From the NCBI GenBank assembly GCA_030610995.1, contig JAUWQO010000008.1, forward strand, positions 1 through 52,167: a stretch of 52,167 nt of DNA, written 5' to 3'. The position numbers and the translations under genes are program-made. Positions 1 through 52,167 of this stretch are shown piece after piece (within the stretch, counting starts at the first letter, position 1; every line of letters starts with the position of its first letter). This stretch comes from Desulfobacterales bacterium. GTDB taxonomy: Bacteria; Desulfobacterota; Desulfobacteria; Desulfobacterales; ETH-SRB1. The notes beneath the pieces were generated by a model. The model saw only the letters and a list, made by a program, of their open reading frames with translations, was not told the DNA's origin and ran no database searches.

Positions 1-332
1 CAGTTTATCGGTTAAACGCGGAGAGCAATTGGCTATAAGCCACAATTACTCGTTAAAAGCTTAACAGTAACTTATAAACTAATGTACGTCCCGAAGTCCT
101 ACGCGCCGCCGTCCCGAAAGCCGCCGTAAAATAGTCTTAACTTTCAGTTTATCCCCATGCACTTCATGCTTTTCAGGCGTTTTTTTCATTAGACTATGTT
201 AACGCTGATTGTTTTTCAACAAAACAACCCACCATTGTTCCTGTAAAGACAGGGAGTTTCCCAAGCTGTGTGCGGACTTGCGGGACGTGTTTAGTCGTTA
301 TCACATCTTGATTGGAAAATGAATATTTCCCC
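1..332. other. intergenic, no gene recognised
   Basis: I see no convincing coding frame, RNA gene or repeat shared with the rest of the window. It may hold the 3' flank of a gene lying outside the window. The last bases lead into the promoter of the TetR gene. Confidence 0.5.
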
Positions 333-361
333 TTGACTAAATGTCGGATATCAATTATATG
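333..361 (+). promoter_or_regulatory. sigma70-type promoter of tetR paralogue 1
   Basis: TTGACT (333-338), a 17-bp spacer and TATATG (356-361). The same -35 box and spacer length occur before the TetR gene at 19446 and in the decayed copy at 8816, so this is a conserved unit. An autoregulatory operator could overlap the spacer (inference). Confidence 0.6.
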
Positions 362-393
362 GCTTTTTAGGAAATAAATGGGATTCAGAAATT

Positions 394-1023
394 ATGGGAA
401 TACGGGAAAGGAAAGAACGGGAAAAAGGAAGAAGGCGGCAGCAGATAATGATAGCCGCAAAAAGGGTATTTTCCTTAAAGGGCTTTAACAAGGCTACAAT
501 GGAAGATATTGCCAATGAAGCTGAGTTAAGTCCAGGCACCCTTTATCTTTATTTTAAAAACAAAGATGAGTTATGTGCTTCCCTTTCTCTCAGGATACTG
601 CAATATCTGAATATTAAATTAAAACATGTAAGCAGTGAAAAGGATTTAGAGCCGAAACAGAAAATAAAAGCATTAAAAGAAGCTATGTATGATGTTTATG
701 AATTTGATCCTTTAATACTTATCAACATGTTTCATCTACAATCAAGTGAAAGCCTTAACAATTTATCCCCCCAGCTAATTTCAGACATAAAAGAATTGTC
801 AAATAATTCAATCAAGGAAATGGCTGATATATTTGAAGAGGGAATAAAGAAAAATGTTTTTATAGATAAGAAACCGGTTGTTCTTGCAGAAACACTGTGG
901 GCTCTTTTTTCCGGTGCCGTACTTCGCGAAGAAAGCAAAAGAGTTATTAAGAACAATAAGGACTATTTAAAACTAACCCTTGAAGACGATTTTGAAATAT
1001 TTGCCAGGGGAATAAAAAGATAG
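394..1023 (+). CDS. TetR/AcrR family transcriptional regulator (paralogue 1)
   Basis: A 209-residue one-domain repressor. The N-terminal DNA-binding domain spans about residues 13-60, with the TetR signature [19 protein letters not shown] whose recognition helix lies near 46-53; the rest is a helical ligand/dimerisation domain without a recognisable ligand motif. The first 60 residues differ from the TetR protein encoded at 19446 at only about nine positions, so the two are recent paralogues that probably read similar operators. ATG 394 is chosen because the paralogue starts at the same residue; no strong Shine-Dalgarno precedes either start. It has no adjacent operon partner: repeats follow and pgk converges on it. 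A role in fatty-acid or acyl-CoA control is inferred from the paralogue next to acs. Confidence 0.85.
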
Positions 1024-1035
1024 TAACAATTTAGC

Positions 1036-1082
1036 CTTTTGAAAAAGAATCTGACAGGATAACAGGATAGACAAGATTTTTA
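1036..1082. repeat. intergenic repeat family M, copy 1
   Basis: About 47 bp containing the core ACAGGATAACAGGATA followed by an ACAAGATTTT run. A second copy lies inverted at 34071-34117, including the flanking TGAAAAA stretch. Confidence 0.6.
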
Positions 1083-1170
1083 ATTCCCTCTCCTAATGGC
1101 ATGGTCGTAAGATTAAGAAATAAAATGTTTACGATAAGAGAATATTTAACGGCAGAGTAAAGCGTTTTTT

Positions 1171-1283
1171 GAACGTCCAACATCGAACATCGAATGATGA
1201 AATCGCTTTGCTCCGCCGGTTTATAAATTGGCAGAATACCTTATTCAAAATTCGACGTTGGACGTTCGATGTTCGATGTTCAT
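1171..1283. repeat. heptamer snap-back array, family A, copy 1 (intact)
   Basis: Left arm of imperfect 7-bp words (CGAACAT, CGAACGT, CCAACAT), a hinge with GCTCCGCC, a TTTATAAATTGGCAGAATACC stretch split here as TTTATAAATT and GGCAGAATACC, then a right arm that is the reverse complement of the left. Other copies are at 24344, 38941 (one arm) and 42037. Confidence 0.8.
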
Positions 1284-1324
1284 AGCCTTTTAGCTTGACG
1301 GCTACGTCCTTGATATTGGATTGT
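1284..1324. repeat. intergenic repeat family N, copy 1
   Basis: About 40 bp around GGCTACGTCCTTGATATTGG, directly joined to family A copy 1. Its reverse complement recurs at 35496-35543. Confidence 0.6.
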
Positions 1325-1350
1325 AATCTGCAAGAATCGCGATGCTTTTA

Positions 1351-1395
1351 GACCCATTCGATGGGTCTTCATCAAACCACCCGTTCTACGGGTGG
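1351..1395 (-). terminator. double hairpin downstream of pgk
   Basis: Two perfect short hairpins in series, GACCCAT/ATGGGTC (1351-1367) and CCACCCGT/ACGGGTGG (1377-1395), just after the pgk stop. They lack a long T-tract, so they may act as a 3' stabiliser rather than a classical intrinsic terminator. Confidence 0.5.
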
Positions 1396-1413
1396 TAGGT
1401 GATTTTAAGACCT

Positions 1414-2727
1414 TTACTCCTTTGGATGTTTTCCTCCATTTTTCATAAGGGCTTTGACTGGTTCGAGGCCGTAAGGGGTGCCTTCTTCTATAGCCTTTAG
1501 CACTGTGCCGCCTCCGGTGAAAAAGAAATACTGGGCGTTGTCCATGGCTGCCAGATACAGGCCGGGGCTGAGGTTTTTAAATTCCTGAAGGGTATCTCCG
1601 CCGCCGTAAAGCTTTTGTGCTTGTGTATTCTGATCAATTGTACGGTCAAGTTTTTCCGAACCCTCGAAAAAGAGCGGTGTAAATCCCATGACCGCGTTAA
1701 CAAGGATAGTTTTAGCCGAACCGATAACATCGGCGACCTCAGGAACATCAAACGATTCAGGAGCAACATCAAGGAAGTATCCATATTTGTTTCCCGGCTT
1801 AAAATCCATGATGTTGAGTGTCCTGAATTTTCCTTCAACACGCCCCTCAATAGTATCCGACTCGACTACAATGGGTAGCTCAACAATCTTTTTGGCCTCC
1901 TGGTCCTGCTTAACAAGTTCTTTGGCCGCATTAATGTCTGATTCGCTCACACCGGCCACCCGAATATCGTATTTGGCGCACAAAAAGGTATTATAGATAA
2001 TTCCGCCAAGCAGCAGGTGATCAACCTTCTTATAAATCTCGTTTAGAGGCCCGATTTTGGTGTCGTATTTCGCTCCGGCTACAACAGCCACAAAAGGTCT
2101 TTCCGGTTCCAGAACCCTTCTCAGGTGAGCTATTTCCCTTTGCATGAGAAATCCGGCAAAACTGGGCAGATATTTGGTTACATCACAGGTGGAAGCATGA
2201 GGCTGCCATGAACCAAAAGCGTCGTTGACAAAGACATCGGCAAGGCCGGCAAGTTGCAGGGCAAAACGCTTTCTTATATCGCCTGTGGCCTCCTCTCCTT
2301 CAAACCAGCGTGTGTTGGGAAGATAAATGCCTCCTATCCGACGGGCGCGCAAATCGCGTATATGCCAGTTGATGGATGTGTCGATCTGTTTAATACCAGC
2401 ATCAGGATCAACCGGAAACTGTGGTACCGAGAATTTTGTATGCAGTTTTCGTTCAAGGTATTCGACAACAGGCTGTACAGAAGTGTTGTCTTCTACTTTG
2501 ATTTTACCTGTTTTCTTGTCTCGTGTTCGGCCAACGTGCGTCATAAGTATGGGCCTGCCACCCCTTTCAACAATATTGTATAGAGTCCCCAGAGTGGCGT
2601 CAATCCGGTACGGATCCCTGATCATCCCTTTTTTGACAACATTATGGTCTACTCTAACCAGAACGATTTTGTCTTTCAAGTCAGCGTTCTGGACAAGCGG
2701 CAGCCTGGGGTCCAATTCTAAATTCAT
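1414..2727 (-). CDS. pgk: phosphoglycerate kinase (divergent, long form)
   Basis: Cytoplasmic glycolytic/gluconeogenic enzyme converting 1,3-bisphosphoglycerate and ADP to 3-phosphoglycerate and ATP. Recognisable blocks in order are VRVDHNV (usual VRVDFNVP), THVGR (usual THLGRP), the GAK motif in VVAGAKYDTKIGPL, YGGGDT and the C-terminal FFTGGGTVLKAIEEG glycine loop. At 437 residues it exceeds the usual length of about 390-400, with extra sequence around residues 60-130 and 270-310. ATG 2727 is the first in-frame start and keeps the family N-terminus. It is monocistronic, with hairpins after its stop and repeat DNA upstream. The family call is firm; whether it is the main PGK of the cell cannot be told from this window. 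Confidence 0.9.
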   Translation of the reverse strand: MNLELDPRLPLVQNADLKDKIVLVRVDHNVVKKGMIRDPYRIDATLGTLYNIVERGGRPILMTHVGRTRDKKTGKIKVEDNTSVQPVVEYLERKLHTKFSVPQFPVDPDAGIKQIDTSINWHIRDLRARRIGGIYLPNTRWFEGEEATGDIRKRFALQLAGLADVFVNDAFGSWQPHASTCDVTKYLPSFAGFLMQREIAHLRRVLEPERPFVAVVAGAKYDTKIGPLNEIYKKVDHLLLGGIIYNTFLCAKYDIRVAGVSESDINAAKELVKQDQEAKKIVELPIVVESDTIEGRVEGKFRTLNIMDFKPGNKYGYFLDVAPESFDVPEVADVIGSAKTILVNAVMGFTPLFFEGSEKLDRTIDQNTQAQKLYGGGDTLQEFKNLSPGLYLAAMDNAQYFFFTGGGTVLKAIEEGTPYGLEPVKALMKNGGKHPKE

Positions 2728-2779
2728 TTTTTTACCATCGATTTATGAACTCGTAAAAAGCCAAAGTCCACCCTTTTGT

Positions 2780-2804
2780 CATTCCCGCGAAGGCGGGAAT
2801 CCAG
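2780..2804. repeat. short palindromic repeat family K, copy 1
   Basis: CATTCCCGC GAAG GCGGGAAT CCAG, a compact hairpin of a type widespread in bacterial intergenic DNA. A second copy, inverted, lies at 6501-6527 before purC. The remaining DNA between pgk and dodecin shows no gene. Confidence 0.65.
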
Positions 2805-2956
2805 TAATTATGTAAAGTTACACAAGAGGGTTTTACATTAATCTTCGAAATTAGTACTTTCAAATAACTAAATCATAACCTTTTGATATGATTGACAAGT
2901 TGTTTTCGGTTACAGTGCCGCGAAGCGGCATAACTTAGCTTTTTACGAAGTCATCA

Positions 2957-3172
2957 TTAATCGCGAGGTTCATATTTAAAGGACAGGTTTACCCTTGCAC
3001 GGTAGGCGGTCACCATCCCGTTTTCAACCTTCATATCAAGCTTGACTATTTCTGCGATTCTCAAGTTTTTAAGAGACTTTCCGGCTGTCTCAACAGCATT
3101 TTTAGCCGCATCTTCCCATGAAACATCACTTGTTCCTACCAATTCGATAATTTTGTAAACACTTTCAGCCAT
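2957..3172 (-). CDS. dodecin family flavin-binding protein
   Basis: A 71-residue protein with the dodecin fold pattern: it begins MAESVYKIIELVGTS, carries the WEDAAKNAVETAGKSLKNL helix and ends in the paired strands MKVENGMVTAYRARVNLSF. Family members assemble into hollow dodecamers that store or sequester FMN, riboflavin or related flavins in the cytoplasm; bacterial dodecins use a Trp (here in SWEDA) for stacking flavins. A strong Shine-Dalgarno (AAGGAGG) precedes the ATG at 3172. Monocistronic, with repeat B1 upstream. Confidence 0.9.
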   Translation of the reverse strand: MAESVYKIIELVGTSDVSWEDAAKNAVETAGKSLKNLRIAEIVKLDMKVENGMVTAYRARVNLSFKYEPRD

Positions 3173-3204
3173 AATTTTCCTCCTTGTAGAATTTATTGAT
3201 TAAG

Positions 3205-3347
3205 TAACCGTTCACGGAACGTTGAAATTAGAAAATAGAAATTGGAAATTTGGCCTTCATGCTTTTGTACTGTTCTTTCCAATTTCCAATTTCTATTTTA
3301 ATCTCTCCCTAATTTCTACTTTCCAATTTCAAGCCGTGAACGGCTAC
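3205..3347. repeat. 150-bp terminal-inverted-repeat element, family B, copy 1
   Basis: Ends CCGTTCACGG and CCGTGAACGG form a perfect 10-bp inverted repeat. Inside are arms of 7-bp words of the CCAATTT/CTAATTT type in opposite orientations and a unique core CTTCATGCTTTTGTACTG. Further copies are at 11685, 14934, 20116, 32409 and (split) 33675. Confidence 0.85.
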
Positions 3348-3483
3348 GCCTATTTATAGCAAAATTCAAAGGTCTCAATACGGAATAAATGGCGAGGGTT
3401 ATCAATGTGGGAATTTATGATGAGAGGAGCATCTCGTCTGAAGTCGATGAGACGCTCACAAACAGATATTGAAGCTATGCTAT

Positions 3484-3684
3484 TTATAACTTAGTGACGT
3501 TTTTTGCCTCAGGCCCACGATCACTTTCTTCAACTTCAAAGCTAACCTTGTCGCCTTTTTCCAGGCTTTTGAATCCTGTCATATTGATGGCGGAATGGTG
3601 AACAAAAAGATCTTTATCACCTTCCTGCTCAATAAAGCCATATCCCTTCTTATTGCTAAACCATTTTACTATTCCTTCTGCCAA
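3484..3684 (-). CDS. cold-shock domain protein (CspA family)
   Basis: A 66-residue single OB-fold protein that binds single-stranded RNA/DNA and melts mRNA secondary structure. RNP1 is visible as KGYGFIEQ and RNP2 as DLFVHHSAI; the Trp-Phe of [14 protein letters not shown] is intact. The start is TTG at 3684, supported by a near-perfect AGGAGG about 9 bases upstream; no ATG is available at the family N-terminus. An imperfect hairpin (about 3426-3456) lies downstream of the stop and could end the transcript. Upstream is a family C repeat rather than an obvious long cold-shock leader. Confidence 0.92.
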
Positions 3685-3727
3685 AGTTTTTACCTCCTTA
3701 ATGAACTTAGTTCGCTTCGCTCACAAT

Positions 3728-3812
3728 TGGTCAAGTGGTCGAGTGGTTGATTAGTCAAGTGGTTCAAGAACCCTTACAACTCGACGACTTGACCATTTAA
3801 CTACTCGACTAA
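3728..3812. repeat. octamer snap-back array, family C, copy 1
   Basis: Words of the type GGTCGAGT, then the reverse complement ACTCGACC-type words. The 5' flank TTCGCTTCGCTCACAATTGG is identical to that of copy 4 at 35259. Confidence 0.75.
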
Positions 3813-3907
3813 AGTCACAGGAATTCCAATAGGTTGTAGAAATTCCGAGACGTTCTATTATAAGTCCATGTATCACAACCGCCGCTCAAGGTTTTTCTCG
3901 TAGCTCA

Positions 3908-3984
3908 TGGTCGGGACGACTGGATTTGAACCAGCGACCCCAGCGTCCCGAACGCTGTGCTCTACCAGGCTGAGCCACGTCCCG
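3908..3984 (-). tRNA. tRNA-Pro (anticodon CGG)
   Basis: Read on the minus strand the 77 bases fold into a standard cloverleaf: acceptor CGGGACG pairs with CGTCCCG, discriminator A, encoded CCA, anticodon stem CAGCG/CGCTG with loop TTCGGGA (anticodon CGG, reading CCG), T-loop TTCAAAT. The C1-G72 pair is typical of bacterial tRNA-Pro. It lies about 85 bp downstream of the purA stop on the same strand. Confidence 0.95.
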
Positions 3985-4068
3985 ACATTTTGCAGTTTTT
4001 ATTTCAATAAACTTTATATGTCAATTAATAATGATAATGAATTTGTAAAAAGTCGAATTCATCAGGTG

Positions 4069-5370
<1,302 letters not shown>

Positions 5371-5439
5371 TTATATAATTATTTCAGGTTGTTTTCCCGA
5401 TTAGTTCATGCAAAGGATTCAATCCTTATGATCCTTATT

Positions 5440-5907
5440 TTAAAAAATTTTGTTTCTTTTTTCGCGAAAAAATGTCTGAATTATGTTTTTGCATTCATCG
5501 TTGCAAACATTGCACACCATTTCAGGCCTGTGATTTAACCTCATATCATCTGCCAGGCTATACAGCGAACCTGCTGCTCCCCATCCGGGATCATTTGCCC
5601 CAAAAACAACCCTTGATATTCTGGCGTGGATAATTGCGCCCATACACATAATACAAGGTTCAATCGTAACATACAGAGTTGTCTTTAACAATCTGTAATT
5701 TTGAATCTTTTTGGCTGCTTCACGTATTGCCAATATTTCTGCATGCGCTGTAGGATCGGCAAGACTTATGACCTGGTTGTGTGCGGATGACAGGATTTTA
5801 CCTGATTCCACGGCAATAAGCGCTCCAATTGGAACTTCATACTTTTGCCTGGCTTGTGCAGCCTCCTTTAACGCAAGTTTCATAAATTTTATATGAATTG
5901 CATCCAT
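5440..5907 (-). CDS. tadA: tRNA-specific adenosine deaminase
   Basis: Converts A34 to inosine in the anticodon of tRNA-Arg(ACG), letting it read CGU, CGC and CGA. The 155-residue protein shows the zinc deaminase motifs DPTAHAEILAIREA (catalytic His-Ala-Glu) and EPCIMCMGAIIHARI (PCxxC zinc ligands), plus the KYEVPIGALI N-terminal strand. ATG 5907 gives the family N-terminus MKLALKEA after eight extra residues; the internal ATG at residue 9 is a possible alternative. Its presumed substrate tRNA gene lies 350 bp away on the opposite strand. A family E repeat starts four bases upstream of the start, so the promoter must lie within repeat DNA. Confidence 0.95.
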   Translation of the reverse strand: MDAIHIKFMKLALKEAAQARQKYEVPIGALIAVESGKILSSAHNQVISLADPTAHAEILAIREAAKKIQNYRLLKTTLYVTIEPCIMCMGAIIHARISRVVFGANDPGWGAAGSLYSLADDMRLNHRPEMVCNVCNDECKNIIQTFFREKRNKIF

Positions 5908-5910
5908 TTA

Positions 5911-6204
5911 TGAACTTATAAAATCCTAAATTTCAAGCATCAAATTACAAATAAATCCCAAATTTCAATCCCGCCTGCCACTACGAACTCGCCAGCCAGC
6001 CAAGCCCGCAAGACGAGGCGGCCTGGTGCACGAGCGGGCAGGATTCAATGACCAAAACATGTTTGGAGTTTCAAACCTGCCCGACGGACGGCAGACGGGT
6101 TTAGGTCATTTACGGGTTTGGGATTTTGAATTTTGGTCATTGTAATTTGTTTGATATTTGTTATTTGATATTTGTTATTTCAGGAAAGGAAATTCCTATA
6201 CAAT
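5911..6204. repeat. snap-back element family E, copy 1, with two GC-rich insertions
   Basis: Arms resemble CAAATTACAAATAAATCCC and its complement, ending in GGAAATTCCTATAC. Copies at 37756 and 43101 share both arms. Here the hinge is interrupted by GC-rich palindromes (5970-6042 and 6076-6099) where the other copies carry family C arrays. Confidence 0.8.
5970..6042. repeat. GC-rich palindromic insertion P1
   Basis: A 73-bp GC-rich block with ends CCCGCCTGCCA and GCGGGCAGG, set into AT-rich repeat E. Removing it restores the uninterrupted sequence seen in the other E copies, so it is a clean insertion with no clear target duplication. A smaller one, CCTGCCCG..CAGACGGG, is at 6076-6099. Confidence 0.65.
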
Positions 6205-6256
6205 GAACTTATCGTTGACATGAAGATTGATAATATCGTAATATTTAACATCTTGT

Positions 6257-6334
<78 letters not shown>

Positions 6335-6500
6335 ATCAAATCTCAAATCGGCAAATCGGCCATCTGATCGGAACAAAGCAACGCCGGTTTTTTACTACTT
6401 TTCAGATTTGTTTTTCTTAGTCAAGGAAGATCGTATTTTTCTCATGGATTCTCCTTGCGCTCTTCATAAGTTCTGGTAAATGTTTTGGCAAACGAATTGT

Positions 6501-6527
6501 CTGGATTCCCGGCTACGCGGGAATGAC
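6501..6527. repeat. short palindromic repeat family K, copy 2
   Basis: CTGGATTCCCG GCTA CGCGGGAATGAC, the inverted counterpart of 2780-2804. It ends 23 bp before the purC start, so it lies in the purC leader. Confidence 0.65.
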
Positions 6528-6550
6528 GCCTGAACTGAAAGGATCTTCTT

Positions 6551-7444
6551 GTGGACAAAATAGTGTTTGAAACTAATTTCCCTGAATTAAATCTAATAAA
6601 AAGCGGCAAGGTGAGGGATATATACGACCTTGATGAATGCCTTTTAATGGTGGCGACCGATAGAATTTCCGCATTTGATGTTATCATGCCGGATACCATC
6701 CCTGAAAAAGGAAAAATTCTAACACAAATTTCACTCTTCTGGTTCAAAGCAATGGAGCCTATTTTACCCAACCATGTTATTGCCAGCAATGTGGATGAGT
6801 ATCCTCCTGTATGCAAACCTTATGCTGAAACTCTTCGCGGAAGAAGCATGCTTGTTAAAAAAGCAGAGCCGCTTCCTGTTGAATGTGTAGTCAGGGGATA
6901 TATATCCGGGTCAGGCTGGATATCTTATCAAAAATCAGGAAGTGTATGCGGCATAAAGCTTCCCAAAGGCCTGAAAGAATCGGACAGACTTCCTGAACCG
7001 ATTTTTACCCCTTCAACAAAAGAGGAGACAGGCACCCATGATATAAACATAGATTTTGAAGAGGCCGCAAAGAGAATAGGGGAAGCAGATGCAAACTTGG
7101 TTAAAGAGCTTAGTATTGCAATCTATAAAAAGGGTGTTGAATTAGCTGATAAAAAAGGGATAATAATTGCAGACACAAAATTTGAATTCGGCCGCGCTGG
7201 TAAAGATATCATCCTTATTGATGAGGTGCTGACACCTGATTCATCAAGATTCTGGTTAAAAGAGACTTACAGGCCCGGTGGTTCGCAAAAAAGTTTTGAC
7301 AAACAATATGTTAGAGATTACCTGATTTCCATAAACTGGGACAGAAAGCCGCCAGGGCCAAATCTCCCGAAGGAAGTAGTTGAGAATACACGTAAAAAAT
7401 ATATGGAAGCATTAAAACTGCTGACAGGTACGGATTTGAGCTGA
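6551..7444 (+). CDS. purC: phosphoribosylaminoimidazole-succinocarboxamide synthase (SAICAR synthetase)
   Basis: Seventh step of IMP synthesis: CAIR + aspartate + ATP to SAICAR. The 297 residues show the N-terminal [10 protein letters not shown] nucleotide loop, the substrate loop [16 protein letters not shown], the TKEETGTHD motif and [10 protein letters not shown], followed by the [14 protein letters not shown] motif. The start is GTG at 6551 behind an AAAGGA box. The length fits the longer form of the family (about 300 residues) rather than the short enterobacterial form of about 237. No operon partner; repeats follow the stop. Confidence 0.96.
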
Positions 7445-7466
7445 AAAAGAGAAGCGAAAAAAGAAC

Positions 7467-7592
7467 TATACTGGTTGCTCGTTGCACGTTACTGGTTGCT
7501 CGTTTCTTTAAAGTCCCCCTTTGAAGGGGGATTTAGGGGGATGTTATTTCAATGGCTTACACCCCCCTGCGCCCCCCTCAAGGGGGGAATTC
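7467..7592. repeat. repeat families I (heptamer) and H (CCCCC palindromes), copies 1
   Basis: 7467-7507 carries 7-bp words of the GTTGCTC/GTTACTG type; 7512-7592 has two inverted CCCCCTTT..AAGGGGG units, as at 33917, 35382, 38807 and 48166. I see no promoter-like element for the following gene that is separable from the repeats. Confidence 0.65.
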
Positions 7593-7655
7593 AAAAGATT
7601 TTCTCCTTCAGTTAATAACATCGAGTCCTCATTAGCAACCAGCAACGAGAATCTT

Positions 7656-8606
7656 ATGCGCTTTAAGATAAAGACAGTTCCTCTCTCATGTATTGATTCA
7701 GAAGATAATACCTATCGTATCACAACAAAAACAAAATTAAATGATCTTATCAATTCCATTAATAAAGTGGGGTTGATAAATCCGCCGTTATTAATAGAAA
7801 AAGGATCGGCATTTACTATCGTATGCGGTTTCTGCCGGATTGAAGCATGCCGATATCTTGGATGGGCCGCTCTTGAAGCAAAAATACTGGATTCTGATAC
7901 AAGCAGACTTCAATGTGCAAAGATTGCAATAGCAGATAATTCTCTACAAAGGCAGCTTAACCTGATCGAAAAGTCTAAAGCGTTAAGCATGCTTTCCAGC
8001 TTTTATAAAGATTCTATTAGCCTTTCTAAGGCAGCATCGGCCCTTGATTTGCCGGAAAATCCATCTTTGATAGAAAAGATTAAAAATATTTGCCGCCTCC
8101 CATTGTCTATTCAGGATTGCATACTTTCAAATACTATTTCTTTAAGTATGGCCGTGGAGCTTAGCATGCTTGAACAGGATGCGGGAATTTTACTGGCAAA
8201 CATTTTTCATGAATTTAAATTAAGTTTAAATAAGCAAAAAGAAATAATTACCCTGATTAAAGAAATCGCATTTCGCGAAAACATTTCTATGATGGAAGTA
8301 CTACGCAAATGCGATTTTTCGGATATTTTAAATAGAGAGGATCTTGACCGAACGCAAAAAACCCAAAAAATTAGAGCTTATTTAAAACAGAGGCGATTTC
8401 CTGAAATAACAAGAGCAAAAAGAGAATTTGAAAACAATGTCAAGGAGCTAAAGCTTGGCAAAGGCATAAAACTAATCCCTCCAGCCGATTTTGAAGGCCA
8501 AACCTATATGTTAAATTTAAGATTTAACACTATTAAGGAGCTTCAAGAACGTGCCGTCAAACTAAATAACATCGTGAAAAATCCCATCCTTGAGAAAATC
8601 CTTTAA
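7656..8606 (+). CDS. ParB N-terminal-like domain protein
   Basis: 316 residues from ATG 7656. This start is chosen because the open frame upstream (from 7521) consists only of repeat sequence. The N-terminal half follows the ParB/Spo0J pattern: KLNDLINSINKVGLINPPLL, then TIVCGFCRIEACRYLGW in the place of the ParB GERRxRA box, then an HTH-like stretch (about 120-165) resembling the ParB central DNA-binding helices. The CTP-binding box is divergent, with GFCRIEA keeping only the Arg. The C-terminal third is charged and helical and ends FNTIKELQERAVKLNNIV. There is no parA partner, so I infer a stand-alone regulator or nucleoid-associated protein rather than the chromosome partition protein. Confidence 0.75.
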   Translation: MRFKIKTVPLSCIDSEDNTYRITTKTKLNDLINSINKVGLINPPLLIEKGSAFTIVCGFCRIEACRYLGWAALEAKILDSDTSRLQCAKIAIADNSLQRQLNLIEKSKALSMLSSFYKDSISLSKAASALDLPENPSLIEKIKNICRLPLSIQDCILSNTISLSMAVELSMLEQDAGILLANIFHEFKLSLNKQKEIITLIKEIAFRENISMMEVLRKCDFSDILNREDLDRTQKTQKIRAYLKQRRFPEITRAKREFENNVKELKLGKGIKLIPPADFEGQTYMLNLRFNTIKELQERAVKLNNIVKNPILEKIL

Positions 8607-8627
8607 TCTTTTGAGGCGAAGCCGATA

Positions 8628-8707
8628 GCGGGCCTGTCCAACCACCGTGAGCGCTCAGGCGAGGCAGGCGGGCGATATAACGCATCCGCCAAAGCCCTCT
8701 GGCGGAT
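8628..8707. repeat. GC-rich palindrome P3 and hairpin family Q, copy 1
   Basis: 8628-8674 is a GC-rich P-type block (GCTCAGGCGAGGCAGGCGGG core). It is followed by the perfect hairpin ATCCGCCA/TGGCGGAT (8684-8707), which recurs at 45309 and may end the ParB-like gene's transcript. Confidence 0.55.
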
Positions 8708-8815
8708 AAAAGAAAAAATGCCATAATTAGAATTGATGCATGTTTTCGGGCTTAAATCCGTATAACCATGCGAAATATATGCAGAAAACTTAAATGTAAA
8801 TATATTATTTTTTTC

Positions 8816-8958
8816 TTGACTAAATAAAAAATATCTATTAGGAAAGCTTTTAGTGAATGAATTAGATTCAGTAAATTATGAGAATACAGAAAAAAGAATG
8901 TGAAAGTAGGTTGTTCCCGATCGGCAAGATAGCAAGGCAGAGAAAAGTCTGGCTCGTA
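8816..8958 (+). pseudogene. composite relic of a tetR-acs unit
   Basis: 8816-8844 repeats the tetR promoter (TTGACT, 17 bp, decayed -10 TAGGAA). About 8845-8908 matches the leader and first codons of the TetR gene at 19446, with small deletions. 8909-8922 (GGTTGTTCCCGATC) is identical to 22111-22124 inside acs. 8920-8958 matches acs 22202-22240 at 36 of 39 positions by my count (encoding IGKIAR.RKVWLV). The pieces keep their relative order, so this is a scar of a deleted tetR-acs locus, joined at short ATC microhomology. Confidence 0.75.
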
Positions 8959-9043
8959 AAGGCTGTGCAATCTGTCGCATTGATGGCATGTTTATGGCAA
9001 GGGGTTCGTTTGTTTTAACTTTTTAAAGAGAAGGGGGGAGTAA

Positions 9044-11041
9044 ATGGCACCACATGTTTACTGGCTATTCTTTTTTGTTTTTTGTTATTGGACATACTGC
9101 ATTACCATAGGGGTAAGAGGATACCTGTCAGCCAAATCCGGCACTGATTACTTTATCGCCGGAAGACAGCTCAATATTTGGGTCTTTGTTTTAGCGGCCA
9201 CGGCCACCTCGTTTTCCGGCTGGACCTTTGTGGGACATCCGGCCCTGATCTGGAGGGACGGCCTCCCCTATGGATACGCATCGTTTTACGTCCTCACCAT
9301 TCCGTTGACCGGCGTTTTCTTTTTGAAAAGACAGTGGCTGATGGGCAAGCGATACGGATTTGTGACCCCTGGAGAGATGTACAGCACCTATTTTGGCTCG
9401 GAAGCCATGCGCATTTTGACAGTTATCGTGGCCATATTTTTCAGCATTCCTTATCTGGGGATCCAGTTGAGGGCTTCGGGCGTGTTGTTTAATATCCTGA
9501 CCGACGGGCTGTTTTCGGTAAACTTGGGCATGTGGATGCTGGCCTGCGTGGTCCTGTTGTACGTAAGCCTCGGAGGGTTGCGCTCTGTGGCTTATGTAGA
9601 CACTGCCCAATGCATCCTGCTGTGGGTGGGGATTGTCGGCATCGGCGTGATTTCCGTTAGCTATGCCGGCGGGTTCGATTCCTTGATGAGCAAGTTCGGT
9701 GATATTGTGGCCTGGATCCACAGCGGGGGTTCGGAGGTGCCCAAGTGGGCCGATCCGGCGGCGGTTAAAACCTTTTTAGCTAACAAAAAGACAATATTTA
9801 AAATAACGCAGGACGGGTACAGCCACCTGGTCGCTGTCCCGGGAGTAATCCAGTGGGTCCCTGCAGGCGGCAAAGCCATAGGCGGGGCCTGGACCGGAGT
9901 TATGATTCTTACCTACATGTTTGCCCTGATGGGCATCCACGCATCTCCTGCCTTTTCCATGTGGGCCTTTGCCAACAAGAACCCCAAACCCTTTCCCCTG
10001 CAGCAGGTATGGGCCTCTACCCTGGGAATCGGATTTGCCCTGTTTTTCTTCACCGCGATGCAGGGTATGGGCGGATGGGTGCTGGCCCTTTTGCGGCCCG
10101 AAGGTGCGGCTGAGACCATCCTGCCGTTAAGCAGCCTCGTAGGCGGCCAGCAGGCCAATTTGGTGCCGTATTTCATCCATCTGATGAAAGATGTCGCGCC
10201 GTTCCTCGTCGGTCTTCTGGCCATCTGCGCCCTGGCGGCCATGCAATCCACAGGGGCGGCCTATATGTCCACCTGCAGCGGCATGCTCACTCGCGATATC
10301 CTTAAAAGGCACTTGGTCAAGGATATGACCAGTAGTCAGCAGACTCTGTATGGCCGGGGTTGCGTGCTCTTCATTGCGGGTTCTGCTTTAACTTTCGCCA
10401 CCTTTGTGCCAGGCGCCATCGTCATGCTCGGGGGACTGGCCGTCTCTTATGGATTCATGATGTACCCGGCTCTGATCGGCACCCTTTACTGGCCCTGGCT
10501 CACCCGGCAGGGAGTTGTTACCGGGCTGGTCTGCGGGATTATCGCCGTCACCTTGACCTTTACATTCAAGTTCGGCCTTCCCTGGGGCGCTTATCCGCTG
10601 ACCCTGCACTGCGCTGGATGGGGTATTCTTTTTAATCTTCCCATTGCCATTCTGGTCAGCTTTTTCACCCAGCCTGAATCACAGGAGAAGAAACGTCGCC
10701 AGTCATTCCATAATTTCATCCGCAAACATGCCAGTCTGGCTCCGGAAAAGAAGCATCTGGTCAAGATCGGATGGATCATTACCCTGGTCTGGTTTATGTT
10801 TGCCATCGGCCCATTCTGTGTGATTGGCAATACGATTTTCGGTGATCCGCTGAAACCTGCCACATGGCCAGGTGGAATGCCGTCGATCTGGATCTGGCAG
10901 ATCTTATGGTGGCTTCTCGGCATCGTGATGATGTGGTTTCTGGCCTACAAGTGCGAGATGTCAACCAACATCACCACCGATTTTAAGGTTTTAAAGCACG
11001 ATATTTACGATGAAGAGGCGCCTGCCGCTTCCAAGAAATGA
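9044..11041 (+). CDS. sodium:solute symporter family protein 1 (ActP-like)
   Basis: A 665-residue polytopic inner-membrane protein of the SSS family with about 13-14 hydrophobic segments. It carries SSS hallmarks such as ATATSFSGWTFVGHPAL near residue 50, the SLGGLRSVAYVDTAQ segment and ALAAMQSTGAAYMSTCSGML. It most likely imports a short monocarboxylate with Na+ (inference from the acs/prpE neighbourhood). Compared with the paralogue at 12406 it has an extra hydrophilic loop (about residues 215-260). It starts at ATG 9044 behind AGGGGGGAG, and a strong terminator follows. Its codons are clearly richer in GC (GCC, CTG, GGC) than the flanking genes, hinting at separate origin. The tetR-acs scar lies immediately upstream. 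Confidence 0.88.
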   Translation: MAPHVYWLFFFVFCYWTYCITIGVRGYLSAKSGTDYFIAGRQLNIWVFVLAATATSFSGWTFVGHPALIWRDGLPYGYASFYVLTIPLTGVFFLKRQWLMGKRYGFVTPGEMYSTYFGSEAMRILTVIVAIFFSIPYLGIQLRASGVLFNILTDGLFSVNLGMWMLACVVLLYVSLGGLRSVAYVDTAQCILLWVGIVGIGVISVSYAGGFDSLMSKFGDIVAWIHSGGSEVPKWADPAAVKTFLANKKTIFKITQDGYSHLVAVPGVIQWVPAGGKAIGGAWTGVMILTYMFALMGIHASPAFSMWAFANKNPKPFPLQQVWASTLGIGFALFFFTAMQGMGGWVLALLRPEGAAETILPLSSLVGGQQANLVPYFIHLMKDVAPFLVGLLAICALAAMQSTGAAYMSTCSGMLTRDILKRHLVKDMTSSQQTLYGRGCVLFIAGSALTFATFVPGAIVMLGGLAVSYGFMMYPALIGTLYWPWLTRQGVVTGLVCGIIAVTLTFTFKFGLPWGAYPLTLHCAGWGILFNLPIAILVSFFTQPESQEKKRRQSFHNFIRKHASLAPEKKHLVKIGWIITLVWFMFAIGPFCVIGNTIFGDPLKPATWPGGMPSIWIWQILWWLLGIVMMWFLAYKCEMSTNITTDFKVLKHDIYDEEAPAASKK

Positions 11042-11053
11042 AAATCTCACCTT

Positions 11054-11085
11054 AGGGGGAAGCGATAGCGCTTCCCCCTCTTTTT
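11054..11085 (+). terminator. intrinsic terminator after symporter 1
   Basis: Perfect 10-bp stem GGGGGAAGCG/CGCTTCCCCC, loop ATAG, then TCTTTTT. Confidence 0.9.
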
Positions 11086-11118
11086 CAACCACTTGTTATT
11101 GACGAACCATTATTTATT

Positions 11119-11601
11119 ATGAAAACACTGGGTGTATTTCTTATTATCGTTGTTCTGGGGGTTGCTGGTTGCGGAATTGGGGTTTCGGACTATGATGACG
11201 CGATCATGGACGGCCTTTCCAGTTTGAATTTGAACAAGACGGAAAAAGCCATCGAAAATTTCAGCCGCGCCATCAACATCGACCCCCAACGGGCAGACGG
11301 GTATCTCGGACGGGCCAACACCCTCAATACCATGGATCGCTATGAGCAAGCTCTCAATGATTATAACCGGGCCCTTGAAATAGACCCCAACATGGCCAAT
11401 GCTTACGTGAATCGGGGAATCGCATACAGCCATCTCGGAGAAATCGAAAAAGCCATTGCCGACTATAAAAAGGGACTGGAGATCGACCCCAAAATCGACG
11501 ACCCTCCTGGGTTTATCAAACGTCTTTTCGATAACACGCCGAATACCGATAAAGGCATCCGTAAGCACCTGGAGGTTTTACAGCAACAGGTCAAATCATA
11601 G
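11119..11601 (+). CDS. TPR-repeat lipoprotein
   Basis: 160 residues. The N-terminus is a lipoprotein signal (MKTLGVFLIIVVLGVAGC, cleavage before Cys18), so the protein is likely anchored in a membrane facing the periplasm. It carries about three tetratricopeptide units, e.g. KAIENFSRAINIDP, QALNDYNRALEIDP and KAIADYKKGLEIDP, a scaffold for protein-protein contacts. The composition is GC-rich like the symporter before it, so the two probably arrived together although a terminator separates them. The Shine-Dalgarno is weak. The partner is unknown. Confidence 0.82.
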   Translation: MKTLGVFLIIVVLGVAGCGIGVSDYDDAIMDGLSSLNLNKTEKAIENFSRAINIDPQRADGYLGRANTLNTMDRYEQALNDYNRALEIDPNMANAYVNRGIAYSHLGEIEKAIADYKKGLEIDPKIDDPPGFIKRLFDNTPNTDKGIRKHLEVLQQQVKS

Positions 11602-11684
11602 CCCGGATCCCGCCTTTTGGTTCGAAAAATCTATTTTGAAACAAATAAGAATTTCCATATTCTCTTCATCTATTAGATATAACG

Positions 11685-11822
11685 TAACCGTTCACGGAAC
11701 GTTGAAATTAGAAATTTGGCCTTCATGCCTGCCCGCCATCGCTCTCGCTCAGGCGAGGCGGGCGGGCTTTTGTACTGTTCTTCCTAATTTCCAATTTCAA
11801 GTTTCAAGCCGTGAACGGCTAC
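11685..11822. repeat. terminal-inverted-repeat element family B, copy 2, with GC insert P4
   Basis: Same ends and core as copy 1. The core is split by a 39-bp GC-rich palindrome (11728-11766, starting CCTGCCCGCC) that is identical in sequence and position to the one in copy 3. Confidence 0.85.
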
Positions 11823-11940
11823 GATCTGAGCTTATTGTCGTATAAATTGCTGAAAGGAGGAACGGCTTTTAAAAAGGCAAGTTCTACTTTCAAGTTTTTA
11901 TCTTTTGTGTTATTATTCTTGGCATTTTTCATATAGGCCA

Positions 11941-12155
11941 AAAAGCAGTTTACACTTTTTTAAAAAAGAAAAATCTCACGCAAAGGCGCAAAGATGCAAA
12001 GTTTTTCCAGCAATTTCCAGGCTGAATCAATTTAACTATTGGCATTTACAGCATTTAGTAGGGCCGAGAATTACCAAAGCTTTTCTTTATTTCCTTTCTT
12101 TGCGCCTTTGCGTGAGGTTCTTGAAAAGTGTAAACTGGCAAATGAAGGATGCCTT
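11941..12155. repeat. snap-back element family G, copy 1
   Basis: About 215 bp with arms around CTCACGCAAAGGCGCAAAG and its complement, and ends AGTTTACACTTTT/AAAAGTGTAAACT. Copy 2 is inverted at 44989-45172. The open frames seen inside are repeat sequence, not genes. Confidence 0.8.
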
Positions 12156-12210
12156 ATTTTTTATAATTATCTCATAGCATTAAAATGGAATTTATTACAA
12201 CTCCAAGTTT

Positions 12211-12360
12211 AACTTGATAGTATAGGAATTTTCTTTTTTTAATCAATTTTATCAAGAGGTTGTCAAGTGGGAGTGGCTTTCCAGCCACGACGATCGCGGC
12301 TGGAAAGCCGCTCCCACAGATTGGATGATTTTTTCTCAATTGATGTTTGATGATAAAAGT
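12211..12360. repeat. REP-doublet (REPIN-like) element family F, copy 1
   Basis: A 51-bp hairpin (12267-12317) of GTGGGAGTGGCTTTCCAGCC and its partner arm GGCTGGAAAGCCGCTCCCAC, flanked by AT-rich shoulders ending GTATAGGAATTT and ATGATAAAAGT. An inverted near-copy lies at 33476-33620. The core resembles REP sequences of other proteobacteria. Confidence 0.8.
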
Positions 12361-12405
12361 CCGCCCGAAGGGCGCTAATTTAATAAAATAAGAGATGGAG
12401 GGAAA

Positions 12406-14184
12406 ATGAGCGGAATTACTTGGGTTTATATAATGCTGGGTATTTATATCACATATTGTTTTTACTGGGGTTTCAAGGGGTATTATACTGAAAAAACATC
12501 TTCAGGTTATGCTATTGCCGGCAGGTCAATTCCGTTCGTCGCTTTTTTACTTGCCGCTACCGCGGCTTCCTTCAGCGGATGGACATTTATCGGGCATCCG
12601 GGATTAATCTGGAGGGATGGTCTGGCCTATGCTTTTGCTTCATTTTATGTTCTGACCATCCCTATAACCGGTGCATTTTTTGCCAAGAGAACCTGGCTGA
12701 TGGGCAAAAGATACGGTTTTATCACACCGGGCGATATGTTCTCTTATTATTACAACAGTGAAACAATACGCTTTCTGGTAGTTGTTACAGCGGTTCTGTA
12801 TGCTGTGTTTTATTCCGCCGTTCAGTTGATGGCCTCTGCCGCCCTTTTTAATGTTATCGCCGGAGTGCCGATAACATTCGGCGCTATTTTTATGGGTTTT
12901 ATAGTATGGTTCTATGTATGCACAGGCGGCCTTAAAGCAAGCACATGGGTCGGAGTAATCCAGTTTGTGCTCCTTGTGACCGGTATTATAATCCTTGGCA
13001 CTTATGTGCTCATCCACTTCGGCGGCTGGAGCAAGTTTTCAGCGCTTATTACCGAACTTGGGCCTGAGACTCTGGAGGTTCCGAAGGTAATTAATTTTGG
13101 GCTTGGAGGAGGATGGACAAGCGTGATGATACTGACTTATATGTTTGCCTTGATGGGAATACAGTCATCACCGGCTTTTACCATGTGGGCATTTGGAATG
13201 AAGTCTCCAAAACCGCTTGCCTGGCAGCAGGCATTTATGTCTACTTTTTTAGTCGGATTTGCGCTTTTTTTCTTTACAGCTTTTCAGGGCATAGGAGCAA
13301 AAATTCTCCAGATTAAAGGTGTCGGGGCTTTCGCTGATATTGCCAGCGATAAGGTGGTTGTGCCGCTGCTCATGCAAAGTTTCCTGCCACCATTCATGCT
13401 TGGCCTTGTTTTTATCGGGGCTATAGCTGCCATTCATTCCACTGCAGCTCCATATATCGGCACAGGAGGATCTATTCTTTTACGGGATATCTATTGGCGT
13501 TATATTAAAAAACAGAAGTGCAGTGATTCCGAGCAGATTTGGGTTAACAGAATATGCGCAACCCTTCTTACTGCCGCTGCTTTAATAGTCGGGCTGACTT
13601 CGACGTCAGCTCTTGTAATTTTAGGAGCTCTGGCAACCGCCTTTGGATTTATTATGTATATACTGCTTCTTGGCACGCTCTGGGGATTCAGGTTTCCGGC
13701 TGTCGGAGCAGCGCTTGGAGTTCTTTTCGGCATGCTTGCAGTGTTTGTAACCTATAAAATAATTCCGAATCCTTTATCAATGCATTGCGCCTTTTGGGGA
13801 TTATTTGTCGGATTGTCAGTTGCATATCTGTGCAGAGGCCTTGGGATAAAGGATGACAAGATAATCTCTGACAGGCAAAATGAAGTTCGTGCATGGCTTG
13901 ACAGTGTTGATGCGCCGAGTAAATCCGGCAGGAAGTGGCGCAGCGCCATGAAAATTGTCGTGCCTGCCTGGTATTTTTTTGCCATTGGCCCGGCATGTAT
14001 TCTTGGCAATAAGGCATTTTCATTTGCCGGTTTTCCACATCTCTGGTCATGGCAGATATTCTGGTGGATTCTGGGAGTTATTATGATGTGGGCTCTTTGC
14101 TTTAAGGCTGAAATGTCTACCACCAATGAAAAACAGCTTGAGCGCGCTGATAAAGAAACCAAGATCGTTGTAAAAGAGGTATAA
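12406..14184 (+). CDS. sodium:solute symporter family protein 2 (ActP-like)
   Basis: A 592-residue SSS-family transporter with about 13 membrane segments. It is paralogous to the protein at 9044 over the whole length: shared blocks include AATAASFSGWTFIGHPGLIWRDGLAY split here as AATAASFSGWTFIGHPG and LIWRDGLAY, LMGKRYGFITPGDMFSYYYN, and GALATAFGFIMYILLLGTLW. It lacks the extra loop of symporter 1. Start at ATG 12406 behind GATGGAGGG. Downstream come a hairpin, a 28-residue membrane microprotein, a response regulator, a sensor-exonuclease and a CBS/DUF294 protein, the usual companions of acetate-type symporters. Substrate acetate or propionate is inferred from acs and prpE further on. Confidence 0.9.
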   Translation: MSGITWVYIMLGIYITYCFYWGFKGYYTEKTSSGYAIAGRSIPFVAFLLAATAASFSGWTFIGHPGLIWRDGLAYAFASFYVLTIPITGAFFAKRTWLMGKRYGFITPGDMFSYYYNSETIRFLVVVTAVLYAVFYSAVQLMASAALFNVIAGVPITFGAIFMGFIVWFYVCTGGLKASTWVGVIQFVLLVTGIIILGTYVLIHFGGWSKFSALITELGPETLEVPKVINFGLGGGWTSVMILTYMFALMGIQSSPAFTMWAFGMKSPKPLAWQQAFMSTFLVGFALFFFTAFQGIGAKILQIKGVGAFADIASDKVVVPLLMQSFLPPFMLGLVFIGAIAAIHSTAAPYIGTGGSILLRDIYWRYIKKQKCSDSEQIWVNRICATLLTAAALIVGLTSTSALVILGALATAFGFIMYILLLGTLWGFRFPAVGAALGVLFGMLAVFVTYKIIPNPLSMHCAFWGLFVGLSVAYLCRGLGIKDDKIISDRQNEVRAWLDSVDAPSKSGRKWRSAMKIVVPAWYFFAIGPACILGNKAFSFAGFPHLWSWQIFWWILGVIMMWALCFKAEMSTTNEKQLERADKETKIVVKEV

Positions 14185-14186
14185 TG

Positions 14187-14217
14187 CCACCCAATTGAGC
14201 AAAGCTCAATCGGGTGG
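14187..14217 (+). terminator. hairpin after symporter 2
   Basis: CCACCC-AATTGAGC/GCTCAAT-GGGTGG with an AAA loop, strong but without a T-tract. A second stem, CCTAATC/GATTAGG, is at 14253-14278. Together they may limit read-through into, or stabilise, the small downstream gene. Confidence 0.5.
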
Positions 14218-14310
14218 TATTGGGTATTTGTTATACCGAATACCAGATACTTCCTAATCGGTTTTTGACTCGATTAGGGTAGTAACCTGTAAGATAGGGA
14301 GATCAAACTT

Positions 14311-14397
14311 GTGAAAAAAGAAGATATAATATTGATAGCCGTTGTTACCTTTTCAATTTTGTGGGTTTTAGCGTTTGAAATAGGTATCTTTGGATGA
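14311..14397 (+). CDS. putative symporter small accessory protein (28-residue membrane microprotein)
   Basis: GTG start at 14311 with an upstream AGGGAG box (spacing about 9) and a TGA stop at 14395. The peptide begins MKKEDIILIAVVT, continues as an uninterrupted hydrophobic helix through FSILWVLAFEIGIFG, and has charged residues only at the N-terminus: one transmembrane segment, N-in. It sits 126 bp after the symporter stop, and short single-helix proteins of this kind are known next to SSS transporters. Too short for statistics, so expression is unproven. Confidence 0.5.
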   Translation: MKKEDIILIAVVTFSILWVLAFEIGIFG

Positions 14398-14400
14398 TTA

Positions 14401-14489
14401 ATTAGGGATTGAGGGATTTAGGGATTAAGGGATTGAAATCAGTAGAATACCTTTAATCCCCAAATTCCTAAATTCGCAATTCCTAAATT
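14401..14489. repeat. snap-back array family D, copy 1
   Basis: Words of the GGGATTTA/GGGATTGA type, hinge containing AGTAGAATACC, then complementary words (CCTAAATT). Begins within four bases of the microprotein stop codon. Confidence 0.75.
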
Positions 14490-14567
14490 ATATCTCTAAT
14501 TCGGTATAAGTCGTAAATGGCATTGAATTGTAAGATGGCGAATGAAGGATGCCTTAGGTTTAGTCAC

Positions 14568-14936
14568 ATGCCCCAGACAATACTTATCGTAGATGACGAA
14601 CAGAGTATAGTTGTTCCGCTTCGGTTTTTAATGGAACAAAACGGTTATAAGGTTATTACCGCATCAAGCGGAGAAGAGGCTGTTGATAAAATCTCAAAAT
14701 TTCAACCAGACCTTATTTTGCTTGATATAATTCATCCCGGCCTTGATGGTTTTGAGATCTGCCAGATAGTCCGCGAAAAACCCGAGTGGAAGGACACCAG
14801 AATTATCTTTGTAAGCACCATGGTGCGAGACGCGGATGTTGCCAAGGGTTTGGCATTTGGAGCAGATGCTTACATAACCAAACCATTTTCTAATTCACAG
14901 ATAATGCAACAGGTCAAAGAGTTACTTAAAGGATAG
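14568..14936 (+). CDS. single-domain response regulator (CheY-like receiver)
   Basis: 122 residues from ATG 14568. The frame is open from 14517, but its first 17 codons contain the family G end sequence GCGAATGAAGGATGCC, so I place the start at the receiver N-terminus MPQTILIVDDEQS. Phospho-acceptor Asp lies in LILLDIIHPGLDG, the acidic pair is DDE, the conserved Ser/Thr is in VSTM and the Lys in ITKPF. There is no output domain, so it probably signals by protein contact, plausibly with the sensor-like protein encoded next. Repeat B3 separates it from that gene. Confidence 0.88.
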   Translation: MPQTILIVDDEQSIVVPLRFLMEQNGYKVITASSGEEAVDKISKFQPDLILLDIIHPGLDGFEICQIVREKPEWKDTRIIFVSTMVRDADVAKGLAFGADAYITKPFSNSQIMQQVKELLKG

Positions 14937-15122
14937 CCGTTCACGGCTTGAAATTGGAAATTAGAAATTTGGGAGAGATTAAAATAGAAATTGGAAATTG
15001 GAAATTGGGAAGAACAGTACAAAAGCCCGCCCGCCTCGCCTGAGCGAGAGCGATGGCGGGCAGGCATGAAGGCCAAATTTCTATTTTCTAATTTCTAATT
15101 TCAACGTTCCGTGAACGTTACC
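14934..15122. repeat. terminal-inverted-repeat element family B, copy 3, with GC insert P5
   Basis: Inverted relative to copies 1 and 2. It begins inside the stop codon of the response regulator gene (TAGCCGTTCACGG). Core interrupted at 15026-15064 by the same 39-bp GC-rich palindrome as copy 2. Confidence 0.85.
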
Positions 15123-15135
15123 TTAAAGGCGCCTG

Positions 15136-17325
15136 ATGAATCCAAACAATAAATTCTGGTGGTTTGTAGCTATTTCTGTATCAATCACCCTTATCATTAT
15201 TGCCAGCCTTGCTGTTTTGTTCTGGCAACAGTTGCCGCCGGAAGAAAAGTCACTTTTACTCAGCATTATTAAACAGAATTTCTTATATATCTTCAGCGCC
15301 GCTTTTCTCATACTTGCAGGCTTAGGATTCGCACTGGATGGCATTTTTCATGTGTATATTATCCCGACCAGCAAACTTGTTGAAGAGACCACGCTTATAA
15401 CTTCTGTAAATCCTTCGCACCGTATAACCATTGAGGGCAGTAGTAATATCATGCGGCTTGCCCGGATAATAAATGAAGGGGCAGATCGTTATGAGGAGTT
15501 GCAGAAAAATGTTGAGCAAAGGATTGATCTGGCAAAGGCAAAGGCAGAAGAGGAGAAAAATATCCTTGCGGCTTTTATGTCCGAACTGCCGGAAGGGGTG
15601 CTGATCTGCAATGCTGAATGCCGGATCCTGTTTTATAGCAAACAGGTCAAATATATGCTTATGGGCGCTGATAATGTCATTCCTGATTCAGAATCCGGAT
15701 CGGATATAGCCAGTTTTGGAGCAGGGGAGAGCTTTATCGGTTTGGGACGTTCAATATTCAATATTATTGACAAAAACCTGGTTGTACACGCTCTGGACGA
15801 GATAGCAGAAAAATTAGAACATAAAGAAGCAGATATCAGTTCCAATTTTGTCGTTGTCGGCAAAGGTAATAAACTGTTAAGGGCGGAAGCTGTTCCCATT
15901 CTAAGCCATTTGAGAAAGTTTACAGGATTTATCATTATATTTACTGATATCACACAACAGACTGAAGCTGACAGGATTGTGAATTTTATGCTGCAATCTT
16001 TTACAAAGAGTATACGTTCTTCTCTGGCCGGTATCAGATCCAGTATTGAAGCCATAATCGAATATCCTGACATGGAAAGCGCGCAGCTTCAAAAATTCAG
16101 GGAAATTATTCATCACCAATGCATAACCTTAGGCTGTGTTTTAGATAATATAAGTTCTGATTATTCCAGCCATTTTATCACCCAGTGGCCTCTTGTTCCG
16201 ATACTTGCCCAAAATCTTGTTGAATCTATCAGGAGCAAGGCAGAAGAAAAATTAGATATTATTATTGATATGGAATATTCTGACGATCAGAACAGGGTTA
16301 AGGTTGACAGCTATTCGATAATCTTAGGTATGTTATGTGTGTTGAATCAATTAAGGAATGAAACGGCAAACAGGAAATTTACTTGTAACTTTGAAAGAAA
16401 AGGGATCTTTGTAAATTTTGATTTTATATGGCATGGCAACCCGATAAAGATTGAAACATTGCGAAAATGGGATCACCAGATCCTGATTCTAAAAAATGAG
16501 GAGCTTCCATTAAGCTTGAAGGCGGTGTTGCAATACCATGAAGCGGAAATGTGGTCAAATGTATGCGAGGGGGAAAGGGATAAATCGTATTTGCGTTTAA
16601 TTCTACCGGCTATAGAAACATACGAATCTGAAAAGATAAGAAGAATAACCATTTTACCGGAAAGCCGCCCGGAGTTTTATGATTTTGACATGTTCAGCCA
16701 GCCGGGTCAGATTCCGGAACTGGACAATCGACCGTTAAACGAACTTGCGTTTACTGTTTTTGATACTGAGACAACAGGATTGGATCCGAGGGGGGGAGAT
16801 AAAATAATTTCCGTCGGATCAATCCGGATTGTAAATGGCCGACTGCTGCATGATGAACGCTTTGACCAGTTTGTCGATCCTGAACGTTCCTTGCCATTTG
16901 AATCGATAAAGATTCACGGAATTCAGCCTGAAATGCTAAAAGGCCAGCCAACCATCGACAAAGTACTCCCCTTTTTTCAGCAATTTGCTGAAGATACTGT
17001 TCTCGTTGCTCATAATGCTGCTTTTGATATGCGTATGCTTCAGATAAATGAGGCTGAAACAGGAGTAAAGTTCATTAATCCTGTGCTGGACACTTTGCTG
17101 CTTTCAGCGGTTGTTCATCCAGCACAGCAAGATCATAATTTAGAGGCGCTTGCCGAGCGTCTTGGCGTAAGCATTGTCGGCAGGCATACAGCGCTTGGTG
17201 ATGCAATTGCAACAGGTGAAATATTTATCAAATTGATTCCGCTTCTCGCTAAAATGGGAGTATATACCTTGAAAGATGCCCGAATCGCTTCTCAAAAAAC
17301 CTATTACAGCCGTATTAAGTATTAG
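15136..17325 (+). CDS. membrane sensor protein with PAS domain fused to DnaQ-type 3'-5' exonuclease
   Basis: 729 residues. Two membrane helices (about 8-30 and 46-76), a linker with coiled coil (115-140), a PAS domain (about 143-275, ending in FIIIFTDIT), and a helical region (about 285-335) in the place of a histidine kinase dimerisation domain but with no phosphorylatable His in FTKSIRSSLAG. A region of uncertain fold follows. The exonuclease (537-715) has all DEDDh residues: Asp543 and Glu545 in FDTETTG, Asp631 in AAFDMRML, His684 and Asp689 in GRHTALGD. Exonucleases of this family occur beside ActP-type symporters and CBS-DUF294 proteins, usually as separate proteins. The combination suggests a sensor whose output is nucleic-acid or nucleotide cleavage (inference). 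The repeat-filled gap and D5 flank it. Confidence 0.85.
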   Translation: MNPNNKFWWFVAISVSITLIIIASLAVLFWQQLPPEEKSLLLSIIKQNFLYIFSAAFLILAGLGFALDGIFHVYIIPTSKLVEETTLITSVNPSHRITIEGSSNIMRLARIINEGADRYEELQKNVEQRIDLAKAKAEEEKNILAAFMSELPEGVLICNAECRILFYSKQVKYMLMGADNVIPDSESGSDIASFGAGESFIGLGRSIFNIIDKNLVVHALDEIAEKLEHKEADISSNFVVVGKGNKLLRAEAVPILSHLRKFTGFIIIFTDITQQTEADRIVNFMLQSFTKSIRSSLAGIRSSIEAIIEYPDMESAQLQKFREIIHHQCITLGCVLDNISSDYSSHFITQWPLVPILAQNLVESIRSKAEEKLDIIIDMEYSDDQNRVKVDSYSIILGMLCVLNQLRNETANRKFTCNFERKGIFVNFDFIWHGNPIKIETLRKWDHQILILKNEELPLSLKAVLQYHEAEMWSNVCEGERDKSYLRLILPAIETYESEKIRRITILPESRPEFYDFDMFSQPGQIPELDNRPLNELAFTVFDTETTGLDPRGGDKIISVGSIRIVNGRLLHDERFDQFVDPERSLPFESIKIHGIQPEMLKGQPTIDKVLPFFQQFAEDTVLVAHNAAFDMRMLQINEAETGVKFINPVLDTLLLSAVVHPAQQDHNLEALAERLGVSIVGRHTALGDAIATGEIFIKLIPLLAKMGVYTLKDARIASQKTYYSRIKY

Positions 17326-17410
17326 GTAAGGATTAAAACATAGGATTAAGAGGTAAGGATTAAAAGGATTGTGCAGTTAATCCTTAATCCTCTAATCCTT
17401 ACCCCTAACT
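17326..17410. repeat. snap-back array family D-like, copy 5
   Basis: Words TAAGGATTA/TAGGATTA followed by complementary TAATCCTTA/TAATCCTCT words. It begins directly at the stop codon of the preceding gene and ends four bases before the next start. Confidence 0.7.
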
Positions 17411-17414
17411 TTCA

Positions 17415-19370
17415 ATGGATAAATTAATGACAGGCAATAATAATCATAAACTGATAAAGGTTGTTGGCAAATCGATGGTCAGCCAGGCTTTGAAATTCTT
17501 GTCAGGTGTGGCTCCGTTCTCTTTTCTTCCTGAAGAGGAACTCAAAAAAATAGCTTCTGAAGTTTCCATGGTTCATTATCCTAAGGATACAATCTTGTTT
17601 GTTCAGGAGCGATCAAGAATTGAATGTCTTTATATAATTCAAAAAGGCGCTGCCGAACGGTATTATGAACAAAATGGTAAAAAAACGCTACATATATTCT
17701 TAAGTAAAGGGGAAGTTTGTGGCGGAATTTCAATGCTTTTAAATGATGGAATTGCTGTTCGTACGCTGAAAATAAATGAAGATTCGGATATTTATATTTT
17801 GCCAAAAAAGAGTTTTTTAGTTACTTGCACACGGCATGCGGTCTTTTCCGAATATTTTACCGATACTTTTGGCAAGCGGATGCTTGACAGAGCTTATGCC
17901 GGGATCATTGCAAAGAGTATCCGGTCAAAAGAGGAGTCCTCGCCATTTTTCAGCCAGATTGTGGCAAGCATTTTTACCATGGACCTGGTTTTCTGTGATG
18001 CAGAGTTCTCAATCCAAAAAGCAGCATCAGTTATGAGCAGCAATAGATGCAGTTCCATTTTTATAAAAAAATCTGGTGGGGATTTTGTTGGTATAGTTAC
18101 CGATACTGATCTGAGAAAGAAGGTCATTGCAAAAGGGGTTGATATTAAAAAGCCTGTTTCCGAGATAATGTCTTCTCTTGTCGGCATGATTTCAGACAAG
18201 GCTCTTGTTTTTGAGGCTCTTATGGTAATGATGCAAAAAAACATAAAACATCTTGCTGTTACAGATGCCGATGAAAAAATTATAGGCGTTGTAACCAATA
18301 GCGACCTGGTTGCAGCCCAGGGACAGTCACCGCTATTTCTCATTCGCGAGATTACCACAGCGGACAGCGTTGAGAAAATTATAGACAAACACAGACAATT
18401 GCCCGGATTAATCCAGAACCTGATAAGCAGCGGGGCTAAAGCAAAGAATGTGACAAGGCTCATAACAACGATCTCAGATGCTATTTTAAATAAACTGATC
18501 GGGTTTGCAATCGAGAAATCAGGCCGGCCACCGGCCGGATTCGTATTCATGATTATGGGAAGCGAGGGGAGAAAGGAGCAGACTCTTAAGACAGATCAGG
18601 ATAATGCAATAATATTTGAAGATGTATCAAAGGAATCAGAAGAGAGGGTAAAGAGCTATTTTTTAAAGCTTGGAGAAAAGGTTTGTACCTGGCTTGATCA
18701 GGCAGGATATGACTTTTGCAAGGGGGATGTAATGGCAAAAAACCCCAAATGGTGCCAGCCATTATCTACCTGGAAAGAATACTTTTCTGCATGGATTCAT
18801 GCTGCAGGACCTGAAGATCTGCTTCAATCAAGTATTTTTTTCGATTTTCGCGGAGCGTACGGGGATATGGATCTTATAACCGAGCTTCGCAAATATCTTT
18901 TTGATTCTCTTATTGGGTGGCCGGGTTTTTTCCGTCATTTAACTGAAAACGCCCTCCACTTTAAACCTCCGATAGGTTTTTTTCGGAATTTTTTAGTTGA
19001 GTCAAAAGGTGAGCACCGAAACTCTTTTGATATAAAGAGCGCCATGACGCCGATTGTTGATTTTGCAAGGATATATGCGCTAAAAAACAAGATTGAAGAG
19101 ACCAATACCCAGGAAAGGCTGTATCAGCTTTATTTAAAAAAGGTTCTATACTGGCAGGACTATAATGAACTTGAACAAGCTTACAGTTTCTTAATGCAGC
19201 TAAGATTTATTCGGCAGATTACATCGGTTATTGAGGAAAATAAAAAACCGGATAATTACGTTAATCCAAAGAAACTTTCCAGCATAGAACAGACAATGCT
19301 AAAAGAAATATTCAAAAGGATAGAAAAAATTCAGACAAAATTAAGCTTTGAATTCACAGGGGTACCCTGA
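17415..19370 (+). CDS. cNMP-binding / CBS / DUF294 nucleotidyltransferase-like protein
   Basis: 651 residues, soluble. An N-terminal cyclic-nucleotide-binding-like domain (about 30-150), two CBS domains (about 183-305; adenine nucleotide sensors) with TDTDLRKKVI and TNSDLVAA ends, then a DUF294 nucleotidyltransferase-like domain with MGSEGRKEQT (382-390) and the acidic pair D394/D396 in KTDQDNAII, resembling the active site of GlnD uridylyltransferase. A DUF294 C-terminal helical domain (about 500-640) follows. Known as a partner of SSS symporters and DnaQ-like exonucleases in acetate-uptake clusters, where it is thought to control carbon transport or energy sensing; the modified target is unknown. 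Start ATG 17415; the second ATG, four codons on, is possible. Repeat D5 occupies the short gap before it. Confidence 0.88.
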   Translation: MDKLMTGNNNHKLIKVVGKSMVSQALKFLSGVAPFSFLPEEELKKIASEVSMVHYPKDTILFVQERSRIECLYIIQKGAAERYYEQNGKKTLHIFLSKGEVCGGISMLLNDGIAVRTLKINEDSDIYILPKKSFLVTCTRHAVFSEYFTDTFGKRMLDRAYAGIIAKSIRSKEESSPFFSQIVASIFTMDLVFCDAEFSIQKAASVMSSNRCSSIFIKKSGGDFVGIVTDTDLRKKVIAKGVDIKKPVSEIMSSLVGMISDKALVFEALMVMMQKNIKHLAVTDADEKIIGVVTNSDLVAAQGQSPLFLIREITTADSVEKIIDKHRQLPGLIQNLISSGAKAKNVTRLITTISDAILNKLIGFAIEKSGRPPAGFVFMIMGSEGRKEQTLKTDQDNAIIFEDVSKESEERVKSYFLKLGEKVCTWLDQAGYDFCKGDVMAKNPKWCQPLSTWKEYFSAWIHAAGPEDLLQSSIFFDFRGAYGDMDLITELRKYLFDSLIGWPGFFRHLTENALHFKPPIGFFRNFLVESKGEHRNSFDIKSAMTPIVDFARIYALKNKIEETNTQERLYQLYLKKVLYWQDYNELEQAYSFLMQLRFIRQITSVIEENKKPDNYVNPKKLSSIEQTMLKEIFKRIEKIQTKLSFEFTGVP

Positions 19371-19379
19371 TTTTTTTCC

Positions 19380-19408
19380 TTGACTAAATAAAAAATATCT
19401 ATTAGAAT
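19380..19408 (+). promoter_or_regulatory. sigma70-type promoter of tetR paralogue 2
   Basis: TTGACT (19380-19385), 17-bp AT-rich spacer, TAGAAT (19403-19408). Nearly identical bases lie at 8816-8844 and a related version at 333-361. It starts 10 bp after the previous stop, so tetR has its own transcription start. Confidence 0.7.
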
Positions 19409-19445
19409 AATTTTTAACAAATAAATCAGATTCAGCGAATGAATT

Positions 19446-20087
19446 ATGGGAATACAAGAAAGAAAAGAGCGTGAAAGGGATAGAAGACGTCAGCAGATTA
19501 TGATAGCTGCAAAAAGGGTGTTTTATAGCAAAGGCTTCGCTAAAGTAACAATGGAGGATATTGCCAAGGAAGCCGAGCTCAGCCCGGGCACCCTTTATCT
19601 TTATTTCAAGAGCAAAGATGAGCTGTGTGCATCCCTTTCTCTTAGAATACTTCAATATCTAAATATCAAGTTAAGGCATGTAAGCGCTGAAAAGGAGTTA
19701 GATGGACAACAAAAATTAGAGGGATTAAAGAAGGCTATAATTGATGTTTATGAATTCGACCCCTTAATCCTTATAAACTTGTTTCGTCTTCAATCGAGTG
19801 AAATTCTTAAAAACTTATCGCCGCAACTCTTTGCAGATATCAAAGAACTTTTTAGCAGCTCTCTCAGCGCAATGTCCGATATATTTAAGGAAGGGATCAA
19901 CAATGGCGTTATTATTGACAAGAAACCTGAAGCTCTTGCCGACCTGCTGTGGGCGTTATTTTCCGGCATTGTTCTCTGGGGAGAAAGTAAAAAAATAATG
20001 GATAACAATGAAGATTATTTGAAACAGGCTCTTGAAACAGCATTTGAAGTGTTTTTGCTTGGAATAAAAGGGGAAAATAGAACTTAG
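19446..20087 (+). CDS. TetR/AcrR family transcriptional regulator (paralogue 2, next to acs)
   Basis: 213 residues. HTH domain about 13-60 with [17 protein letters not shown]-type helices (sequence [19 protein letters not shown]), nearly the same as paralogue 1. The C-terminal ligand domain keeps [19 protein letters not shown] and [18 protein letters not shown], so the ligand class is probably shared. It reads toward acs, 260 bp away, with repeat B4 and a terminator between them. The simplest model is repression of itself and of acs/prpE, relieved by an acyl-CoA or fatty acid (inference). The composite relic at 8816 shows that a tetR-acs pairing existed more than once here. Confidence 0.88.
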   Translation: MGIQERKERERDRRRQQIMIAAKRVFYSKGFAKVTMEDIAKEAELSPGTLYLYFKSKDELCASLSLRILQYLNIKLRHVSAEKELDGQQKLEGLKKAIIDVYEFDPLILINLFRLQSSEILKNLSPQLFADIKELFSSSLSAMSDIFKEGINNGVIIDKKPEALADLLWALFSGIVLWGESKKIMDNNEDYLKQALETAFEVFLLGIKGENRT

Positions 20088-20115
20088 AGTAGTTTTGGGA
20101 TTCATAAAAAATAGA

Positions 20116-20254
20116 TAGCCGTTCACGGCTTGAAACTTGAAATTGGAAAGTAGAAATTGGGAAGAGATGAAACGAGTTTACGAGAACAGTACAAAAGCAT
20201 GAAGGCCAAATTTCCAATTTCTATTTTCTAATTTCAACGTTCCGTGAACGCTTA
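20116..20254. repeat. terminal-inverted-repeat element family B, copy 4
   Basis: Intact, without GC insert: ends TAGCCGTTCACGG and CCGTGAACG, core CAGTACAAAAGCATGAAG. It lies between tetR and acs. Confidence 0.85.
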
Positions 20255-20280
20255 CAAAAATAAGAATAACATTTTTTAGC

Positions 20281-20303
20281 AACCCTTGGTTTTTTCAAGG
20301 GTT
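20281..20303 (+). terminator. intrinsic terminator or attenuator before acs
   Basis: AACCCTTG/CAAGGGTT stem, 7-base loop, followed by TCTTTGTT, 45 bp before the acs start. It would end the tetR transcript or attenuate read-through into acs. Confidence 0.65.
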
Positions 20304-20347
20304 TCTTTGTTAAATATAGAAAACAAAAACTTTGAGGGGGGTAATTT

Positions 20348-22381
20348 ATGGCAAAGAATGAAGCAGTAGAAACATCGGAAGCTCAAATAGCTGTTCACTG
20401 GAAGGAGGAAGACTATGTTTATCCTTCTAAAGAATTTATTGAACAGGCTAATATAAAGGATGAAGCAATTTACGAGCGTTTTGCTCTGGACAAATTCCCT
20501 GAATGTTATACGGAATATGCTGATCTTTTACACTGGCACAAGAAGTGGGATACCATATTGGATACAAGCGATGCTCCATGCTGGAAATGGTTTGTAGGCG
20601 GAAAGATAAATGCATGTTATAATTGTGTTGACAGGCATCTTGAGAAGAATAAAAACAAAACCGCAATCCATTTTGTTCCGGAACCTGAAAATGAACGGAT
20701 TGAGCACATTACATATCAGCAACTATATGTGCGGGTTAACGAGGTTGCAGCGCTTCTTCAAGACTTTGCAGGTTTAAAGGCAGGAGATACGGTAACACTT
20801 CATTTGCCTATGACCGCAGATCTTCCTATAACCATGCTTGCCTGCGCCAGACTCGGTATTATTCACTGTGAAGTGTTTGGAGGGTTCAGCGGAAGAGCAT
20901 GCGCAGACAGGATGGTTGATTCTAAAAGCAAAGTACTGATTACGATTGACGGTTATTATAGAAACGGCAAACTCATTGATCACAAGCAAAATGCCGATAT
21001 GGCCGTCGATCTGGCAAAAAAGGACGGCCAGAATGTTGATAAAGTGCTTATATGGCAGCGTTATCCTGGAAAAAATTCCACCAGGACACCGCTGGTTGAT
21101 GGCCGTGATTATTTTATAAATGATTTGCTTCAGGATTATCGCGGAAAAAAGGTAGATCCTGTTCCAATGCCGGCTGAAGATCCTCTTTTTCTCATGTATA
21201 CCAGCGGCACAACAGGAAAACCCAAAGGGTGCCAGCACAGCACAGGAGGCTATCTTGCGTATGTGACGGGCACATCAAAGTATATTGAGGATATTCATCC
21301 GGAAGATGTTTACTGGTGTATGGCGGATATTGGATGGATTACTGGCCATTCATACATAGTTTACGGCCCCCTGTCCCTATGTGCCTCAACGGTGATTTAC
21401 GAAGGGGTTCCCACCTATCCTGATGCAGGCAGAGCGTGGAGGATAGCGGAAGAGCTTGATATAAACATTTTCCATACAGCTCCGACCGTTATACGGGCAT
21501 TAAGAAAGATCGATCCTGATTTGCCGACAAAGTATAGTCATCATTTCAAGCATATGACAACCGTTGGAGAGCCGATCGAGCCCCAGGTCTGGCGATGGTA
21601 TCAAGAGGTGATCGGAAAGAATAAAGCTGTAGTAGTTGATACCTGGTGGCAGACAGAGACCGGTGGTTTTCTGTGCGGTACGGTGCCTGCCATTAAACCG
21701 ATGAAGCCTGGAAGCACAGGCCCGGGAGTGCCCGGCATTCATCCGATTATTTATGATGAGCTTGGAAATGAAATAAAGGCCGGAGAGGGTAGGGCAGGCA
21801 ATATTTGCATAAGAAATCCATGGCCTGGCGCATTTCAAACAATATGGGGAGATCGAGATCGATATGTTTCAAATTATTATGCAAAATACTGCAAGGACAA
21901 AAACAGCAGGGATTGGCGAGACTGGCCGTATCTTACAGGCGACGCCGCTATGGAGGCTAAAGACGGATACTATCGTATTCTTGGCAGAATTGACGATGTA
22001 ATCAATGTTTCAGGCCACAGGCTTGGAACAAAAGAAATTGAGTCTGCATCTCTTACGGTTATGGAGGTGGCGGAAGCGGCCGTTGTTCCGGTTTCCGATG
22101 ATATAAAAGGGGTTGTTCCCGATCTGTATATTTCTTTAAAGCCGGGATATGAGCCAACCGATGAACTGGCTGCGAAAATTTCAGCAGCCATTTGTGACAC
22201 AATCGGTAAGATCGCAAGGCCGAGAAAAGTCTGGCTCGTATCCGACATGCCTAAGACACGTTCAGGCAAGATCATGCGCAGGGTGCTTGGGGCTATCTCA
22301 AATAAAAAAGATGTGGGGGATGTATCTACGCTGGCTAATCCTGAAATCGTTGATGAAATTAAGAAAAAGGTCACATCGTGA
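20348..22381 (+). CDS. acs: acetyl-CoA synthetase (AMP-forming)
   Basis: 677 residues. Adenylates acetate and transfers it to CoA. ANL-superfamily motifs are present: YTSGTTGKPKG (284-294), DTWWQTETGG, the hinge region LTGDAAMEAKDGYYRILGR-type (LTGD...RIDDVINVSGHRLGT) and PKTRSGKIMRR, whose Lys641 is the catalytic residue commonly inactivated by acetylation. Start at ATG 20348 behind GAGGGGGG. The N-terminal ACS domain (about 45-100) includes WHKKWDTILDTSDAPCWKWF-type residues. prpE-like follows after 28 bp with its own ribosome site, so the two form an operon. It is slightly longer than enterobacterial Acs. Part of its 3' end is duplicated in the scar at 8909-8958. Confidence 0.95.
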   Translation: MAKNEAVETSEAQIAVHWKEEDYVYPSKEFIEQANIKDEAIYERFALDKFPECYTEYADLLHWHKKWDTILDTSDAPCWKWFVGGKINACYNCVDRHLEKNKNKTAIHFVPEPENERIEHITYQQLYVRVNEVAALLQDFAGLKAGDTVTLHLPMTADLPITMLACARLGIIHCEVFGGFSGRACADRMVDSKSKVLITIDGYYRNGKLIDHKQNADMAVDLAKKDGQNVDKVLIWQRYPGKNSTRTPLVDGRDYFINDLLQDYRGKKVDPVPMPAEDPLFLMYTSGTTGKPKGCQHSTGGYLAYVTGTSKYIEDIHPEDVYWCMADIGWITGHSYIVYGPLSLCASTVIYEGVPTYPDAGRAWRIAEELDINIFHTAPTVIRALRKIDPDLPTKYSHHFKHMTTVGEPIEPQVWRWYQEVIGKNKAVVVDTWWQTETGGFLCGTVPAIKPMKPGSTGPGVPGIHPIIYDELGNEIKAGEGRAGNICIRNPWPGAFQTIWGDRDRYVSNYYAKYCKDKNSRDWRDWPYLTGDAAMEAKDGYYRILGRIDDVINVSGHRLGTKEIESASLTVMEVAEAAVVPVSDDIKGVVPDLYISLKPGYEPTDELAAKISAAICDTIGKIARPRKVWLVSDMPKTRSGKIMRRVLGAISNKKDVGDVSTLANPEIVDEIKKKVTS

Positions 22382-22409
22382 TCGGCTAATTTCACGAAGG
22401 AGCATTAAG

Positions 22410-24314
22410 ATGGCCAACCCTTATGAAATTGCATACCAACAGTCCATACATGACCCTGACAGTTTCTGGGGCGAGGCCGCGCAAGATTGCCACTGGTATA
22501 AAAAATGGGAACGGGTGTTCAATGATTCTAACGCCCCTTTTTTTCGCTGGTTTGCCGGCGGCGAGCTAAATACTTGTTACAATGCCCTGGATATTCATAT
22601 CGACAACGGACGCGGAGATCAAAATGCACTGATATACGACAGCCCGGTTACCGACACTATTAAGAAGTTTACATACCGGCAGCTAAGAGACGAAGTCGCA
22701 CAATTTGCCGGAGTCCTTGCTTCCCGTGGCGTACAAAAAGGGGACAGGGTAATCATATATATGCCGATGATCCCTGAAGCAGCCATTGCCATGCTTGCAT
22801 GCGCGCGTCTTGGCGCTGTCCATTCAGTGGTTTTTGGCGGTTTTGCCGCAAATGAGCTGGCAACCCGCATTAACGACGCCAGTCCAAAAGTAATTGTTTC
22901 AGCCTCTTGCGGTATTGAGGTTAAGCGGATTGTCAGGTACAAGCCGCTCCTTGACGGAGCCATAGAAATGGCAGAGGCAAAACCAAAATGCTGTATTATC
23001 CTCCAGAGGCCCATGGAAACAGCATCCATGATAAAAGGCAGAGACATTGACTGGAACGAAGCCATGTCAAAGGCAGAGCCACATGGCTGCGTTCCCGTCC
23101 AATCTACAGATCCACTGTATATTCTTTACACATCAGGAACGACCGGACAACCAAAGGGTGTTGTGCGTGACAACGGCGGGCACATGGTCGCCCTGAAATG
23201 GAGTATGAAAGCAATCTATAATGTTGATCAGGGAGATGTCTACTGGACGGCATCCGATGTAGGCTGGGTAGTCGGTCATTCATATATTGTTTATGCCCCG
23301 CTGCTTAAAGGCTGCACTACAATACTTTATGAAGGCAAGCCGATAGGCACACCTGATGCAGGCGCATTCTGGCGTGTAATATCAGAGCATAAGGTCAAAG
23401 CCCTATTCACCGCTCCTACAGCCTTTCGGGCCATCAAGAGGGAAGACCCTGATGCCGGGCTCATGAAAAAGTATGATCTGTCAAACCTCAAAACATTATT
23501 CCTTGCAGGCGAAAGACTTGATCCAGACACGCTGCACTGGGCTGAAAAGCATCTTGGCATACCTGTAATAGATCACTGGTGGCAGACAGAGACCGGCTGG
23601 GGCATTGCCGCTAACTGCATGGGCATTTATCATTTTCCGGTCAAACCCGGCTCACCCACAAAAGCAGTTCCGGGATGGGATGTCCGGGTAGTAGATCCGG
23701 ACAACAAGCCTGTCAAGGCAGGTGAAATCGGCGCTCTTGTTGTAAAGCTCCCGCTGCCCCCGGGATCGCTTCTCACCCTGTGGAACAATGACGAACGTTA
23801 TGTCGGCTCTTACATGGAGGAATTTCCCGGATATTACAAAACAGCCGACGCGGGGTTTATCGATGAAGATGGCTACATATACGTTATGACACGCACCGAT
23901 GACATTATAAACGTTGCCGGCCATCGTCTTTCCACAGGCGCCATTGAAGAGGTGCTGGCCGATCATCCTGAAGTGGCTGAATGCGCTGTTCTTGGCGTTG
24001 ATGACCAGATTAAAGGCCAGGTCCCCATCGGATTTCTGGTATTAAATGCCGGTGTTACGCGCAACCACGATGAAATCATAAAGGAGGTCGTCCAGATGGT
24101 TCGTGATAGAATCGGGCCTATAACTTCCTTTAAGACTGCTGCTATTGTAAAACGGCTGCCTAAAACACGGTCAGGAAAAATCTTGAGAGGCACTATGCGG
24201 AATATTGCAGATAACAAGGAATATAAGATGCCGGCCACAATAGATGATCCTGTTACACTCAATGAAATAGAAGAGGCCTTGAATCATATCGGATATGCAA
24301 AGGCAAGAAAGTGA
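22410..24314 (+). CDS. prpE: propionyl-CoA synthetase-like acyl-CoA synthetase
   Basis: 634 residues from ATG 22410, supported by GAAGGAGC eight bases upstream; the frame is open further 5' within acs but that part is a shadow of acs. It activates propionate (or another short acid) to the CoA ester via the acyl-AMP. Motifs: YTSGTTGQPKG, VVRDNGGH (PrpE-type, compare VQRDVGGY in enteric PrpE), DVGWVVGHSYIVYAPLL, WWQTETGWG, RTDDIINVAGHRLSTG and PKTRSGKILRG with the catalytic Lys. The N-terminal block DPDSFWGEAAQDCHWYKKW split as DPDSFWGEAA and HWYKKW is typical of this subgroup. Overall pattern is closer to PrpE than to Acs, but exact substrate range is not proven. Confidence 0.85.
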   Translation: MANPYEIAYQQSIHDPDSFWGEAAQDCHWYKKWERVFNDSNAPFFRWFAGGELNTCYNALDIHIDNGRGDQNALIYDSPVTDTIKKFTYRQLRDEVAQFAGVLASRGVQKGDRVIIYMPMIPEAAIAMLACARLGAVHSVVFGGFAANELATRINDASPKVIVSASCGIEVKRIVRYKPLLDGAIEMAEAKPKCCIILQRPMETASMIKGRDIDWNEAMSKAEPHGCVPVQSTDPLYILYTSGTTGQPKGVVRDNGGHMVALKWSMKAIYNVDQGDVYWTASDVGWVVGHSYIVYAPLLKGCTTILYEGKPIGTPDAGAFWRVISEHKVKALFTAPTAFRAIKREDPDAGLMKKYDLSNLKTLFLAGERLDPDTLHWAEKHLGIPVIDHWWQTETGWGIAANCMGIYHFPVKPGSPTKAVPGWDVRVVDPDNKPVKAGEIGALVVKLPLPPGSLLTLWNNDERYVGSYMEEFPGYYKTADAGFIDEDGYIYVMTRTDDIINVAGHRLSTGAIEEVLADHPEVAECAVLGVDDQIKGQVPIGFLVLNAGVTRNHDEIIKEVVQMVRDRIGPITSFKTAAIVKRLPKTRSGKILRGTMRNIADNKEYKMPATIDDPVTLNEIEEALNHIGYAKARK

Positions 24315-24343
24315 AACCTTAGACATGGCAACTGAAGAAAAAA

Positions 24344-24590
24344 TGAACATCGAACATCGAACGTCCAACATCGAACATCGAATGATGAAATCGCTCCTGC
24401 CCGCCATCGCGAGCCGTACTCAATGCTCTTCGTTCTTTTGTCGTCTCGCTCAGGCGAGGCGGGCGGATCGCTCCATCAATTTATAAATTGGCAGAATACA
24501 TTATTCGACGTTGGACGTTCAATGTTCAATGTTCGATGTTCGATGTTCATCTTTTAATATGTTCAATGTTCGATGTTGGACGTTCATCTT
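24344..24590. repeat. heptamer snap-back array family A, copy 2, with GC insert P6
   Basis: Both arms present and the right arm extended by extra units, ending next to the stop codon of the histidine kinase gene. The hinge is split by a 71-bp GC-rich block (24396-24466) bounded on each side by ATCGCT. Confidence 0.8.
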
Positions 24591-26492
24591 TTAATATTCT
24601 GTTATTACTTTATATAATATTTCGCCCAGTTCTTTGATCTTATACGGCTTGGCAACAACGCCGCGAAAACCATATTTTCTATAGTCAGCCATTACGGGAT
24701 CATTAGAATAACCGCTGGAAACAATGGCTCTAATTTCAGGATCAATCTTGATAAATTCCTGAATGGTTTCCTTGCCTCCCATCCCGCCAGGAATGGTTAA
24801 ATCCATTATGATTGCTTCAAAGGGTTGCGCGGATTCTTTAGCCTTTTTATACAGTTCAATTGCTTCAGCGCCATCTTTGGCGAACTCCACTTCATAACCT
24901 AAAACCTCGATCATTTCGCCTGTCACATCTCTGATTATCTCTTCGTCGTCCATTACTAAAATTTTACCCTTTCCAGTATGAATTCTTTCTCTGAGTTCTT
25001 TTTCCATCAATATTTCCTCTGAAGAAGCAGGCAGGTAAATATTAAAAGTGGTTCCCACTCCAAGTTCTGATTCAACTTGAACACAGCCATCATGCCTTTT
25101 GACAACTGAATAAGCAGTGGCAAGCCCCAGACCGCTTCCCTTCTGTTTAGTGGTAAAATAGGGGTCAAATATTTGTTGGAGATGCTCTTTCGAAATCCCA
25201 ATACCCTGATCTTCAATGGATATTTTTATATACTTTCCCTTTTGCAGAGGAAGACCCTGCTTAGCATCTAAAACAATATTTTCAGCGCGCACCTTGATTA
25301 TCCCACCTTTAGGCATGGCATGGCTGGCATTGATTATCAAATTGTTGATGACCTGACCGATCTGTCCCTCATCCACTTCAACCGGCCAGAGGTCGCCTGA
25401 TATAAAGAATTCGCACCTGACATTGGAACCACTCAAGACAAATGCGACTGTATCCTTTAGTAACTTTGAGATAAAAGCGATTTTCTTGATCGGCGCTCCG
25501 CCTCTGGAAAAGGTAAGTAATTGTTGTGTCAAATCCTTTGCTCGCAGGGACGCATTTTCTGCCTCTTTCAATCTTTCAAATATCTTATCTCCTGGTTTTG
25601 CGTACATCTTTGCCAGCGTAATATTACCCATAATTGCCATTAGAATATTGTTGAAATCATGGGCGATACCGCCGGCAAGAATACCGAGGGATTCAAGTGC
25701 ATCCGCTTTCAGGAGTGCTTCTTCCATGTTCCGCTTTTCAGTAATGTTGCGGAAGACCAAAACAACACCGGTGATATTTCCTTTGTTATCTCTGATAGGA
25801 GCGCCGCTGTCATCGATAGGGTATTTCGTTCCGTCTTTTGCTATCAACACTGTATGATTTGCCAGCCCCACGACAACACCTTCTCTGAGCACCCTCGTTG
25901 CAGGATCCTCGGCCTGTTTACCTGTTTCCTCATTTATGATATTGAAAACCTTTTTCAAAGGTTTTCCTGCAGTGTCTTCCTGCTTCCATCCCGTTAAAAC
26001 CTCGGCAACGGGATTCATGAATGTTACGAATCCTCCGGCATCGGTGGCAATCACGGCATCGCCTATACTTTTGAGTGTGGTGGCAAGCCATTGTTCACTC
26101 TCTCTTAATTTCTTTTCCATCTTATGCTTGTAAAGGGCCATCTCGATGGTAGTGTATAATTCTCTTTCACTGAAAGGTTTGAGTATGTAGCCATAAGGCT
26201 CTGTCACCTTTGCCCGCTGCAATGTTTTGTTGTCTGCATAAGCAGTGAGATATACCACTGGAATATCGAGACGATCCCGGATTTGCTCAGCCGCTTCCAC
26301 GCCGTCCATGTGCCCTTCTAACACGATATCCATAAGCACTAAATCCGGGAGCGCTTCCGCTGCTTTTTTAATAGCTCCCTCTCCGGAAGATGCGATAGCA
26401 GGAACAGCATATCCCAAACCTTCCAACGTATTTTGTATATCCTTCGCGATGATGCCTTCATCTTCAACAATCAGGATCTGTGAATTCGTCAT
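24591..26492 (-). CDS. hybrid sensor histidine kinase (REC-PAS-HisKA-HATPase-REC)
   Basis: 633 residues, soluble, no membrane segment. Order: receiver with Asp55 in LVLMDIVLEG and Lys in ILKPF (about 1-120); PAS (133-255) with VFRNITEKR end; HisKA with His278 in GGIAHDFNNIL; HATPase with N-box NLIINASHAMP, G1 DQGIGISKE and G2 GSGLGLATAYSVVKRH; C-terminal receiver with Asp564 in IIMDLTIPGGMGG (about 510-633). The order suggests phosphorelay input through the first receiver and self-control or relay through the last. ATG 26492 begins at the receiver core. It is the last of three minus-strand kinase genes; the input signal is unknown. A family A repeat abuts its stop. Confidence 0.92.
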   Translation of the reverse strand: MTNSQILIVEDEGIIAKDIQNTLEGLGYAVPAIASSGEGAIKKAAEALPDLVLMDIVLEGHMDGVEAAEQIRDRLDIPVVYLTAYADNKTLQRAKVTEPYGYILKPFSERELYTTIEMALYKHKMEKKLRESEQWLATTLKSIGDAVIATDAGGFVTFMNPVAEVLTGWKQEDTAGKPLKKVFNIINEETGKQAEDPATRVLREGVVVGLANHTVLIAKDGTKYPIDDSGAPIRDNKGNITGVVLVFRNITEKRNMEEALLKADALESLGILAGGIAHDFNNILMAIMGNITLAKMYAKPGDKIFERLKEAENASLRAKDLTQQLLTFSRGGAPIKKIAFISKLLKDTVAFVLSGSNVRCEFFISGDLWPVEVDEGQIGQVINNLIINASHAMPKGGIIKVRAENIVLDAKQGLPLQKGKYIKISIEDQGIGISKEHLQQIFDPYFTTKQKGSGLGLATAYSVVKRHDGCVQVESELGVGTTFNIYLPASSEEILMEKELRERIHTGKGKILVMDDEEIIRDVTGEMIEVLGYEVEFAKDGAEAIELYKKAKESAQPFEAIIMDLTIPGGMGGKETIQEFIKIDPEIRAIVSSGYSNDPVMADYRKYGFRGVVAKPYKIKELGEILYKVITEY

Positions 26493-26512
26493 TGTCTTAA
26501 CCCTCTTTGATA

Positions 26513-26580
26513 TTGGTCGAGTGGTCGAGTGGGAAACTGGTCGAGTGGTTAACTACTCGACTACTCGACTACTCGACTAC
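26513..26580. repeat. octamer snap-back array family C, copy 2
   Basis: GGTCGAGT words then ACTCGACT words, symmetrical around GGTTAACT. Lies directly upstream of the hybrid kinase gene. Confidence 0.8.
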
Positions 26581-26649
26581 TTACAGGCAATCCCTCAATT
26601 CCAGCATTCCTAAAACCCATACCTGGTCTCCAGTCGTGATTAATTTTGA

Positions 26650-26757
26650 ACCGCAGAACAAGGAACCGCAGAATATCGAAGTAAAGGATATTGATTTATT
26701 TCTTTTAAAAAACTTCTGTTGTTCGACATTCCTTGTTCGACATTCGATATTCGTATT
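26650..26757. repeat. snap-back element family O
   Basis: AACAAGGAACCGCAGAATAT opposed to CGACATTCCTTGTTCGACAT and CGATATTCG units: imperfect arms around an AT-rich middle. Only one copy in the window. Confidence 0.55.
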
Positions 26758-26784
26758 TTACTAAATTACTTGCTTTATCAAACC

Positions 26785-26824
26785 CCCCAATCCCTCAATC
26801 CCTCAACCCCTAAATCCCTCAATT
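26785..26824. repeat. octamer array family D, copy 2 (single arm)
   Basis: CCCTCAAT-type words that run into the stop codon (26819-26821) of the 1815-residue kinase gene. A shorter stretch of the same words is at 26586-26618. Confidence 0.7.
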
Positions 26825-29800
26825 ATTATTTTTCTCTCTCGGGGCAAATGTAATCTCAAATTTTGTTCTATCATCTCTATCAAGCTCAATCGTCCCCTTA
26901 AGTTGTTTTACCAGAGTCGTTACTAATTGCAAACCTAATGTTTCCGCTTTTCGGAAGTCTAAATCTTTTGGGAAGCGGGCGCCGTTATCACTGACTATCA
27001 GTGTAAACTTATTACCTGCATGCAGGTCCCTGTTCGAATGAAGTTCAACGCATATTTTTCCCTTCTTACCCCTTGGGAAAGCGTGTTTCAGGCAATTTGA
27101 AACAAGTTCATTTATAATCAAACCACAAGGGATGGCATTATCAATACCCAGAAAGACATCGTCCGCATTGATCTCCAGAGTTATGGTCTCCGGATAGGCC
27201 GCATACGAATGGAACAAAGAGGTTGTGAGCTTTCTGGTATATTCAGCAAAGTCAATCATCGCCAGGTCTTCTGATTGATACAGTTTTTCATGAACGAATG
27301 CCATTGACCTGACACGATTCTGGCTCTCCTTGAATATCTCCATGTCATGTTTATCCTTGATATGCGTAGACTGAAGCCTGAGCAGACTGTAAATAACCTG
27401 CAAATTGTTTTTAACCCTGTGGTGAATTTCTTTTAAAAGCACTTCTTTCTCATTCAGCGATGCCTTGATTTGATCCTCCGCCTGTTTGCGGTGGGTGATG
27501 TTGTGGAACAACTCCAGCACTGTTTTTGGACGACCGTCCTCGTGTCGCGCAGCCACATTAGCTGTGTTTAAGCAGGTTCGTTGCTTTCCATCAGCTCCGA
27601 TAACTTCCATCTCGCCTTCATGAACTCTGCCATCTTCGAAACATTGCCTCACAACGCATATTTCGCAAACCTTATCCTGCCCGTGAAAAACAGCATGGCA
27701 TTTCCGGCCAACCAGATCCGGGCCAAACATGTCTCTGGCAGCATCGTTAACCCATACAATAGTAAATTGCTCGTCTATCATGCCCATGTAGTCCGTCACC
27801 GAATCGACAATGCCGGCAAGTTTCTCCTCACTTTCACGAAGCGCCTGCTCCGCCTGTCTCATCTCGTCGAGCAGACGGGCGTTCTCAAAAGAGATGGCCG
27901 CCTGGGAAGTCAGCAGCTCTGTCATCTCTGTCCTTTCCGGCGTGAAAACCGAATCCGACAAACGGTTTTCCAGGTATAGAATTCCAATCAATTTGGATTG
28001 CTTGATCAATGGAAGGCAAAGGATCGATTTAAGGCCCATCCTCTGAACCTTGGGATTGTCCTTAAACTCACCCTCTTCCGAAGCATTGTTCAGGACCACC
28101 CTCTTTTTAGTCCGCCGCACATAACGGACAATAGCCTTACAAACGTCCGCGGCATCTTCAAGGTTGTATTTGACAGTGCGAACAGCATCTTTTTTAGTGA
28201 TATGACTTTCGGCGCGGACAATCAGGCTGCCGCTTTCTTCAATCAAAAGATAACCATGCTGGGACCCCGAGGCCTCCAGCACCACATTCATGATCTTTTT
28301 CAACAGGACATCGGGATCGATCTCTGCTGAAATAGCAAGGGAGGATTTCATGAGATAGTCAACGTCCAGGCCGGGAAGGGTGTAAGCAGCCGACTCTGCT
28401 TCGGCCGGCGCGTAAGCAGGCGCCTCTTCCTCAAAATACTCAGGGTATTTCTCCATGAGTAAGATCTCTTTACGTTCCGCCCGGCATTTTCTGTATAGCC
28501 GGGCGGCCTCGACAAAGTAAACCCGAGCTGTGTCAAAACCTGCGCCCTTGAGAAGCTCTCCACGACACTCATTAAGGTGGCTTTCCAGCAGTGTGTAGCG
28601 CTGTTTGTGGGCAATAGCTATAGCATCAAAATAGAGACTTCTTGCCTTTCTGAAATCGCCGGTAACTCTTTCCAGTTCTGCATAGATAAAAGCAAGATAA
28701 GGTTTAAACATTGGCCCGTATTGAGCCCAGGTTTCAACCTTTTTGATGAGCGGTTGAATATAAGCTAATAGTTCTTCTTTGCTTTTGTAGATGATTCCCC
28801 TTTCATACAGCCTGAGGGCATTCAGCGCCTGAAAGACATGCCACTGTCGCTTCAGTAGATGGTCGGTAAGCCCTCTCAGATACTCTCTGACTTTAAATAA
28901 ATACTCTTCGGCCTTTTCATACTTTCCGAAATAATAGTGGGTCAAAGCCAAGTGCGCATAATAGCTCCCCGCAGCGGCAATATGGTTTTGGTTTTCCCAT
29001 TTTTCAATCTTTTCCTCCATGGGGATGGGAGTATAACCTCTCTTCATAGGTTCTATCCACCCGGCCTGCATCGCCTCGGCCAGAGCAACGGAAAAGGATA
29101 AATGGTATTTTTGAGAAAACTGCAGACACTCTTTAGCATACTCCTCGATTGCAGACAGGTTAGCTCCCTGAACCTGAAGGCCCCACATCAAGGGTCCGTA
29201 AGAAAGCCCCGCATTATACAGATCACCGCAGTTCTTCCCGCACTGGATCGTTTTCAGACAATGTTTAGCCAGTTCTTCGGGATGATTCCGCGTATGCATA
29301 GTAACCCAGGCAACCCCGTTCATCCCGCGGGTGGCCCCAAAGGTGTTCGGATACCTTTCACACAAATTAAGGGCCAGGTCTTCATATCGAAAGACCTGCT
29401 CAAATTTTAGTTGCTCCCCTAAATAGAGCCCCATGATAGAAAACGAGTAGATCACCGATTCATCCATGCCGCCTTCTATGCAGTGTTGGGTTGACTGGAC
29501 TGCCGAAAGATAGAGTTGCGGCACCAGTCCGGACATGTATAAATCCGGGATAAGTTCACTGTAAAAGCCCAATTCAATCTTACTCTTTCTTTCCTTGGTA
29601 AACGGCATATTCAGGATAGTGTCCCAAATTCTGGAACCATATTGAGAGTTGATTTCATTCATCAACTCCTCTCGTTTTTTCTCTGCAAGCTCAGGATCGT
29701 CCGGGATCGATTTTCCGAAAAATGCCAACCCGCGGTTAGCAGTTTCAATGGCCTTTATAAAATTGCCTATGGATGAGAGCGAGGTGGTCTGTTCGGCTAA

Positions 29801-32266
29801 GGCTTCCGCCTTGTCCAGATCGGTTTTGGCATGGTCAAGTAATTGATTGAGCAGTTTTTCCGAACTCTCATATTTTCCACACATCAACCTGGTCTTTGCC
29901 AGTTTCCGGAATATCTTAAATGTCCTGTCGTATTGTGCCTCCCAGAAGTCATCCGGCAAAAGATCAAGGCTTTGTTCAAAATACTCATCGGCCGCTTCTA
30001 TTGCCAGCGACTCCAGGGCCTTGTTGCCGGCATGATAGTTGATATCAGACAATTGGTAGGCGGTTTTTCTGTCTAGAGCGCTCTTCCTTCCCAGGTTAAA
30101 GTGGGCGGCCATGGTGAACAGGTTGTGCATCTCTTCCAAATCAGTCCCTTCGGGAACAGCAGAAAAAAGGAGGGATCCGATCTGCCAATGTATCTGCCGC
30201 CGGGTTTCAGATTTTATGGCGCTCAGGACCGCCTCCTGCACCCGGTCGTGAACAAATTGCAATTGACCTTTGTTATCGATTAAAAGCCCCTGGCCTAAGG
30301 CTGGTTTCAACTTTTCAAATACATCCAACAAGGTAATTTCTCTGACCAGAACAACTTCATCCGGCGTGAATAGGTTTCCCATGCAAGCGCAATATTCGAG
30401 CAGGTCAATAGTATCAGAGGGGAGTTTTTGCACCTTTGAGCTAAAAAGAGCCACCACCGTGGAGGGCATGTCAGACTCCCTGATCTTATCCATGTCCCAT
30501 TGCCATTGATTGTTTTCACCTAAAATGAGCAAATCTTCATTATGGAGATACGACAGCATCTCGCTCACGAACAAAGGGTTTCCCTCTGTGAGTTCGGTTA
30601 TTAAACCGGCTAAGGCCATGGTATATGAAAGAGGCGAATCGAGAATATAGGAGACCATCTCATGGCAATGCCCGGGTTTAAGAGGCGCCAACCTGATTTC
30701 TTGCAGAGGTTCGGCGTTTTCCTTGACCCTTTGTATTAACTTAGCAAGAGGATGGCTCGAATCGACCTCATTATGACGATAGGCTCCTACAAGAAGGAGG
30801 TATGGATGCTCCTTGTGGTTGGCAAAGATGTTGCCAAGAAAATCAAGGGAGGCAATATCACACCATTGAAGATCGTCGATAAAAAGCACCAGGGGATATT
30901 CCTCGCTGGCCAGACAGGTCAAAAAACGGCCAAAGAGATCATGGAAGCGGTTTCTCGATTCAACAGGAGGAAGCGGTTTAACCTCTGGTTGAGGGCCGAT
31001 CAGGATCTCCAGTTCCGGTATCACGTCGGTGACTACCCTGCCGTTACTTCCAAGCGCTTCGATAATCTTTTCCCTCCAGAGAGCGACCCTTTCATCACTT
31101 TCCGTTAAAAAGGTCCTCACCAAATTTCTGAGGGCCTGGATAAGAGAGCTATATGGAATATTCTTTTGATAGACATCGAATTTCCCTGAGGTAAAATAGC
31201 CCCTGTGCCCAACGATTGGTTTCTGAAGTTCTTGAATCAAGCGGGTTTTTCCAATGCCGGGGAGCCCTGAAATGAATAGGCAGCGGAAAGAGCCCCTGGC
31301 TGCTTTATCATATTCCTCAAGGATAATTTCAGCCTCCCTGTCGCGTCCCACCATTTTAGAGATAAAGGCAACTCGATGGGTACGATCATAAATCCCAAGA
31401 GTAAATTCGCTGATTGTGTTGGTGGCTGAATATTCATCCCGACACTGAATGAAGTCGGCCAAAAGCCCGGACGCGCTCTGGTACCGTTTCTCCGGCTGTT
31501 TGAGCATTAATCTCGCTATGATTTTACCCAGGATAGTGGGAACTTCGGGATTTAATTCGTGGACGGGCGGCGCTTCTTCGGCCAGGTGGGAATGGATCAA
31601 TTCAAGGGGGTCGGTAGAAAAGAATGGAAGATGTCCGGTCAGCAATTTATAAAAGGTAATCCCCAGTGAGTATAGGTCACTCGGAAAATCGACTCTATGA
31701 TTGATGCGCCCGGTCTGTTCGGGAGAGGTATAGGCCAGAGTATCTTCCACAAAACCGCGGTCATAAATGAAATGGCTCACATCCCTTGCATCAAGGGGGC
31801 CTATAAAATCAATTAACCGTATATTGAAGGCCTCCGGCTCAATTAATATATTGTGGGGTTTGATTCCGCCATGAATAATCCCTGCTTCATGAACTTTATC
31901 GATGGCTTCAGCCAGCTCGCAAGCTATGGTGAAAAAATCGTTTAAGGTAATTTTAGTCTGGCTTTTGGCCCACTCATCAAGGGTTGTCCCATTGAAATAG
32001 TCCTGGGTGAAAAACTGGACATTTCCTCTCACCTTAAATGATAAGGGCGTGATAAGGCGGGTATCATGTAAGATCTTCAGATGCTCAATTTTCTGCCGAA
32101 AGTGTCTTTTTTGATCTTCGGATAGTAAGGCCGCCTTCAAAACCCTGAGAGCCAATGGTCGATGATGATTCCTTTTATGAAAGGCCTTATAAACAATTGA
32201 TTGGTGCCCCTCACCCAACTTTTCAACAACATCATAATTTGGGATTGTTGTAATTATTTCGCCCAT
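26819..32266 (-). CDS. giant Ser/Thr-kinase-like, AAA ATPase, GAF, PAS, histidine kinase fusion
   Basis: 1815 residues. A protein-kinase fold (about 10-275) with glycine loop LGEGHQS, but Arg41 replaces the ATP-anchoring Lys (LALRVLK), HGGIKPHN (132-139) replaces HRDLKPxN so the catalytic Asp is Gly134, and DFG reads DFI (153-155): probably a pseudokinase. A predicted AAA ATPase follows with Walker A GLPGIGKT (334-341) and Walker B LFIDD (461-465); then a long TPR-like helical region (about 640-1280), GAF (about 1300-1465) and PAS (about 1490-1605) with four or more Cys in KCHAVFHGQDKVCEICVV. The C-terminal HisKA_2-type kinase has EIHHRVKNNLQ (His1615/1616) and N-box LIINELVSNCLKHAF. ATG 32266 leads straight into the kinase fold. 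Related fusions are common in bacteria with large signalling repertoires. Target and signal unknown. Confidence 0.88.
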   Translation of the reverse strand: MGEIITTIPNYDVVEKLGEGHQSIVYKAFHKRNHHRPLALRVLKAALLSEDQKRHFRQKIEHLKILHDTRLITPLSFKVRGNVQFFTQDYFNGTTLDEWAKSQTKITLNDFFTIACELAEAIDKVHEAGIIHGGIKPHNILIEPEAFNIRLIDFIGPLDARDVSHFIYDRGFVEDTLAYTSPEQTGRINHRVDFPSDLYSLGITFYKLLTGHLPFFSTDPLELIHSHLAEEAPPVHELNPEVPTILGKIIARLMLKQPEKRYQSASGLLADFIQCRDEYSATNTISEFTLGIYDRTHRVAFISKMVGRDREAEIILEEYDKAARGSFRCLFISGLPGIGKTRLIQELQKPIVGHRGYFTSGKFDVYQKNIPYSSLIQALRNLVRTFLTESDERVALWREKIIEALGSNGRVVTDVIPELEILIGPQPEVKPLPPVESRNRFHDLFGRFLTCLASEEYPLVLFIDDLQWCDIASLDFLGNIFANHKEHPYLLLVGAYRHNEVDSSHPLAKLIQRVKENAEPLQEIRLAPLKPGHCHEMVSYILDSPLSYTMALAGLITELTEGNPLFVSEMLSYLHNEDLLILGENNQWQWDMDKIRESDMPSTVVALFSSKVQKLPSDTIDLLEYCACMGNLFTPDEVVLVREITLLDVFEKLKPALGQGLLIDNKGQLQFVHDRVQEAVLSAIKSETRRQIHWQIGSLLFSAVPEGTDLEEMHNLFTMAAHFNLGRKSALDRKTAYQLSDINYHAGNKALESLAIEAADEYFEQSLDLLPDDFWEAQYDRTFKIFRKLAKTRLMCGKYESSEKLLNQLLDHAKTDLDKAEALAEQTTSLSSIGNFIKAIETANRGLAFFGKSIPDDPELAEKKREELMNEINSQYGSRIWDTILNMPFTKERKSKIELGFYSELIPDLYMSGLVPQLYLSAVQSTQHCIEGGMDESVIYSFSIMGLYLGEQLKFEQVFRYEDLALNLCERYPNTFGATRGMNGVAWVTMHTRNHPEELAKHCLKTIQCGKNCGDLYNAGLSYGPLMWGLQVQGANLSAIEEYAKECLQFSQKYHLSFSVALAEAMQAGWIEPMKRGYTPIPMEEKIEKWENQNHIAAAGSYYAHLALTHYYFGKYEKAEEYLFKVREYLRGLTDHLLKRQWHVFQALNALRLYERGIIYKSKEELLAYIQPLIKKVETWAQYGPMFKPYLAFIYAELERVTGDFRKARSLYFDAIAIAHKQRYTLLESHLNECRGELLKGAGFDTARVYFVEAARLYRKCRAERKEILLMEKYPEYFEEEAPAYAPAEAESAAYTLPGLDVDYLMKSSLAISAEIDPDVLLKKIMNVVLEASGSQHGYLLIEESGSLIVRAESHITKKDAVRTVKYNLEDAADVCKAIVRYVRRTKKRVVLNNASEEGEFKDNPKVQRMGLKSILCLPLIKQSKLIGILYLENRLSDSVFTPERTEMTELLTSQAAISFENARLLDEMRQAEQALRESEEKLAGIVDSVTDYMGMIDEQFTIVWVNDAARDMFGPDLVGRKCHAVFHGQDKVCEICVVRQCFEDGRVHEGEMEVIGADGKQRTCLNTANVAARHEDGRPKTVLELFHNITHRKQAEDQIKASLNEKEVLLKEIHHRVKNNLQVIYSLLRLQSTHIKDKHDMEIFKESQNRVRSMAFVHEKLYQSEDLAMIDFAEYTRKLTTSLFHSYAAYPETITLEINADDVFLGIDNAIPCGLIINELVSNCLKHAFPRGKKGKICVELHSNRDLHAGNKFTLIVSDNGARFPKDLDFRKAETLGLQLVTTLVKQLKGTIELDRDDRTKFEITFAPREKNNN

Positions 32267-32288
32267 ATCTCCTTAAACCCCTGTAACA

Positions 32289-32340
32289 TTGGTCGAGTGG
32301 TCGAGTGGTCGAGTGGTCGGGTGGTCGAGTGGTCGACCAA
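32289..32340. repeat. octamer array family C, copy 3 (mostly one arm)
   Basis: Six GGTCGAGT-type words in tandem, 23 bp upstream of the giant kinase gene, so inside its leader. Confidence 0.8.
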
Positions 32341-32408
32341 TATCGTGGCTGAACTGTTACCTCCTGTTTAATTTATAATAGCGTAAAAGTCAAGAAATAC
32401 AGAAAGGC

Positions 32409-32567
32409 GTAACCGTTCACAGAACGTTGAAATTCGAAATTACGAAATTCGAAACTTGGCCTTCATGCTTTTGTACTGTTCTTCCCAATTTCCAATTTCC
32501 AATTTCTAATTTAATTTCTCCCTAATTTCCAATTTCCAATTTCAAGTTTCAAGCCGTGAACGGCTAC
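32409..32567. repeat. terminal-inverted-repeat element family B, copy 5
   Basis: Intact ends (AACCGTTCACAGAACGTT and AAGCCGTGAACGGCTA) and core CTTCATGCTTTTGTACTG; arms longer than in copy 1. Ends seven bases before the stop of the next kinase gene. Confidence 0.85.
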
Positions 32568-32574
32568 TAATATA

Positions 32575-33417
32575 CTATACCGGTAGGCAGATCTTGAACT
32601 GTGTGCCTTTATCAGGTAGGTTTGCTACATCTATCGTCCCGCCATGTTTTTCTATTATTCCATAAGAAATGAAGAGGCCTAAGCCGGTACCGCGGCCTAC
32701 GTCCTTTGTTGTGTAAAATGGTTCAAAGACGTGATCCATGATCTCGGGTAATATGCCTGGACCTGTATCTTCAAACAAAATTTCCACATACGCTGATTTT
32801 TCCGGATGATAACTGGCGGCAATGCGCAAGGTGCCTCCCTGCTCCATAGCATCTATTGCATTTAAGAAAAGATTGGTAAAAACCTGTCCAATTTGAGCAT
32901 CATCTACATGAACCTTTGGCACATTGGGCTTCAGGTCCTTTTTAACCTCTATCTTACTTTTTACAAATTTATATTTCAACAAGGAGAGGCTCTGTTCCAG
33001 GATCGCACCGATATCCTTAGTCTCTTTTTTTTCAGGTTTTTCGTGTGATAAATCAAGAAGCTGATGAAGCATGGAAGAGGCCTTTGCCACGCTCCATTCT
33101 ATTGTTTCCAGGCGTTCGACCAAATCTTTCGAAAGATCGCTCTTTTTCATGAGCAAGATAGATAAATTACCCATGGCAGGAGTTAATATGTTATTAATCT
33201 CATGCGCAATCCCGGCAGCCAGTTCCCCCAAAAGGGCTATCCTGGCAGAACGCGCGAGTTGCTGTTTGGTTAATTCTAATTGTCTTTCTTTTTCCTTTCT
33301 TTGCGCAAATATTCTGGCCAGATCTTTAGCATAAAGCAGAGTCTGATCTTCGACAGCCTTCAGATGATTTTCTAATTGCTTAGCCGACAAACTATCTGTT
33401 TTTTTCTTTTTTCCCAT
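32575..33417 (-). CDS. soluble sensor histidine kinase
   Basis: 280 residues. An N-terminal coiled coil (about 10-58) leads into HisKA with His72 in AAGIAHEINNILTP, then a HATPase domain with N-box NLFLNAIDAMEQGG, G1 DTGPGILPE and G2 GRGTGLGLFISYGIIEKHGG. No sensor or membrane domain, so input must come through the coiled coil or a partner protein, plausibly the giant kinase encoded downstream on the same strand. ATG 33417 is the only start that includes the coiled coil. Repeats on both sides separate it from its neighbours. Confidence 0.9.
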   Translation of the reverse strand: MGKKKKTDSLSAKQLENHLKAVEDQTLLYAKDLARIFAQRKEKERQLELTKQQLARSARIALLGELAAGIAHEINNILTPAMGNLSILLMKKSDLSKDLVERLETIEWSVAKASSMLHQLLDLSHEKPEKKETKDIGAILEQSLSLLKYKFVKSKIEVKKDLKPNVPKVHVDDAQIGQVFTNLFLNAIDAMEQGGTLRIAASYHPEKSAYVEILFEDTGPGILPEIMDHVFEPFYTTKDVGRGTGLGLFISYGIIEKHGGTIDVANLPDKGTQFKICLPV

Positions 33418-33475
33418 TTCTTTTTTCTATATTATAAGCTACCAGATAACGTTACCAAATACCAAGACAAGTTTA

Positions 33476-33620
33476 ACTTTTATCATCAAACATCAATTGA
33501 AAAAAAATCATCCAATTTGTGGGAGCGGCTTTCCAGCCGCGATCGTCGTGGCTGGAAAGCCACTCCCACTTGACAACCTCTTGATAAAATTGATTAAAAA
33601 ATGGAAATTCCTATACTATT
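33476..33620. repeat. REP-doublet (REPIN-like) element family F, copy 2 (inverted)
   Basis: Near-identical to the reverse complement of 12211-12360, with the same hairpin GTGGGAGCGGCTTTCCAGCC and its partner arm and the same AT-rich shoulders. Confidence 0.8.
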
Positions 33621-33734
33621 AAATTAATATAGCAAAATTATAAAGAAAAACGCAAGAATTTTATAATCACAAAAGTAGCCGTGAACGGCTTGAAATTTGA
33701 AATTGGAAAGTAGAAATTAGGAAGAGATTAAAAT

Positions 33735-33893
33735 ACAAAATAGTCAAAATAGTCAAAATAGTCAAAATTGTCGATTGTTGATTGTCGATTGTTGATTGTC
33801 GATTGTCGATTGTTGATTTGTGGAATCGCTTCGCTCTGTCTTTTTGTTATAAAATTAATAGAATACCTTCAATCGTCAATCATCAATTTTTTG
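33735..33893. repeat. heptamer snap-back array family J
   Basis: Tandem GATTGTC/GATTGTT words, preceded by AATAGTCAAA words, then a hinge with GGAATCGCTTCGCTC and AGAATACC, then complementary CAATCGT/CAATCAT words. Nested in family B copy 6. Confidence 0.75.
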
Positions 33894-33916
33894 TTTTGTA
33901 AGCATTAATTGACTTT

Positions 33917-33961
33917 AACACCCCCCATTCCCCCCTCGAGGAGGGATTAAAGGGGGGTGTT
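33917..33961. repeat. CCCCC palindrome family H, copy 2
   Basis: AACACCCCCCATT and AAAGGGGGGTGTT flank CCCCCCTCGAGGAGGG, an inverted repeat. Confidence 0.65.
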
Positions 33962-34070
33962 AGTGGCCGAAGTTAGAACCATGCCTGGAAGAGAACAATA
34001 CAAAAGCATGAAGGCCAAATTTCCAATTTCCAATTTCAGCGAGACTTAACCTTATTTGTTTACTTGAAAC

Positions 34071-34117
34071 AAAATCTTGTTTATCCTGTTATCCTGTCTG
34101 GTTTTTTCAAAGGGCTA
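34071..34117. repeat. intergenic repeat family M, copy 2 (inverted)
   Basis: TATCCTGTTATCCTGT core; reverse complement of 1036-1082. The open frame running through it upstream of 34142 is repeat, not coding. Confidence 0.6.
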
Positions 34118-34141
34118 AAGTATTACATCTATTTTAAATTT

Positions 34142-35242
34142 ATGTCGCTTTTAAAACTTTATATAGATAAGGAGGTTGCTGATTCGCCCGAGGTTGTTTC
34201 TATAAAATCACGCCTTAATCTGCCTTCTGAAACAGTTCAGGATGCGCGTGAAGTTTTTGAGTTGGTCTCGTCTGCAGAGGATCCTGTTAAAAAGGGAAAA
34301 GAGATTCTTTTCCTTACACAGAATAAAGGTCCTTTTATCAGGCCATGTCCCGGAACCCGCTATTATACCTGTTGCGACTACAAGATACTGCACATCGGCA
34401 CTTTCTGCACCATGGACTGCTCGTACTGCATCCTGCAATCATATTTTCATCCGCCTGTTCTCCAGTATTTCGTTAACCATGACGACCTGCTGTCAGAATT
34501 GGACAGACTGTTTCAAAAAAAAAGTGTGAGAAGGGTAGGAACCGGAGAGTTTACTGACAGCATGATCTGGGAGAGGTGGACCGACCTTTCAAGTCTGCTT
34601 GTTCCTAAATTTGCCGGCCAGTCATCCGCCGTGCTGGAGCTAAAGACCAAAACAATTGCCATTAAAGGGTTGAAAAATCTCGATCATAACCGCAAGACAA
34701 TAGTTTCCTGGTCGCTTAACACAAATGGAATTATCAGCAATGAGGAGCGTCATACAACCTCTCTTTCCGAGAGGCTAAAGGCAGCAGCTAAATGCGAGTC
34801 ATGGGGATATCCACTGGCCTTTCATTTTGATCCAATGATTATTTATGAGGGTTGTGAAGAGGATTACAGGCAGGTGGTTATCAAGCTTTTTTCCACAGTA
34901 TCTCCTGAAAATATCGTATGGATAAGTCTTGGCACGTTTAGATTTATGCCGTCCTTAAAACAGGTTGTTCAGAAACGGTTTCCTGATTCAAAAATAATAT
35001 ACGGGGAATTCATATCCGGCCTTGACAACAAGATGCGCTACTTTAAACCGCTTCGTATTGATCTTTATCAAAAGATGGCATCCTGGATAAAGGAAGCAGC
35101 CCCCAATGTTCTTGTCTATTTCTGCATGGAAGATGATGAGGTATGGGAAAAGTCTCTTGGATTTATCCCATCTGACCGTGGAGGCCTGCCTCTGATGCTT
35201 GATAAAAGCGCTATGCGTCATTGCGGGCTTGATAGCACTTAG
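34142..35242 (+). CDS. spore photoproduct lyase-like radical SAM protein
   Basis: 366 residues from ATG 34142; the open frame from 34064 is discarded because its first codons are family M repeat. The radical SAM cluster motif is CTMDCSYC (Cys89, Cys93, Cys96), a C-x3-C-x2-C spacing, followed by ILQSYFHPPVLQ as in the SPL family; upstream FIRPCPGTRYYTCCDYKIL carries further cysteines. It ends in the family-typical YFCMEDDEVWEKSLGFIPS. SPL reverses the UV thymine photoproduct of spore DNA; relatives in non-sporulating bacteria are annotated as DNA repair photolyases without proven substrate. Monocistronic between repeat blocks. Confidence 0.85.
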   Translation: MSLLKLYIDKEVADSPEVVSIKSRLNLPSETVQDAREVFELVSSAEDPVKKGKEILFLTQNKGPFIRPCPGTRYYTCCDYKILHIGTFCTMDCSYCILQSYFHPPVLQYFVNHDDLLSELDRLFQKKSVRRVGTGEFTDSMIWERWTDLSSLLVPKFAGQSSAVLELKTKTIAIKGLKNLDHNRKTIVSWSLNTNGIISNEERHTTSLSERLKAAAKCESWGYPLAFHFDPMIIYEGCEEDYRQVVIKLFSTVSPENIVWISLGTFRFMPSLKQVVQKRFPDSKIIYGEFISGLDNKMRYFKPLRIDLYQKMASWIKEAAPNVLVYFCMEDDEVWEKSLGFIPSDRGGLPLMLDKSAMRHCGLDST

Positions 35243-35484
35243 TTCGCTTCGCTCACAATTGGTCGAGTGGTTGAGTGGTTGAGTAGTCGAGTGGTTTCAA
35301 GGATACAGAAGGTATTCTGCCAATTTATAAACTGGCGGAGCACTTCGGTCCCTCAGCATAAACTCACCGGTTAATCCTCTCAAGTCCCCTCTAACAAGAG
35401 GGGTGGACGCGAAGCGGACGGGGTGTGTGTGCCTATCCGCATTACAGACACACCCCTAAATCCCCTCTTATTAGAGGGGACTTA
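35240..35484. repeat. composite repeat block: family C copy 4, shared hinge, family H copy 3
   Basis: 35259-35297 GGTCGAGT/GGTTGAGT words, starting right after the SPL stop; 35311-35347 the common hinge (GGTATTCTGCCAATTTATAA, then GGCGGAGC); 35382-35484 paired CCCCTCT..AGAGGGG palindromes with GGACGCGAAGCGGACGGGGT, shared with 48166. Confidence 0.75.
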
Positions 35485-35495
35485 AACAATCACCT

Positions 35496-35543
35496 GCCAA
35501 TATCAAGGACGTAGCCATCAAGCGAAAAGGCTATGAACATCAA
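35496..35543. repeat. intergenic repeat family N, copy 2
   Basis: CCAATATCAAGGACGTAGCC followed by AAAAGGCTATGAACAT; reverse complement of 1284-1324. Confidence 0.6.
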
Positions 35544-35562
35544 TGGCTAAAAGCTAACCGCC

Positions 35563-37644
35563 TTACTTTCCTTCTTCTCTACTCTTTTTTATTTCCTCAA
35601 TAAGCTTTTGTGATATCTGCGCCGGGACCTCATCATAATGAGAGAATTCCATGGAAAACATGCCGCGACCGCCTGTCATCGATTTGATATCAGGAGCATA
35701 GGTAAGAAATTCAGCCATCGGCACTGTTGCATTGATAATCTGATTTTTGCCCTTGTTGTCCATGCCCAGGACTCTGCCGCGCCTGCTGTTAAGATCTCCC
35801 ATGATATCACCCATATATTCATCAGGCGTTGTGATGGAAACCTTCATGATGGGTTCAAGCAAAACAGGATTGGCTTCTTCGACAGCTTTTTTAAAGGCAA
35901 TAGAACCGGCAATCTTAAACGCCATTTCAGAAGAATCAACAGCATGGTAGGAGCCGTCGTCAAGTATAGCTTTGAAATCCACGCATGGAAACCCGACAAG
36001 CACACCCTTTTGTGACGCTTCTATAACCCCTTTTTCAACCGCCGGAATGTAAGTCTTTGGAATTGAGCCTCCTACAATTGAATTGACAAACTCAAAACCT
36101 TTTCCTCTTGGAAGCGGCTCTATCTGAATCCAGCAATCACCGTACTGGCCGTGGCCCCCTGATTGTTTTTTATGTTTTCCCTGAACCCTGACCTTTTTCT
36201 TGATTGTTTCTTTATAGGGAACTTTGGGAATATTGAGATTTACTTGAACATTGAACTTCCTTTTGAGCTTCTCGACAACACTCTCGATATGAACCTGCCC
36301 CCTTCCTGACAGAAGAATCTCCTTTGTTTCGGAATTCCGTGTAAGCTTCAGAGCAATATCTTCTTCCAGAAGCTTTGAGAGAGAAGTAAATATCTTGTCT
36401 TCATCCTCCTTTGATTTTGGCTCAATAGCAAAAGAGATAACCGGAGGAAGAGGGTCGGCGCATTTGAATTTAATCTTATTGGCCTCATCACAAAGGGTAT
36501 CGCCCGTGGTTGTATATTTAAGTTTTGCAACAGCGACTATAGAACCCGGCCCGGCCTCTGTTATTGGTTTTTGTTCTTTTCCTGCAAGCCTTAACAACTG
36601 GGTAAAGCGTTCCTTTGAGTTTTTATTTACATTATAAAAGGTTCCGTCACTTCCAAGAGTTCCTGAAACAATTCTGAAGATCGATAGTCTGCCCGCATAC
36701 GGGTCTGCCACGGTTTTAAACACAAAACCTGAAAACGTGGCATCCGAATCAGGACTTTGCTTGATTTCATTTTTTCCTTCAGAATCCGTGCCTGTTATAA
36801 CGCCTCTATCAACAGGTGAAGGCATGCATTTAACAATTGTATCGGATAATAAATCGATGCCAATATTATTTGTAGCCGATCCGCAAAGAACAGGCACAAT
36901 TGCCCGCGATAATACACCTTTTCTTAAACCGGTTATGATATCGTCATCGGACAGAATTTCTCCATCAAGATACCTTTCAAGGAGATCATCATCTACCTCG
37001 GCGATATTTTCAACCAGGGCTTCTCTCTCTTTTTCTACCAGCTCCTGCATATCAGAAGGAATATCGTCTTGTGTCGCCCTTCCGTCAGCATCATAGGTAT
37101 ATGCTTTTCCAGTGATAAGATCCACAACCCCTTTAAAATCTGCTTCAGTTCCTATCGGAAGCTGCAATATGATCGGCTTTGGTTTAAAACAGTCTGCCGC
37201 ATCTTTAAGAGTGCGAAAAAAATCCGCCCGTTCCCTGTCCATTTTATTTATAAAAATTATGCACGGCAGGTTAAATTCTTCGGCAAAATCCCATGCCATC
37301 TCGGTCTGCACCTTGACGCCATCTACGGCATCAATCAGAACAACAATTCCATCGGCAGCCTGCATGCAGCTTTTGGTATCTGAAAAGAAATTCTGATCTC
37401 CCGGGGTATCAATAAGGGAAATAACCTGTCCCCCCCATTTGAATTGGTGGAATCCACTGCTGATACTTGTATTGCGTTTAAGCTCTTCCGGCTCAAAATC
37501 CATAACTGTATTGCCGTCTTCAACACGTCCAAGCCTGTTGATAACGCCCGCGTTAAAAAGCATAACCTCGGCCAGAGATGTTTTTCCAGCGCCACCATGT
37601 GATACAAAAGCGATGTTTCTTAAGTTTTCAGTCATGTCGGTCAT
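35563..37644 (-). CDS. elongation factor G-like GTPase (EF-G paralogue)
   Basis: 693 residues with the full EF-G architecture: GTPase domain with P-loop SHGGAGKTS (15-23; canonical AHIDAGKTT), switch II DTPGDQNF (79-86), NKMD guanine motif, then domains II-V including the domain IV block VQGKHKKQSGGHGQYGDCW split as VQGKHKKQSG and GHGQYGDCW and the C-terminal MTGGRGMFSMEFSHYDEVP. The switch II His of translation EF-G (DTPGH) is Asp83 here, a feature of EF-G-like paralogues rather than the main translocase. Role could be ribosome rescue, recycling or a special growth state. The main fusA is expected elsewhere with the str operon. Start ATG 37644; the second Met (residue 4) is possible. Family E repeat upstream. 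Confidence 0.88.
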   Translation of the reverse strand: MTDMTENLRNIAFVSHGGAGKTSLAEVMLFNAGVINRLGRVEDGNTVMDFEPEELKRNTSISSGFHQFKWGGQVISLIDTPGDQNFFSDTKSCMQAADGIVVLIDAVDGVKVQTEMAWDFAEEFNLPCIIFINKMDRERADFFRTLKDAADCFKPKPIILQLPIGTEADFKGVVDLITGKAYTYDADGRATQDDIPSDMQELVEKEREALVENIAEVDDDLLERYLDGEILSDDDIITGLRKGVLSRAIVPVLCGSATNNIGIDLLSDTIVKCMPSPVDRGVITGTDSEGKNEIKQSPDSDATFSGFVFKTVADPYAGRLSIFRIVSGTLGSDGTFYNVNKNSKERFTQLLRLAGKEQKPITEAGPGSIVAVAKLKYTTTGDTLCDEANKIKFKCADPLPPVISFAIEPKSKEDEDKIFTSLSKLLEEDIALKLTRNSETKEILLSGRGQVHIESVVEKLKRKFNVQVNLNIPKVPYKETIKKKVRVQGKHKKQSGGHGQYGDCWIQIEPLPRGKGFEFVNSIVGGSIPKTYIPAVEKGVIEASQKGVLVGFPCVDFKAILDDGSYHAVDSSEMAFKIAGSIAFKKAVEEANPVLLEPIMKVSITTPDEYMGDIMGDLNSRRGRVLGMDNKGKNQIINATVPMAEFLTYAPDIKSMTGGRGMFSMEFSHYDEVPAQISQKLIEEIKKSREEGK

Positions 37645-37755
37645 TTAAACTCCTCTCCGGTAGAATATTAAAAAATCATAAAACAAAAAAATACATTTAT
37701 ATTTTTAACCAAAGAAAATCAAGCCTCATCAAAAAAACTGTTAGCGAAGCGATCT

Positions 37756-38014
37756 AACTTGATAGCATAGGAATTTCCTTTCCTGAAATAACAAATCACA
37801 AATATCAAATAAATTACAATGACCAAAATTCAAAATCCCAAACCCGTAAATGACCTAAACCTCCTGTTTAGTCGAGTGGTCGAGTAGTCGAGTTGTTAAC
37901 CACTCGACTACTCGACTAATTTCCTACTCGACTAATCCCCTTTTGGTCATTGAATATTGAAATTTGAGATTTATTTGTAATTTGATGCTTGAAATTTGGG
38001 ATTTTATAAGTTCA
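37756..38014. repeat. snap-back element family E, copy 2, with family C array nested in the hinge
   Basis: Left arm begins ATAGGAATTTCCTTTCCTG, continues CAAATATCAAATAAATTAC and CAATGACCAAAATTC; right arm is the complement, ending TTTATAAGTTCA. The hinge is occupied by family C words (37869-37935). Ends seven bases from the tlyA stop. Confidence 0.8.
37869..37935. repeat. octamer snap-back array family C, copy 5 (nested in E2)
   Basis: GTCGAGTG/GTCGAGTA words, GTTAAC centre, then ACTCGACT words. Confidence 0.8.
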
Positions 38015-38020
38015 TTTAAC

Positions 38021-38773
38021 TTATAAAAAGCAAGCCTTATCAAAAGAAATTGCGATCATAAATTCCCTGTTTCCCTTGGGACCAAGTATTGGAGAAGGTA
38101 TAACTGATTCGCACGAAAAACCTGTTTTGATAAAAAAATCTGAAAGATCCTTTATCACTTCATCATGCAGTTTTTTGTCACGAACAACGCCCCCCTTGCC
38201 GACCTTCCCCTTGCCGACTTCAAACTGTGGCTTTATCAGGGCAAGGATCGTGCCTCCCTTTTTCATAAACTTAATTACTGTTGGAACAACTATTTTTAAG
38301 GAGATAAATGAAACATCTATTGTAATAAGATCAACAGGCCGGGGAATTATTTCAGCAGGCATGTACCGGATATTTGTCCGTTCAATAACCACAACGCGCG
38401 GATCCTGCCGAAGCTTCCAGGCCAATTGTCCATATCCGACATCAACGGCATACACACAGGCAGCTCCATGTTGAAGTAAACAGTCTGTAAATCCGCCTGT
38501 TGATGCTCCCACATCAAGACAGACGAGATTTTCAACATCTATTTTAAAAGCATGTAAAGCCTCTTCAAGTTTAAGGCCGCCCCTGCTTACATAGGGGATA
38601 TCCTCTCCTTTAATGGTTATTTCATCATCTTGTGAAACAATAGCGCCCGGCTTATCCACCGGGCGGTTATTTACCAAAACCTTCCCTGACATAATCAGGG
38701 CGCGTCCGCGTTGCCGGCTTGGCGCCAGTCCCTTTTCCACAATTATTAGGTCAAGTCTTGTTTTTGGCGGCAT
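38021..38773 (-). CDS. tlyA: TlyA family rRNA (cytidine-2'-O)-methyltransferase
   Basis: 250 residues. An S4 RNA-binding domain (about 5-65: RLDLIIVEKGLAPSRQRGRA, VLVNNRPVDKPG) followed by an FtsJ/RrmJ-like SAM methyltransferase with motif I LVCLDVGASTGGFTDCLLQ-type residues (LDVGASTGGFTD), VDVGYGQLAWKLRQDPRV and the catalytic-region LIKPQFEVGKGKVGKGGVV-type segment. Family members 2'-O-methylate cytidines of 16S/23S rRNA. It sits downstream of dxs and ispA on the same strand, a frequent bacterial arrangement (xse-ispA-dxs-tlyA). Confidence 0.93.
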   Translation of the reverse strand: MPPKTRLDLIIVEKGLAPSRQRGRALIMSGKVLVNNRPVDKPGAIVSQDDEITIKGEDIPYVSRGGLKLEEALHAFKIDVENLVCLDVGASTGGFTDCLLQHGAACVYAVDVGYGQLAWKLRQDPRVVVIERTNIRYMPAEIIPRPVDLITIDVSFISLKIVVPTVIKFMKKGGTILALIKPQFEVGKGKVGKGGVVRDKKLHDEVIKDLSDFFIKTGFSCESVIPSPILGPKGNREFMIAISFDKACFL

Positions 38774-38774
38774 T

Positions 38775-38980
38775 AGTTGCTGGTTACTCGTTGCTGGTTA
38801 CTCGTTAACACCCCCCTTAGTCCCCCCTTGAGGGGGGATTTAGGGGGGTGTTTCTCGTTGCTTTCAGCTTTTCCCTTTTCTCTTTCCCCTATCCTCTTTT
38901 CTCTATTCTCTTTCCTTGCTCGTTACTCGTTACTGGTTTTTTCATTCGATGTTCGATGTTGGACGTTCGATGTTCATCTT
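38775..38980. repeat. composite repeat block: families I, H (copy 4) and A (copy 4, one arm)
   Basis: 38775-38808 GTTGCTG/GTTACTC heptamers; 38807-38852 ACACCCCCC..GGGGGGTGTT palindrome; 38941-38980 CGATGTT/GGACGTT heptamers. The block fills the gap between tlyA and dxs. Confidence 0.75.
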
Positions 38981-39011
38981 TTCCTCTATCCTCTCAATGA
39001 GGAACGAGCAA

Positions 39012-40886
39012 TTACATTTCAAGCATTTTTTTTGCCGCATCAACTATGGCAGATGCGTCTATCTGGTATTTTTTTCTGAGAAACTCCTGAGGGCCATGCT
39101 CAACAAACGTATCGGGTATGCCGATACGTTCAAGGCAAAAACCTGTTATACCTTCATCATTTAAGCATTCCAGAACCGCACTTCCAAATCCTCCCTGACG
39201 AACATTTTCTTCAACAGTTATAATGCGCGGTATCTTTTTTGCCAGAGAACATATCAAATCAACATCGATCGGCTTCACAAAGCGGCAATTTACAATTGTT
39301 GCATTTATATCCTGTTCGGCTAATATTAAATGTGCTGAAAGGGCTTCGCAAACAGAACTGCCGATTGCCAGAATAAGAACATCGTCCCCCTTTTTCAGAA
39401 TCTCTCCTTTCCCGACAGGTATGGGAGTAATATCTTCCTCTATTTTTACACCTGCTGCTTTTCCCCGTGGATATCGAAATGCTATAGGGCCATTATGGGC
39501 AAGGGCAGCAACTAACATCCGGCAAAGTTCATTTTCATCCTTTGGCGCCATGACCACCATGTTTGGAAGACTTCTAAGATAAGAAAAATCGAACAGCCCC
39601 TGATGGGTCTGGCCGTCTTCACCTGCAATACCCCCTCTGTCAAGCGCAAAAATCACGGGCAGGGCTTCAATGCACACGTCGTGGAGTACCTGATCATATG
39701 CGCGCTGCAGAAAGGTGGAGTAGATTGCCACAACCGGCCTTAGCCCCTCGGCAGCCATTCCCGCGGCAAATGTTACACCATGCTGCTCAGCTATCCCCAC
39801 ATCAAAAAACCTGTCAGGATAAGCCTCGGCAAACTTAACAAGCCCTGTGCCTTCGGGCATTGCCGCAGTAACGGCGACAATCCTTTTATCATTTTCGGCT
39901 AATTTCACCATTATTTCGCCAAAAACTTCGGTATAGGTCGGAGTAGATTCTTTTTGTTCAATACAGTTTCCGGTTTTAGTATCAAAGGAGCCAACTCCAT
40001 GAAAATAAACAGGATTCTTCTCAGCAGGGGGGTATCCCTTTCCCTTCTTAGTGATGACATGAAGGAGAACAGGCTCGTCAATATTTTTAATATTATTTAG
40101 TATATCAATAAGATGATCCAGTTTATGCCCCTTTATCGGGCCAAAGTATTCAAAATTGAAGGCCTCGAACAGTATTCCCGGTGTAATAAAAGTTTTAAAG
40201 GATTCTTTTGAACGTTTTGCGAACTGATAAACATCCTCTCCGATTTTCGGTACGGATTTAAGAAAAGTTCCAAGCTCCTTTCTTAAATCCTGCATATATT
40301 TTGCTGAAAATGTCCGGCTTAAACGTGAGGATAGGGCGCCTACATTACGAGCAATAGACATATCATTATCATTTAGTATAACCAGGAAATTTTTATGCAT
40401 GTCTCCTGCCTGGTTAAGTCCTTCATAGGCAAGCCCAGCGGTCATGGAACCGTCTCCTATAACGGCAACCACCCTGGATGTTTCCTTTTTTAAACGCTTG
40501 GCACAGGCCATACCAAGACCCGCCGATATAGATGTGCTGCTGTGTCCGGTTGTAAAGGCATCGTAAGGGCTTTCTTTCATGCGGGTAAAACCGCTGATGC
40601 CGTTGTGCTGCCTGAGTGTATGAAATTGTTCCCTGCGTCCTGTAAGCAGCTTGTGGGCGTATGCCTGGTGCCCGACATCCCAGACAATTTTATCATCAGG
40701 AGTATCAAAAACATAGTGAATGGCGATTGCAAGCTCAACAGCGCCGAGACTTGAAGCCAGATGGCCGCCGTTTTTGGACACAACATCAACTATAACTTTT
40801 CGAATTTCCGCTGCAAGAGCCGGTAGATCGGATCGCGAAATCTGCTTTAAATCTGCGGGCAAATTAATATTATCAAGTATGCTCAA
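39012..40886 (-). CDS. dxs: 1-deoxy-D-xylulose-5-phosphate synthase
   Basis: First enzyme of the MEP isoprenoid pathway: pyruvate + glyceraldehyde-3-phosphate to DXP, TPP-dependent. 624 residues, full length. TPP-binding GDGSMTAGLAYEGLNQAG (about 150-167) with the NDNDMSI metal site, the catalytic-region HVITKKGKGYPPAE, and the transketolase pyrimidine domain with DRGGIAGEDGQTHQGLFD. The N-terminal GHQAYAHKLLTGRR and GHSSTSISAGLGMA are typical. Start ATG 40886 follows GGAGTCGGCAAC, a modest ribosome site. Downstream of ispA on the same strand, with repeat D3 between them. Confidence 0.97.
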   Translation of the reverse strand: MSILDNINLPADLKQISRSDLPALAAEIRKVIVDVVSKNGGHLASSLGAVELAIAIHYVFDTPDDKIVWDVGHQAYAHKLLTGRREQFHTLRQHNGISGFTRMKESPYDAFTTGHSSTSISAGLGMACAKRLKKETSRVVAVIGDGSMTAGLAYEGLNQAGDMHKNFLVILNDNDMSIARNVGALSSRLSRTFSAKYMQDLRKELGTFLKSVPKIGEDVYQFAKRSKESFKTFITPGILFEAFNFEYFGPIKGHKLDHLIDILNNIKNIDEPVLLHVITKKGKGYPPAEKNPVYFHGVGSFDTKTGNCIEQKESTPTYTEVFGEIMVKLAENDKRIVAVTAAMPEGTGLVKFAEAYPDRFFDVGIAEQHGVTFAAGMAAEGLRPVVAIYSTFLQRAYDQVLHDVCIEALPVIFALDRGGIAGEDGQTHQGLFDFSYLRSLPNMVVMAPKDENELCRMLVAALAHNGPIAFRYPRGKAAGVKIEEDITPIPVGKGEILKKGDDVLILAIGSSVCEALSAHLILAEQDINATIVNCRFVKPIDVDLICSLAKKIPRIITVEENVRQGGFGSAVLECLNDEGITGFCLERIGIPDTFVEHGPQEFLRKKYQIDASAIVDAAKKMLEM

Positions 40887-40910
40887 GGTGTTGCCGACTC
40901 CTTTTTATTA

Positions 40911-41091
40911 TTAGGGATTCGCTTCGCTTAATTGCGAATTTAGGAATTTAGGAATTTAGGAATTAAAGGTATTCTACTGATTTTAATCCCTCAATCCCTT
41001 AATCCCTCAATTCCTTAATCCCTCAATTCCTCAATCCCTTAATTCCTTAATCCCTTAATTCCTCAATCCCTCAATTCCTTAATCCCTCTAC
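40911..41091. repeat. octamer snap-back array family D, copy 3 (longest)
   Basis: Short left arm (TAGGAATT words), hinge AAAGGTATTCTACTGATTTT, then a long right arm of CCCTCAAT/CCTTAATC words that ends at the ispA stop codon. Confidence 0.85.
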
Positions 41092-41982
41092 TTATTTTTT
41101 CCTTTCAACAATGTAGCTGGCAATAGCGCGAAGCGGATCAGACCTGTTGTCAAAACCATCTAATGATTGCAATGCATTGCCTGCAAGTTTTTCAGCAAAT
41201 TCTCTGGATTTATTAATTCCCATAATAGAAGGGTAGGTGCTTTTTTTACGGTTTTTATCAGTGCCGACAGCCTTTCCCATTATCTCTGGATCACCTTCGA
41301 CATTAAGGATGTCGTCTGTGACCTGAAAGGCAAGCCCAATATTTTTTGCATAAATCCCTAACTGTTTCATCTGCTCGATACTACCATTTCCAATAATGGC
41401 GCCGCAATATATTGATGCTTCAATAATAGCCCCTGTCTTTAAGGAATGCATTTCTTCAAGTTCATTCAAAGTCAGCATAATACCTTCAGAGGCAATATCC
41501 CTCATCTGTCCTTCAATCATTCCCTGATACCCGGCTGCACGTGAAATCGCATGAATGACGCTCAGCCATTTTGAAGCATAATGTTCATTTTTCAACTCGA
41601 TTGACGAAAGTATCTGAAATGCCAATGTGAGGAGGGCATCCCCTGCAAGGATTGCGGTAACCTCATCAAATGCGACATGACAGGTTGGCTTGCCCCTTCT
41701 AAAACCATCGTTATCAATGGCAGGAAGATCATCGTGGATTAATGAATAGGTGTGGATCATCTCAACGGCACAGGCAGCCGGCAAAACCTCATCTGCTTTC
41801 CCGCCGACAGCTTCGGCAGCGGCAATGCACAAAACAGGTCTGATACGCTTTCCACCCGCCATAAGAGAATATTCCATGGCAGATACAATCCTGCTCGAAC
41901 TTACCACATTTTGCAGTATATCATTAAGCGAGTTGTTTATATAGTTACTTTTCGAAACAAGATATGAACTTAAATCAAACAT
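41092..41982 (-). CDS. ispA: polyprenyl synthetase (farnesyl/geranylgeranyl diphosphate synthase type)
   Basis: Condenses IPP with allylic diphosphates to give C15-C20 chains. 296 residues from ATG 41982. The frame is open up to 42141, but that part is family A repeat and a GC insert; ATG 42009 is a second option. First Asp-rich motif DDLPAIDND (in SLIHDDLPAIDND), substrate lysine/arginine RRGKPT, second Asp-rich motif DDILNVEGD, plus GGKRIRPVLC. Clustered with dxs and tlyA downstream and xseA/xseB upstream, the classic context for ispA. Confidence 0.94.
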   Translation of the reverse strand: MFDLSSYLVSKSNYINNSLNDILQNVVSSSRIVSAMEYSLMAGGKRIRPVLCIAAAEAVGGKADEVLPAACAVEMIHTYSLIHDDLPAIDNDGFRRGKPTCHVAFDEVTAILAGDALLTLAFQILSSIELKNEHYASKWLSVIHAISRAAGYQGMIEGQMRDIASEGIMLTLNELEEMHSLKTGAIIEASIYCGAIIGNGSIEQMKQLGIYAKNIGLAFQVTDDILNVEGDPEIMGKAVGTDKNRKKSTYPSIMGINKSREFAEKLAGNALQSLDGFDNRSDPLRAIASYIVERKK

Positions 41983-42036
41983 AACATCAGACTTCTCAAA
42001 TTCCCCCATCGAGGGTGGGCGCAGCATATTTGAAAG

Positions 42037-42340
42037 ATGAACGTCCAACACCCGCCTGCCATGCATTACAAACGATGGTGGTATAATCATTGTCACCGGG
42101 CCGAGACACGAGGACCTTCTACCAAGCCCACCCAAAGGCATTGCGGGCAGGTCGAACGTCCAACGTCGAACGTCGAACGTCGAATAATGATGTCGCTCCG
42201 CTCTTCAAATTATTTTAAAATCGAATAAAAAAAACAAACACCCAATACCGAACAGTAAGCAGCTATTTCTGTTTTTTTTTCAGATGTTCATCTTTTCCCA
42301 TTCAACATTCGATGTTGGACGTTCGATGTTCGATGTTCAT
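42037..42340. repeat. heptamer snap-back array family A, copy 3, with GC insert P7
   Basis: GAACGTCCAAC arms on both sides of a long AT-rich hinge (with GATGTCGCTCCGCTC), right arm CGATGTTGGACGTTCGATGT. The left arm is broken by a 101-bp GC-rich insertion (42051-42151) with ends CCCGCCTGCCA and GCGGGCAGG, the same ends as P1. Confidence 0.8.
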
Positions 42341-42353
42341 TTTTTTTTAGAGC

Positions 42354-43022
42354 TTATGGTTCGGATTGATGACCTTTTTCCTCTAATTGTCTCTTTTCTT
42401 CAACAGGAATCTTTTCTTCGCTGACAGGGGATTCAACTTCTTGTTCAGCCGGTCCTTTTTCTTCGCTGACAGGGGATTCAACATCAATATCGAGTTTATT
42501 TATGAGCTGATCGATTTTTGTCTGCAATTGCCCCTTTTCTTTGACAAGATCTTGATTGCAGCAAAATAACGAATCGATTTTCCCCTGCAATTCTTCCTTT
42601 TCTGTTGAAAGCTTTTGACTTTCGCCAAGTAACGAATCGATTTTTCCCTGCAATTCTTCCTTTTCTGTTGAAAGCTTTTGACTTTCGCCAAGTAACGACT
42701 GGAGCTGGGCTTTTTCCTCCTCAAGAGATGCTGTCTTGGCCTGAAGGCTCTTGGATTGAGCGTCAAATTGGATTTGGGCATCCTTTACATCCTTTTCTAT
42801 GGCCGCGACCTTACTCTGTAACCCTTTTATCTGCTTGATAAAGCCTTGATTATTTTTTTCTAAGTTGTCTATATAATTAATTGTTTTTGAAAGATATTTT
42901 TTATAATCAGGCTTTTGTTCTCTATCCACGCCCCATAAATAATATCCCAGACCAAACCCAGTGCCAAACAACATGATTACGACAATAAGATATGCGATTA
43001 ATTTTTTTCTTTCCTTTGTCAT
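42354..43022 (-). CDS. membrane-anchored coiled-coil protein with internal tandem repeats
   Basis: 222 residues, unrecognised family. One N-terminal membrane helix (about 6-31, LIAYLIVVIMLFGTGFGLGY), then a long coiled coil to about residue 175 containing two almost identical 22-residue units (LLGESQKLSTEKEELQGKID, twice, at nucleotides about 42580-42710), and an acidic, proline-containing tail with a 15-residue motif repeated (VESPVSEEK twice). Topology: N-in, coiled coil in the periplasm or, if inverted, cytoplasm. ATG 43022 is behind AAGGAG. It interrupts the common xseB-ispA adjacency. A structural or envelope-spanning tether role is only a guess. Confidence 0.75.
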   Translation of the reverse strand: MTKERKKLIAYLIVVIMLFGTGFGLGYYLWGVDREQKPDYKKYLSKTINYIDNLEKNNQGFIKQIKGLQSKVAAIEKDVKDAQIQFDAQSKSLQAKTASLEEEKAQLQSLLGESQKLSTEKEELQGKIDSLLGESQKLSTEKEELQGKIDSLFCCNQDLVKEKGQLQTKIDQLINKLDIDVESPVSEEKGPAEQEVESPVSEEKIPVEEKRQLEEKGHQSEP

Positions 43023-43100
43023 AGCAGCTCCTTAATACACGTATTTTTATTTTTAAATATGGTTACGTATGATGATGCATGAAATAAGTTTAAAGTGCCT

Positions 43101-43355
43101 AACTTGATTGTATAGGAATTTCCTTTCTTGAAATCACAAATCACAAATATCAAATAAATTACAATGACCAAAATTCAAAATTCCAAACCAGTACCTTTTG
43201 GGTCGAGTAGTCGAGTAGGAAAATGGTCGAGTTGTTAACTACTCGATTACTCGACTACTCGACTAATTTCCTACTCGACTATCCTGTTTCATTGAATATT
43301 GAAATTTGGGATTTATTTGTAATTTGATGCTTGAAATTTGGGATTTTATAAGTTC
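43101..43355. repeat. snap-back element family E, copy 3, with family C array in the hinge
   Basis: Arms nearly identical to E2, and again a family C array (43200-43281) in the hinge. Its right end TTTATAAGTTC lies five bases before the xseB stop. Confidence 0.85.
43200..43281. repeat. octamer snap-back array family C, copy 6 (nested in E3)
   Basis: GGTCGAGT/AGTCGAGT words, GTTAACT centre, then ACTCGACT words. Confidence 0.8.
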
Positions 43356-43359
43356 TAAC

Positions 43360-43593
43360 TTATTCTTCCACGTCAGTTATAAATGGTTTTTCGAAAATAT
43401 TTCCTTCCTGATCTCGCACTAACATCGTGATTTTTTTTTCTGTTTCATCCAGTTTTTCAGAACAGAACTTTGTCAGCCTGATCCCTTCTTCAAATTTTTT
43501 TACAGCCTTCTCAAGACACAAATCACCGGATTCAAGTTCTTGAACTATCTGTTCAAGCTGTTTCATAGACTTTTCAAATGTCAGCTTAGCCAT
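43360..43593 (-). CDS. xseB: exodeoxyribonuclease VII small subunit
   Basis: 77 residues with the family pattern FEKSMKQLEQIVQELESGDLCLEKAVKKFEEGIRL (read as FEKSMKQLEQIV, ESGDLCLEKAVKKFEEG). Small alpha-helical subunit that binds the C-terminus of XseA in the single-strand exonuclease. Start ATG 43593 overlaps the end of xseA by 8 bp, so the pair is translationally coupled. Confidence 0.93.
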   Translation of the reverse strand: MAKLTFEKSMKQLEQIVQELESGDLCLEKAVKKFEEGIRLTKFCSEKLDETEKKITMLVRDQEGNIFEKPFITDVEE

Positions 43594-44953
43594 TATCCAA
43601 TATCCTTTCTACACGGCATATTAAAGAACCTTTTGCAACCATTACTTCAAGCTCCTGCCTCTTTCTTACCTCTTTTGCATCCATGATAACAACTGCGTCC
43701 GGAATCGTCCTGGTGATGCTATAACCACGAGCCAGGATTGAGAGAGGGCTTAAAGCATTAAGCTTAGCTGTAAGTTCCCGAAGTGTGGAATATTTACCAT
43801 CCAAATATATTTTCATATAAATTAGAAGGTTATCATTATTTTGTTGAAGTTTCTCATTAATCTTTTTTGTTTGTATTAATGGGTTATTTGCGTGCAGACT
43901 GTTAACACGCCAAACAAGCCGTTCCCGTCTCAAACGCAAACTGTTTTCAAATAGCCTGATAAGCCGGGAAGTTAAGTCGTCTATCCTGAGCCTTAAATCC
44001 TGAATTTTTTTCTTTGGCTCAATTAGCCGTTTGGATGTTTCATTTATTTGTATGCGAAAACGTTCAATCTTATTGAAAAAACAGGAAGTTAATAACCTTG
44101 TGATTTCAATACATCTACGCACGAGATCATCCTTTTTATTGACCGCCAGTTCTGCTGCAGCAGATGGGGTCGGAGCTCGGAGGTCGGCAACAAAGTCGGA
44201 AATTGTAAAATCGGTCTCATGCCCGACAGCCGAAATAACCGGAATCTTTGAGGCAAAAACAGCCCTGGCAACTGTTTCTGAATTAAATGCCGCAAGATCC
44301 TCTATAGACCCGCCTCCTCTGGCCAGGATGGCTACATCGGCGCTGTCCATGGTATCTGCCCTGAGATTTAACAATTCAAGGGCTGATGCAATTTCCCTTT
44401 CTGCTCCATCTCCCTGAACCTTAACCGGTATGATTTCAATATGAAGGTTTGGAAAGCGTCTGTAAACTATTTTCAGGATATCATGGACAACCGAGCCGGT
44501 GGGAGAGGTTATGATACTGATTTTTTTAGGTAAAAAGGGCAGGGGTTTCTTGTGTTTTTCATCAAAAAGCCCTTCTTCGGAAAGTCTGGCTTTGAGCTGT
44601 TCAAAAGAGATTTGTAGCGCGCCTATGCCTATTGGTTCTAAATGTTCAAAAATTATCTGATAATTGCCGCGAGGTTCATAAACACTTATCCTGCCCAATC
44701 CCACTACGCTTAACCCATCTTTGGCATTAAATTTCAAATTCCGGTTCTGGCCACGAAACATTACTGCATTTATCTGAGCATTTTCATCTTTTAATGTAAA
44801 ATAAAAATGCCCGGAAACCGGTATGTGAAAATTCGAAATTTCTCCGGAAATCCAGACAAATGGGAATTTTTCTTCAAGCAAAGATTTAATAGAAAAGGTC
44901 AGTTCGGATACAGTATATATCCGTTGTTGTATTTCCCCGTTATTAGAATTCAC
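43586..44953 (-). CDS. xseA: exodeoxyribonuclease VII large subunit
   Basis: 455 residues. N-terminal OB-fold (about 10-105; VWISGEISNFHIPVSGHFYFTLKD blocks VWISGEISNF and SGHFYFTLKD), catalytic domain with ITSPTGSVVHDIL and ARGGGSIEDLAAFN and SAVGHETDFTISDFVADLRAPTPSA (read as GHETDFTISDFVAD, RAPTPSAAAE), then a long coiled coil (about 290-400) and the C-terminal segment LARGYSITR. Degrades single-stranded DNA to oligonucleotides in repair and recombination. The start is GTG 44953; the ribosome site is weak. First gene of the xseA-xseB-...-ispA-dxs-tlyA run on the minus strand. Confidence 0.95.
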   Translation of the reverse strand: MNSNNGEIQQRIYTVSELTFSIKSLLEEKFPFVWISGEISNFHIPVSGHFYFTLKDENAQINAVMFRGQNRNLKFNAKDGLSVVGLGRISVYEPRGNYQIIFEHLEPIGIGALQISFEQLKARLSEEGLFDEKHKKPLPFLPKKISIITSPTGSVVHDILKIVYRRFPNLHIEIIPVKVQGDGAEREIASALELLNLRADTMDSADVAILARGGGSIEDLAAFNSETVARAVFASKIPVISAVGHETDFTISDFVADLRAPTPSAAAELAVNKKDDLVRRCIEITRLLTSCFFNKIERFRIQINETSKRLIEPKKKIQDLRLRIDDLTSRLIRLFENSLRLRRERLVWRVNSLHANNPLIQTKKINEKLQQNNDNLLIYMKIYLDGKYSTLRELTAKLNALSPLSILARGYSITRTIPDAVVIMDAKEVRKRQELEVMVAKGSLICRVERILDNG

Positions 44954-44988
44954 TGTATATTATATTCTTAAGTTTCGCACCCTTCATT

Positions 44989-45172
44989 TGGCATCCTTCA
45001 TTTGCCAGTTTACACTTTTCAAGAACCTCACGCAAAGGCGCAAAAAGAAAGGAAATAAAGAAAAGCTTTGGTAATTCTCGGCCTTACTAAATGCTGTAAA
45101 TGCCAATAGTTAAATTGATTCAGCCTGGAAATTGCTGGAAAAACTTTGCGTCTTTGCGTAAAATTTTTCTTT
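44989..45172. repeat. snap-back element family G, copy 2 (inverted)
   Basis: Reverse complement of 11941-12155 with few differences, from GGCATCCTTCATTTGCCAGT to the AAACTTTGCGTCTTTGCGT arm. A fragment of the same arm words (CGCCTTTGCGTGAGAAG) is at 45350-45388, and hairpin family Q (TCCGCCA/TGGCGGA) is at 45309-45334. No gene in this 560-bp gap. Confidence 0.8.
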
Positions 45173-45448
45173 TCCGTCATTGTCATTCCAATAATTTATA
45201 TTTATCACACTTTAAAAAATCATTCAATAACTATAAACACACCAGCCACGGCAACGTCAAAGTCGAGGATAAATTTGGTGAATAACACTATTTCAAAAAA
45301 ATATTGTCTCATCCGCCAAAGTACTCTGGCGGACAAAGACGCTAAGTTTTATTTTTTTCTTTGCGAGCTTGGCGCCTTTGCGTGAGAAGCCGTGACACAC
45401 CAGCCTTTGTTTTCGGCAAAGACCTTTGAAGGGGGGCTGATTTACATA

Positions 45449-45476
45449 ACGTCTGATAAGGTATATTATGTAAACT
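45449..45476 (+). other. putative dif site (XerC/XerD chromosome dimer resolution)
   Basis: A 28-bp site with the dif layout: XerC-type arm ACGTCTGATAA (45449-45459), 6-bp centre GGTATA, XerD-type arm TTATGTAAACT (45466-45476). As I remember published sites, the XerD arm equals that of Bacillus subtilis and Staphylococcus dif, and the XerC arm ends in the usual ATAA. It is intergenic and unique in the window. An extra TTTACATAA at 45441-45449 makes a wider inverted repeat with the XerD arm, so an operator is an alternative reading. Confidence 0.5.
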
Positions 45477-45515
45477 TATGCGTAGAATCAGGCCAGATCT
45501 TAATTAAAAGCCGTT

Positions 45516-45818
45516 TTAATCCGCAAAATTCTCCCTTTCGGTCTCTTTGGTCTCTCTGTGCTGCTTGTTCACAAAATCGCGTACCACAGGCATTATATAA
45601 ATATTTTCAAGCGGCATTTTATTTAAAAAGTTCGCCAGGATTATATTTTTTTTAAAAACCGGCAGATGTTTATCAATTATAAAAAGATTTTTGTTTTTAA
45701 CCCTGCAGAATCCGCTTTGAATATTTATGCCTATTTTACGAAAATTCTTCTCTGATACTTTAACATTCAGTTTTTCAGTAATCTCTATCAGGTTTTGATA
45801 TAATTGTTCAGGTTTCAT
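45516..45818 (-). CDS. small conserved hypothetical protein
   Basis: 100 residues from ATG 45818 (MKPEQLYQNLIEITEKL); ATG 45821 is one codon earlier and the open frame to 45896 adds only AT-rich, non-family-like sequence. Visible pattern: FRKIGINIQSGFCRVKNKNLFIIDKHLP (FRKIGINIQSGFCRV, FIIDKHLP) then ILANFLNKMPLENIYIMPVVRDFV. I recall similar short proteins in other Desulfobacterota but know no function; a single Cys and the IDKH motif could bind metal. It is divergent from the BI-1 gene and ends beside the dif-like site. Confidence 0.6.
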   Translation of the reverse strand: MKPEQLYQNLIEITEKLNVKVSEKNFRKIGINIQSGFCRVKNKNLFIIDKHLPVFKKNIILANFLNKMPLENIYIMPVVRDFVNKQHRETKETERENFAD

Positions 45819-45932
45819 CATTTTTAAATTAATCTTGAAATAATCTAAGATTGTATTATTATTAATATTGTATTTATGAAACGTGACACCTAACACTTAA
45901 AACATGTCTTTATAATATTTCTGGAGGTAATA

Positions 45933-46634
45933 ATGCAATTTGTATCAACAGATAGAGCACAAACTCAGGTCATAGTTAATGAGTTTATTCGCAGTGTATA
46001 TAACTGGATGGCCATTGGGCTAGGCCTTACAGGTTTTATAGCCTTTTATGTTTCAAACAGCCCTAATATAATAAAGCTTATTTATGGGAATCAGGTTTTG
46101 TTTTTTGGGCTGATAATCGGCGAATTAGCGCTTGTTTTTTATTTAAGCGCAAGGGTGCAAAAAATTCAGGCCTCAACCGCGACCGCCCTGTTTATACTCT
46201 ACGCGGCATTAAACGGGGTCACCCTGTCCTTTATATTCCTTATTTATACCAGTTCGTCCATTACCTCGACATTTTTTATCTGCGCTGCGACCTTTGTTGC
46301 ATGCAGCATATATGGTATGGTTACAAAACGTGATCTTACCTCGCTTGGCGGTTTCATGGCCATGGGGCTTATCGGAATTATCATAGCATCTGTTGTTAAT
46401 ATGTTCATTCGCAGTTCCGGGATGAGTCTGATCATCAGCTATATAGGTGTCTTTGTTTTTGTCGGTTTAACCGCATATGACACACAAAAACTAAAGCGTA
46501 TGGCCGTTACACAGCCCGCCGGTCTTGAGGCAGGAGTCGTCAGAAAAGGGGCGATCATGGGCGCTCTTACATTATATCTGGACTTTATCAACCTGTTTCT
46601 TATGCTGCTTAGAATATTAGGAAGCAGGAGATAG
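45933..46634 (+). CDS. Bax inhibitor-1/YccA family membrane protein
   Basis: 233 residues with seven predicted membrane helices, all of the BI-1/YccA/YetJ pattern: short hydrophilic N-terminus (QVIVNEFIRSVYNWMAIGLGLTG), LFILYAALNGVTLSFIFLIY split as LFILYAALNGVTLS and FIFLIY, and the C-terminal signature TAYDTQKLKRM plus GALTLYLDFINLFLMLLRILG. Relatives act as pH-gated calcium leak channels (YetJ) or modulate the FtsH protease (YccA). ATG 45933 follows CTGGAGGT. Monocistronic; family D repeat starts at its stop codon. Confidence 0.93.
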   Translation: MQFVSTDRAQTQVIVNEFIRSVYNWMAIGLGLTGFIAFYVSNSPNIIKLIYGNQVLFFGLIIGELALVFYLSARVQKIQASTATALFILYAALNGVTLSFIFLIYTSSSITSTFFICAATFVACSIYGMVTKRDLTSLGGFMAMGLIGIIIASVVNMFIRSSGMSLIISYIGVFVFVGLTAYDTQKLKRMAVTQPAGLEAGVVRKGAIMGALTLYLDFINLFLMLLRILGSRR

Positions 46635-46760
46635 CTTAATTGAGGAATTTAGGAATTTAGGGATTGAGGAATTAAAGGTATTCTGCTGATCTCAATTCCT
46701 CAATCCCTTAATCCCCCAATTCCCTAATCCCTCAATCCCTCAATCCCTAAATTCCTAATT
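46635..46760. repeat. octamer snap-back array family D, copy 4
   Basis: TAGGAATT/GGGATTGA words, hinge AAAGGTATTCTGCTGATCTC, then TCAATCCC/CCTAAATT words. It fills the entire gap between two convergent genes and encodes the last codons and stop of glmM (46747-46749). Confidence 0.85.
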
Positions 46761-48099
46761 CTTTCTTTACTATATCTGCTATCTGCTTACAGTACATGCC
46801 GGTTTCATCCATGCTCGGCCCCTCGACCATTATTCTGCAAAGAGGCTGGGTGCCTGAATAACGAACAAGCACCCTGCCCCTTTTATCCATACTTGTTTCA
46901 ACCGATTTTATCACCTCTTTGATAACAGGAATCGATCGAATATCAGGCTTGCTCTTTACTTTGACATTAATAAGAACCTGTGGAAATACAGTCATGCTTT
47001 TGCCAAGTTCTGAAACCGGTTTTGATTCCATTTTAACAGCTTCGATCAGCCTTATAGCAGCAAGAAGCCCATCACCTGTTGTATGATGATCCAAAAAGAT
47101 CATGTGGCCTGATTCTTCTCCTCCTAAACCAGCTCCGGATGAAATCATTTTTTCCGCAACATAACGGTCTCCCACATCTGTCGCAATATGCTCTACGCCT
47201 ATATCTTTTAAAGCAAGCTTAAGCCCGATATTGCTCATAACAGTACTTACAACCAGATTATTTTTAAGTGTCCCCTTTTGCTTCATGCTCATTGCACAGA
47301 TGGCAAGTATCTGGTCGCCGGTTAAAACATTTCCTTGTTCATCAATCACAATAAGCCTGTCACCGTCGCCGTCAAAGGCAAGTCCGATATCAGCCCTTTT
47401 TTCAATAACCTTTTTAGTTAGAATTTCCGGATGCTGGGACCCGCAGTTATCATTTATATTTTTTCCATCAGGATTGATAAAAATAGATTCTACGTTTGCG
47501 CCTAAGCCTGCAAATAACTTGGGCCCAACACGGTATGTCGCACCATTTGAGCAGTCGATAACGATCTTAATTCCTTTGAAGGGGTTGTCCTGTCCTATTG
47601 TGCTTTTAAGAAAAGCGCAGTAACTTTGTTCAGCATCATCCGTTTTATAAACATTGCCTGTATCACGTATCAGTTTTGACGCTGAAATTGTTTCATCCCC
47701 AAGCACAAGCCTTTCGATTTTTGCCTCTTCTTTGTCTGAAAGCTTGAAGCCGTCTCCTTTAAATATCTTTATTCCATTATCATAAAAGGGATTATGGGAT
47801 GCAGATATCACAATTCCGGCAACAGCATCGGTTGAAGTGGTCAAAAAGGCTATGCCAGGAGTCGGTAGTACACCGGCAAGGTATACATCCACACCCATTG
47901 AACAGATCCCGGAAACTAACGCATATTCCAACATATACCCGGATATCCTGGTATCCTTTCCAATTATTATACTGGATTTCCCTTTTTCTTTCTTAAAAAA
48001 GGATGCAACTGCCCTGCCGACAGCCACGGCTGTTTCAGGTATTATCGGATATTCATTGGCCATACCCCTTATGCCGTCGGTGCCGAATAGTTTGCTCAT
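46747..48099 (-). CDS. glmM: phosphoglucosamine mutase
   Basis: Interconverts glucosamine-6-phosphate and glucosamine-1-phosphate for UDP-GlcNAc, feeding peptidoglycan and LPS. 450 residues. Starts LFGTDGIRG; phosphoserine loop VISASHNPFYDNGIKIF with Ser101; metal-binding DGDGDRL; sugar-binding GGEESGH; phosphate loop RYSGTQPLCRIM (usual RxSGTEP, here Gln). The final residues ELGI and the stop are encoded in repeat D4 sequence. Upstream the beta-helix protein gene at 48389 is on the same strand and may act in the same nucleotide-sugar route. Confidence 0.95.
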   Translation of the reverse strand: MSKLFGTDGIRGMANEYPIIPETAVAVGRAVASFFKKEKGKSSIIIGKDTRISGYMLEYALVSGICSMGVDVYLAGVLPTPGIAFLTTSTDAVAGIVISASHNPFYDNGIKIFKGDGFKLSDKEEAKIERLVLGDETISASKLIRDTGNVYKTDDAEQSYCAFLKSTIGQDNPFKGIKIVIDCSNGATYRVGPKLFAGLGANVESIFINPDGKNINDNCGSQHPEILTKKVIEKRADIGLAFDGDGDRLIVIDEQGNVLTGDQILAICAMSMKQKGTLKNNLVVSTVMSNIGLKLALKDIGVEHIATDVGDRYVAEKMISSGAGLGGEESGHMIFLDHHTTGDGLLAAIRLIEAVKMESKPVSELGKSMTVFPQVLINVKVKSKPDIRSIPVIKEVIKSVETSMDKRGRVLVRYSGTQPLCRIMVEGPSMDETGMYCKQIADIVKKELGI

Positions 48100-48165
48100 T
48101 TACTGTTTCCTATTATCTTTTGAAAGTATCTCACCGCCCGCTTCGCTCAAGACGCAGAGATCGCA

Positions 48166-48286
48166 AATCCCCTCTAACAAGAGGGGTGGACGCGAAGCGG
48201 ACGGGGTGGGACGGGGTGTGTAAAAAAGGATGTAGCGCATATCATATGAACACACCCCTAAATCCCCTCTTATTAGAGGGGACTTG
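48166..48286. repeat. CCCC palindrome family H, copy 5
   Basis: Paired units CCCCTCTAACAAGAGGGG and CCCCTCTTATTAGAGGGG around GGACGCGAAGCGGACGGGGT; the same order as at 35382-35484. Confidence 0.75.
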
Positions 48287-48388
48287 AAAATTATCTAACC
48301 GCACAGGTCGAACTATTTTAGATCGCAATCTTTTCTCTGTGGGCTCTGTGATCTCTGTGGTAAAAAAAACCGGCTTTTTACGAAGCCA

Positions 48389-49642
48389 TCAACTTCTGAA
48401 AGATGGTATAATTTCAAGCAGTTTTATGGTAATATCGTCAACAATACCCTGAAGCCACATGGTTCCGGTTTTTGAATCTTTGCTCTCAAGCCCCTTTATA
48501 ACGGTAATATAATCCTTGCCCCATTTTTTTATGCCTGTATCTATTCTCTCAAGAAAAACATCTCTTAAAGCTTGATCACCTGCATTGTCGCGAAGCTCTA
48601 CGAAAGATTCTTCCAGCCTAATCCGCATTCTATAAAGCTCATGCTTTTGCCGCGCAACAATTGAAGATGGCTTGTCGTTTGCGGTGTATTGGTCTGATGC
48701 GGCAAAATCCTGCATTTTATCACATAAAGCCTTAAACCTTTTTATCCGTTCATCAATTGCCATGCTTAGCTTTTGTTTTAAACCGGCAAAAAGAGGCTTC
48801 GGGAAATCATCTGAAATAAACCGCGTGCGCACATTAATATACCACTGCATAAGGGCTGTAAGATTTGCTATATATATAATGTTGTTTATAACTATTCTTT
48901 TAATGCCTATATATGCGCCAGGGGTAAATACAATGGTTTCCCCCTTTCCTGCCTTATCGAAAATGAGACGTTGCGGCCTCAGCTCATCCTTTCTGCATAT
49001 TGTACCGGCAGCTATTACAGTGCCGAATGCCAGGCGACACGGGCCTACAAGACCCCCCTGCCCTCCAAGAAATATCGGATTCTGGTTCAGCATTACGCCG
49101 CTTGGCACATCGCCGATAAGGGATGGGGTGGCCTTGTCCTGCTCAGGAGTATAATTAAAATGAATGTATGAGCTGCCGACCTCGCTATGATTTTTCCGGC
49201 TTGTTCCGCCTGCCATTAAACAGTCGCAAAAATTGATAAGGCTGCCCAGGGTTACAAACGGAAATAAAATGGTCTGCTTTAAACCAACTGTGTGAGCTAT
49301 ACTTGATTCTTCCTCAAGTATGGTTCCTTTTCTTATATGAGAACCAAAACCAACGGACACTCTTTTTAGAAATACAGCATCCTTAAAAAAACCTGCGTTA
49401 AGGTTAACCAGCGGCCCGACCTGACAGTTTTCAACAGTAACCGGCGCCTCATATCCTAACTTTGCGCCATGAAGTATAAGAGTTGAACTGCCGAAGATTT
49501 TGCAACCTGAATGAATTATGGTTTTGTTTCCTGAAATCCTGTCAGTATCTACATTTTCACCTATCTCAACGGTATCAGGATTTGGAATTTTCACACCCTT
49601 TTTTACCAGCTTTTCAATTTTCAAAATGCCTGGACTTTTCAT
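48389..49642 (-). CDS. left-handed beta-helix (hexapeptide) protein, UDP-GlcNAc pyrophosphorylase-related
   Basis: 417 residues. Residues about 25-250 show the repeating short-strand pattern of left-handed beta-helix proteins: IGENVDTDRISGNKTIIHSG, CKIFGSSTLILHGAKLG, VSVGFGSHIRKGTILEE, ending in GTVIAAGTICRKDEL. It lacks the N-terminal nucleotidyltransferase domain of GlmU, so it resembles the acetyltransferase half or a sugar-nucleotide scaffold. The C-terminal third (about 290-417) is helical and charged. The glmM neighbour downstream supports a cell-envelope nucleotide-sugar role (inference). Start ATG 49642; enzymatic activity unproven. Confidence 0.65.
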   Translation of the reverse strand: MKSPGILKIEKLVKKGVKIPNPDTVEIGENVDTDRISGNKTIIHSGCKIFGSSTLILHGAKLGYEAPVTVENCQVGPLVNLNAGFFKDAVFLKRVSVGFGSHIRKGTILEEESSIAHTVGLKQTILFPFVTLGSLINFCDCLMAGGTSRKNHSEVGSSYIHFNYTPEQDKATPSLIGDVPSGVMLNQNPIFLGGQGGLVGPCRLAFGTVIAAGTICRKDELRPQRLIFDKAGKGETIVFTPGAYIGIKRIVINNIIYIANLTALMQWYINVRTRFISDDFPKPLFAGLKQKLSMAIDERIKRFKALCDKMQDFAASDQYTANDKPSSIVARQKHELYRMRIRLEESFVELRDNAGDQALRDVFLERIDTGIKKWGKDYITVIKGLESKDSKTGTMWLQGIVDDITIKLLEIIPSFRS

Positions 49643-49721
49643 ATCAATCCTTTAACGATCTCAGATTATTAAAATCTTTTTATACATTTAAGAACCATTT
49701 AAGTCAAGGTAACGTAACTTC

Positions 49722-49910
49722 TCAAGAAAGTTCTATCATCGACTCCTGCCCGCCCTCCATATTAACATAATCTCTCAACTCACGAACCGCAATCCAGGAC
49801 ACTATCCCTCCGGCCTGCACAATCTCACGCCTTCGACTTCCAGAGCACAGCTCACCAAGACTTATGCCGTGCTTTTTTGCAAGCCCTTCTTGCTGATATG
49901 ACAATATCAA
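49722..49910 (-). pseudogene. fragment of REP-associated (RAYT) tyrosine transposase C-terminus
   Basis: A 62-codon remnant whose first two thirds read KKHGISLGELCSGSRRREIV and VSWIAVREL, the DnaA-like/HTH C-terminal segment found in TnpA-REP (RAYT) proteins of the IS200 superfamily. The Tyr and HUH catalytic region is absent and the end is out of family after VREL. The upstream side (49911-50060 on the minus strand) has stop codons in this frame and a GGGGTGACCCC palindrome. Next to it lies CCTGCCCGCCC, like the ends of the GC-rich P inserts. A decayed relic is the best reading. Confidence 0.45.
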
Positions 49911-50240
49911 GCTGCCGCAATCAACCAGCCCGCCAAGAACGCTCGGAACGAATGTTCCCTCAAACCTACTGTAATCCAGAGTTCATGAGTCACACCCCGG
50001 CAAAACCGCAAGACCATTGGGGTGACCCCACCATGCCACCATGGCTCACCATGACTGGAAAACGCCCATCTTCTGCTCCCTTAACTATCATAAAATTTAA
50101 AAAATCGATAGGCTTTATCAAAAATTATTGCTATGGTGCTTTTTGGGCAGTATCAAAAAATGTCGGATAGATTCTTGTGCAAAAACAAAAGGTGTTTGAC
50201 AGAAAAAACAAATCTCTGTACTTCTTCTCGGAGGGGCAAA

Positions 50241-51467
50241 ATGAAAATCGGGATTGGATACTGTAACGAAAAAGAGGCTTTCTCATCAGGCAAAAAAGTA
50301 GCTAAAAACGCCCTAAAAAATGGCAACATACGCAGACCTGATTTTGTGTTTGCCTTTTGCAATGGACAGCTTGATCATGAAGAATTTTTTGGAGGACTGA
50401 GATCAGTTGTGGGGAAGGAGGTACCAATAGTTGGCGGTTCAGCTATTGGCATAATCACCAATGATTATTTGTCATATGATGGTTGTCCTGCAGGTGCGGC
50501 AGTATTGCAGTCAGATATACTCCAACACAGAGTTGCAGCAGTGGGTAATTTTGATAAAGATGAAAAAACGGCAGGGAGAAAACTGGCAAAAAAATTATCA
50601 AGGGAACTAGATGACAAGCTTTTGCTTATGTTCTATGATTCAATAAAAATTCCTGCAACAGATGAGACACCTCCGGTTCTAAACGCCTCATCACCTTTAA
50701 TTGAAGGGATAGAACAAGAACTCCGATCAAATGTGCCTATTATAGGCGCAGGTGCAATAGGAGACCATGCCTTTTTTAGTCCTACAAGGCAGTTTTGCGG
50801 CTCTTATGTTGGCAGCCAAAGTGTTGTGGGAGTTATGTTAACCGGAGATTTCAAACCCTATTTTCGAATTATGCATGGCTGCACCCCGTTAAATGGTATC
50901 TATCATAGGATTACAAAAATAGAAGGTTCGGTTATTTACGAAATGGATGGCAAACCAATTGTTGAGATGATTGATGAGTTATATGGAAATCAGGATTGGC
51001 GACATCAACATCCTGTCAATCTTTTAACAATAGGTATAAACCATGGAAAAAGATTTGAGGAGCCTAAAGAAAGTAACTATGTTAATAGATTGATTACAGG
51101 AGCTTTACCTAATGGAGAAGGTATTGATATTTTCGAACCAGACCTTGAACCAGGTACGGAAATACAATTTATGTTAAGGGATACTGCAAAAATGATAGAA
51201 TCAGCAAAGAGAAATTCCGCAGAGCTACTGAAGCAAATAGAAGCAGATGGAAGAAAAGCTTTTTTTGGAATGTATATTGATTGTGCAGGACGGACAGCAA
51301 ACTATTCAAATACCACAACCGAGGAAGCCTCAGAAGTCCAGGAAGTATTTAACCAATATAACATTCCATTATTAGGTTTCTATTCCGGAGTTGAAGTTGC
51401 TCCTCTCCTTCAAAAGAGCAGAGGATTAAACTGGACAGGAGTCCTGATTGTTTTAGCTAAGGAATGA
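50241..51467 (+). CDS. FIST domain sensory protein
   Basis: 408 residues from ATG 50241, chosen because of the ribosome site GGAGGGG just upstream; the open frame from 50133 adds unrelated residues. FIST_N (about 25-230): DFVFAFCNGQLDHEEFFGGL and VPIVGGSAIGIITNDYLSYDG-type (VGGSAIGIITND, GCPAGAAVLQSD). FIST_C (about 250-400) with GLNW and GFYSGVEVAPLL at the end. FIST is a cytoplasmic ligand-sensing domain, proposed to bind small molecules such as amino acids. The next gene, a PAS histidine kinase, starts four bases after the stop, so this protein is probably its input partner. Confidence 0.88.
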   Translation: MKIGIGYCNEKEAFSSGKKVAKNALKNGNIRRPDFVFAFCNGQLDHEEFFGGLRSVVGKEVPIVGGSAIGIITNDYLSYDGCPAGAAVLQSDILQHRVAAVGNFDKDEKTAGRKLAKKLSRELDDKLLLMFYDSIKIPATDETPPVLNASSPLIEGIEQELRSNVPIIGAGAIGDHAFFSPTRQFCGSYVGSQSVVGVMLTGDFKPYFRIMHGCTPLNGIYHRITKIEGSVIYEMDGKPIVEMIDELYGNQDWRHQHPVNLLTIGINHGKRFEEPKESNYVNRLITGALPNGEGIDIFEPDLEPGTEIQFMLRDTAKMIESAKRNSAELLKQIEADGRKAFFGMYIDCAGRTANYSNTTTEEASEVQEVFNQYNIPLLGFYSGVEVAPLLQKSRGLNWTGVLIVLAKE

Positions 51468-51471
51468 GAAT

Positions 51472-52167
51472 ATGGCTGAAGAAAATAGAACCTTGAAAAA
51501 AAAATGTACTGAACTGGAAAGGCTGTTAGAAGAAGCAAGACAAGAGGCAAGGTATTATCAGAGGCTTGCAAAGGAAACTGGAAAAAGAGGTTTAAGAGAA
51601 ATCGACCGGTTATCAAGACTTATCACCGTGTGCAAGAAAGCTCAGGAGGCGCTGCGGGAGAGCGAGGAAAGGAACAGGACTTTGTTTGATTTATCTCCCC
51701 AGGCTATAGCTCTCACCGAAGTGAGCACCGGTAGGTTAATCGACGTCAATAATAAGTTTTGTGAAGTGACAAAATACACCAGGGAGGAAATCCTTGGACG
51801 GACTACAACGGAATGCCCGTTTTACCCGGAGGAGGACAGGGATAAATTCATAAAGGAATTGCAGAAATTTGGGGGCGTTCGTGGATTGGAAATGAGTTTT
51901 ATGGCCAAGGACGGCTCGATTCTTGACGCACTCATGTTCGCCAAACCCGTTAGAATCAAAGGCGAATCGTTCATCCTTACTATATTTTTAGACCTGACGG
52001 ACCATAAGCATCTTGAAACCCAACTGCAACAAGCCCGGAAAATGGAAGCCATCGGCACCCTTGCCGGCGGCATAGCTCACGATTTCAACAACTTACTCAT
52101 GGGAATTCAAGGATACGCCTCTTTGATGCTTTTGGGCATCGATTCATCGCATCCACATTATAACAGG
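51472..52167 (+). CDS. PAS-domain sensor histidine kinase (3' end outside window)
   Basis: 232 codons visible, truncated by the window edge. N-terminal coiled coil (about 5-65), PAS domain (about 68-190: LFDLSPQAIALTEVSTGRL, FCEVTKYTREEILGRT, ending in LTIFLDLTDHK), then HisKA beginning KMEAIGTLAGGIAHDFNNLLMG with the phospho-accepting His at about residue 203. Soluble. ATG 51472 follows the FIST gene stop by four bases, indicating one operon and a FIST-PAS kinase signalling pair. Domains after HisKA cannot be seen. Confidence 0.9.
   Translation, partial: MAEENRTLKKKCTELERLLEEARQEARYYQRLAKETGKRGLREIDRLSRLITVCKKAQEALRESEERNRTLFDLSPQAIALTEVSTGRLIDVNNKFCEVTKYTREEILGRTTTECPFYPEEDRDKFIKELQKFGGVRGLEMSFMAKDGSILDALMFAKPVRIKGESFILTIFLDLTDHKHLETQLQQARKMEAIGTLAGGIAHDFNNLLMGIQGYASLMLLGIDSSHPHYNR

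Follow-up and report, generated by a model that had tools for sequence, protein, structure and literature searches.

Is the 28-bp element at positions 45449–45476 (+) of the window, the 52,167-nt stretch of DNA analyzed here, the dif site of this Desulfobacterales chromosome, as a preliminary description had proposed? We consider this almost certain because of the sequence of the element, its copy number, its phylogenetic conservation, the partner proteins encoded in the genome, and the polarity of FtsK-orienting sequences around it. If the 28-mer is dif, the window spans the replication terminus; this second claim of the preliminary description is borne out by the octamer polarity switch, sequence, copy number, conservation, and partner proteins, which all agree. 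Sites like this one are well known; this one is newly placed in the genome.

The 28-mer reads ACGTCTGATAA-GGTATA-TTATGTAAACT, and direct reading confirms the 11-6-11 layout described earlier: a predicted XerC-binding arm (45449–45459), a central hexamer (45460–45465), and a predicted XerD-binding arm (45466–45476), all on the + strand. It lies in an AT-rich spacer and is indeed intergenic, between the start of xseA (43586–44953, −) and a small conserved ORF (45516–45896, −). A mechanically called ORF (45392–45655, +) overlaps the 28-mer but was given no weight because the flanks on both sides of the site are not conserved between relatives. The 28-mer has no second match with up to three mismatches in the window, and 100 shuffles gave none. 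One copy at the same tolerance was found in the whole draft genome (3,023,277 bases in 200 contigs, 93% completeness), with zero matches in the reversed control; the single occurrence noted before thus holds for both the window and the draft. A generic gammaproteobacterial-like dif pattern was discarded as a probe: it produced only a poor match in the source genome, and its reversed control matched too.

Near-identical sites are present in 46 of 58 relatives, nearly always one per genome, when the right 21 bases are used as the search pattern. The reversed control of this search gave 9 matches in total over the 58 relatives, and a small number of those with three mismatches are likely due to chance. 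The other 12 relatives had no match to the first pattern, and a looser pattern returned noise at control level there. We count these 12 genomes against the dif reading; absence of the terminus contig from the draft, or divergence of the site, could explain them. In a sample of 197 genomes from the phylum, a degenerate core with up to two mismatches was found in 141. Over 22 sites whose flanks are unrelated, the mean is 1.56 bits per position within the 28-mer versus 0.16 in the flanks, and conservation ends 1–3 bases beyond its edges. Positions 1–7 of the XerC arm (ACGTCTG in relatives), which lay outside the search pattern, are conserved in these 22 sites equally with the remaining positions. 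Judged from sequence, conservation so sharply confined to 28 positions is the behavior of a 28-bp recombination site. The XerD arm is almost invariant across the order; in the central hexamer the first two bases vary (GG, GA, TG, or TA) and the others are nearly fixed. Named carriers of near-exact 28-mers are mostly Desulfobacterales or Desulfobacteraceae metagenome bins, and include Candidatus Desulfaltia bathyphila and Desulfobacteraceae bacterium Eth-SRB1. One genome bin (G014) holds two different dif-bearing contigs (G014:C2 and G014:C74) with identical gene order. Two dif sites in a single G014 genome were rejected as an explanation, both sites being in the same gene neighborhood on two contigs; the bin is most likely a mixture of two strains or species.

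The 28-mer closely resembles dif sites published for deltaproteobacteria, for example that of Geobacter sulfurreducens, ACGTCCCATAAGATATATTATGTAAAGT (Carnoy and Roten, 2009; PMC2731167). Like proteobacterial dif/XerCD sites in general, it is 28 bp long and A/T-rich, its two 11-bp arms flank a 6-bp center, and the XerD arm is near-invariant; it is also intergenic and single-copy, and its genome encodes XerD and a XerC-like partner. It may share with them a position near the GC-skew switch. It differs from published sites in its lineage-specific sequence variant, an GTCTGATAA arm combined with a GGTATA center, and in the local displacement of the GC-skew switch to the XerC side.

The source genome encodes the proteins with which such a site would work. 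XerD is matched at 373.6 bits (cut-off 329.6), and a second tyrosine recombinase has XerC as its best model, at 324.7 bits just under the cut-off of 335.15. FtsK with a gamma domain is encoded as well (107.5 bits), so that XerC-like, XerD, and FtsK-gamma proteins are all present; DnaA is encoded on another contig. On the analogy of E. coli and Vibrio, FtsK bound at the septum would load on GGGNAGGG octamers that point to dif on both chromosome arms and would pump DNA until dif is reached. Its gamma domain would then activate XerD on the TTATGTAAACT arm, and XerC on the ACGTCTGATAA arm would complete the exchange, converting a chromosome dimer into two monomers. XerCD binding, cleavage, and dimer resolution at the 28-mer are inferred from the same analogy.

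The octamers that would guide FtsK support this assignment. In E. coli and Vibrio, GGGNAGGG orients FtsK (PMC2533119), and octamers of the same family have the same polarity relative to dif in the window as in E. coli and Vibrio cholerae, whereas their recognition by the FtsK of this genome is presumed. The window contains seven of these KOPS-like octamers, and all point at the 28-mer. The five to its left are on the + strand: GGGCAGGG at 44537–44544 (antisense inside xseA) and 39657–39664 (antisense inside dxs), GGGAAGGG at 28373–28380 and 4523–4530, and GGGTAGGG at 21787–21794. The two to its right, GGGCAGGG at 46872–46879 (within glmM) and 49056–49063, are on the − strand and point back toward dif. 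On 12 family contigs, GGGNAGGG octamers left of the site number 46 on + and 7 on −, and those right of it 0 on + and 51 on −; within 60 kb of the site, 90 of 94 fit the polarity, and the best-fitting switch point falls −0.25 to +1.25 kb from the site. With one genome per genus (three genera), 35 of 36 octamers fit, for a binomial p of ~1e-9 that overstates independence since some octamers share ancestry. The polarity switch thus coincides with the 28-mer. In a family-mate (G007), octamers also flip at dif on a contig of 535 kb, and in the complete 4.455 Mb chromosome of another member of the order (G026), sampled in 40 stretches, the best switch point is at 2,455,000 and dif at 2,457,689. When 40,878 one-N octamers were ranked without bias for polarity toward the site, GGGNAGGG came second. 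The top-ranked octamer, TGGGGNTG, was rejected as a segregation motif; it comes from a repeat array in the relative G001, where it forms the unit. This array, on contig G001:C53 (L154) ~14–17 kb to the right of dif and so close to the terminus, repeats a 61-base unit that includes CCCCACGTGCGT at least 39 times and looks CRISPR-like.

GC skew follows a different course. Cumulative skew in the window peaks at ~24.5 kb, which is 21 kb left of the 28-mer, and skew is negative between 24 and 45 kb. We count against the dif reading both this displaced peak and the lagging-strand placement of the intervening fusA–xseA genes. The displacement is within the published spread, the third quartile of the distance from proteobacterial dif to the skew switch being 21.4 kb (PMC2731167). 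Six sufficiently long contigs have their skew maximum 8–21 kb from dif, toward its XerC arm. In the family-mate G007, the skew switches at dif when computed over 20 kb stretches and ~15 kb away in 0.5 kb steps; in G026, cumulative skew peaks at ~2.23–2.30 Mb, ~0.15–0.25 Mb from dif, with its minimum near the contig ends. One objection in the preliminary description was that a dif site here would put the genes xseA through fusA on the lagging strand. They are indeed on the − strand, but the objection to dif fails, as octamers keep their polarity across xseA–fusA, opposed to gene strand and local GC skew. In the segment corresponding to 24–45 kb of the window, eight family contigs have 22 octamers on + and 2 on −, where base composition predicts 1.3 and 3.7. 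The switch in segregation polarity therefore lies at dif. The skew of the 24–45 kb segment follows the conserved − strand gene cluster, or at least coincides with it. It is doubtful that in this family KOPS/dif, marking segregation, and GC skew, marking termination, are centered 8–21 kb apart, within a terminus neighborhood conserved order-wide, with the skew switch always on the XerC side; if so, replication would tend to finish within the conserved operon of lagging-strand genes, or past it, and not at dif. The plainer and more likely reading, which we favor, is that the skew merely tracks the coding strand of this operon.

Across the order, the usual arrangement is xseA–dif–small ORF–BI-1–glmM in constant orientation. 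In the window, xseA (TIGR00237, 456 bits) is the left neighbor of dif, as in most of the order, and the small ORF, which had no match in an NCBIfam profile search and is kept beside dif in relatives, adjoins it on the right. Next in synteny are a gene for a Bax-inhibitor-1/YccA-like membrane protein (45933–46634, +; NF045951 and NF007765, below cut-off) and glmM (46747–48099, −; TIGR01455, 569 bits). The site is intact in the exceptions, three loci without xseA, BI-1, or glmM neighbors (L010, L038, and L045) and one with xseA on the other side (L007); the first three show that the neighborhood can be broken. The coding sequences of L038 look high in G+C, and this locus may not belong to Desulfobacterota. 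A limited literature search found no published statement of synteny between dif and xseA/BI-1/glmM, and the retention of dif between xseA and BI-1/glmM across most of the order appears mildly new. Elsewhere in the phylum, none of 30 loci from other orders has xseA, the small ORF, the BI-1 gene, or glmM next to the 28-mer. At three such loci (L197, L199, and L200), a relative of the radical-SAM gene that the window carries at 34064–35242, 11 kb from dif, is found no more than 1 kb from the site. It is possibly an old neighbor of the terminus.

Could the element serve another function? The preliminary description had pointed to a palindrome that an ordinary dimeric regulator of xseA or the neighboring ORFs could bind. 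The 9-base inverted repeat TTTACATAA...TTATGTAAA does exist and is exact in the source genome, where its left half (45441–45449) repeats the inner XerD arm in inverted form; in most of the order, moreover, the site keeps the same flanking genes. However, the left half-repeat is exact only here and unconserved outside the genus (1 exact among 33 sites with unrelated flanks), while the 28-mer is conserved, and the 28-mer persists where xseA, the small ORF, the BI-1 gene, and glmM are absent beside it (all 30 loci outside the order). On these grounds the objection fails; a regulator would also have to be reconciled with a site that is single-copy per genome and at which octamers switch polarity, and we regard it as very improbable. 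Chance resemblance is easiest to imagine in an AT-rich spacer such as this one, but the zero matches in 100 shuffles and, decisively, conservation in relatives with unrelated flanks leave it a negligible prospect.

Slightly less negligible, and still more improbable than a regulator site, is an attachment-site remnant or dif-like site of a mobile element, be it a Xer-exploiting element, a plasmid, or a phage. Phage contigs do carry dif-like sites, yet the genome has only one copy, its neighbors on either side are conserved housekeeping genes whose order is the same from family to family, and octamer polarity centers on the site. The viral sites are of interest in themselves. Almost exact dif sequences (e.g. 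ACGTCTGATAATCTATATTATGTAAACT) occur in four phage contigs that look related (L063, 2206–2233; L066, 7366–7393; L070, 348–375; L077, 251–278), each in an intergenic gap ~190–260 bp upstream of what seems to be the same gene, whose proteins are 31–37% identical in three of the four contigs. These are candidate Xer-dependent attachment or dimer-resolution sites. Some microviruses integrate at dif through host XerCD. A 4.4 kb contig (L057) encodes a 518-aa protein that by eye resembles a gokushovirus major capsid protein, and its dif-like site, near base 977 on the reverse strand, overlaps a small ORF that lies between two genes; such a site would be expected of dif-integrating microviruses.

Identification of the 28-mer as dif fixes the terminus and replichore orientation in a fragmented draft genome. 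It also gives Desulfobacterales a clean dif consensus, ACGTCYGATAA-KRTATA-TTATGTAAACT, and the long-lived neighborhood of the site offers a handle for locating termini in draft genomes of the order. Octamer polarity is separable from GC skew here, which helps to tell segregation signals from replication signals.
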